Assembly: GCF_021917145.1 (NCBI RefSeq)
Contig: NC_061066.1
Coordinates: 8,935,961-8,999,960 of the forward strand
Source: Hypomesus transpacificus
Taxonomy: Eukaryota; Chordata; Actinopteri; Osmeriformes; Osmeridae
Direction: 5' to 3'
DNA: 64,000 nt
Shown: in pieces, positions 1 to 64,000 of the stretch
How the letters are laid out: every line of letters begins with the position of its first letter
Position numbering within the stretch: position 1 is the stretch's first letter
The notes under the pieces: generated by a model
Told to the model about the DNA's origin: nothing
The model's input: only the letters and a program-made list of their open reading frames with translations
Databases searched by the model: none
Translations under genes and position numbers: made by a program

Positions 1-118
1 CTGGAGACATGAATGAATGCACGGATGGATGCACTGATGGATGTTTGCATGTAAGAGAGATTATGTCATCACATGCATCTCTCTCCTCCTGTGTGTGCTT
101 GTGTGTGTGTGTATGTGT

Positions 119-157
<39 letters not shown>

Positions 158-170
158 TGTGTGTGTGTAG

Positions 171-8712
<8,542 letters not shown>

Positions 8713-9872
8713 GGAAACAAGGGCATACAGACACATGTGTACTGTAGATATATGGATACCTTATACACACACACACACACACACTATACACACTTTTCTT
8801 AAGTAGATTTTTCAAAGAATCTACCCTCCTGGGGTATTGGGATTATTGGGAACTACACTTTTTGTGTTTAAGGAACTTCTGTTTCTAGTTGATCTCTACC
8901 TCTCTGTTGGCTTTTGGATGCTCTTGAGATGCCTAAAGATGCTATTTTGCTGAATTCATACTGAATACCAGTGTATTCACATACAGTACTGTTTTTTCTC
9001 AACTAATCTTTTACCTTTTTGATGGATAATCCCCTTTTTCAATGTATGGGACTGTTTCAATTTAGCGCATAGTTGGATGATATCCATATCAAAGATGTTA
9101 AGTGTGTGTGTTCAGTTATGAAGACCGTGTAAACATGACCCATGAAAGCAATCTATCACGGCAGACTTTTTAGTAAATCGGTTTATTTTCTAAAGGGATG
9201 ATATTTTGTTGATCTTGCACCTCTTTTTACAAATCTTTTTCTATACAGATGGTCGAAATTGTGTTTTAATTAAATTGTAGTCGAACAACCTTTAGTCCGT
9301 TAAAATGTTTTCATTATGCTTCCAGAATGCCGTAAATAGTTCAATTCAGAGCCATTTCTCTCTGGTTCAATTGATAAAGATACATTTAATAAGGATCTAA
9401 ATGGATGCCAAAACCATCCGGCAATCAGAATAGACCTTTTCCGATACTCCAATTTATATTTTTTGTAACTCGGTGTCAATTTGAGCTAGTATGTAGGCAT
9501 AGCCATGTAAAGTTTAGCGCGTAAACGGAAAAATCCTTCTTATTATTCTTTTGGAGAATACCAAATAGGCTATACAAATGTATTTACTGAGCAAGAAATG
9601 GATTGTTGCTAAATATTTTTTTATCAATATATTTTTCTGTGATCCAAATCTTCCATTGCTCGATCTGGAATGACACAAATATAACGCAATACTTAATTTG
9701 CTTTTAGTAAACTTGTTGAAAAGCTTAGCTTCGTGTGGCGAACTCTTGTTACGAAGTTGTGTCCAGCAGAGGACGCACGCACCAAAGTATTTACATGCAT
9801 AAAGAGCGCCTATTTTTTAAATGACTCCACTGTAGCAAACCTTTAAAACATTGTATGACCTTCTCATGTAGA
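8713..9872 (+). other. Probable prr5 3' untranslated region and flank
   Basis: AT-rich sequence with no convincing coding frame between the prr5 stop and the next mobile element. I see no canonical AATAAA on the + strand here; ATTAAA at 9269-9274 is the best polyadenylation-signal candidate. A short (CA)n tract lies near 8766. Confidence 0.5.
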
Positions 9873-9880
9873 CAACTGGG

Positions 9881-12165
9881 GAGAGGCGGTTAGAACCGAA
9901 ACTGTACTGTCCTGTAGCTAGTGGTCCAGGACAGTGTAGCTAGTGGTCCAGGACAGTGTAGCTAGTGGTCCAGGACAGTGTAGCTAGTGGTCCGGACCAG
10001 CGCCTCCAGTGGTCCAGGACAGTGCCTCCGCTGGCACAGGACAGTAGCTTGTGGTCCAGGACAGCGCCTCCACTGGTACATGACAGTAGCTAGTGGTCCA
10101 GGACAGCGCCTCCGCTGGCACAGGACAGTAGCTAGTGGTCCAGGACAGCGCCTCCACTGGTACATGACAGTAGCTATTGGTCCAGGACAGCGCCTCCGCT
10201 GGCACAGGACAGTAGCTAGTGGTCCAGGACAGCGCCTCCTCTGGCACAGGACAGTGGTACGTGACAGCGCCTTCACTGGTACATGACAGTTACTGTTCTG
10301 TTGATAGTGGTACGCAACTGTCTCGTAACAGTTGCATTGGTTGTCTTGCAGCATTTTTGTTGACTGTCGCATAACATTTTAGAATGGGGGAACAGGTTAT
10401 AAGCTTTTATTTTCAAAATATAAGTTAAACTGTCTCTAAACCATACTTGACGTGTCGCTACAAGCTTACCATACAAAGTAGTCAATTTTTACATTGTGTG
10501 TAATGTAAAGCAGACTGTTACGTATTGACTTAGTAAAAACGTGTTTTACTCAAAGTAACTGAATGCACATGAGCCACCGCCGGAGACGTTATTATTGCAT
10601 TATTGTTATCAGCGCCTCCTAGTGACGGCGTGTATATCATTAATTTTAATAACTAAAGTCAACATAGGCTATAGGTTACCTACATTTTGCAGTCAAGGGG
10701 TGTCATTTATTGACATTGTTCTTCATATGGAAATAATGAAGAATTATGTTTTCTTTATTATTTTAAAGACAAAATCAAATATGAATGTGTTTATAATAAC
10801 AAGGTTTGAGTATTTTCATTTTCCAATACACTGTTAAATTGCAGTTCCCTGTCAATCAACACAGCCAGGTTACATTAGTTTTCTTTGTTTACAAGCATTT
10901 CTCTCAATAAAATAAAAATCAACACATACCATTAATATTTTCAATAAAAATAGATGTATTTGAAAACATAAATAATACAATTCAAAACACTTTTTGTACA
11001 TGTACAAAACACTGTAGGACACTATATGTTCACTCAAACACAGTTCCTGAGGCAAGGCACATCTCAGCCATGTACCGGCAAACGCTGTCGTTCTTTCTGA
11101 TGATGTGGATGGTGACCTTAACAAAGACATCAACAATTGAAATGCTCATCAAAAACAACGGTAACAGGACAGCGGGGATTTGTGCTCTTACAAATCGCCA
11201 CACTTCTATGGACTAATATACCATTTGTGTTAAAACGATATCATACAGTCAAATAGCCTATCTAATTTGCCTATCTTTTGACCTTATTTCAAAACCAAAT
11301 TGATTGTTAAAATCTGAAATCAGAATCAGAAAATGTCGCCTTACCCGCCATTGATTGCACCAACACTAAAATAAAATGTTCTAGAACTAAGGGCCAACTC
11401 TGGTTGAAACCAGCTCTGGTTTAAACCAATCAACTTAGAGACACACTGTCACAAGACAACAGGATACGCTATGTGAGTGTTGCGAGACAGTTAAAATAGC
11501 CTTCTTTAACATTATAGCCATAGGCTTGAACTTTTTAAACAAAACAGTTCCTAAGATATAAAACGGATCTTTCTGAATTCTGTGTGTTTTGTTAAGTGGA
11601 TACTGAAACAATTGTAGCCTACTTTTTTATATTTACATAAACAGATTTATGTGTAATATACAATTAATAGACGTTTAAATTCAGTTACTCTGAGTAAAAT
11701 ACGTTTTTACTAAGTCAATACGTAACAGTCTGTTACGTATTGGTTAGAGACAGTTTAACTTATATTTTGAAAATAAAAGTTTATAGCCTGTTCTCCCATT
11801 CTAAAATGTTATACGACAGTCAACAAAAATGCTGCAAGACAACCAATGCAACTGTTACGAGACAGTTGCGTACCACTATCAACAGAACAGTAACTGTCAT
11901 GTACCAGTGGAGGCGCTGTCCTGGACCACTGTCCTGGACCACTAGCTACTGTCCCGTGCCAGCGGAGGCGCTGTCCTGGACCATTGGAGGCGCTGTCCTG
12001 GACCACTGGAGGCGCTGGTCCGGACGGTCCGGACCACTAGCTACACTGTCCCGGACCACTAGCTACACTGTCCTGGACCACTAGCTACACTGTCCTGGAC
12101 CACTAGCTACACTGTCCTGGACCACTAGCTACAGGACAGTACAGTTTCGGTTCTAACCGCTACTG
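9881..12165. mobile_element. hAT-like non-autonomous element, 2.3 kb, with long repeat-filled inverted ends
   Basis: CAACTGGG occurs immediately outside both ends (9873-9880 and 12166-12173), an 8-bp target duplication as made by hAT transposases. The ends share GCGGTTAGAACCGAAACTG in inverted orientation. The left arm (9881-10562) and right arm (11680-12165) are inverted copies over their whole length, apart from tandem-copy number and an extra segment of about 70 bp in the left arm. Near each end are tandem copies containing TAGCTAGTGGTCCAGGACAG and GCGCCTCCACTGGTACATGA. The 1.1 kb centre has no recognisable transposase; an 88-codon minus-strand frame at 10870-11136 has no domain I know. 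It lies between prr5 and il15ra. Confidence 0.8.
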
Positions 12166-12451
12166 CAACTGGGCGTGACATTGAGAACTCCTTAGTATCG
12201 CTGTCGGATGCTCAACTGTAGTAGCGCTATTGCGGTGTGCGCAGTGGGACAGAAAGTGAAAGAAGAGATCTACCATTTAGATGGCTGAGGATTCGTTTCC
12301 TCTTAGCAAAAGCCGCAAAACGGAAATAGATTTGCAATGGTTATGGTGCACATGACTTTGTTATATTTTTGGCAAAACATAACCTGATACTTGGATTATA
12401 GGCGACTTGAACCGGCGGTGCCTCAGACGTTTGCGGACGGGCCGGACAGAT

Positions 12452-15400
12452 ATGTGTCCCGCGCTCTTCTTCATCGTGGTCTGTTTATTCGTACCCTGCA
12501 CGAGCGAAGGTAGGTAATGTAAATAGCCTAAATGATCACTCTGTTTATATGTTTACTCAGTGGTGTTTTCACAACCTGTTATTTGGATATTGGGCGCGTT
12601 AAGCCCTCTGTGACATTGTTTGTAAAAAGGGCTATACAAATAAAATTTTATTTTATTAGATATAGTAGCCAGGAGTTATTGTTAGAGAGTGCGTGCGTAG
12701 GCTACTTTTGCAGCGTAGTTAATCACGCTGAACACCTTCCATCAATATGCTTATATGAGTGCACGCGCTTTAGTATGGTGATTTGGGTAATCTGGGACAT
12801 TTTTTGCATGCATTTTCTCATCGGAGTGATTTCAGTAACATAACATCCATGCTAAATCTAGAGTCAAATTTATGTCAAATCAAATCAAATTTATTTGTAT
12901 AGCCCTTTTTACATGCAAGCATGTCACAGAGGGCTTCACATGCGCCCATAGAACTGCCCCTCAACCAACCTAAACCCTCAAGGAAGACAAGGAAAAACTC
13001 CCAGAAAAACTCCCACCGGGAGAAAAAATGGAAGAAACCTTGGGATGAGCAATTCAGAGAGGGATCCCCTCCTCCAGAGACGGTTGGTAGAGAGAGGAGC
13101 AGAACACAAGCTAAACATAGTCATACAGTGTCAATGGGTTTTGAAACACCAAAATCCATTGTTCGGCTTTATAGACGTTGGATGGGACCGGGAAACTCGC
13201 TGTTGGCCGTCGTGGAGACTGGATTCCGGGTTCAGCGTAGGCAGACCGACGACCAAGCAGGTCCTGACAGCTCAAACCCCCCACACCACAGGGAATGTGT
13301 GAGGGGGGGACAGAGAGGAGAGCAGGGATTAGAGAATGCCAGGAGCAGCTAACAGTTACAGTCATAATAGAATGAGATCCCCACCGGTCAAGTGTGGACT
13401 AGTGCAGCAATTTAGAGCAAAAAGGGTATTTGATGCAGCCCCACACATCAAAACAACGACAGCCCCCCTCAGTTGGAACATGAAATCTGTTCCAGGGGAA
13501 AGAACTCTAAAGTAGGTTATACTTATACGAATAAGGATGAAAACAACCAGTCCCCCGTTGTCTCCAACTAGTAATAAAAACTATAACAGTAACAATATAC
13601 AGCAACAGAACTATAATAATAATAATACTAACAATATACAGTAACAGGTTTACTTTATTTGTAACATCTAGCTGGGCAATGTGAACATAAGCTATAATTA
13701 AAATTTAAAAGTTACATGTGATACACACATAGGCAAGCACACACCCCAGGTTTACATAGAAAGTACCCACATACTTCCCTTTAACAATCATAGAATTGAC
13801 TAAACAAGAACGTTTTTAATCTAGTTTTAAATGTCGAGACAGTATCAGCTTCCTTAATTGAGATGGGTAATTTGTTCCAAAGAAGAGGTGCTCTATATGA
13901 GAACACCCTACCTCCAGCAGTTTTTTTCTTAACTTTGGGTATTACCAGATAGCCGGCATTTTGAGATCTTATGTGGACTAGACATTGTCATAGCAGGGAA
14001 GAAAACGCTCTGGAGTTAAGGTGTCCCACATACCCGAATTCCTAAGACGCGCTAGTAGCCGAAGATGTATCAGATCAACTTCTCAGTATGCCTGCGCCTC
14101 GTCCATTAATTGTATATAGCGGGACAAGTTATCCCTTAATTCTTAGCGTGAGAAATGGTTGAAATGCGTGAGAGTCACGGCAAATGCCCTGAATATAAAT
14201 AACCACCGTAGGAATCTTACTACAGCGCGAGAGAGTAGTACTGTTGTGTGCTCCTCACAAGTAGACCATATGGTCAACAAAGTGGGTTTTCTTTTACACC
14301 GGACGTGAATTCATAATAAAAACTGAAACGTGTAGATTACAGTATGATCGCAGACAGGTGATATTGCAATCTGATCGTTTCTCTTCGCATTGGTGTTAGG
14401 CCGTGAAGACTTCTGCCCACAACCACCGAAGAAGAATCATACTAAGCCATTGCGGGCAGACTGCTTGGCTAACGGAAAGGAAAGTTGCAGGGTGAACGAT
14501 ACTCGTCGATACATCTGTGAAGAGGGCTACGTGAGGAAAGCAGGAACATCTGGACTCATCAAATGCAAACTTGTTAATCATCGGTTGGTGTGGGAAGAAG
14601 CCAAGTCCAGCATCCAGTGCATATGTAAAGGCACTACATATGCCATCTGTCCAGCAGGTGAGACAAATACAATTATTAGCACACATAGGGTGCTTATGGG
14701 ATTATCAAGTTTGTATCCTTCTAAGCAGTGTTTCTCAACTGGTCTAACCTCACGACCCACATTTCTCCTCATTCACTAAGTCACACTACTTCAAAGGGAT
14801 GTTTGACAATTTCGCAACTCGTCATGGCAATCTACTTTCTCGAGCGAGAGGCCTCAGGTCATAAAGCCCTCGCTAAAGTCACTTTCTTTCTCATACAAGC
14901 TCAAAAAAGCGATCAACATGATCTCCATTAGGCTACTTCAAAAAGTATGGAGCGCAATGGAGCAACATTTTTTATCATTAATTTCAGTGCAAAATAGTTT
15001 TTGAGCTTTCTGTACGCTAATATAAACATTTTGTTGGACTCATATTATAATATTTTCCGAAAATTACAACCCAAATTTGTACCTGAACATTCAGGGTTTT
15101 TGAGAAAACCTTTCCCACCCTTGCAGGAGCCTAGATTTATGAAGTTATGAATCTTTCTTCTGTTACCTGGCTTATTCAGTTCCTCCTAGCATCTTTTCCT
15201 TTTTGTGCTATCTCTAGTAAATAACATGGAAAAAGAAATTATTTAATATGAAGAATGTTTAATTCTTCTCAGGCCAGTGCCACTGTACCTGCTTAGCTAC
15301 TGCATAGATTGGTTGGTCAGCAGCAAGAACAGGTACCTAGCCTGGGTTCAGGAATGCTACAATGTCCTTGATTTTGTCCATCACATGTTTGACTGTAGCA

Positions 15401-17499
15401 ACGGAGTGAGCCTGATCACAAAGAAAAGGTAACAGTGATGTGATGCTGACCTCAAATAAAGGGCTTGTCTTCTTTGAAGCATGGTGTCACATCTATAGGC
15501 CCCTCAGTCACAGTGACCTTCTCCAGCCACTCATACTCCTGAGCGATCTGTGATCTCATTACATTGGCACCTGGCAAATCTCTTAACGTATTCGGCTTGT
15601 AAATTGTTCAAATCAAACTTTAGATTTTACTGGGGCACAACAAATTTATCGTGGGGCACGTGCCCCAGTAAAAAGGGTCTAACGACGCCCATGGGGAGGG
15701 CAGAGCGGCCCACCGTGAATTCTCCCGATGGTCACTCCGGGCCTGAATACTATTAATAAATGAGCAATATTTTTGGGGTGCTATCGGGGTGCTTTGGTCT
15801 TTCTTGGAGGTGTTGAAGCACCTGCTAGCCCCTCTCTAGCGCCGCCCATGCCTCTCCTTCACTCGCAGTGCACCGGCTTTAGAGTACAAACAATTTAAAA
15901 TAAATAAATTAACACAGAACTGGATTAAATCGCAATTTAATTGTATTAAACTTTACTAATGATAGGTTTATCGTATTGATGCAGCCACAAAAAATCATCA
16001 GCCAATCAGGGTAAACTGGCTGTTGCCCGGGTAACAATAGCCCATAAAGGTGCACATCCTTGAGCCGTGTAAACATCACCAAGTGAGCTGTTGACCTTGG
16101 AAAGAGAAATGTGTAGTTCAAGACAGTTTACTCAGGCTAAGATTGTAAAATGCTTTTTGATCAAGTCAAAAATCAAGTTTTGACCACAAACCAGCTTCTT
16201 CTGCTGCATAGTTTTTTTTCTCTCTGTTAAGATGGGTGGAGAATCTCTTCTCCATTTTCACATTCCTCATCCCACTGTTGCCTCTGGAGAACCTTCCCCC
16301 TCTGCAGCTGGTTGATGACAGGCCCCTACATTCTCCAGTCTCTCCACCCTCATGTCTTGTTTTCCCTGACACTCACACTCAACTTCATGTGATAAATGAT
16401 CCGTGGGAATAACATTCCCGGATATGCTAATGGTCCAAGACAAACATAAATGCAGTTGTAGAGCAGAGCTCACAGAGAGCAGTGTTTCCTCTAGGATATT
16501 TGTTTTGCAGTGGGGACAGGTCTGTCGGAACAGGTCTGCCCCCCCCCCCAACCCTATATTTCGGAGCAGGTAATAGTCATGTAATAGTCTAGCTAATGTA
16601 ATATTGCACATATTTTCGTCCTATTTCACCTAAAGAAATAAAGTTAGCCTACTTAAAGACACCTTACACTCATAAAGTATGTTCTAAATGGCATACATTT
16701 ACATTTATGCATTTAGCAGACGCTTTTATCCAAAGCGACTTCCAAGAGAGAGCTTTACAAAAGAGCATAGGTCACTGATCATAACAACGAGGTAGTCCCA
16801 AACATTGCAAGCAGCCAAAACATGAAGCATACATTGTGAAAAACTAAACAAGTGCCAAAGGGCAGACCCATAAGAGCATGCAGTTATACAAAATATTATT
16901 TTGTATAACATTTTGCAGTGCAATTAATATTATATGCTAAGAATTCTGTAGAAAATAATAACAATATACCCACTATAATAATTAAAACTACTTCAGCATA
17001 ATAATGCACCTAAAATACAAACGTGAGTAACGGCAGCAATTGCGATCGAATCAACAGACGTGAAGAATACAAACAACAAAAATCACCAGTTAACTTGGCA
17101 ATGCCCTCCCAAATGGAATGCAGTGCCCCTTCAAACAATTATTTTGTTAAAGTATAAATAATAAAATACTGGCATTGGCTATAAATTAAATATCAAGATG
17201 GCTACACTTTCCTGCAGAATATGCAGGTCTGCTCTTATTTTGACTCTCATACATGCTTTGTAAATGCGTGCCCCCCTTGTGAATTTTCCCCCCCCCCATT
17301 TAATTTGTTCTGGAGCCGAGTCTGATTTACCAGAACTATAGACTAATACAATAACAGGCTTAAATGAACTGACAACATAAGTTATACGACTTACAGTTCT
17401 AAGGACGCACATACGCAATCTCAACTGCGCTGTGAATCACTGCTGATATACGCCCTAAAATCTTGTACAGCCAGAGAGAGAGAGAGAGAGGGAGGGAGG

Positions 17500-17570
<71 letters not shown>

Positions 17571-20500
17571 GAGTATTTCCTACCTGTCAGACAAAAGTCA
17601 GACGAATATTCCTGCCCAAGTGTGCCTTGTTTGGTAGTTGAAGTGGTTCTTCTGAGGCCAGAGGAGCCATGGTGCCCATCTATACCCTACCTTACTTCCT
17701 TATTCATGGCATCAGAGGTACTTCACTGACTGCCTCCTCCCACCTTCACAGATTCAACTCAGACTCCCACAATGCCCCCTGCTGAGTGTCCAGAAAGAAA
17801 TCAGCCTAAATCAACACAGGGTATGTATGTCCAAACCTACTGGAGGTTTTCTAACTGACCTCATGCACTCTATTTTGCTTGCTTGCCAGACTCCATGCAG
17901 TAGTGATACATCAAACATGAAAACCATATCCACCTTGCGGGATAGATTAAGTCAAATCAAGTGCACTTAGAGATATGTTTTATATCCTGTTAAATAGAAC
18001 AGCAATATAGTGTTAGACCCTCAGTTGAGTTTGAATTTTGCCCCTTTCAGGGTCCATATTGGCACTTGATGATTCTCCACCCTCCCAGACAACTCCAACT
18101 CCCACAATGCATCTCTCAGAGCCCACAATCACTATGAAAGCGGGTCCCCAGACATTTCCCACCATGCCTTCTTCAGAGGCCACATTGGCATCTGAAACTG
18201 GTCCACTATTCCTGACAACTTCAGTGCCCACAGAGACATTGAGGACAGAGGCAACACCTGCCATGTTACCCAGTCACACTGTAGCTCAGACACAGGGTAG
18301 GTACCGATTCTCATAAAACATCTCATCTCCTGTCTCATCGCGTCTCAAAACACTCCCCCTTCCACCCTGTTTCCGCATCCTCCGCTCTGGCCTTGCCTGT
18401 CATTCAGTTCGCTCACGATGGAGAAGGTTTCCGTCGGTCTAACTTCCGTTCTGCATGTTTCTCTGTAAGTTGGGAGGTTGTAGACAAGGGGCTTATAGTG
18501 ACCTCTAACCCCTTCCTGCAGCCCTGGCGACAGAGTTCAAACCCCCAGACTGTTCAGAAGGTTGTGGGGCCACAACAGCGCTGGGAGAGACCCTCACTCC
18601 AGAGTCTGGCACTGCTGTCACTCCAGCTAGGATTCTCTCCACCAAAGAAAAGATCACCATTGGTGAGGATGAGTACCTTGATTGAAAAGCACATGGTCTG
18701 GCTTTTTCTCCATTTAACATTTGAGAGGGGGTCAGATGGCTGAGCGGTGAGGGAGTTGGGCTAGTAATCAGAAGGTTGCCAGATCAATTCCCTGCCGTGC
18801 AAAATGACGTTGTGTCCTTGGGCAAGGCACTTCACCCTACTTGCCTCGGGGGGAATGTCCCTGTACTTACTGTAAGTCGCTCTGGATAAGAGCGTCTGCT
18901 AAATGACTAAATGTAAATGTATGTAATGTAATGTAAATGAGACAACAAAACAGTTGTTAAAAAAAAGGTATATTTTATATGACAAGTTTGAAAAGTCTAA
19001 CATTGTAGCATATATTTTTTTTTTAGAACAGGCTCTGTTCCAACTCAATGTGAGCGGTTAGGTGTCTGTTCTGCTGTTCCAACAAGCCTCCAAACCCCAC
19101 ATATTCACTATCTCTTTCCTGTCAGTCTTCTCAGTGTTTCTCCAGTATCTGCTTTCACTCACTTTGAGTCATGTATCTAGTAATACTACTCACTGTGATT
19201 CCCCACTCCCTCTCTGACACAGCGATGAAACATCCATTTATGAAACTAGTCATCTCTCAACACAAATATGATGACTGCTAGGATTATCTTCTAGCAACCA
19301 AATTCATGTCATGCTTTGCGGCTATTGCGAGACTCTGCTCACCACCTTTCACTGAGTTCTACTGATGTTCAGGGGGCTGAAAGTGATAAGATCATCTGTT
19401 TAATCTGTTCTCTCTGTGTGTACCAGGTGCAACCGGAGGGCTTTTCATAATGATAGTGGCTGCCGTTGGAATTGGAATCCGTCTGAACCATAACCGAGGG
19501 TAAGATGTTGGGTTGTCAAACCAACCCATGCAGTGCTGGGCCGGCTCGACCCATTGAACAAACGAAACATTTGTTTAGGGCCTCCCCCACTTTTGCCAAT
19601 CAAAGGGCCCTCTTTGGATTTTGTTTATGGCCCCCAAAATCCTAAAGCGGGCCCTGGTGCAGGGTAATCTGGGACTACAGCCATGTAATCATTCCTTGAT
19701 CGTGCTGGTGAACAGCGACATCTCATCCTGTGTTAACACACATTGATCAATTCAGCAGACGCTTTTATCCAAAGCGACTTCAGTGTTTCCCCTACCATTA
19801 GAGTCACCCCCCGCCCCCCAGGAAGGTCAAGTAAATTATTTTCAATTATTATTCTTTTTTTTATATATCGCCAGATCACACAATAAGACATTTAAGGTTA
19901 CCTTTCCTATAAAAATTTTCCTAGAACACATACTGCGTGACTAGTTGGGCCCTAGCTTGTTCAAACAGGCTCTCAAAGTGCCTGACAGAAAGCCCAACAG
20001 CCATTAAATCACAGTTACATCCTCCGAAAGCATGAGCTCCTGAGTTGGGAACATCTTGTGCAATACATCGACGCATGTTTCGTGTTCAGGGTCCTTCATG
20101 ACCCGGCTCCCCCTCCACTCAGTACTTTTGTTAAACAAAAAACCCCAAACATATGGCAGCAGATGTACAGGGTCTGCCATGAGAGGCGACTGTATAATTC
20201 CCTGAAGGCTTTTAGTAAATCCGCTTTCTCTGTGAGAGCTTCCCATGTCTGGAATGCACTGCCATCAGACACACATAACTGCACTACATTTAGTCATTTA
20301 GCAGAGGCTCTTATCCAGATCCATCACACTTTCAACAAAAACATGAAGACATGGCTGAAGGTCATCCAGATTTGTGAACATAACCCCTAGCTGTGTATTG
20401 CCACTTTCCATGTTGTCTGTAGCTTTGTGAGGTGCAGAAACACTTTGTTGCTTTTATGGATTTTGTCTTGTTGCTTATTGTTCTATGTTGCACTAATTGT

Positions 20501-20853
20501 ATGCTGTTGCTTGTCCTACGTTGCCCTGCGTCTGTTCATTGTTTAATGATTGTTTTTATTGTAACAGTTTTTAATAACCAGCCCAGGGATTGCGGTTGAA
20601 AATTAACCGACTGGCTAAAACTGGCACTTTTACTGAAACGATGATTAATGTGCATTGTCTCTGTAAAAAAAAAAAAAAAAAAAATGTCGGATCAACATCG
20701 GATCCAACATATCTTTCTGAAGTACCGTTCTCATATCTTGCACACATTCTCATGTTCCTGTTTCTTAGTTTTTACTTCAGGGCACGACGGGAGGAGCCAA
20801 TGAGCATGGACAACACACGGGACATTCCAACCACGTTCACAACCACACCCTGA
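12452..20853 (+). CDS. il15ra: Interleukin-15 receptor alpha-like (IL-2/IL-15 receptor alpha family)
   Basis: Exons 12452-12509, 14400-14657, 17752-17820, 18051-18296, 18522-18662, 19427-19499 and 20781-20853 join in phase to 305 codons. Residues 1-19 form a signal peptide (MCPALFFIVVCLFVPCTSE). Exon 2 encodes one sushi/CCP domain, residues 25-95, with cysteines at 25, 59, 75 and 93, Trp84, and the RYIC..GY.RKAGTS stretch (56-70) that is the family hallmark of the IL-15-binding face. Exons 3-5 give a Thr/Pro/Ser-rich stalk likely O-glycosylated; exon 6 a single membrane helix (about 259-277); exon 7 a short tail ending TTFTTTP. In mammals the protein presents IL-15 in trans to cells bearing the beta and gamma chains. 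Tail-to-tail position with fbh1 matches mammalian IL15RA/FBH1 and supports orthology. A CD25-like name cannot be excluded because teleosts may have one gene for both functions. Confidence 0.88.
12876..13370. repeat. Dispersed teleost repeat, possibly a LINE 3' end
   Basis: Starts with TCAAATTTATTTGTATAGCC and includes GGAAAAACTCCC and GGAAGAAACCTTGGGATGAG, motifs I recall from an abundant fish repeat class. A short inverted match to its start (GTAAAAAGGGCTATACAAAT) lies at about 12625-12645. Related degenerate sequence may continue to about 14060. Located in il15ra intron 1. Confidence 0.5.
14658..17751. other. il15ra intron 2: fragments of transposable elements, no gene seen
   Basis: Contains two sites starting CAGTGTTTC (14726, 16480) that resemble hAT terminal sequences, a 14-bp inverted repeat TTTACTGGGGCAC/GTGCCCCAGTAAA near 15627-15677, a SINE-tail fragment near 16695-16742, and a (GA)n tract at about 17475-17568. 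No frame here looks like a conserved protein. Confidence 0.45.
18726..18939 (+). mobile_element. tRNA-derived SINE, near full length
   Basis: A box-A-like TGGCTGAGCGG, then GTAATCAGAAGGTTGCC and a degenerate B box (AGATCAATTCCCT), then TTGGGCAAGGCACTTCACCC and the tail CTCTGGATAAGAGCGTCTGC followed by a TAAATG-rich 3' end. It lies in an il15ra intron. Minus-strand copies occur at 33688 and 52975. Confidence 0.85.
19540..19655. repeat. Dispersed repeat shared with optn intron
   Basis: CATTTGTTTAGGGCC, a C-rich stretch and TTGCCAATCAAA followed by runs of GGGCCC recur in the same order at about 58035-58200. No coding potential; family unknown to me. Confidence 0.5.
20040..20400 (+). pseudogene. 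Degenerate LINE ORF2 C-terminal fragment
   Basis: The frame from 20058 encodes FRVLHDPAPPPLSTFV, RRLYNSLKAFSKSAFSVR and ASHVWNALPSD, which resemble the C-terminal tail downstream of the reverse transcriptase in fish L2/Rex-like LINEs. A SINE-tail-like segment (ACATTTAGTCATTTAGCAGA, about 20284-20320) interrupts it. No reverse-transcriptase core is present, so it is a dead remnant. In the last il15ra intron. Confidence 0.65.
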
Positions 20854-21020
20854 GAACCATAGCTCCTGGAAGAGCAACCCAAAGAGGAAATGGAGGACAC
20901 ATCACACCTTTCTCTGTGGTGGACTTGAAACTTTGGAACGAACTTTGTGAGGGGCATTGAAACAAACTGAATATACATTTTTATATCTATTTTTAAAAAT
21001 ATATATAGATTTCTAAACAG

Positions 21021-21026
21021 AATAAA
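21021..21026 (+). promoter_or_regulatory. il15ra polyadenylation signal AATAAA
   Basis: Canonical AATAAA about 170 bp after the il15ra stop codon and on its strand; the first such hexamer after the stop. Confidence 0.6.
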
Positions 21027-21099
21027 CATTGAAACGTGGAACAACTTTTTCTTTGAAAAATGTCCACGTGTGTAAAGGCCCAAGCCAGGGGCGCAGTAA

Positions 21100-22860
21100 G
21101 GGTTGTGTCTCAGGAGGGGCGGAAACTGATTGGTGGCCCCCCTTGTTATTAACATTTTGCAGTGCAATAAAATATAACAAGGCAAAGTAACCAATGGCAA
21201 CCTGTGAATGGCACATATAAGCCTATATAATAAATGTGTTCAGTCATCATAGCCCCTAATGTGCGAACAAAATGTAGGCCTAGGCCACTAGCCTCGCATT
21301 CAGCATTCATTAGAAGCTTTCACACACAGTAGGCCTACACAAGTCCATGCATAACATGGGTTAAATGATCTGTGTCCGTGTGTCAATTTACTAAATACAG
21401 AGCTGCCAATTCTCATGGTTTCGCCATGTGACACACGCATTTCGACCATTTCTCACGCTCTCACTTGGAGTGCTACCAAATATCATGCCAATGTTTTTGC
21501 AAAAGTTGCCAGCCCTAAGTAGAGCATGTTACTTTTGCTTGTATGAAATCTATCCCTAGCTTCTGCAATCTTTGGACCAGTGTGTTAGCAGCAGCTGGTC
21601 TTGTTGAAGCCAGAAGGATAGAGCTAACCTACCCACATAATGGGACAGTGCTATTTTAGCCAAGTACCAGCAGGCTAGCAGTGTCCCTACCAAAGCTGAG
21701 ACCAAACCTACGCCCTTGGTCTATCCTACTGTACGTCTACTACGTCTCTACGTCATGTAAACAAATTGAAAATGTATATATATTTAGAAACATTTTCTTT
21801 TAGTTAATCCCCATGCTTGATGGAGCAACAGGAATGAGACACTCAAACCACCTGCTGATCACGATAGTCCTTGTTCATACAACTAGCCCAGGAACACTGC
21901 GCCACAATAATAATCTCACCTACAAAGAAGAAATCTAATATATTTGCTAAGAGATTGCATACAACTGTATGGAAAAACTATATTTTGTAAAATCGTCTAC
22001 CATGGATACAATCAAAGTTTTGTTGCCAAAGAGAAATAATGAAAATAAATTAATAATAATCCTAGATCGCGGGCCCCCTCCGGGCGCCCCCACCCCCCCT
22101 CCGGGCGCCCCCACCCCCCCTCCGGGCGCCCCCACCCCCCCTCCGGGCGCCCCCACCCCCCCTCCGCTACAAGCCCACACACACTCTCACATCCTGAACT
22201 GTGGGAAATGACTCGCAGAAAAATTCTGGGAACTTGACTGATGTCAGCTGGTGGTTGTTTGGTGCTCTGGCAGAGGGGTCTGTTGGTTGGTGCTCTGGCA
22301 GAGGGGTCTGTTGGTTGGTGCTCTGGCAGAGGGGTCTGTTCCCTGTACAGAGGAGCGCCGTTGCGACACTCCATTAACAACCAAGTTGCCATTTGTTTCT
22401 CTGATTGGTTTTATCTATCCAATTGCATCCAGAGGCATTTGGATGCGCAAACTCCCCTCGGAAATCAAAAATTAACTGAGACATTTTGCTCTGGCAGTGC
22501 CAGGCTGAAGGAGACCGACTGTTCAACAGATGTCTTAAAAATAAATAACTGCTCAGGATATCTACTGCTTAAAAGTTTGGACAAAACTGTTTATTACAAT
22601 TTTTCAACAGTTTCTGTTGATAAGAACCCAAAGTATTTTAAATAAATAAATTAAAGAGACATGTTTATCGTGTTTGGGATGTTCAACATTAAAAGCGTAT
22701 TTCCCGATAAGTAATTGGCAGTGCAATTCCCATGCAGCTGTTGTGTCTTCATGGATGTGTTCACCTTTTCAGCTAAGCATGGATAGGCACGTTTGTTGTG
22801 AACAGCGTTAATAATAAAGGTTAACGTATAAAAACAATTTAAAAAAAAAAAGTGTGTGTT
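21100..22860. other. il15ra-fbh1 intergenic region with two small tandem repeats
   Basis: No gene seen. At 22070-22167 a unit of about 21 bp (CTCCGGGCGCCCCCACCCCC) recurs about five times and contains the palindrome GGGCGCCC. At 22254-22340 a unit of about 30 bp containing GCTCTGGCAGAGGGGTCTGT is repeated three times. The remainder is AT-rich unique sequence with a few repeat fragments. Both flanking genes end here. Confidence 0.7.
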
Positions 22861-25800
22861 TTAGAAGAGAGCGAGCAGCAAAGCGTAGTTGATGGGCAGC
22901 TCCAGTCTCTCCTGCGTCTGAGGCAGAGCCTGCAACCTCTCTGGGGGGGCCAGCAGGCAGGCGCTGGGGCCCAAACGCTGCCACACACAACTCTCACACA
23001 GAGGACCCCCGGCATCCTCGCTGTCCATCTACAGGGAGAGGGAGGGAGAGAGAGGCTGGGATGAACAGGGAGAGAGGGAGGGAGGGAAAGAGGGAGGGAG
23101 GGAAAGAGGGAGGGAGGGATGAAGAGAGGCTGGGATGAACATGGAGGGATGGAGGGAGGGATGAAGAGAGGCTGGGATGAACATGGAGGGAGGGAGGGAG
23201 GGAGGGAGGGAGGGAGGGAGGGAGGGAGGGAGGGAGGGAGGGAGGGAGGGAGGGAGGGAGGGAGGGAGGGAGGGAGGGAGGGAGGGAGGGAGGGGAGAGG
23301 AGGGAGGGAGGGAGGGAGGGGAGAGGAGGGAGGGAGGCTGGGATGGACAGGGAGGGATGGATGCTCAGGAAGATGGTGAGGGAGGAGGAAAGTTGGGGAG
23401 TTGAAGTGCTGCGTGTGCCTATGTTCCTCACGTATTTGATGGGCAGCTTGCTCATGACGATGGTAGCATCTGGCATGACGCGGTTCTGACACTCTCGAAC
23501 CAAACAAACGGGCCTGTCGTCACTAGTCAGGGCGCTGGTCAACTCTGACCTCAGGAAGTACTCCTGGGGAGAACAGATGCACAGGTTAGCCTTCCAGTAC
23601 CACAGCCTGGAAGTGTGGAGGGGGAGGTGTGGACCTGTGGGGTTAGTTTAGTCAAGGAAGTCACCTTGAAACCTTGTCATCTTGACTTTCTAAGATGGGT
23701 ATAGGGCGGTGGGAGAACGTCTGACTGCAGATCAGTAGATTGCAGGTTCATATGAATAAAAAGATGAATATGACTACTCTGTTGGGATACAACTTTTGCT
23801 CTGCTGTGCACCGTTTTCTTAAATCCACAGAAGCTGTTGATTTACATTGCCTGAAAACAGATGTTTGAAAAACTGTTTGATGTCATCCAGTTTCCTGTCC
23901 ATTTCTCAGAATTAAGAGCCACTTTGAGACTAAACTAAAAGTTCACTAAGATATCCTGCCTTCAAGGACCATCTGGTAGAACACAGAGACAGAGGGCTGA
24001 TCTGGCAGACAACAAAGGCAACTCATGAATAATGAGAGAGAGAGGGACAGAGACAGAGAGACATAGAGAGAGAGAGACATAGAGAGAGACATAGAGAGAG
24101 AGACACAAAGAGAGAGAGAGGAAAAGACAGCAAGATAGACGGATGAAATGATGATTTTTTAAATTATTATTAAAGGTCCCATGACATGAAACGTTCTCTT
24201 TAGGAGGTTATATAACATTAATATGAGTTCCCCTAGCCTGCCTTTGGTCCCCTAGTGGCTAGGAATGTTGACAGCTGTAAACCAAGCCCTGGGTATTCTT
24301 CTCCGCCTTTGAGAAAATGAAAACTGAAAACTCTTGTTACGTCACAATAGGGAAGGGGGGCAGGTCTCACCCCGGCCAGAGTGAGGATGTTGGAGATGTT
24401 CTTAGTGATGATCAGGTTCCTCTGAGCCCTGGTCACTGCCACGTACAGCAGGTTCCACTCATCCTTCGGAATGTCACCTTGGGGGAGGAGGGGAGGAGGA
24501 GAGGAGGAGGGGAGAAGGGGGAGAGGAGGGGGGGAGAAGGGGGGGAGGAGGCGAGGAGAAGGGGGGGAGGAGGAGAGGAGGAGGGGAGGAGGGGGAGAGG
24601 AGGGGAGAAGGGGGGGAGGAGGAGAGGAGGGGAGAAGGGGGGGAGGAGGAGAAGGGGGAGAGGAGGCGAGGAGGGGGAGAGGAGAAGGGGGGGAGGAGGG
24701 GAGGAGGAGAGGAGGAGGGGAGAAGGGGGAGAGGAGGGGAGAAGGGGGGGAGGAGGAGAGGAAGGGGAGAGGAGGAAAGAACGAAGAGGCATAGTGCAGT
24801 GATTTACAGTGGGCAGTGCAGTGATTTACAGTGGGCTGACAGGATACGCACACACGCACTAAGACTAGGATAGGCGCACACACACACACACACACACTAT
24901 GATGAGGATCCGCAGACACACCTGCTGAGAAGCGGATCCTCTGCAGGTTGTGACGGGCCACAGGGACTTTGGCGAAGTCATCAGTGACCACCACTGTGTC
25001 AAACTCCAGACCTTTGGACTTGTGGACTGTCCCCAGAATGAAATCTGGACGAGGAGAAATTATTGAAATATGTTGTGTGTGTCCGTGTGTCATAGAGAGA
25101 ATGAAAGAGGAAGGTTTAGGTCGTGCTAAGAGCAGGATGTGATGCGTGAGTGGCGTACCTGCGTGCTGGTGGTCGTGCTCAGAGCAGGCTTTGATGCGGT
25201 TCACCAGCTCGGGGATGCGGTTGTTGTACTTCTCCACCACGGCCAGCTTGGTCTCCAGCTCGCGGTCCTGGGTCTTGGTGGCGTAGTCCTTCAGGCCAGC
25301 GTAGCCCCCCAGACTCACTGACCTGGAGAAGCTCCTGATGAAGCCGTCACTGATGCCTGCTCCAGGGAAAGGAGGGAGGAGGACAGGCCGTGAGAGAGAG
25401 GGGGGAGGAGACAGGGAGAGGGAGGGAGAGAGAGGGGGGGAGGAGAGAGAGGGAGGGAGAGAGAGGGAGAGAGTGAGAGGGGGAGGAGGAGAGAGGGAGG
25501 GAGGAGGAGAGAGAGGGAGAGAGAGGGAGGGAGGAGAGAGGAGAGAGGGAGGGAAGAGAGAGAGGGAGGAGAGAGAGGGAGGGAGGAGAGAGGAGAGAGG
25601 GAGGGAAGAGAGAGAGGGAGGAGAGAGAGGGAGGGAGGAGAGAGAGGGAGGGAGGAGAGGGAGGGAGGGAGGAGAGAGAGGGAGGAGAGAGGGAGGAGAG
25701 AGGCTTCTGATGGACTGGACAGGGAGGACAGAGGTAGAGAAGGAAGGGCCAGGGCAGGGATTAAGAGAGAGGGAAGGGAAAAAGAGAGCATGAGAGAGGG

Positions 25801-28424
25801 GAGGAGGGAAAGAATGAGAGAGGAAAGGAAGGAAGGGAATGACTTACCTTTTGTGCGTTTTTGTTCTGGCTGCATCAGAAGCCAGATGTCCATGATCTGT
25901 GCAAGGCCAAAGTTCTCAACCCCCTGGAGAGGTGAACACAGGTGATATACAACAAACCTGGGCGTGTGCACAAGCACTGTATCTTTTTGTGTGTGTGTGC
26001 GTGTGTGTCTCACCCCTACGATGTGCAGCCTGCAGCGGGGGTTAGCGTCGGTCAGCCTCACAGCCTCGCTGAACACAGTGACGTTACAGCGTGACAAGAT
26101 GGCCGTCTTCCCTCGAGCTTCACTCACACCTGACTGGACATGACTCACCACGTCTGAAGCCTCTCCCCTCACACTGCCTGGACACACACACACACACACA
26201 CACACAGACACACACACACACAGACACACATGCACAGACACACACACACACACATGCACAGACACACACACACACACAGACACACACACACACACAGACA
26301 CACACACACACAGACACACATGCACAGACACACACACACACACATGCACAGACACACACACACACACAGACACACACACACACACACACGCACAGACACA
26401 CACACACACGCACAGACACACACACACACACACATGCACAGACACACACACACACACACGCACAGACACACACACACACACGCACAGACACACACACACA
26501 CATGCACAGACACACACACACACATGCACAGACACACACACACACACATGCACAGACACACACAATCAAAAGAGGTAATCAGGTGTAGCATTCCAGTGCC
26601 GCTGTCAGGAACAGTGTTCCCTGGTGACTCACCTTCCTGCTGCCCTCCCACTAGGACCTTGCTGACGTGCTTACACACCTGCAAGATGCTGGCGCCAACA
26701 TAAGCAATCTCAGCTCCAAACCGAAAGCTCTGCAGGAACAATGAGCCATGTCACAATCACTGGACTGTTAGTAGAGGTGTGTGTGTACCTGTGTGAGGTA
26801 GAACAGGTGTGTGTACCTGTGTGAGGTAGTACAGGTGTGTGTGTGTGTGTGTGTGTACCTGTGTGAGGTAGGACAGGTGTGTGTACCTGTGTGAGGTAGT
26901 ACAGGTGTGTGTGTGTACCTGTGTGAGGTAGTACAGGTGTGTGTACCTGTGTGAGGTAGTACAGGTGTGTGTACCTGTGTGAGGTGGTACAGGTGTGTGT
27001 GTACCTGTGTGAGGTAGTACAGGTGTGTGTGTACCTGTGTGAGGTAGTACAGGTGTGTGTACCTGTGTGAGGTAGTACAGGTGTGTGTACCTGTGTGAGG
27101 TAGTACAGGTGTGTGTGTACCTGTGTGAGGTAGTACAGGTGTGTGTGCTGGACGTGTTCCAGGGCGTTAACAGCTCCTCTGAAGGTGTAGATCTGCTGGT
27201 GAGGGTCTCCTACCAACACCTTCCCACAGCGCTGAGGCAGCATGATGTCCATGATAGCTAACAGACACACAAACAGACTAGTACCTGGGGTACAAGGGCA
27301 TTGTGGGTAGTGTAGTCTTGTATCTGATGCACAGGAGTGAATAATGGTCTTATAGCACAGTGTAATCTTGGTAGGGGAAGAACAGGGGCATTGTGGGTAG
27401 TGTAGTCTTGTACCTGGAGTGCAGTCCTGCGCCTCGTCTATGAGGATGACGTCATATTTGTCCAGACACGGTTGGCTGAGCTGCCAAAGCTTCAGATACC
27501 CTGGAGATAGATGGACCAATCAGACTGCTGCCCTTCAAACGCATCCTTATCTCCAACTTAAACATGAAGACTCACTCACCATCATGGGTCATGTGGTGTT
27601 TTTCGTTGCCACCGTTTAGATCTACCATTTTGTCCCAGATATTTTGAGCGTCCCTTACATACATCTGCAGAAGCACATCCACATTCATTCGACACTTTCT
27701 GCAACACACATCACAGTTCAAACTGAACCCGTCTGGCCTATAAACCCAGGCTCAATGTTGCTCTTTGACGGTGAGATGGAGGCTCTGAGATGAAGGTGCC
27801 ATCTTGCTGACTCCTACACACCATTTTGGCCTCGTGGTCGATCTCCTGCTCCTGGCCCTGGTTGTTCTTGAACTTCCAGGGCACGTGCTCAGGGGTGACG
27901 TGTGTGTCGGTCGAGGCCATGTAGGAGCTGAGTGTGAGGGTCACCACCTTGGCGTTGATGAACCCCCCGCGACCTTTAGGCAGCCACCAGGCCACAGAGA
28001 AGGGCCTGAGGTTGGGGCAAAGCTGCTTTCTCACCTGGTACCTGGGAGAGGAGAGACGACAATGACTCACTGGCTGCCTTGCTGTCTGTCTGATGGTGAG
28101 ACTTGATGTGTGTCTGTGTCTGTCTGTCTATATGTCTGTCTGTCTGTCTGACCTGCTGTCTGTCTGATGGTGAGACTTGATGTGTGTCTGTGTCTGTCTG
28201 TCTGTCTGTCTATATGTCTGTCTGTCTGACCTGCTGTCTGTCTGATGGTGAGACTTGATGTGTGTCTGTGTCTGTCTGTCTATATGTCTGTCTGTCTGAC
28301 CTGCTGTCTGTCTGATGGTGAGACTTGATGTGTGTCTGTGTCTGTCTGTCTATATGTCTGTCTGTCTGACCTGCTGTCTGTCTGATGGTGAGACTTGATG
28401 TGTGTCTGTGTCTGTCTGTCTATA

Positions 28425-28458
<34 letters not shown>

Positions 28459-29133
28459 ACCTGCTGACTGTCTGAATAGCAACTGACGGACATGAGGACT
28501 GGCATGCTGCCTGACTAAAAATGAACCTTGATCACTGTAATTGACAATGAAAACTTATTAAAGGAAACTGTAATTACTTGATTACACAAGAGATGATAAA
28601 CTGCCACGAGTCAAGTATTTGCATTGGAATGGGAATCCAATACTTTAAAGTGTATTTTACACTGGCAGATAAGAGTTGAACTGACTTTATGCCAACTGCT
28701 CCAAAGGCCATGGAGTGGACTGTCTTACAGTCCACGTTGCTGGGGAAACAGCGCCGTGCCTGTGTGGCCACCGACTTGTTGAAGGCCACATACAGGAAGC
28801 GAAGGAGAGGTCTCTGCTGGGTGTAGTGGACAAGCGTGGTGGTCTTCCCTGTGCCTGGAACACACACACACACTTAGTGCGTTGTTTTTCTATCCTAATG
28901 GGCCCCGACAATTCAGCTAAATTCCAAATGGTGTGTTATCTCTAACCACTATCCCTTAATATAAACCTAATTTGAACCCTAACTTATACAACGTAAATAG
29001 CCCCTGAGAAAAGCATTTGAAGTCTTTCCATGTTTCACTACATTACATAAGGACAGTTAAACAAGACCACACACAAACTTTTCATCTTCCTCAGCCACCC
29101 TCTTCCCTACCCACCCCCCTCCCCCATCCCCCC

Positions 29134-29165
<32 letters not shown>

Positions 29166-30194
29166 ATTAAATCTCCAGCACACAAACCACTCCTGTCCTG
29201 CATGTTTAAGATGTTTCCCTGCTCCAACACACCTCATTCAAATAAATGGGTCGAACACACATTTGAATCAGGTGTGTTGGAGTCAACAAACATCTAAAAC
29301 ACGCAGGACAGGAGTTCACTGAGGACAGGGTTAAGAACCACTGTTTTAAACTGACAATTTCAGGAGAGAGCACCCTCTGGTGACAGCAGGAGATGGATCT
29401 GATCAATTTTTGCGCAGATGAACAAACCAAATAATCCAAACACCCGTCTATTGAACTATCCATGTAGATGAACATGTAGAGTTTACGTCATCACTCGGGC
29501 TGAACTGAGGCCGGGGCTCACCTGCGAAGGCCACGATCTTGACGACGTGGTGAGCCTGGATGTCGTGATTCAGGACCTGCTGCTGCTCCTGGGTCACCTG
29601 GACCGGAGCTCTCCTGACAAGACAGGCACGAAGAGATCAACACAGTCATGCGTTAACCAGATGAAACAATGTCACACAAGGTCTGTGCGGAGACAGAGAC
29701 AGAGACAGAGAGAGAGAGAGAGCGCCTGAGAGTCAAAACAAAGCAGTTTTCCCCGACTGTGAGGACCAGTAGAGAAAAGGCCGTTGGCTCTAATGAGAAA
29801 AGTGGCCTCACCCAGTCTGACGGCTGCTGATCCTGGGCGGAGCGTTCTGCATCAGATGAAGCACATAGTAGATATTGTAGTACCGTCTGGAGGTGGAGAT
29901 AGAGGGAGGGGAAAGAAAGATGAAAGGAGGAACAAAGAAAAGAGATGATAAACCGTTTCACCGTCCTCTTCTGCGGTCTTTCCAGTTCTGCTCCTCCTCC
30001 TCTACCTGTTACTGATGTTTATCTTTCCGTTCGTCATGGCGAGCAGCACGGTTGCCATGGCGCTGAGGTACTCCGAAATGTCGCTAAGCGACGGCAAGCA
30101 GGTCTTCAGACGAGCCACCAGGTCCAGAACGTCCCCGACGTTGGGACACAAGACCAGGATCAGGGCCATGGCTGCCCATGGGTTAGGACCCTTC

Positions 30195-30231
<37 letters not shown>

Positions 30232-32080
30232 CCCTTACTATATAGACACTATAGACACTGCAAAAGGTGTGTAAGTGTGTATGTGTGTGGTACCTACCCC
30301 CTCGATGCCTAGTATATCAGGGATCCTGTGTTTGAGACAGGCCTCTGCCTGAGGAAAGAGATGATGCTTCCTCACACTGTGTAACACTGCCTCAGGCTTC
30401 ACCCGCTGGGTTGGCTTGTACTCCGCCATGAACCTGGAACACACACACACACACACACACAGGGTAGATGAGCGCATGAGCCTGAAAGCAACGTTTAGTT
30501 GTCTACATCCACCACAGGAGCCACCGGCGAAGCCTCACTTGATCATGTTGATGACACTCAGGGGCGTCTCCTTGACGATGTTCTGTCTCCTCAGCAGGAG
30601 GCAGATCTCCTTCACGGCCTCCTTCTCTCTCATCTGGTAGCGGAAATACAGCTTCTTCCAGGGAACAAACTAGCCACGAGACACAGAGCGACACCGAGTC
30701 AGTTAAACACACACAGAGACGAGCAGCCTTCACTAGTCCCACAAGAGGTACTAGTCCCACAATCCCACAACTTTGCTCTTTGCTTTCATTTCATTTTTTT
30801 TTTATGTATCGTTCTGTATCGGTATCGTTGTTTCTCACTTTTCTCTAGAAAACTATCAGTCCAACTCACCACCTCCTCATGCCCCATCGCTTCCTCCATC
30901 CTTTACCCCTCTTCCTCCGCCTCCCACCCCTTCTCCTCCCACGGCCCCTTCCTCCTCCATCCCCCCCCTCCCAGCTCCAGGCGCTCACCAGTGCCTGAGT
31001 GACGATGTCCCTCCAGCGGCGACACACCAGGCTGACGTGACGGTACAGGTCCTGGGCAGAGAGGAGGCTGAACACCAGCCTGAGCAGCTCCTCTGGAAGG
31101 TCCTCCACGTGGCCCTGTGGCTGCACCAGCCTGGTGCTGGTCCCCAGCAGCCCGTAGTGAGCATCAGGAAGGGCCTCCACTCCCTCCTCCTCCACCCGGG
31201 CTAGGTCCTCCACTCCCTCCTCCTCCACCCGGGCTAGGGCCTCCACTCCCTCCTCCTCCACCCGGGCTAGGTCCTCCCCTGATGCTTTGGCTGTTGTGCC
31301 ACACTCAAATTCGTCATCATCCCCAAACATAGCCTCCGTCATCCCTTCCAGATAGTTCACCACCTCCTCCTCCTCCTCCTCCTCCATGGGAGTGGCGAAT
31401 ATTTCTGCTAGCTCCTCCTTTGTGGGTGTGGAAAATTCATCCACAGGCTCCTCCTTTATGGGCGTGGCTGCCGCCTCTCGCAACGTCGGGCCTCTTGTGA
31501 ACGGGAGAGCTCTGCTGAGTCTGTCTGCGGTTGAGGACGAGCTTGGCTGGGCTGTTTTCTGAGGGCTGACCTTAACGACCCCTGTCACTGGGAAGAACTG
31601 GGTGATGCCTCTCTGGTACTTGTCAGTATCTCCATCTGGAGGGAGAAGGAAAAGAGGGGTGAAAAGGAAAATGACATAAAACACGTTACAGGAATACTGG
31701 CAATATGTTGTCAATCTGCCACCTGGATCTTGCACGTTACACAAATGACGTATCTAAAACTAAGGCTGATTACCGAGTTTTTTTCTCTTTGTGGGTGTTC
31801 GGGGATACTTTGCAGGCGACCTGGGGTAGAGTCCCCGGTTGGGGTCGGAATTGCTGCGGTCAAATGCATGGGGTTGGGTGAGGGCTTCGGTACCCTCTGG
31901 TGTCATACCGAGTTCGACACATTCCTCTGCATCCAAATGTCTCCGCTTTGCCTTCCCTGCAACAGCAAGAGAACGGCTAGACTGCATCAGTTGACTTGGT
32001 TACAGGACCCTAAAAAGTTAGGCTTTCTTGCGCACAATTATTTCTTGTGCACACCCCCTACCTTTAACGGCTGACTCCAT
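22861..32080 (-). CDS. fbh1: F-box DNA helicase 1 (FBH1/FBXO18), complete coding region
   Basis: Twenty-one coding exons join without a break to 1076 codons (human about 1090): 32080-32062, 31956-31774, 31635-30989, 30669-30539, 30433-30298, 30190-30006, 29886-29812, 29613-29522, 28854-28686, 28041-27822, 27664-27580, 27500-27414, 27257-27121, 26729-26633, 26177-26014, 25923-25848, 25356-25159, 25044-24922, 24477-24371, 23563-23432, 23028-22861. Visible motifs: PCNA-binding PIP box QRGITQFF (75-82); F-box [10 protein letters not shown]...VCRRWRD (from about 247); Walker A AFAGTGKTTT (487-496); Walker [10 protein letters not shown] (D669, E670); [26 protein letters not shown] (from 905); VAVTRAQ (954 on). 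FBH1 is a superfamily-1 3'-5' helicase and an SCF ubiquitin-ligase subunit; it strips RAD51 from DNA and acts at stalled replication forks in the nucleus. Several introns hold large tandem repeats reaching the splice sites. Confidence 0.97.
23031..23335. repeat. (GGGA)n tract directly upstream of fbh1 exon 21
   Basis: GGGA-rich, with a pure array at about 23187-23292 and variant GATGAAGAGAGGCTGG units before it. On the fbh1 sense strand it is (TCCC)n and ends at the TAG acceptor of the last exon (exon begins 23028). Confidence 0.95.
24481..24778. repeat. GGGAGGAG-type polypurine tract upstream of fbh1 exon 19
   Basis: About 300 bp of G and A only, save for a few GC bases, in variants of GAGGAGGGGAGAAGGGG. 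On the fbh1 sense strand it is uninterrupted pyrimidine that runs to within four bases of exon 19 (begins 24477). Confidence 0.95.
25365..25705. repeat. GAGAGGGAGG polypurine tract upstream of fbh1 exon 17
   Basis: Variants of GGAGGAGAGAGAGGGAGG over more than 300 bp; sense-strand pyrimidine. The exon 17 acceptor (exon begins 25356) lies just beyond its edge. Confidence 0.93.
26179..26563. repeat. (CA)n-based minisatellite with CACATGCACAGACA units
   Basis: CA dinucleotide runs broken at intervals of about 18-26 bp by GACACA, ATGCACAGA or CGCACAGA. Lies in the fbh1 intron before exon 15 (begins 26177), so it reaches the acceptor. Long open frames on both strands are artefacts. Confidence 0.95.
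26786..27146 (-). repeat. Tandem array of the fbh1 exon-13 5' splice site, 12 copies
   Basis: On the fbh1 strand the end of exon 13 (CACCTGTACTACCTCACACAG followed by gtacac) is repeated with 28, 30 or 32-bp spacing. Copies of the + strand string CTGTGTGAGG begin at about 26790, 26818, 26860, 26887, 26919, 26947, 26975, 27005, 27035, 27063, 27091 and 27121; the last is the real exon end. Nearly every copy keeps CAG|gtac, so each is a potential donor. Confidence 0.9.
28075..28465. repeat. Minisatellite of about 70-bp units, five copies
   Basis: Units share CTGATGGTGAGACTTGATGT followed by TGTCTGTGTC, (TGTC)n, TATATGTC and GACCTGCTG. Lies in the fbh1 intron between exons 9 and 10. Copy number of the CTGT run differs between units. 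Confidence 0.9.
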
Positions 32081-32964
32081 GGTGAATGATTGTTAGATGT
32101 CTAGTATTTAAGGGACGTCATTTGTTTAATTACCTTAGGACATGGAAATACAAACATAATAAACTGCAGTTAGCTGGACAGTTTTGCCATGCCTCACTCG
32201 ATGCATACGGCTTTAGGTTACTTCTGACAGTACTCACCCTGTCACGTCTTCGACTTTAACAGGCAAGTTTGTTTTTTGTCTAAACGTGTATGTTTACAAC
32301 TTCTCTAGCTCGCTGCTTCCTGTCTAGCATTTTCCGCAGACTAAAAAAACATTACCGCCACCTTCTGCTACGGAGTGTTGACGACACTAAATCGCTTCAC
32401 GGAGGTTTTTAATGACTACTCTCCTAGTTATTCAAGCAGAATGAAACTAATATGGTTTAATCACACCCTGTGTAAAATACAGTAAAAGAAAAGTACAAAT
32501 AATAAAGACATTTATTATTGTCAATTAAACCACTTGTAAAAATGTAAGTTTATTTTCAAATGTAAGCATTATTTTCATTTCAGTACTGGTCACTTGGTCT
32601 ACCACCGTAAACATCAGACGTTTTTTGTTACATTTTTATTAGGTTAAGATCACTACCAAGGCACTTACTTCAGAACAGTACCATTTTTGCTTTTAGGTGA
32701 AGTTTAGTCTGTCCAGCAACGGTTTAGTGGAAAACTGGAACGTTTCCATAACTACTACCAATATCAAAAGGTGCAACTACAGGTGAATGCAGGTCCTTGA
32801 CAAGATGCAGGGTAATACATTTTGTACCAGGATCTTTCTGGACTGTTACACCACTATTTGGCTTCCTTCTCTGGTTGCATAGACAGCCCAACACAATCAC
32901 CCCTCCATATCTCCATATCTCCTCTCTCCTAGGCTCTCCTTTTCCCCCACCTTTCTCTGCTCTC

Positions 32965-34180
32965 TCACTGTTTGAGCACAGGGAGTTCATTGGGCTTGAA
33001 GAAAGCCTGAGCCATGCCCATGCCAAAGATGTAAACTTTAGAGTCCACCACAATCTTTTCTTTCTTCATCAACTCTGCAAAAGAGAAAGAAACAACGCCT
33101 GTGTTTGCATTTGGTATTATCAGTTTAGATGCGTTAACGCCGTTAATAACGCGTTAAACTGACAGCACTAGTTTAGATATGTTGGTCATTCCTGGTACAG
33201 TAATGGTACATTCCTGGTTTAGCTGTCATAGAGGAAACATTGCAATTAAAATGATAAACACATTGGATGTATCATTGTGTCTGTGAGGAAGGTTATTACC
33301 ATTGACTTTCCTCTGGAATTCATCAAGGGGAAGGAGGATAACGTCAACAAACTCTGGAAGTAGAAAATAATAAAAACATTGTTACATTACAAAAGTAGAC
33401 AGCTCGAGAAAAACAGCTTGATATTGTTATTTATTACTAACTCTATTATTAGTGTGTGTGTGTATGTGTGTGAAATAAAATAACATTACCTCCTTCTCCT
33501 GCAAAATGAAATAAAAGTACAGAATTAATTTAGATGTCAAGAATGTTAAACTGTTATTAAATGTAACACAAATCAAGCAACATAAAAACAAAGTAAATAA
33601 AAACATCAAGCGGATATTAAATGTTGTTAAATGTTTGTAGGGCAGATGAGAACATGTACAGTATCCAAACATTTCAGCCTTAGAACTACATTTAGTCATT
33701 TAGCAGACGCTCTTATCCAGAGCGACTTGCAGTAAGTACAGGGACATTCTCCCCGAGGCAAGTAGGGTAGAGTGCCCTGCCCAAGGACACAACGTATAGG
33801 CACGAACCGGCAACCTTCTGATTAATAGTCCGACTCCCTAACAGCTCAGCCATCTGACCCCCAGAACTAATTTATCATCATCAAGCCCCAGGCTTACCCA
33901 GTTGCTGAGAGGGTTGGATGTTCTCTGGATCATCTCCATTGATGTTTACCATGATTATCTGTGTGGTGCAGTTAGATAGACCAGGGTCCAAACATGTCAC
34001 TGAGGGGGAGGAGGGGTGTTTAGAAGGCAGTGAAACATGCATGATCTAAACCTGTGTGATGGATTGGCTAACTTGAAACCAGACATGGGTCAAAACACAA
34101 TTTGAAATCAATCCATTTTATTTCTTTACTGTGCTAGATTGTGTTTGTGTGTCACTACTCACCCAAGTAAATGGTTGGCC

Positions 34181-34219
<39 letters not shown>

Positions 34220-35267
34220 TAAGGACCCACCTGGGGTGACCCCCACCACCTCCCCTTTGTAACCAGTCTCCTCCTTCAGCTCCCTCAGTGCAGCATCCTC
34301 CGCACTCTCACCTTCATCAATCAGACCTGAAGACATCGAAACGGTCATTTGTTTAACGTCACACAATCAATTACAGTCATTTGCGGATATCAGACCGTAC
34401 ACGCATGGCATCTGAAGACTGATAAATTCCACAGTTAAATGTTAGCCGTTTCAGTTTCTGCTACTACTCCATGAGCTTGGGCCAACTGTCATGCAGGCTG
34501 TTGGTCTGGATCTAACCTGCAGGGAACTCCAGGGTGTAGCATCCCATAGGTGGGCGGAACTGCTTCACCATGACAACAGAGTCTTTGTGCAAGGTCCTTT
34601 TCAGGAGGGCGATTACCCCCACACCTGGGAAGGTACAAAAAAGAGATGTTTGCTTATAAGATCCCCACAAAACCACACACACACACATTACACGTATACA
34701 GCACACACACACACATTACACATATACAGCACACACACACATTACACATATACAGCACACACATTACACATATACAGCACACACACACATTACACATATA
34801 CAGCACACACACACATTACACATATACAGCACACACATTACACATATACAGCACACACATTACACATATACAGCACACACACACATTACACATATACAGC
34901 ACACACACACACACCATCTGCCTCTGTGTTGGATTGTCTGGTGGTCCTTTTGGCTGTCTCCCAAATTCTGTTGAAAGACAAAATGGAGAGAGCTTACAGT
35001 AACTGTAGCTGGCACAACACCAACCCACAGATGAATTGGTTCTGTAAAATACAATATACCTTGTGTTTCCGGCGGGGTCAACATAAGTGGTTTTCTCAAG
35101 CATCACCCACTTTCCAGATGCAAGTAGCTAGATGGATGAAGTAGTTTCAAGTTGAGTTAAACCCATTACACGTACTACCTGACAATGAAACCTCACGACA
35201 GATGTATTACCTCCTCCTTTACAATGTGAGGAGTGGTTGTAGCTTTAGAATCTGTGTTGCTGCTCAT
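32965..35267 (-). CDS. nudt5: ADP-sugar pyrophosphatase (Nudix hydrolase 5), complete
   Basis: Nine coding exons give 218 residues (human 219): 35267-35211, 35127-35060, 34967-34915, 34624-34517, 34326-34231, 33999-33898, 33498-33490, 33353-33300, 33074-32965. The Nudix box is intact: GLIDEGE (96-102) and RELKEETGY (110-118) fit GX5EX7REUXEEXGU, with the metal-binding glutamates E111, E114 and E115. Upstream [20 protein letters not shown] and downstream [12 protein letters not shown] match NUDT5. The enzyme hydrolyses ADP-ribose and other ADP-sugars to AMP and sugar phosphate, and in mammals supports nuclear ATP synthesis from ADP-ribose. Exon 33490-33498 is a 9-nt microexon adding GEG before FVDVILLP; leaving it out also keeps frame, but human GDGEFVEV supports inclusion. 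Start ATG 35267 follows AAAG. Head-to-head with cdc123, as in human. Confidence 0.96.
33131..33170. mobile_element. 40-bp insertion with perfect 8-bp target duplication (hAT end remnant)
   Basis: GTTTAGAT is present at 33123-33130 and 33171-33178, directly flanking a 40-bp insert that begins GCGTTAACGCCGTTAATAAC and ends GACAGCACTA. The insert resembles one end of a fish hAT-type repeat I recall (TAGTGCTGTCAGTTTAACGC inward). It lies in the last nudt5 intron. Confidence 0.6.
33688..33863 (-). mobile_element. tRNA-derived SINE, minus-strand copy
   Basis: Reverse complement of the 18726 SINE: starts ACATTTAGTCATTTAGCAGA, includes AGAGCGACTTGCAGTAAGTA and CCGGCAACCTTCTGATTA, ends CTCAGCCATCTGACC. 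In a nudt5 intron, between exons at 33898 and 33498. Confidence 0.85.
34672..34914. repeat. ACACATTACACATATACAGC minisatellite, about ten copies
   Basis: Units of 20-26 bp: ACATTACACATATACAGC joined by variable (CA)n. It fills the nudt5 intron between exons 3 and 4 and ends at the exon-3 donor (34914). Confidence 0.93.
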
Positions 35268-36049
35268 CTTTCCTGTTTGGAATCTGTCGACAGGAAATAG
35301 ATTTGTTAACTAGATTTGTTAACTAGATTTGTTAACTAGTTAATTGAATTAAATAGTCATCATACTGGTAAGGCCTAGTTGGATCAAATAAATAATTTGC
35401 TACAGCTATTACAAAAATGGTTGATTAAATACATGTTTGTCATTTTAATGCTATGTGCTAACTATGTTAATTTCAAAAAATTTGCTGATCCGCTTACAAA
35501 TTATTTCATGTAACTGACTTGAAATGTTCCTTGAGTGCTGGCTGACTAGCTTGTTAGCTAGCCATCTAGGCTAGCTGTACATATTTATAAATATGTCAGA
35601 CAAACTGTCACTTTCCGAAACATATTTTCTACAGAATCGTGGAGGGATAGGCTACCGTATAAATACAAGACGCTGCAGATAATCATAATAAGGCTAACAC
35701 ATTAACTGTTTGGACGACCCACTCACGTAAAAGTCCAGAGGTCCAGTGCTTTCGCTGTGTCACAAATCAGCGCTTTTTATATTGACCACGCCTACGTGTG
35801 TCCCACAAAAATACCTCCCCATCGCAGAACTTGAAATGGTATCCTTCACAGAAATAGAAAAGGATAATTTCCCATTCCATCAAAAAAAGTATGCTTTATA
35901 CTTTTACATATATTCAGACAGAAATATCGCAAGTACTTTTAAATTCGATTCGCTGGAGAAGTGAATGATACATCAAATAGGACGTATTTATTAGTTCTTT
36001 ACGGAAAGTATAGATGGACACACTTAACTTCCGGTACAGGAATCGCAGC
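35268..36049. promoter_or_regulatory. Divergent nudt5/cdc123 promoter region
   Basis: The two start codons are 782 bp apart on opposite strands, the arrangement of this gene pair in human. The interval contains a triplicated TAGATTTGTTAAC (35305-35345) and no other coding frame. First non-coding exons and exact start sites are not visible; an acceptor-like TCGACAG just before the nudt5 start codon suggests a 5' UTR intron. Confidence 0.55.
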
Positions 36050-39000
36050 ATGAAGAAGGAGCAAGTTGTCAACTGTCAGTTTTCGGCCTGGTATCCGATA
36101 TTTAAGAAACATACTATCAAAAGGTAAACCCATACACCAGACAAGAATAGTGTTGAACATGTTGTTAATGGTTTTGCCCCCCCAAAAAATGCTAACATTG
36201 ACACGGTAGCTAAAATAGCTAACTTAGCTTGCTAACGTTGTCCAGTTGGGCAGTTGTGCACTTGACAAGTATTAGAGTTAACATTTGCTAAGACTTGTGC
36301 TTATTGTGAAGGTGAATTTATGTTTCCTTTATGTGGCCGGAGACAACAATCCGGATTCTTTAGACTAGATTATGCCTGTCATCGTATCCTGGGACAACGG
36401 GGATAACAAAGTTATCAAATAAGTGCACACCTGTCAAATAGATGTGTGGTGTAGCTTGCCGCTATTTAGTTTGTGTGATTTATCCGTTGTCGTGGTCGTC
36501 GTAGACGGTGATGATCCTATTCATTCTGTTTTGTAGTTTGATTCTTCCGCTGCCTCAGAATGTAATTGATTATTTACTGGACGATGGAACACTGGTAGTT
36601 TCTGGGGGGTAAGCACAGAAACACACACACCCATTCACACGCGCACACACATGCATATGCACACACACACACATAAACAAACTCACAGTTAGTGTTTCTT
36701 CTCTACAGGGACAACAGCACACAGCAAAACCAAACTAACAGTGATTCAGAGGAAGAAGAGGACATTCAGGTACAGACCAAACAAACCGAACTGTAGATGA
36801 ACAATCTTCTATTTGAAAATTACAATATTGTTTAACATTAATGTTATCGGTGTTTTGTTTTCATCCTCTAAATCACAAGTGGTCAGATGATGAAACAACC
36901 ACCACTGTCATAGTAAGTCAACATATAAATATTTTAACAGATATTTGCATCTGTTTATGAATCTAAACTGCTGCTTCCTTGTGTGTATAAATAAAGCTTG
37001 GCTGTGTTTTTTAGGCTCCGGAGTTCCCAGAATTCAATTCCAAGGTGTTGGAAGCCATAAACACCCTTGGAGGGCGAGTCTTTCCCAAGCTCAACTGGAG
37101 CGCCCCAAAGGTACATATCTCTCTCACAGCTCTAGATTCTCTCTCTCTTGGAAGTCGCTTTGGATTAAAGCGTCTGCTAAATGCATAAATGTAAATGTAG
37201 ATTCCAGACTTCCCTGTGTACCTCAGGTTAAATACTATATAGATATGTTTCCGTTGACAAGACTACAACCTCTCATTCAAACACATATGAGGGACACTGA
37301 AAGAGTTTGCAATGTGGTGATTCCTGATGATTTATCTTTGAATATTTCTCTCTCTCTCCTTTTCTTCTCTCTCCCTACCCCCCCCCCCCTCTCTCTCCTT
37401 CCAGGACGCTAACTGGATTGCTCTGAACAGCTCCCTGCAGTGTCAGAGTCTAAGCGATATCTTCCTGCTCTTCAAGAGCTCTGACTTCATCACCCACGAC
37501 CTCACACAGCCGTAAGAAAGCACGCAGCTTTTTAGCGTCGGGGGGATTTCAGACGTCTCGGTCTCCTATCCGCAGCTGAAGCTCTGGAGGGCAGTGCCTC
37601 AGCTGTCCTGTCAGAGTGGTTGTGAGAGACGGACCCCTGCTTCAGATAGACTTCTTCTTTTGGGTTACAACGCCTGGTTGTTTCAGCCCTGGTATAGGCA
37701 ACACTTAATTAGCTGGTTGATTTACGACGCTTCCACAATGTACCGAGGCCTTTGATGCATGGGATGCAGCTCTCATTGATTTTGTGTGTTTGTGTGGTGT
37801 GTGTGGTGTGTGTGTTTGTGTGGTGTGTGTGGTGTGTGTGGTGTGTGTGTTTGTGTGGTGTGTGTGGTGTGTGTGTGTGGTGGGCTGTCAGTCTTGTGAT
37901 TGATTGTTTTCCTCCCTCTACAGATTCCTTCACTGCAGTGACCAGGACACTCCGGATCCACCTATCAACTATGAAGTATGATACACACACCTACACACAC
38001 GGTTGGGATCTTTAGTGTCTCCCAGTTTTCTCATTCAGTGCTGACGGAGCTGTGCTGCTGTGCTCTGCAGCTGGTCCTCAGGAAGTGGAGTGAGTTGATC
38101 CCTGGAGGAGAGTTCAGGTGTTTCGTCAAAGAGAACAAACTGATAGGTGAGGTGGAGGAGTAGAGGAGCATATTCTTTACATCGTCTTGACCCCCGGTAG
38201 TGAACTGAAGCCGATAGGCTATCAGATTGAATAAGCATCTGTGTCTGTGTATCCCTCTCTGTGTGTCCCCTGCAGGTATCTCTCAGAGAGACTACACCCA
38301 GCATTACCATCACGTCTCTAAGCAGGAGGCTCAGATCTCCCAGTCCATTCAAGAGTTCTTCAGCCAGAACATCCAGCACCGCTTCCTGGAGGAAGACTGT
38401 GAGTCTCTTCTGATATCCCTCTATCTGCGGTCTCTCTCTACTGTCTCCACAGTCTCTCTCCAGTCTATTTGCGGTCTCTTTCTAGTGTCTCCACAGTCTC
38501 TCTCCAGTCTCTGTGTAGTATATTGCATTATCCGCATTGTATCGATGATTGACCGTAATATTTCAGAATATTTTTTTCTTCTGTTTTACAGTTGTTTTGG
38601 ATGTCTACAGAGACAGCTGGGTTAGTTATATATTTCTTTATGATATATTTGACATCCAACCATATTGTTGTTGTACCTTTGTGTCTGTCTCAGGGGGTTT
38701 TCAACCCATGTTTATGTGTGTGACAGGGAAAGGTGTGGCTGATCGATCTGAACCCCTTTGGTGAGGTCACCGATTCTCTTCTCTTCACGTGGGAGGAGCT
38801 AACCTCAGGGAACAGCCTTTCTGCCAATCAGGAAGAGGGGGACACAGCCCAGCAGGTGAATGACTATTCTGTGACATCACCGCTGTCCACGTGAACCGGA
38901 TCCTCCCACAAGCTGCTATGGTGCAAACTGTGTGTGTGTGTGTGTGTCCAGGAGGCCCCTGCGTTCCGCCACACCACCAGCGAGGTGACAGTCCAGCCGA

Positions 39001-39566
39001 GCCCCTGTCTGAGCTACAGGATCCCCCGTGACTTTGTGGACCTGTCGAGCGGCGAGGACGCCTACAAGCTCATCGACTTCCTCAAACTGGTGAGAGAACA
39101 AGCCACTGCAGAGTAGCTCGTTCTTGCAGGAAGCAGGAAGTGAACTCCCGAACAGGAAGTGTAGCAGGAAGTGAACACCCAAACAGGAAGTGAAGCAGGA
39201 AGTGAACACCCAAACAGGAAGTGAAGCAGGAAGTGAACACCCAAACAGGAAGTGATATCCACGTCTCGCTTGAGACACTTTTAACGCCTTGATTGTCTTT
39301 GTCGGCCGTTAACTGTAACAGCACTCCACAAAGACAAATATTTTAATAACCTTTTGTTGACTTGTTCTGCAACACACACACACACACACACACAAACTCT
39401 GGCCAAACATTTGCCAACTGTCAAACAATGTAGGACAGGTCCCAAACACATCAGAGATAAGACGTCTCTTTCACCACTCACTGTGTCTGTAGTCTGACTT
39501 TCTCACTTATCCCCGCAGAAAAAGAACCAGCAGCAAGAAGAAGAGGAAGAGGAGGCACAACAGTGA
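36050..39566 (+). CDS. cdc123: Cell division cycle protein 123, complete
   Basis: Thirteen coding exons join to 345 residues: 36050-36123, 36537-36608, 36709-36769, 36880-36912, 37015-37110, 37405-37511, 37924-37975, 38071-38146, 38276-38398, 38592-38620, 38727-38855, 38952-39089, 39519-39566. The protein follows human CDC123: [19 protein letters not shown] at the start, [90 protein letters not shown]123 is an ATP-grasp-like cytosolic factor that promotes assembly of the eIF2 translation-initiation complex through eIF2-gamma. The VWLIDLNP segment carries acidic nucleotide/metal-binding residues of the fold. An acidic EEEEEEAQQ tail closes the protein. The codon before GKVW reads Trp (from exon 38592-38620, weak donor gttagt) where other vertebrates have Arg. 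Confidence 0.97.
39120..39258. repeat. CAGGAAGTGAACACCCAAA repeats in the last cdc123 intron
   Basis: About four units of roughly 30 bp, each with two copies of CAGGAAGTG. This string matches the core ETS-family binding consensus (A/CGGAAGT). Confidence 0.85.
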
Positions 39567-40359
39567 CCTACATCGCTGCAACAGAGACACACGTACACTG
39601 TTGTTGCATGTAAATAACTTGGTCAGTAAACATTCTATTTTACCCTTTGCCCCTGGATTAAAATCAACAAACACAAGGGGGATTAAAAGAGTAATCTGTC
39701 TGTTACAGACAGAACGTTCTGTGTGGGACTAGAATGGAGGGGATTTGACCCGGAAGCCAAGCATCATGTAAGCTGGTTTCATCCACCATACAGTGTGTCT
39801 TCCACTTGTTCGAGATCTATATGCATAAAGGGTCATGCAGAAGGACAAGCTTAAGCAAATCTCTCTGTTCTGTGGGTCTCCTGTTTCTTCTTCTGTAAAT
39901 ACTGGAACCTCGTGTTCTCTCAAAAGGCTGTGTGCTCGGCCAGATAGCAGCACTAAATAATGACTGGCTTTGTAGTGCAGCTCTGAAAGAACTTAGTCTT
40001 ATCATGGTATGTATGTACAGTGTTATGTTATTAACGTAATCAGTATCCCACAAGGTTAGCATACACATAAGCAGCTCACACACTCACTTCACATAAAGTA
40101 CATTTTAGGGGGGGAAAGGGGTGGTATAGACACTCTAATAGCAATATGAACATTTGTGCATGATGTTATAAGCATTCATATATCCCATCATCTTTGGTTC
40201 CTGTAAAAGTATTTCTTTTTGTCTTTGTTTAGTTTTAACATGTTTGTGGATAACAGGGGTTCTGATTGGGTAATAAATGTGTGGCTTACATCATGTTTCC
40301 CTGTCTCTGTCTTTGGCCAATAGGAATTCAAGCCCTTTATGAATTTCATCAAGTGTATT
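39567..40359. other. cdc123 3' flank, no gene seen
   Basis: Probable cdc123 3' UTR; ATTAAA near 39657 is a possible polyadenylation signal. The rest is unique AT-rich sequence without a recognisable frame. Confidence 0.45.
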
Positions 40360-40756
40360 CTATGGAAGCAAATAAGTGACATAATGTTTTGAAATTAAAA
40401 GGTATTGAATACTTATATTGAAATTTAAACACCACCGAATTTTGGGGTTTTGAACTCACCTCTTAAAAATCTGAGAAATAAATTCAGGTTGCTCGAATTT
40501 CAAAAAGAAAAATTCTGATTCCCCCTTCTCAAGCTTAAGAAATTCAAATGAACAAAATTCATGCTGCTCAAATTCGAAAGGTGAAATACGTTGAAAAATA
40601 TTTTTTATATTGAAATAAAGTCCTATTTCAATTTGAAACAAGGTTGAATATCAAGAGGTGAATTCAAAACCAAGAAATTTGGTAGTGTTACAATTTTAAT
40701 ATTAAGTATCCAATTCCTTTTAAAATTCAAAACATGTCACTGATTTGCTTCCACAG
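40360..40756. mobile_element. 397-bp foldback MITE
   Basis: Ends CTATGGAAGCAAATAAGTGA and (reverse complement of right end) CTGTGGAAGCAAATCAGTGA; the inverted similarity continues for about 115 bp per arm, to the shared TCACCTCTT. TATT flanks both ends (40356-40359, 40757-40760), a possible 4-bp duplication. The interior is AT-rich with repeated GAATTTCA-like words and no real frame. Between cdc123 and camk1d. Confidence 0.7.
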
Positions 40757-42719
<1,963 letters not shown>

Positions 42720-43629
42720 TAAGTAGCCAGTACAGTATACAGTAGCTACTGTAGACCTTAATCAGCATTCAATTTTTTCAGAGCAAAAATAACTTAAGGC
42801 AGTTGAAACTTTGTTACGGTGTGGTACATTCGATCGCAATGTTATCACATGTGCCATATCAGTTTTGATACAATTATTATGGATCTTTCCACGAAATAAT
42901 TAGCTTTCAAACTGCTTTCAAAAGGGTTGGTCGATCTTTTGTGTGCTAGCCTACTGATACTATCGAAAGGGTGATGTGGTGTACATTTTCCGTCAGTATC
43001 TGTATTATCAGTGGAGACTCCGTGTGTTGATTTGGAGAAGGGGGTGGGTTGGATTAACTCAACCAGATTAAGGGAAAAGAGAAAAACCTCTGTAGTTAGA
43101 AGTAGTTTCATCATTTTGCGTATTACGAATAACGATAGTGACACAATGGTGAGATTAAAAATACTACAAATATTTTCTAGCTCAATCCAGTCGCCAGTTT
43201 TTCATAATAAATGTCCCCTGTGTGTTGACACGCAGGTCCATCATTCACCATCTGTCCCCAAATGCGCCTTTGGAGCAAACGGGGCAACATCCCCATCATT
43301 ACCCTCTGGCCCTCGTTTTCTAATAACAAGAGCCTTAGACATGTTTTCAAATTAAAACACAATCCTGGTGTTCTACTGGTGAGACTGCAGGTATGACGTC
43401 TCTTAGTGGTGATGTCTGCTTGGTAGCCTTGACATCCATTTGTTTGTGTGTTGGTGTGGTGACCTGTCCTGCTGAAAACAGCTTTTCCTGTGACCTCTGA
43501 CCTGGCGGTAACTTGGGCAGGACGCAGAGATCTGCTCTCCCTTTTGCTCCATGGCAACCGTTCCGATTTGGACACAGTATGGCCATCTGGGCATGAGCAC
43601 ACACACACACTCATAATATACACCCGCAT

Positions 43630-43666
<37 letters not shown>

Positions 43667-43951
43667 TACACACAAGCACGGATGTGTACATGGAAGTGTG
43701 ACATGTGGGACGGCGGGTGATGACATGTTTGCGTGGGATCCAGTGTAGCAGACAGTGGAGACATATTAACCAGAGGTCCCATCAGCCTTTGTACTCTTCC
43801 TGCAGAGAGAAAGAGAGGGAGAGAAGGGTCTGTGTGGCATAGTTAAGTCAGAGTGATTTGTGTATAGCTTAGAAACCTGTTCTGGTTTCTCAACCAATAC
43901 CTGCTCCCGACAGATGGAAGAGAAGGAGGAGAGGGCAGAAGAGGAGGGGAG

Positions 43952-43982
<31 letters not shown>

Positions 43983-45547
43983 AAAGGAGAGAGAGAGAGG
44001 GAGAGAGAGAGAGAAAGAAGGGAGGACTGGAGAGGAGAAAAGGAGGACAGTTGCTGAGCTTCTCCCAAACTGTCATAAGTCATCAAAGTCCCTGCCCCCT
44101 CTATCCTTCCACTTTCCCTCTCTCTTTCTCTCTCTCTCTCTCCCTCTCTCTTTCTCTCTCTCTCTCTCCCTCTCTCTTTCTCTCTCTCTCTCTCCCTCTC
44201 TCTTTCTCTCTCTCTCTCTCCCTCTCTCTTTCTCTATCCCCCTCTGTGCAGGAAAGGAGGATTTTAGTGTGACTCCCTGAGCTTGTTGTTGTGACACCAA
44301 AGCATGACCTCACCTTCATAAATAGAGCTACGTAGATTACAGTGTTTTTTTTTCATCTAGTAAAACCCAGGAGTGGGCCGATATCTCCCAGAAGCCCCAT
44401 GTTTGAGACACGGCAACTGGAAGAGAGTCCTCGACCTGGGCCTCCTTCCCTTTAGAAATGGGACATGCAGGGTTATTGTGGAGTTCCTCGGTCAGCAAAG
44501 TGGATCGGCCTTGGTCAGGTTGGGCTGCAGGCTGGATGAGGGACAGCGTGAGAGAGACTGTCGATGGCAGTTACACAAGCTGCAGTCTGTATTGGCTTTA
44601 GCTGGGAGCCTTGGCTGCTATTGGTGGAGGGAGCTAGCCAGCTGATTTGGAGAGGTGATGTGAGGTAATGCAGAGGCTGGCTAGCTGGGTTGCTGGCTGG
44701 CTGGCTGGCTGATTGACTGGCTTGCTGACTGGATGACTGGCTTGCTTGTTGGCTGGCTGAATGGCTAGCTAGCTGGCTTGTTGACTGGATGACTGGCTTG
44801 CGGGCTGGCTGACTGGCTAGCTGGATTGTTGACTGGATGACTGGCTAGCTGGCTTGTTGACTCGATGACTGGCTAGCTGGCTTGTTAACCGGCTAGTTGG
44901 CTTGTTGACTGGATGACTGTCTGGCTTGCTTGCTGACTGGCTAGCTGGCTGGCTGAATGACTGTCAGAGTGACAGGCTGGCTGACTGGTTGCCTGCCTCC
45001 AGCTCTCTACCTAGCCTGACCCAAATGCTGACTCAATATTTCTGGAGCCATGTAGCATTTTTCTAGTGGTGGATGCAGTGACAGGTCTGTGCTTGTGTGT
45101 GTGTGTGTGTGTGTGTGTGATGCCATCCTTGGTGTCTTATATCTCTCCCTGTGTGTGTGTGTGTGTTGAATTATTCAACACCAGAAGCCTGTGGTCATGC
45201 TGCAAGCGTGCTGCAGCAGGCAGGTATACTGCAGTTAGGCCACACCTCTCAACAGAATAAAGTCTGAGAGAGAGAGGGAGAGAAAGTGAAAAAGAGAGAG
45301 ATGGAGATAGAGAGTGATAGAAAGAGAGATGAAGGGAGGGAGGGAGGGTGAGAAAGGGGCTCAAAAAGGACAAAGGGGTGGATGAGAGAAAGGTGGGACA
45401 TGTGGTTATAGAACTAAAGACAGAGTCAGAGAGGACTAAGCAGGAGTGCATTGTGGGAGTGTATATCATCTAGGCCATGCTGGCCTTAATTGAGTGCTCT
45501 ACTTCCTGACTCCTGGTATTGTGCTCTTTCTGGGACTGCAGTCCCCC

Positions 45548-45628
<81 letters not shown>

Positions 45629-45774
45629 CTCTCCATCTTTCTCTCACTCTACGTCTCTCTCTACCTTTCTCTACCCCTCTCTCTCTACATTTCTCTACCT
45701 CTCCCTCCCTCTCTCTCTCTATACCTCTCTCTCTACCTTTCTCTACCCCTCTCTCTCTACATTTCTCTACCTCT

Positions 45775-45835
<61 letters not shown>

Positions 45836-46962
45836 GTCTCAGTGTTTATACTGTATGTCCCTACTGGCCTGAGTTTGAAATCCTTGTGACTTTCTATGAC
45901 CTTACTCTTATCCCCTGCTGTGCAGAGACAGAGAATAAAGAAGCACAGTTTTTCAGGGATAGAGGGCTAAGTGGAGCGAGGGATGAAAGGATGGAGGGAT
46001 GAAGGGAGGGATATGTTTGACCTATGATAGTTGTGGAATGAAGAATGTGTGTCAAGATCAGTCACAAGTCAGTTTCACAAGTTACATTTTTGACAGTGTG
46101 TACTTTGTGTGTGTGTTAGAGACACACACACACACACAAACTGATTGATAGACAATGAGAAAAGCGCTTTCTGATGGATTTTGCGTGGATCGTAATCGGA
46201 TGTCTTCATTAGAGGATAGGGAAAAGGATTACCTCTCAATCCCTCCATCCCTCCATCCCCTCTTTTCTCAAGTGGCACAATACCTCCCTTCGCTCCTCCC
46301 TTTAAACCATCTGTTTCTTCCACTTCTGATCCAGTCCATCTTGTTTGGTCTGGGTGCTTGTGTTCGTCTGCATGACCAGATCCTAGGACTTTAGGATAGA
46401 TTAGGACTGAATGACTTAATCTCAATTTACCTTGATAGCATCTCAGTAGCCATGGTTGACACACACACACTCACACACTCACACACACACAAACACACAC
46501 ACAAACACACAATCACGCCCACACACTAATATAGTCTTTTAAACCAGTGGTCTTTGGCCACGGTAGTAGGAAAGTGAAGTCAATGTTTCTCCACAGTTTT
46601 TCCCATCTTAATATTCTCTGAGATCTAATAAAAACAAATCTCTCAGCATCCATCATTTCCTCTGCTTGGATTGGTGGAAAGAGGGAGGAGTGTATCCCAC
46701 CTGATTGGCTACTTCAGTACCTGTTTTTCAGGCCTGTTCAGGCTTGCCAGGAAGGTTCAGACACGTGGACTCTCTTTCCTGCCTCTGTTTTACAATCAGA
46801 GCTGTGAATATTTAGCTGTGAAAATGTACGATCATAAACATTCGTCCATTATCGTGTCTGCTTCGACAATTACAACCAGCCTGCCAACGTTCCCATGCCT
46901 AGGAGGGTATGAGCTCATAAGACTGGGATGCATTGCAGCATTGCAACTGATGGTCACTTGTC

Positions 46963-46997
<35 letters not shown>

Positions 46998-49900
46998 TCA
47001 CACCACACTTGGCTACAGTTTCCACCAGGCTCAGGAGATGTTGCAGGGAGAAAGTGTAATGACTAATTGAATGTCACAGCAACCAGGATATCTGGAGCAG
47101 CAGAGCAAACTGACGTGGTAAATAGTGCCTCTCGTAGGAGAAGAAACGCAGCATTCCTGCAGCATTGTTGGCTTTGTCACCATACACACACACACATACA
47201 CACACACACATACACACACACACATAAGCGTAAAGACACACCTGCAGCCACAGATTCTTACCACCCTCATGGCGGTGTATACATAAAAGCTGCCTGCATT
47301 CTACAAGCCGGTATTCTACAAGCCGGTATTCTACAGGGTATTTTACAAGCCGGTATCCCGGGGTATTTTACAGGGTATTCTACAAGCCGGTATCTCAGGG
47401 TAATCTATGGGGCGTTAGAGAGATGAGCTTCATGTGAGTCCTCAGTAGATCGGTCAGGCCAGGCTGCAGGCATCAGGAGAGAGCCACTGGATCCTACAGA
47501 TCCGTCTGTCCCAGGTAGACTGGCCGTCCACCGGCAGATCTGTGTCTGCCTGTGGCATGCATGCCAACCCCTCCTTTAATCACTCCATCCTCTACCTCAC
47601 CCTTCCCTAAGCCATCGGCGTACAGAGCCACAGTCCACGAGTACGCGGTGGGTTGCAAGGCCACCTACCCCGAAGTGAGAAAATGTCTACAGAACCCGCC
47701 ACTGACTGGAAGTGCCACATAAGATGCTTAGCATAATTGACTTGAGTTCTGTTGAATTATAACCAGTACAACCTGGTTCCAGGGATTTCCCTAGCTCTGC
47801 CAGAACGAGGAGAGGGCTGACTCTTGACTTCCTGAAGCAGGGTAGAGATCAGTGGTGAGAGTACAGTGTTTCGTTCCTGCAGTGTGTGTGTGTGTGTAGT
47901 TTTTATAGTTTTCTTCATCTTCCATAATCTTCCATGTGCTTCTCCTCTGCTCATCCATCTCTCTACCTCTCCTCCTTCCCTCCTTCCCTCATCCCTCTCT
48001 CTACCTCTCCTCCTTCCCTCCTTTCCTCATCCCTCTCTCTACCTCCCCTCCTCCCTTCTTCATCTCTCTCTCTATCTCTCCTCTTCATCCCCCCTCTCCT
48101 CTTCATCCCTCTCTCTACCTCTCCTCCTCATCCCTCTCTCTACCTCTCCTCCTCATCCCTCTCTCTACCTCTCCTCCTCATCCCTCCTCATCCCTCTCTC
48201 TACCTCTCCTCCTCATCCCTCCTCATCCCTCTCTCTACCTCTCCTCCTTTCCTCCTCTCCTCATCCCTCTCTCTACCTCTCCTCCTCATCCCTCCTCTCC
48301 TCCTCATCCCTCCTCCTTCCCTCCTCTCCTCTTCATCTCTCTCTTTACCTCTCCTCCTCATCCCTCTCTCTACCTCTCCTCCTCATCCCTCTCTCTACCT
48401 CTCCTCCTCATCCCTCCTCATCCCTCTCTCTACCTCTCCTCCTTTCCTCCTCTCCTCATCCCTCTCTCTACCTCTCCTCCTCATCCCTCCTCTCCTCCTC
48501 ATCCCTCTCTCCACCCTCCTCCTTCCCTCCTCTCCTCTTCATCTCTCTCTCTACCTCTCCTCCTCATCCCTCTCTCCACCCTCCTCTTTCCCTCCTCTCC
48601 TCTTCATCTCTCTCTCTCTACCTCTCCTCCTCTCCTCCTCTCTCCAGTCCTAGTCGATCTGCACTCATACCCAGTGGCAGGTGGGCTGACCCTGTGTGTG
48701 TGCAGGGGTCACCCAGGACAGGATGTGACCTGGCTTCTACAGTTGCCATGGAGGCCACTTCTCCCTGGCCTGTCACCCCCTGTCAACAGCGTGCTCCACT
48801 CACCTCCACTTCCTACCTTCTGACAGCCAATGGAGGAAACTTGACAAATAGGGGTGATTGTGAGGAGAGGACTGGAGGGGAAGATACAATGTACCATCTA
48901 TATGGAGAGAGAGAGAGATCCTTGGGTCACTATGACTCAGAGGGTCAATCTATGCACTTAAAAGAATACAGAAACATACCTCTGTTCACCCTGACCTGAC
49001 CTTTGTATTAACTCTGCCATTAATATCCACAGAGTGGATCTGATAATCCCTATAGATATATAATCTATAATCCCCATTTCTCCTAGTTAAGGCTCACGGT
49101 ACAATATCTTTCCTCACTCCTCTTCCTTCTGTATAATCACTCCTTGCCTCTCTGTGTCATTTTGGAAGCTTTCCTCTCTACCCTCATCCCCTTATCTCTA
49201 CCTTCCAGTGTCAAAGTTAGCGACAGTAGCTGTGGAATGTTATCACCAGAAACGTAAATTCTCTCCCCTGAGTCAACACATAGTTCACACTTAACTGGGA
49301 AAACACCAAGGATATATGCATGGGTGGATCCATGTCTCTTCTATGGGCGTGCCGTTCGGATCTGTCTGTGGATCTGTCTGTGGATCTGTCTGTGGATCTT
49401 TGTGTGGATCTGTGTATGGAGCTGTGTTTGGATCCGCTTGTATATTACGAATTTGCCTATTTTATGTCTGTAATTGCACAATTTATCTTCTGGAAAGTAC
49501 CAAGCATTGCCATGGAAATGAGAGAGAGAAACAGAGGGAGAGGAATGGAGAGATGAGTGCTGTCTCTCTGACTCTGATCCAGAGTGCTGTGGTTAGTGAT
49601 TGGAGAGTTCCTGGCTGGTGTGAGATTGCGATGGACCAGCAGATAAGTGAAGGGAGATACATTCACCTCATGGTCAATCTGGTACACATGTGCACACACA
49701 CATGCACACACACACACACACATCTAGACACACACACACACAAACATACAGGCCTCAGGGATAAGGTTGGTCAGCCAGTAAGGTCAATAATGGCAACTGA
49801 AACACACAGTCTCATTGCAAACACTGTAATTCAAATGACAGCAGTTTACTTCAGAAAGTTGTGTGTTTGTGTGAGACGGTGAAAGTATATTTTAGTAAGA

Positions 49901-50081
49901 GCTTGGCCTAGTTGTGCAGGTGGACATTTAGTTTGTCCTTGAGCTGCAAACTGACTCGTTGGTCAGCAACTGCTGCTATAACACACACACACACACTGCA
50001 AAGATAAGTTGAGACCAAAGTCATGGTTGCACACATAAACCTGCTCCGTTAAGTCTCTTGAGTGCCTTTAGGTGCCTGCCT

Positions 50082-50114
<33 letters not shown>

Positions 50115-50527
50115 TCTGCCTAACTGCCTCCCCCCCTCCCCCGGGGGGAGGCAGTTAGGCAGAGAGAGAAAATGGGAGAGAGGAGGCAGGCAGGGAGGGA
50201 GGAAGCGAGACGCATAGAGAGAGAGAGAGAGATCTGGGGTTGGACATGGACTTGATATGACTAGAGAGGACATCATCCTGCTTGTGGACGGCCCCCTGCT
50301 CGTGTGTGTTGGTCTGCGTCATGGCAGAGATCAGAGTCTGATGAACGACTGGCTCAAAGGAAACCCCTCCACCCCCCCCCCCCCCCCCTGCACTATAATG
50401 GCCTTGTTAGCAAGCTTAGCATAATTGCCAGTGGTTGTCAGCCACTGTATGTCAGAGCAACAGGTTCTGTTTTGTGTTTTGAATTAATTGGGGCTTTCGT
50501 TAAAGCTGCCGGGGCTGAACACTCTCA

Positions 50528-50558
<31 letters not shown>

Positions 50559-52079
50559 GTGCGTGTGTGCGTGCGTGTGTGTGCGTGTGTGCGTGTGTGC
50601 GTGCGTGTGTAGGTGTGTGTGCGTGTGTGCGTGCGTGCGTGCGTGCGTGTGAGAGTGTGTAAGAGAGCGAGTTAAAGACAGATTTGTAGAGTGCTTATTG
50701 GCATGTAGTACACATACTCTTGTTCCCTCCCTCCCTCCCTCCAGATGGTAGGCGTAGGTTAACAGGCTAGCAGGCTAGCAGGTTGGCCAGCCCGTGTGAG
50801 TGTGTGTGTGATTGACAGGGAGTGTCCGTTTAGTCTGAGCCCCTCTCACACACCATGTGGAGGGCCAGCGGGGGGGCATGTAGCTGCAGTCAGTCTCACC
50901 ACCTACAGCGAGGCTACGCACACCAGTGTGTGTGTGTGTGTGTACTGAATGTTTGTGTGCGTGCCTGTGTGTGTGCGTGCCTGTGTGTGTGTGTGTGTGC
51001 CTGTGTGTGTGTCTCATGACTTGCTCTCTGCAGGTGGAGGCAGGAAGCTGAGATCAAAGCTCATTGGTCCATGTGGACCGTTGCCACATTACACATTGTT
51101 TCCACAGCTGTAGAAGTCTGTAAGCCAGGATGCCTGTGTGTGTTGGGTGTGTGTGTGTGTTTATGTCTGTTGCGTGTATGTGCGTGTTGGGTGTGTGCGT
51201 GTGAGAGAAAGAAAAAGCTTCTGGATGGTTGTGAGTCGATGGGTTTCCCAGGGAATCACCCAGGTGAGTGTGCAGGCTGAGTCACCTCCTCACTGAGTTC
51301 TCCCTGTTCTTTCATCACAACACTGCTCCTGTGTGGCCCGGAAATACCTGCTGTAGCCTCCATTTAACCAGCACACACACACACACACACAGTCTGATTC
51401 TCTGTATTTCTCTCTCACTCTCAGGAACACACACACACACACACACATCCACACATTGATTTAGTAATGTGGTTGACTGACTCTGCTGTGGTCTCCAGGT
51501 TAACCTGCTGGTTGCCATGGTGCGGTGGATATGTAAATACAGGCCAAGCCCCTAATGGTCACCACCGCCGTAACCATGGTGAAGATAGAAGCTGTGGTTT
51601 GAAAACCTCTCGCTTTGATAACCTTGATCTCTCTCGTGTGTGTGTGTGTGTGTGTGCGCGCGCAGCGGTGAAAACCTCATAAGCAAGACTGAGATGAGGA
51701 GGACGGCAAGCCTTTTCATGCATTCATTTCCAGGGTCAACAGGAAATGATGAGTTCCTGAGCCCCCCCCCCCCCCCCCCCCCCCCATATAGTTGAGGTTA
51801 AGCTGGACTCCGCTGCCTGTCTGCCTGTCTCTCTCTCTCTCTCTGCCTGCCTGTCTCTTTCTCTCTCTTTGTCTGTCTGTCTGTCTGTCTGTCTAAAGAC
51901 GACAGCCCCTATCCCTCTGTCTAAATGTAAGCATGTTGTCACTTATCATAGGTCCCATAGACTCCATAGCAACGAAACAGAATGATGGCAACAGTACCGT
52001 CTTTGGAGGGAAAACAAAACAGTTGGACTTTATGACATGAGGATGTTGATGAGGACGATGACAGATGTTTCCACACACA

Positions 52080-52756
52080 TGGATGTGTGTGTGTGTGTGT
52101 GTGTGTGTGACTTGACAGCTCTGTTCATCTGAAGCTGTGTGGATTGACGGCTCACAGAAGGCCTTGTGTGTGAGGCATGGATGTGTGTGTGTGTGTGTGT
52201 GTGACTTGACAGCTCTGTTCATCTGAAGCTGTGTGGATTGACGGCTCACAGAAGGCCTTGTGTGTGAGGCATGGATGTGTGTGTGTGTGTGTGTGTGTGT
52301 GACTTGACAGCTCTGTTCATCTGAAGCTGTGTGGATTGACGGCTCACAGAAGGCCTTGTGTGTGAGGCATGGATGTGTGTGTGTGTGTGTGACTTGACAG
52401 CTCTGTTCATCTGAAGCTGTGTGGATTGACGGCTCACAGAAGGCCTTGTGTGTGAGGCATGGATGTGTGTGTGTGTGTGTGTGTGTGTGACTTGACAGCT
52501 CTGTTCATCTGAAGCTGTGTGGATTGACGGCTCACAGAAGGCCTTGTGTGTGAGGCATGGATGTGTGTGTGTGTGTGTGACTTGACAGCTCTGTTCATCT
52601 GAAGCTGTGTGGATTGACGGCTCACAGAAGGCCTTGTGTGTGAGGCATGGATGTGTGTGTGTGTGTGTGTGTGTGTGACTTGACAGCTCTGTTCATCTGA
52701 AGCTGTGTGGATTGACGGCTCACAGAAGGCCTTGTGTGTGAGGCATGGATGTGTCC
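52080..52756. repeat. Minisatellite of about 90-100-bp units, seven copies
   Basis: Each unit contains GACTTGACAGCTCTGTTCAT, CTGAAGCTGTGTGGATTGAC, GGCTCACAGAAGGCC and GAGGCATGGATG, nearly identical between copies, joined by (TG)n of different length. Copy starts fall near 52109, 52202, 52301, 52391, 52489, 52579 and 52677. Confidence 0.95.
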
Positions 52757-52974
52757 ACCTCCTTCTCATCCGCTGTCGAACACGTGAATGTACGCAATGC
52801 ACACTTACAATACACACTCCATACACCACAACTACTGAACAAAGGTAGGCTATTTTGAGCGACCGGGCTGTGTGTTGTGTTGATGTTTGTTGGTGAGGGC
52901 CTCTCTAAACCCAGCAGGTCCTGAGAGACGTGCTTCTCTGCTGCCCTGGAAGAAGGTCATGTGACATACCTCAA

Positions 52975-53146
52975 GTTACATGTAGTCATTTAGCAGATGC
53001 TCCTATCCAGAGCGACTTACAGTAAGTACAGGGACATTCCCCTGAGGCAAGGAGGGTGAAATGCCTTGCCCATGGCCAGGAATCGAACCGGCAACCTTCT
53101 GAATCTGATTAGTAGCCCAATTCCCTAACCGCTCAGCCATCTGACT
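52975..53146 (-). mobile_element. tRNA-derived SINE, minus-strand copy
   Basis: Same family as 18726 and 33688: GTCATTTAGCAGATGCTCCT, AGAGCGACTTACAGTAAGTA, GAATCGAACCGGCAACCTTC and CTAACCGCTCAGCCATCTGA in this order. Confidence 0.85.
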
Positions 53147-54724
53147 CTGACTCCAGCCATCCTGTTCCCCTCAAGGTCACTTTAAAACTGGACTCACACA
53201 CACAACCGGTGGAATACACACACATTGTATCTCTTCAGACATCCACAGCTCTCAGAAACATCTTCCTCTCTTAAAGCATGAATACAGACCATAATTGGCA
53301 GTTAATTGCTGCCGTGGCAACAGTGCTATTTAAGCCCACACGCCAGGCAACAAAGGCGTTGTGTGGACGAGGCACGAATGAGTGTGATGCTGTTGGATTT
53401 GGGCTAGGTGCCTGTTTAAACATACACACATTTAACGTATACACACACTAACACATACACACATACATACAAGAGCCTTCTGGTGGTTCTTAATCCCCTC
53501 TAAGATAAAAACAAAACAAAACAAAAAAACCTCACTGGTCTACTGCTTGATGAGAACAGCCAATAGACTGTGGAGTACAGTCAAATATTCATTATTACAC
53601 TTTCATCTGTCCACCCATCCGTTCTTCCACGCATCCATCTCCTCATCACTCAATCCTCCAACCCATCTCCCGTCCGTCCGTCCATCCATCTATTCATCCA
53701 TCCAGTATGTGAGTACAAACAATTGGCTAGCTAGATACAGTAGCTTAACGTAGCACATAAATACAGTTTTGTAACGACAGCAGGCAGCATTAGTGTTCCG
53801 CAAATTGATGCACTTCAAATGTTTTAAATGTAAGTGGAGTTGATACCGAGAGGATACGAGGACAGTGTGTGTCAGCGATGTGCCGACTGGTTTAATCTGT
53901 GTGTGTGTGTGTGTGTGTGTGTGTTTGGAGAGGGCAGAGCAGCGCAGAGATCTGTGTTTGAGGACAGATTCTCCAGACACAGGCTATGAGAGGCCTGGAT
54001 TATCTGGGACGATTTTAATCTGAAGTTTGGGATTTGGATGACGATGATACCAGTGTCCCTGCTGCCTCATGAAAAGGGATTTTTTTGGAGGAACAAACAC
54101 TGTCACATCCACTCTTGTTTTCTGTCAATCTCTTCTATTTCTCTGTCTCTCATTGCAGAATTTATTCTGCTTTGTCATTTAAAATGGAGTCGTTGCTTCG
54201 TTACCTATTAAGCATGGTAGACGAGTAGAGAACATAAGCAGCTTCTAATATATCTTTCAAATACAAGATCATATCTCAACCCTTTAACACAAAAATATAT
54301 TTAGTTGGTTTAATGTAACTGCAGCCATTTGTTTGAGTTTATTTTGTTTCTCCTTTTATTGTGATTCTCTCCTGTCATCCGCTCCCTCTAAGCAGACTGC
54401 TTGGTGTGGATTCAGAGCCAGTTAGCTATGACACCATTTAGAGGTGTTACCACTCATACCTGCCAAGAACTCAGCTCATCTCTACATCTCTTCTTATTCT
54501 CTCTCTCATCATCTTCACATCTCTTCTTCTCCCTCTCATCATCTCTACATCTCTTCTTCTCTCTCTCATCATCTCTATATCTCTTCTTCTCTCTCTCATC
54601 ATCATCTCTACATCTCTTCTTCTTCTCTCTCTCATCATCTCTATATCTCTTCTTCTCTCTCTCATCATCATCTCTACATCTCTTCTTCTTCTCTCTCTCA
54701 TCATCATCTCTACATCTCTTCTCT

Positions 54725-55224
54725 NNNNNNNNNNNNNNNNNNNNNNNNNNNNNNNNNNNNNNNNNNNNNNNNNNNNNNNNNNNNNNNNNNNNNNNNNNNN
54801 NNNNNNNNNNNNNNNNNNNNNNNNNNNNNNNNNNNNNNNNNNNNNNNNNNNNNNNNNNNNNNNNNNNNNNNNNNNNNNNNNNNNNNNNNNNNNNNNNNNN
54901 NNNNNNNNNNNNNNNNNNNNNNNNNNNNNNNNNNNNNNNNNNNNNNNNNNNNNNNNNNNNNNNNNNNNNNNNNNNNNNNNNNNNNNNNNNNNNNNNNNNN
55001 NNNNNNNNNNNNNNNNNNNNNNNNNNNNNNNNNNNNNNNNNNNNNNNNNNNNNNNNNNNNNNNNNNNNNNNNNNNNNNNNNNNNNNNNNNNNNNNNNNNN
55101 NNNNNNNNNNNNNNNNNNNNNNNNNNNNNNNNNNNNNNNNNNNNNNNNNNNNNNNNNNNNNNNNNNNNNNNNNNNNNNNNNNNNNNNNNNNNNNNNNNNN
55201 NNNNNNNNNNNNNNNNNNNNNNNN
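54725..55224. other. Assembly gap of exactly 500 N
   Basis: A round 500 is normally a placeholder for unknown length. The left side ends inside a CTCATCATCTCTACATCTCT tandem repeat, the likely cause of the break; the right side begins inside ccdc3 intron 1. Confidence 0.97.
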
Positions 55225-55256
55225 ATTGACTGGAAGACCGGGACACACTCACTCAC

Positions 55257-55657
55257 CGGAGGAAAAAGATATAAGAGTAGTTCTCCATCACCGTGTGCGA
55301 CTGACACGACAGGTACCCGAGCCCCGTAAGATTGAGTCGCGAGCCGGCGGGAACCTCCAGCATACTGCCCCACGCCTGGTCGCACACGAGCTCTACCTCC
55401 GCCGAATAGAGAAGACCCTCTTCCGCGCCCTCATACCCGTACCCAAACGGGAACGGCAGTGAGTTGTAGAGGTTCTCGCCCCCACCGAACGGCTCCCGAT
55501 GGATGGCAAGCACCTTGGCATACACTATGATCTCCGCAAGCTCCGCACGGCATCCCTCGCTGAGCGGACGCCACTCGGTAGGAAGCTGACATCCGTGCGT
55601 TGTCTCCAACGTCCATGTCACGCAGCCCAGCGCGAGGAGCAGGGACGCAAAGAGCAT
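55257..55657 (-). CDS. ccdc3: Coiled-coil domain-containing protein 3, first coding exon
   Basis: ATG 55657 opens 133 codons plus two bases, ending at donor gtgagt. A signal peptide (about residues 1-22, MLFASLLLALGCVTW...) precedes CQLPTEWRPLSEGCRAELAE, and later AEVELVCDQAWGSMLEVPAG, SRLNLTGLGYLSCQSHTV and NYSYIFFLR match human CCDC3. The protein is a secreted factor of endothelium and fat tissue in mammals. NLT and NYS are possible N-glycosylation sites. Compared with human there is a longer segment around GGGENLYNSLPFPFGYGYEG. The C-terminal exons with the coiled coil should lie at lower coordinates, but only the gap and repeats are there. Divergent from optn, as in human 10p13. Confidence 0.94.
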
Positions 55658-57736
55658 GGTGACTTCTGCAGTTACTTGTTCCCCGAGTTTACGCGTTACT
55701 AATCATAGACCCAAGAAAGCCGCGCTTGAAGCAGTTTTTTTATCACAATTTAGGAATGCATACTTACATAAGTAAAGTCTGTTTGTTTCAATAGTTCCAC
55801 TATTATCCTTTGTGAGATGCTGATTTCATTTTTGTTGTATGACAGATTATAAGGGAGCAATAGACAGTCACCCAAGTTATTGTTTGCTAGAGCTTGTTTG
55901 TTATTGATAACATCCCCGTTAAAGACGACCAGACATATAGCTCCAGATGGATCCAAAAGCAACTACTTTAGGTGCGCAATATTTGACCTAGAGTCCAAAG
56001 TCTAACTTTGATGCCCGGAACAGCGGCGGCAGTCTACATCGTCCGGCTCTATTCAGAGACATTCCTGCAGGCTCTCTAAGCTGCAGACCTCAGCTGTCGC
56101 CTCACCCAATCAGACAGCTCCAAAGTTTGGTCAGCCAATCATTGACCAACCTCTGGTTTTATCTGTGAAAATGTTAAATGAATGAATTCTACAGCTGAGA
56201 ACCACAATTGACAATTGAATCACTTTTAGAAAAAAAGTTACGGTTAGGAAATCACTCCGTTTATTAGGCATACGGGTGTGCGGTTTATAGGCAAAATTGT
56301 GGCCTATAAATCAATCAAGTCACTGGTCAGATTTTCCTTATCAAACTTTTTGATAAGGAACATTTAAAATGTCTGCAGTGATTTGTTCGAAAGTAACAAA
56401 TGGTGGCACCAAATTAATAATAACTGACCTAGTTGCTGAAGTAATTATCTATAGGTGGAAAGGAGGCTTTAGTGTTGTGTAAACTATGTAAAGCTTGGCT
56501 ATTGTGTTCAGTCTCTGATAATGAGTTTCGAACCATATATTTCTAAACACGTATAGCGCCATCTGCTGGGAATGTAGGATGCCTGCATTAAATACTTTGT
56601 CAAGAAGGCCAAATAATATTTTCCTAATCTTTGTAGTTTGGAAACATATTCTACCCAGCAGAAATTCAATATAAGCCGATGTGTGGAGAAAAATTACACT
56701 TTACGCTTTCGAAAACGTAATGATGAAAATACACTTTCATATTTGAATACAATAAATGTAAACAAATAATTGATTAATGGAGATGTGCACTTGTTCCTAA
56801 GCATGTCTAATGATCGAATGTGATGTCAATGCGCAAGGTCATTCCCGAAGGGAAATCCCAGTGGAAAAAGACTGGCCATGACGTCACTGTCAGCTGATCT
56901 AAAATATGTCATTTCTTCAGTAGGGGCGTTAGCGGCGCAGTTTTTTCCGCTAACACACGACACATACGGATAGGTTTTGGATGTTAAGCAGCCATTGAAT
57001 TACTTCAGCCTTGCAACGTATGGTTAACTATTTTGCGCAGCAGATACAGAGTTTCTGATACTGCTGTGACGTAAGCTTTACACAGGAAACGCTCAAAACC
57101 AAAACAGATCAGAAGACGTTTGTGCAGTTAGGACGACTTGTCTTTGGACCTATCTAACCGAATTTGTGATTGTAACATATTTGTGTTCTTAACCGCAGGT
57201 AAGTCAAACTATCTCATAATTAATTAATGTAGGTTATGTTGTATGTAAAATGTGACGCACTTAAATGATCCAGCTGAAGTTATTAACTTTATAAGTGTCC
57301 TGTCTAATGTGAAAATATTTAAGGCCTAACTTAAGGTAGTCACGGTTCTAATTACCTAAGCGCTACATAAATACGCGTAAGTAAAAAACGATTGGAAAAA
57401 CAACTTTGACATTGAACATTACTCACTTGTCGTTAATCAATATTTTATCATCAACTGCGTAGGCTATCTACAGTTGTTCGTGTTGTGCTACCTGATAGAG
57501 ACATTTATTGATAGGCCTACTTTTAGAATGACTTGACATGTACTGGTCGCCCTAAGACATGGACATCAGGCTAGAGTCCGCCCCGACACGTGACTGTTGA
57601 TAAGAATGTTGAATTAGAAACTTGCGCTTTCGTTATTGAGCAACAACGCCAGGAAAAGCCATGTCTCTCAAAACCTCAATTTCTACTGAGAAGAAATAAT
57701 ATATCTCTTTTTGAAACCTGTTTTCCGCGGGTGTAG
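55658..57736. other. Divergent ccdc3/optn regulatory interval with optn 5' UTR exon
   Basis: Two kilobases without coding frames. A non-coding optn exon probably ends at 57198 (AACCGCAG|gtaagt), spliced to the acceptor GTGTAG at 57731-57736, twelve bases before the optn start codon. Transcription starts are not defined by the sequence. Confidence 0.55.
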
Positions 57737-57747
57737 GGGCTGGAAAC

Positions 57748-60700
57748 ATGGCAACAGGCACCCCCATGGTGAACGGGGAAGTGTCCCGCCACCCCGCGGG
57801 AGGAGTGCACCCCAGCCCAGGAGAGGGAACTCTGGAGGGCACGTTGCATCAGATGAACATCCTCATCCAGGAGAACAGGGACCTGAAGGGTGAGGGCCTG
57901 GTGAGGGGGTAGTGGTGGTTTAATGAGAGACAGAGAGAGAGACACAGAGAGAGAGACAGAAAGAGAGACAGAGAGACAGACAGAGAGAGAGAGACAGACA
58001 GAGAGACAGACAGAGAGAGAGAGACAGAGATAGTTAATACTTTATTGGGCCCGACCCAATAAACAAACATTTGTTTAGGGCCCCGTGATTTGTTTGCCCC
58101 CCTCCCCCACAAAAGGGGAAAAGAAAAAAAAGAAATTGCCAATCAAAAGGCCCCCCTACACTATTTCTGTCTGGGATCCCCAAAACAGAAGGGGTACATG
58201 TGTGTACTGTACTCAACCTACCCTGTGTCTCCCCCTTGCAGAGGCTCTCAGAATGACCAACCTGTCGATGAAGGAGCGCTTTGAGGACCTGTCCACCTGG
58301 AAGGAGAAGCAGAGAGAGGAGAGAGACTTCCTGGAGGGAAAGCTGGATGAGGCGAGGCGGCGCATTGAGGCGCTCACCTTAGACGACCAGGAGCCGAGGA
58401 GCCGGAGGGGGGAGCAGGAGGGAGGAGCAGAGGGTAGGGGACAGGTCAGTAGTCTGTCTTTGTCAGTTTTAGACAGCTTTATTTAACCAGCTGTATTACG
58501 TTTTATTCTTTCTCACTAGTCAGCAATTCATCTCAGGTAAAAAAAAAAATGTTTGTGAAGGTTCCCCCTTGGCTTTGGCTGGCATATGAACGATGTTTGA
58601 TTTGATCGTTTCATTTATACAGCTGATGCAGATGTTTTGATTGGGTACCATCTAGGGAGGTCCAGCCAATCAGAGTGCAGAGCTGGTGGCGCTGCGTGCC
58701 CAGGTGGCTCGTCTGCAGGCTGAGAAAAGTGACCTGGTGGCCATGAACTCTGAACTGCAGCTGAAGACTGGCCAGGACTCATCTGAGGACTCTTTCATAG
58801 AAATCAGGATTGCATCAGTGAGTAACACACACCACACACACACACACTCTCTCTCATGACCACATTGTGTGTGTTTGTGTTTAATTCTTTCCGTTGGCCG
58901 TCTCCAGGATGGAGAGTTGGGAGCGAAGGATGTGTGTGACGGCCTGGCCTCCAGGTTTGACATGAGCGCTTCTCGGCTGGAGTCTGAAGACTTGACGGTG
59001 AGCCAGCTGCTTCAGTCCCTGAGGAAGGAGACCCAGAGGGTGGAGAGGCTGCAAATTGAGCTCCAGGCTGCGAGGGCCAGGTGAGGCCTAACACCATGGT
59101 CTCACTACCACGTCACCTTTGATGATTCGAAGTGTTGGTGTGTTTCCTTTGTATCTGAGCTACTGATTTGCGGTGTGTGTGATGCGTTTAGGATTACAGA
59201 ACTGGTGGAGAAGGAGAGCTCAGAGAGATACACTCAGACCTCCCTCCAGCTGGAGGAGAAAGGGGATGACCCACCCACCGCCGCAGGGGCTGCGATCGAG
59301 ACAGAACAGAAGACGCAACAGGAAAATTCTGGAGCGGGGAAGGTACGCTACCAAAATATGCGTTCTTATGCTTGAAAACAAATCAATTTGTCTGCCAGTA
59401 GAGAAAGAACATTTCATCTGATAAGATTTCTTAAAACAATGTGTCGTTTACTTAAAGGAAGTCACTAGGTTATCCATTTACACTAGAAACAAGTTCAACT
59501 GGATTTAAAATCTATAAACAAGGTCATCCCACTTGGCTAGATGTAGAATCTTGGCAGTGTACATCCAGAATGCTCAGTCTCGCTGAGAGAGCAGTCAGAC
59601 GAGAGCTCATGCGGTTAGTTTCATATTCAACATCTCACAAAGCCCGACAGTAACCCAGGAATCTTGTTTGTGTGCGTGTCCCAGACTGAGTCTGAGGTGG
59701 AGCACCTGCAGGGCCAGATGATGACACTGTTCAAAGAGTTGCAGCAGGCTCAGAGCAAACTGGACGAGGCTGAAGGCATGAAGAAGAACCTGCAAGACAG
59801 GTGAGAGGGAGGGAGGGAGGGAAGGAGGAAGTAGAGAGGGAGAAAGTAGAAAGTTGGAGGGAGGGACCATCAGTAAGAACAAAACAAACTTTTTCCTTCT
59901 CTCTACTGTCCTTTCCATCTCCCTCCCTCTCTCTCTCCGTCTCTCTCTCTCCGCCTGTCCTCTCTCGTCCTCCGCCCCAGATGCAGGGATGTGGAGCAGG
60001 ATGTGGTGACACTGAAGGCCCAGCTGGTGGAGAAACAGCTGGTGCAGAGTGAGAATGACCGGCTCAAGCTCCAGGTGGACAGCAACAAGCAGCAGATCCA
60101 GCTGGAGCAGAGGAAGGCTGGAGAAGAGAGGTGGGTGGGGTGGGGTAATATATATTATTAAATGTAACATATTTGATATATGTAAATATTCTGCTTACAT
60201 ATGAATCAACTCAAGAAATTACCTACTCACACATATACACCCACATACACACACACTGAGGCGTGGCAGTGCTGGTTTGGAAATCCCCTGTTTATCTTTA
60301 GAAACCCCTCTTTCAGTTTCCACTGGTCATTGGTAGTTAACCTAAGTCATCAGTAACCCCCCTCCCCTCTCAGGAACAACCTGAGTCATCAGTAACCCCC
60401 CTCCCCTCTCAGGAACAACCTGAGTCATCAGTAACCCCCCTCCCCTCTCAGGAACATCCTGAGTCATCAGTAACCCCCCTCCCCTCTCAGGAACAACCTG
60501 AGTCATCAGTAACCCCCCTCCCCTCTCAGGAACATCCTGAGTCATCAGTAACCCCCCTCCCCTCTCAGGAACATCCTAAGTCATCAGTAACCCCCCTCCC
60601 CTCTCAGGAACATCCTAAGTCATCAGTAACCCCCCTCCCCTCTCAGGAACATCCTGAGTCATCAGTAACCCCCCTCCCCTCTCAGGAACATCCTAAGTCA

Positions 60701-63700
60701 TCAGTAACCCCCCTCCCCTCTCAGGAACATCCTGAGTCATCAGTAACCCCCCTCCCCTCTCAGGAACATCCTGAGTCATCAGTAACCCCTCTCCCCTCTC
60801 AGGAACATCCTGAGTCATCAGTAACCCCCCTCCCCTCTCAGGAACATCCTGAGTCATCAGTAACCCCCCTCCCCTCTCAGGAACATCCTAAGTCATCAGT
60901 AACCCCTCTCCCCTCTCAGGAACATCCTAAGTCATCAGTAACCCCCCTCCCCTCTCAGGAACATCCTGAGTCATCAGTAACCCCCCTCCCCTCTCAGGAA
61001 CATCCTAAGTCATCAGTAACCCCCCTCCCCTCTCAGGAACATCCTGAGTCATCAGTAACCCCCCTCCCCTCTCAGGAACATCCTGAGTCATCAGTAACCC
61101 CCCTCCCCTCTCAGGAACATCCTGAGTCATCAGTAACCCCCCTCCCCTCTCAGGAACATCCTGAGTCATCAGTCAGGAACAACCTCATCAGTAACCCCCC
61201 TCCCCTCTCAGGAACATCCTGAGTCATCAGTAACCCCCCTCCCCTCTCAGGAACATCCTGAGTCATCAGTAACCCCCCTCCCCTCTCAGGAACATCCTAA
61301 GTCATCAGTAACCCCCCTCCCCTCTCAGGAACATCCTGAGTCATCAGTAACCCCCCTCCCCTCTCAGGAACATCCTGAGTCATCAGTAACCCCCCTCCCC
61401 TCTCAGGAACATCCTGAGTCATCAGTAACCCCCCTCCCCTCTCAGGAACATCCTGAGTCATCAGTAACCCCCCTCCCCTCTCAGGAACATCCTGAGTCAT
61501 CAGTAACCCCCCTCCCCTCTCAGGAACATCCTGAGTCATCAGTAACCCCCCTCCCCTCTCAGGAACATCCTGAGTCATCAGTAACCCCCCTCCCCTCTCA
61601 GGAACATCCTGAGTCATCAGTAACCCCCCTCCCCTCTCAGGAACATCCTGAGTCATCCCCCCTCCCCTCTCAGGAACATCCTGAGTCATCAGTAACCCCC
61701 CTCCCCTCTCAGGAACATCCTGAGTCATCAGTAACCCCCCTCCCCTCTCAGGAACATCCTGAGTCATCAGTAACCCCCCTCCCCTCTCAGGAACATCCTG
61801 AGTCATCAGTAACCCCCCTCCCCTCTCAGGAACATCCTGAGTCATCAGTAACCCCCCTCCCCTCTCAGGAACATCCTGAGTCATCAGTAACCCCCCTCCC
61901 CTCTCAGGAACATCCTGAGTCATCAGTAACCCCCCTCCCCTCTCAGGAACATCCTGAGTCATCAGTAACCCCCCTCCCCTCTCAGGAACATCCTGAGTCA
62001 TCAGTAACCCCCCTCCCCTCTCAGGAACATCCTGAGTCATCAGTAACCCCCCTCCCCTCTCAGGAACATCCTGAGTCATCAGTAACCCCCCTCCCCTCTC
62101 AGGAACATCCTGAGTCATCAGTAACCCCCCTCCCCTCTCAGGAACATCCTGAGTCATCAGTAACCCCCCTCCCCTCTCAGGAACATCCTGAGTCATCAGT
62201 AACCCCCCTCCCCTCTCAGGAACATCCTGAGTCATCAGTAACCCCCCTCCCCTCTCAGGAACATCCTGAGTCATCAGTAACCCCCCTCCCCTCTCAGGAA
62301 CAACCTGAGTCATCAGTAACCCCCCTCCCCTCTCAGGAACATCCTGAGTCATCAGTAACCCCCCTCCCCTCTCAGGAACATCCTAAGTCATCAGTAACCC
62401 CCCTCCCCTCTCAGGAACATCCTGAGTCATCAGTAACCCCCCTCCCCTCTCAGGAACATCCTGAGTCATCAGTAACCCCCCTCCCCTCTCAGGAACATCC
62501 TGAGTCATCAGTAACCCCCCTCCCCTCTCAGGAACATCCTGAGTCATCAGTAACCCCCCTCCCCTCTCAGGAACAACCTGAGTCATCAGTAACCCCCCTC
62601 CCCTCTCAGGAACATCCTGAGTCATCAGTAACCCCCCTCCCCTCTCAGGAACATCCCAAGTCATCAGTAACCCCCCTCCCCTCTCAGGAACATCCTGAGT
62701 CATCAGTAACCCCCGTCCCCTCTCAGGAACATCCTGAGTCATCAGTAACCCCCCTCCCCTCTCAGGAACATCCTAAGTCATCAGTAACCCCCCTCCCCTC
62801 TCAGGAACATCCTAAGTCATCAGTAACCCCCCTCCCCTCTCAGGAACATCCTAAGTCATCAGTAACCCCCCTCCCCTCTCAGGAACATCCTGAGTCATCA
62901 GTAACCCCCCTCCCCTCTCAGGAACATCCTGAGTCATCAGTAACCCCCCTCCCCTCTCAGGAACATCCTGAGTCATCAGTAACCCCCCTCCCCTCTCAGG
63001 AACATCCTGAGTCATCAGTAACCCCCCTCCCCTCTCAGGAACATCCTGAGTCATCAGTAACCCCCCTCCCCTCTCAGGAACATCCTAAGTCATCAGTAAC
63101 CCCCCTCCCCTCTCAGGAACATCCTAAGTCATCAGTAACCCCCCTCCCCTCTCAGGAACATCCTGAGTCATCAGTAACCCCCCTCCCCTCTCAGGAACAT
63201 CCTGAGTCATCAGTAACCCCCCTCCCCTCTCAGGAACATCCTGAGTCATCAGTAACCCCCCTCCCCTCTCAGGAACATCCTGAGTCATCAGTAACCCCCC
63301 TCCCCTCTCAGGAACATCCTGAGTCATCAGTAACCCCCCTCCCCTCTCAGGAACATCCTGAGTCATCAGTAACCCCCCTCCCCTCTCAGGAACATCCTAA
63401 GTCATCAGTAACCCCCCTCCCCTCTCAGGAACATCCTAAGTCATCAGTAACCCCCCTCCCCTCTCAGGAACATCCTGAGTCATCAGTAACCCCCCTCCCC
63501 TCTCAGGAACATCCTGAGTCATCAGTAACCCCCCTCCCCTCTCAGGAACATCCTGAGTCATCAGTAACCCCCCTCCCCTCTCAGGAACAACCTGGCCCAG
63601 CTGAAAGACGCCTACACCAAGCTGTTTGAGGACTACAATGAGCTGAAGGAGGACAGGAAGAAGGTGAGTCCCCGCCCATCACCCGGCTCCAAAAACCCTC

Positions 63701-63927
63701 ACTCCTACTGCCACTTCTACTAAACACACAGTTTATCCCTTCTCTGACCTCTGACCCTGTGTGACCTCTAGGGGTCAGCTTCTAAGGAGCTGGCAGATGA
63801 CCTGCAGGTGCGCCTGGTCGCGGCAGAGCAGGCCCTGGCCACCAAGCAGCAGAAAATAGACGTCATGAAGCAGGAGATCTTCCAGAAGGAGAAGGAACTG
63901 GAGACCATCTCAGTGTTCCAGGCTCAG
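57748..63927 (+). CDS. optn: Optineurin, N-terminal two thirds; continues past right edge
   Basis: Exons 57748-57889, 58242-58444, 58656-58817, 58908-59080, 59192-59342, 59685-59800, 59981-60130, 63585-63663 and 63772-63927 join in frame to 444 codons. The N-terminal coiled coil ([20 protein letters not shown]...[19 protein letters not shown]) matches the NEMO-like region that binds TBK1. The LC3-interacting motif is conserved: EDSFIEI with F162 and I165 preceded by Ser161, the equivalent of the TBK1-phosphorylated serine of human [24 protein letters not shown] and [19 protein letters not shown] also match. Optineurin is a cytosolic ubiquitin-binding adaptor in selective autophagy, NF-kB and interferon signalling. 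The ubiquitin-binding UBAN and zinc finger lie beyond the window. Intron 7 (60131-63584) is almost wholly a 39-bp minisatellite derived from its own acceptor. Confidence 0.96.
58035..58200. repeat. Dispersed repeat shared with il15ra intron
   Basis: ACATTTGTTTAGGGCC...TTGCCAATCAAAAGGCCC, the same order of words as at 19540-19655, in the optn intron before exon 58242. A (GAGACA)n tract at 57925-58030 precedes it. Confidence 0.5.
60335..63584 (+). repeat. 39-bp minisatellite made of the optn exon-8 3' splice site, about 83 copies
   Basis: Each unit holds AGTCATCAGTAAC, CCCCCTCCCCTCTCAG and GAACATCCTG (or GAACAACCTG). The true acceptor at 63584 has the same pyrimidine tract and CAG, and the exon starts GAACAACCTGGCC, so each unit carries a copy of the acceptor plus the first ten exon bases. 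Acceptor CAGs run from 60371 at 39-bp steps. Variation is limited: CCTGAG/CCTAAG, ATC/AAC, and irregular units near 61167 and 61655. Period 39 leaves frames open on both strands, which explains the long minus-strand frames. Confidence 0.97.
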
Positions 63928-64000
63928 GTGTGACCCTGACCCCCCAGGAGAGCAGCCTCGTGGATGAGGTCTTCTCCTTGGCGTAGTCATATTTCCTGTG

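Follow-up and report, generated by a model that had tools for sequence, protein, structure and literature searches.

Intron 7 of optn, in the 64,000-nucleotide stretch of Hypomesus transpacificus DNA analyzed here (the window), closes with a 39-bp tandem array in which the 3′ splice site of exon 8 is repeated (Table 1). We read this array as a splice-junction minisatellite in which the acceptor next to exon 8 is probably the one used, through exon definition, with the upstream decoys playing a minor part. Among known systems it is best read, by analogy, as the acceptor counterpart of the donor VNTR in ABCA7 intron 18. New here is a mirror case, a donor array in fbh1, in the same window.

The unit of the array consists of a branch-like AGTAAC, a C-rich pyrimidine tract, CAG and GAACA(A/T)CCT(G/A), and is a chimera of the intron end and the first bases of exon 8, as the original prediction had it. 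TRF reported a period of 39, 83.1 copies and 96% matches, in agreement with the roughly 80 tandem copies first described, and the left flank, GTTAACCTAAGTCATCAG, matches the earlier reading as well. CAG/GAACA (a slash marks the splice point) occurs 84 times in 60335-63600 with the true site counted; setting aside the copy that starts at 61174, in which the pyrimidine tract is lost, leaves 83 intact acceptors. Acceptor 23-mers are letter-identical in 79 of these 83, the true site among them, which bears out the claim that the spliceosome faces about 83 near-equal acceptors, and a 20+3-base scoring model cannot separate those 79. The array also holds 82 CAGTAAC motifs and 80 exact copies of CCCCCCTCCCCTCTCAG. 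Successive acceptors are spaced 39 nt apart in 80 of 82 steps (the other two measure 58 and 33 nt), and mean pairwise divergence among the 80 full units is 1.4%. Head-to-tail units that are highly alike and fall within about 10-100 bp are those of a minisatellite. Long open frames cross the array (830 codons on the plus strand, 361 on the minus strand) because the unit length is divisible by three; coding use of these frames was rejected, as they are not in the phase of exon 7 except after decoy 61154.

Table 1. Positions of the optn and fbh1 features in the window; a slash marks a splice point.
Feature	Position	Strand	Details
fbh1 intron 12, 12 identical tandem donors CACACAG/GTACACACA	26788..27120	-	true donor 27121/27120
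optn coding exon 7, 150 nt	59981..60130	+	skipping in-frame; donor GAG/GTGGGT (60130/60131)
optn intron 7, 3454 nt	60131..63584	+	243 nt with the first acceptor alone
39-bp tandem array closing optn intron 7	60341..63594	+	83 acceptors intact, one copy degenerate
58-nt step with degenerate copy	61154..61211	+	CAG/GAACA from 61174, no pyrimidine tract; shifts frame of decoy 61154
33-nt step	61641..61673	+	unit without the AGTAAC branch-like motif
optn coding exon 8, 79 nt, 65% purine	63585..63663	+	exon-proximal acceptor 63584/63585; donor AAG/GTGAGT
optn coding exon 9	63772..63927	+	carries nearly all of the window's CC2-LZ match

The exon models of optn and fbh1 were picked by hand to keep the frame open. 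With this choice the nine coding exons of optn within the window form a single frame of 444 codons with no stops; setting the exon 2 donor at CAG/GTCAGT closes the frame, and is a choice of splice site that leaves every base as it is. Compared with PDB chains, the 444-residue product matched optineurin best (1.5e-14 and 4.7e-14), with NEMO behind (5.6e-8), and Pfam placed NEMO and CC2-LZ domains in it. A single open frame over nine exons makes the gene look intact, and suggests, at the level of sequence, that the correct exon 7/8 junction is in use.

When read in the phase of exon 7, all 82 decoys halt translation before or inside exon 8. The truncation by every decoy that was originally claimed therefore stands, although the peptide given for it does not hold for three of them: 79 of the 82 encode it (74 RNILSHQ and 5 RNNLSHQ, each followed by a stop), and the remaining three depart from it. 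One of these, decoy 61154, lies before the 58-bp step and runs for 825 codons in a shifted frame to a stop inside exon 8. In 81 of the 82 decoys the stop falls more than 55 nt upstream of the exon 8/9 junction. Stops that far before a junction are expected to trigger nonsense-mediated decay, and decoy products, with their early stop, would probably be destroyed in this way.

We propose that the array arose when a 39-bp tandem duplication over the intron 7/exon 8 acceptor, possibly joined at AACCT, created a second complete acceptor, as the anatomy of the unit indicates. Slippage or unequal exchange would then have amplified the copies and kept them alike, and intron 7 may thereby have grown from about 243 to 3454 nt. 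Among the resulting sites the acceptor beside the real exon 8 would most likely be chosen, through exon definition: it would be favored because no other acceptor has a strong donor 79 nt downstream of it with purine-rich exon sequence in between (65% purine in exon 8 vs. 36% in the array). The exon 8 donor ties for the top of 28 leave-one-out donor scores; counting against this reading, the true acceptor scores only modestly on local sequence (24th of 28). Within the array, GT dinucleotides number 167 and score from -5.96 to 2.19 (82 at -2.5, 66 at -1.2 and 16 at 0.21), vs. -0.98 to 12.1 for the 28 modeled donors. A microexon model, in which an 18-nt exon would run from CAG/GAAC to CA/GTAACC, was set aside; its donor is present 82 times and scores -2.5. 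Decoy use would be low and confined to the two ends of the array: the last few, which would make exons of 118-235 nt, and the first few, whose introns start at 243 nt. If array length is relevant at all, the analogy with ABCA7 suggests that it would act by skipping or delaying the in-frame exon 7 and not through decoys. According to PMC9225289, where 3′ sites are near-equal, exons between a long upstream and a short downstream intron show exon-defined behavior, and exon 8, flanked by 3454 nt upstream and 108 nt downstream, fits this class, which supports exon definition.

The donor array in fbh1, an FBH1 helicase gene on the minus strand, mirrors the optn case in that the exon 12 splice donor is tandemly repeated. 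The two arrays lie 33 kb apart, and the presence of both in one window indicates that optn is not alone in undergoing the process that places arrays at junctions. The anatomy of the unit supports a founding duplication that spanned the 3′ splice site, as first proposed. The suggestion that the join occurred at shared bases fared less well: AACCT is indeed common to both sides, but is weak evidence for the join because, of the 50 offsets from 20 to 69 that were compared, 7 show runs of at least 5 matching bases, offset 39 being one of the seven, and microhomology was rejected as proof. Tandem repeats make up 13-20% of the window, and arrays are not enriched at its splice junctions, with 2 of 56 junctions inside repeats vs. 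7.4-10.9 expected from a rotated repeat mask. In two of the three settings tried, junctions even appear to be avoided (P for a count this low = 0.01, 0.03 and 0.18), an appearance confounded by exon constraint. The 30 nt before acceptors are likewise not enriched in repeats (4, 3 and 2 of 28 vs. 6.2, 5.5 and 3.9 under the three settings). As junctions in repeats are no commoner than under rotation, the optn array looks to have arisen as an ordinary minisatellite, born at a splice junction.

Close tandem acceptors form the class known as NAGNAG, whose sites lie within about 9 nt of one another and share one branch point, whereas the optn copies stand 39 nt apart with tracts of their own and 82 branch-like motifs. 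What is alike is that acceptors compete for one donor, for which PMC9225289 gives a second-step rule. Equal sites also vie for one partner in the duplicated-site constructs of Reed and Maniatis and the minigenes of PMC9225289, as that paper describes them, but those are laboratory-built with two sites, and here the sites are natural and number 83 acceptors or 12 donors. Another related case is a potato RdRp gene (PMC4974935), in which the duplicated segment took in the 3′ part of an intron together with the first bases of the exon after it, and the copy inherited the branch site, pyrimidine tract and AG; the optn duplication also crosses an intron-exon boundary. In the potato gene a single further copy arose, along with a new intron that uses a recruited donor, whereas optn has 83 acceptors, and the donor matches within its array are all poor.

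The nearest likeness is to human ABCA7, where, according to PMC5954066, a 25-bp minisatellite abutting the exon includes the exon 18 donor. In both genes a minisatellite holds the splice site of the adjoining exon; in optn this is an acceptor, complete with its pyrimidine tract and branch-like motif, and in ABCA7 it is a donor. The fbh1 donor array is the closer match to ABCA7. The ABCA7 VNTR ranges from about 12 to 427 units with measured splicing effects. The same paper reports that splicing at the donor one unit on is infrequent, breaks the frame and leaves the transcript open to decay, yielding a retention product of 2 ± 1% that array length does not affect; that exon 19 skipping reaches 45 ± 10% in one brain region and is higher with longer arrays; and that alternative transcripts combined exceed the canonical one in 90% of samples from that region. 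Such departures from clean splicing in ABCA7 count against the exon-definition reading of optn. No acceptor array was named among the matches listed from the open-licence literature (titles and abstract beginnings), which is weak evidence of absence.

Other readings of the optn array have to be weighed against use of the exon-proximal site. The array might be a dosage device, in which decoy choice and decay set optn output and array length is the dial. Truncation by every decoy and stops placed for decay in 81 would suit this, as would the fall in ABCA7 expression with VNTR growth and the accompanying rise in exon 19 skipping (PMC5954066). We think it unlikely, however, given the constant one-unit product in ABCA7 and array motifs with no sign of selection as against homogenization (2 of 5 variable columns lie within the 29 intron-like columns; P = 0.11). 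Quite unlikely, in our judgment, is intron definition, by which the first decoys (60373 onward) would be used most and optn largely silenced on this allele. No acceptor gives a shorter intron than the first decoy (243 nt counted from the exon 7 donor), and none is transcribed earlier; together with the preference for upstream 3′ sites, seen overall and strong between short introns, that PMC9225289 describes, this could favor decoys. The intact frame and junctions over nine exons argue against it, as does the exon-defined behavior of the class to which exon 8 belongs.

An assembly artefact, with inflated copy number or a mis-joined array, is highly unlikely. A 500-N gap does occur at another repeat in the window (54725-55224), but both ends of the array are clean, it runs into an intact optn exon, and its ten unit types, by eye, do not form repeated blocks and are accompanied by two unique length variants. 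That a dispersed repeat landed at the junction is hardly credible: the window does contain, at other places, an ORF for a Tc1-like transposase as well as a long inverted-repeat element, but the unit includes exon 8's own first bases and has no second locus in the window on either strand at up to 14 of 39 mismatches, and its exact pattern had 0 matches in viral_contigs and genome_contigs, neither of them, by description, an animal collection.

In optn, the cell must select the right acceptor among look-alikes. Work on how one of many equal splice sites is chosen usually relies on constructs with two of them; the present sequence supplies 83 near-identical acceptors and 12 identical donors. Since position and exon context are nearly their sole differences, standard RNA-seq data could set exon definition, intron proximity and first-transcribed-first-used selection against one another. 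As the acceptor-side equivalent of the donor VNTR in ABCA7, the array would be of a kind easily missed by short-read work. A bolder reading, which we regard as doubtful, is that splice-junction minisatellites (the optn acceptor and fbh1 donor arrays) are a recurring, mutable class of splicing element in this lineage, with optn copy number tuning output via decoys, delayed removal of intron 7 or skipping of exon 7. If true, an autophagy receptor would be under a form of control that is inherited and changes fast.

The array that closes intron 7 of optn, ahead of exon 8 (the eighth coding exon by our own count), repeats a unit in which a branch-like AGTAAC is followed by a C-rich pyrimidine tract, CAG, and the first ten bases of exon 8, slightly changed. 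Repeat finding and motif counts confirmed the original prediction of a chimeric 39-bp unit with about 83 acceptors: CAG|GAACA occurs 84 times, once without a pyrimidine tract, leaving 83 acceptors, and CAGTAAC occurs 82 times. Units were first placed using TCTCAGGAAC, which is blind to lost acceptors, a bias lessened by the recount by motif. Of the 82 steps between units, 80 measure 39 nt, one 58 nt and one 33 nt. Duplication across the 3′ splice site is sound in outline as the origin, the unit joining the intron end to the exon 8 start; the shared bases proposed for the founding join are present as AACCT, but they are not distinctive.

Letter-identical acceptor windows (20 intron and 3 exon bases) were found in 79 of 83 cases, including the true acceptor, 63584|63585; the others show C to T (two), C to G (one) or no branch motif (one). 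A 20+3-base scoring model cannot tell the true acceptor from 78 of the decoys, as we term the other 82 intact acceptors. Among 80 full units five columns vary, two of them within the 29 intron-like columns (P = 0.11), so the kept splicing motifs can reflect plain homogenisation alone.

Nine optn coding exons (57748-63927) give 444 codons with no stop. In PDB, this product matches optineurin chains best (1.5e-14, 4.7e-14), with NEMO chains next (best 5.6e-8), and three further optineurin chains match its end; with a shorter query (exons 6-9), NEMO is the top match (9.5e-7) and four optineurin chains stand behind it. A 424-residue version matches Pfam NEMO (1.3e-18) and CC2-LZ (1.4e-10, residues 370-424, which span exon 9 in full plus the last three exon 8 residues). 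These PDB and Pfam matches support identification of the plus-strand gene as optineurin.

Decoy use would truncate OPTN in 82 of 82 cases, as originally predicted, although three decoys do not give the predicted peptide. In the phase of exon 7 the products are RNILSHQ* (74), RNNLSHQ* (5), RNIPSHQ* (1) and one longer variant; the remaining decoy, 61154, gives an 825-codon read in a shifted frame that stops within exon 8. Nonsense decay follows a 50-55 nt rule; 81 of the 82 decoys place their stop more than 55 nt ahead of the exon 8/9 junction and 61154 places it 34 nt ahead, with the exon 9 junction further along. Every decoy stop comes before the CC2-LZ region, with the exception of decoy 61154, whose shifted-frame read terminates within exon 8. 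Skipping of exon 7 keeps the frame (0 stops), and skipping of exon 8 yields 2 stops.

A mirror image is found in the minus-strand F-box DNA helicase 1 gene, fbh1, whose 20 hand-annotated exons (gene start left out) are open through to the stop and whose product, 1069 residues long, matches the F-box DNA helicase 1 chain in PDB (3.1e-271). Whereas optn repeats an acceptor, fbh1 repeats a donor, in units of 28-42 nt made of intron start and exon end; the copies of the 16-mer CACACAG|GTACACACA sit in the 391-nt intron after exon 12. Three of 11 decoy donors (27090, 26946, 26886) preserve frame modulo 3, and 27090 would insert ten residues with no stop. On local scores, which are rough and derive from 27 sites in two genes, the exon 12 donor ranks a modest 24th of 28. 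The exon 12 tail and the final intron stretch also have an imperfect direct repeat in common (offset 30), which may represent the homology behind the founding event or a last unit that has diverged.

Features of the window
Feature	Position	Strand	Description
Tc1-type open frame	1918-2991	+	358 codons; transposase domains HTH_Tnp_Tc3_2, DDE_3
Long inverted repeats	9886-12160		Longest pair 210 nt at 93%; arms bear one tandem repeat in opposite orientation
AG-free stretch, fbh1	24478-24837	-	358 nt, built of repeats; closes intron before exon 18
AG-free stretch, fbh1	26182-26564	-	424 nt, built of repeats; closes intron before exon 14
fbh1 donor array	26788-27120	-	CACACAG|GTACACACA, 12 identical copies, from exon 12 donor 27121|27120 downward
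33-bp repeat	31170-31277	-	ARVEEEGVE repeats, second annotated fbh1 exon
NUDIX domain piece	34121-34366	-	4.7e-10; upstream of fbh1; perhaps NUDT5
Gap	54725-55224		500 N, at end of TCTTC-rich array
optn array	60341-63594	+	39-bp unit, 83.1 copies, 96% matches; closes intron 7

Tandem repeats cover 13-20% of the window under three definitions. The optn array itself is plainly beyond chance; its overlap with a splice junction is unremarkable by count. Two of 56 junctions (28 acceptors and 28 donors of optn and fbh1, annotated by hand) lie within arrays, against 7.4-10.9 under a rotated repeat mask, and since rotation ignores the resistance of exons to repeats, this is an absence of enrichment and no proof of avoidance. 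The inverted-repeat region resembles a transposon whose ends bear repeats. On the plus strand, a 16-bp C-rich array (TRF 6990-8106; region 6919-8113) leaves no AG for 1193 nt ahead of a likely acceptor, 8113|8114, a very long AG-free zone; the open frame that follows, to 8712, matched no Pfam family.

A duplication across the optn acceptor would have carried a complete splice signal, and later growth would have added equal copies, taking intron 7 from 243 nt, with one acceptor, to 3454. Opposing cues now bear on acceptor choice. The true acceptor adjoins exon 8 (65% purine vs. 36% in the array) and lies 79 nt upstream of the donor AAG|GTGAGT, which is tied best of 28; its own rough local score is modest (24th of 28). 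It is also the acceptor farthest from the exon 7 donor, and the first decoy, giving a 243-nt intron, is transcribed first. Carranza and colleagues (PMC9225289) report that exon definition favours sites nearest across the exon and intron definition those nearest across the intron; near-equal 3′ sites with long upstream and short downstream introns act as exon-defined, a class into which exon 8, with introns of 3454 and 108 nt, would probably fall. Upstream 3′ sites are preferred overall there, as are downstream 5′ sites before equal strength is required, and, bearing on fbh1, the upstream of two identical strong donors is exclusively chosen in exon-defined minigenes.

Splice-site VNTRs as such are already known; what is new here is one of acceptor type and very large size. 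PMC4974935 describes a single duplication across an acceptor in potato RdRp. The human ABCA7 VNTR, unlike the optn array, contains a donor, that of exon 18 (PMC5954066). There, splicing from the donor of the next unit along gave a retention product of 2 +/- 1%, independent of array length. Exon 19 skipping grew with length, up to 45 +/- 10% in one region of the brain, and in 90% of the samples from that region the alternative transcripts combined outnumbered the canonical one. By analogy, the near optn site should beat the decoys, and any length effect should appear as exon 7 skipping; the originally proposed role of the array as a dosage device is not favoured. The main interest of the locus is the conflict between exon-proximity and intron-proximity or first-made rules, and the optn array offers a natural setting in which to test how splice sites are chosen.
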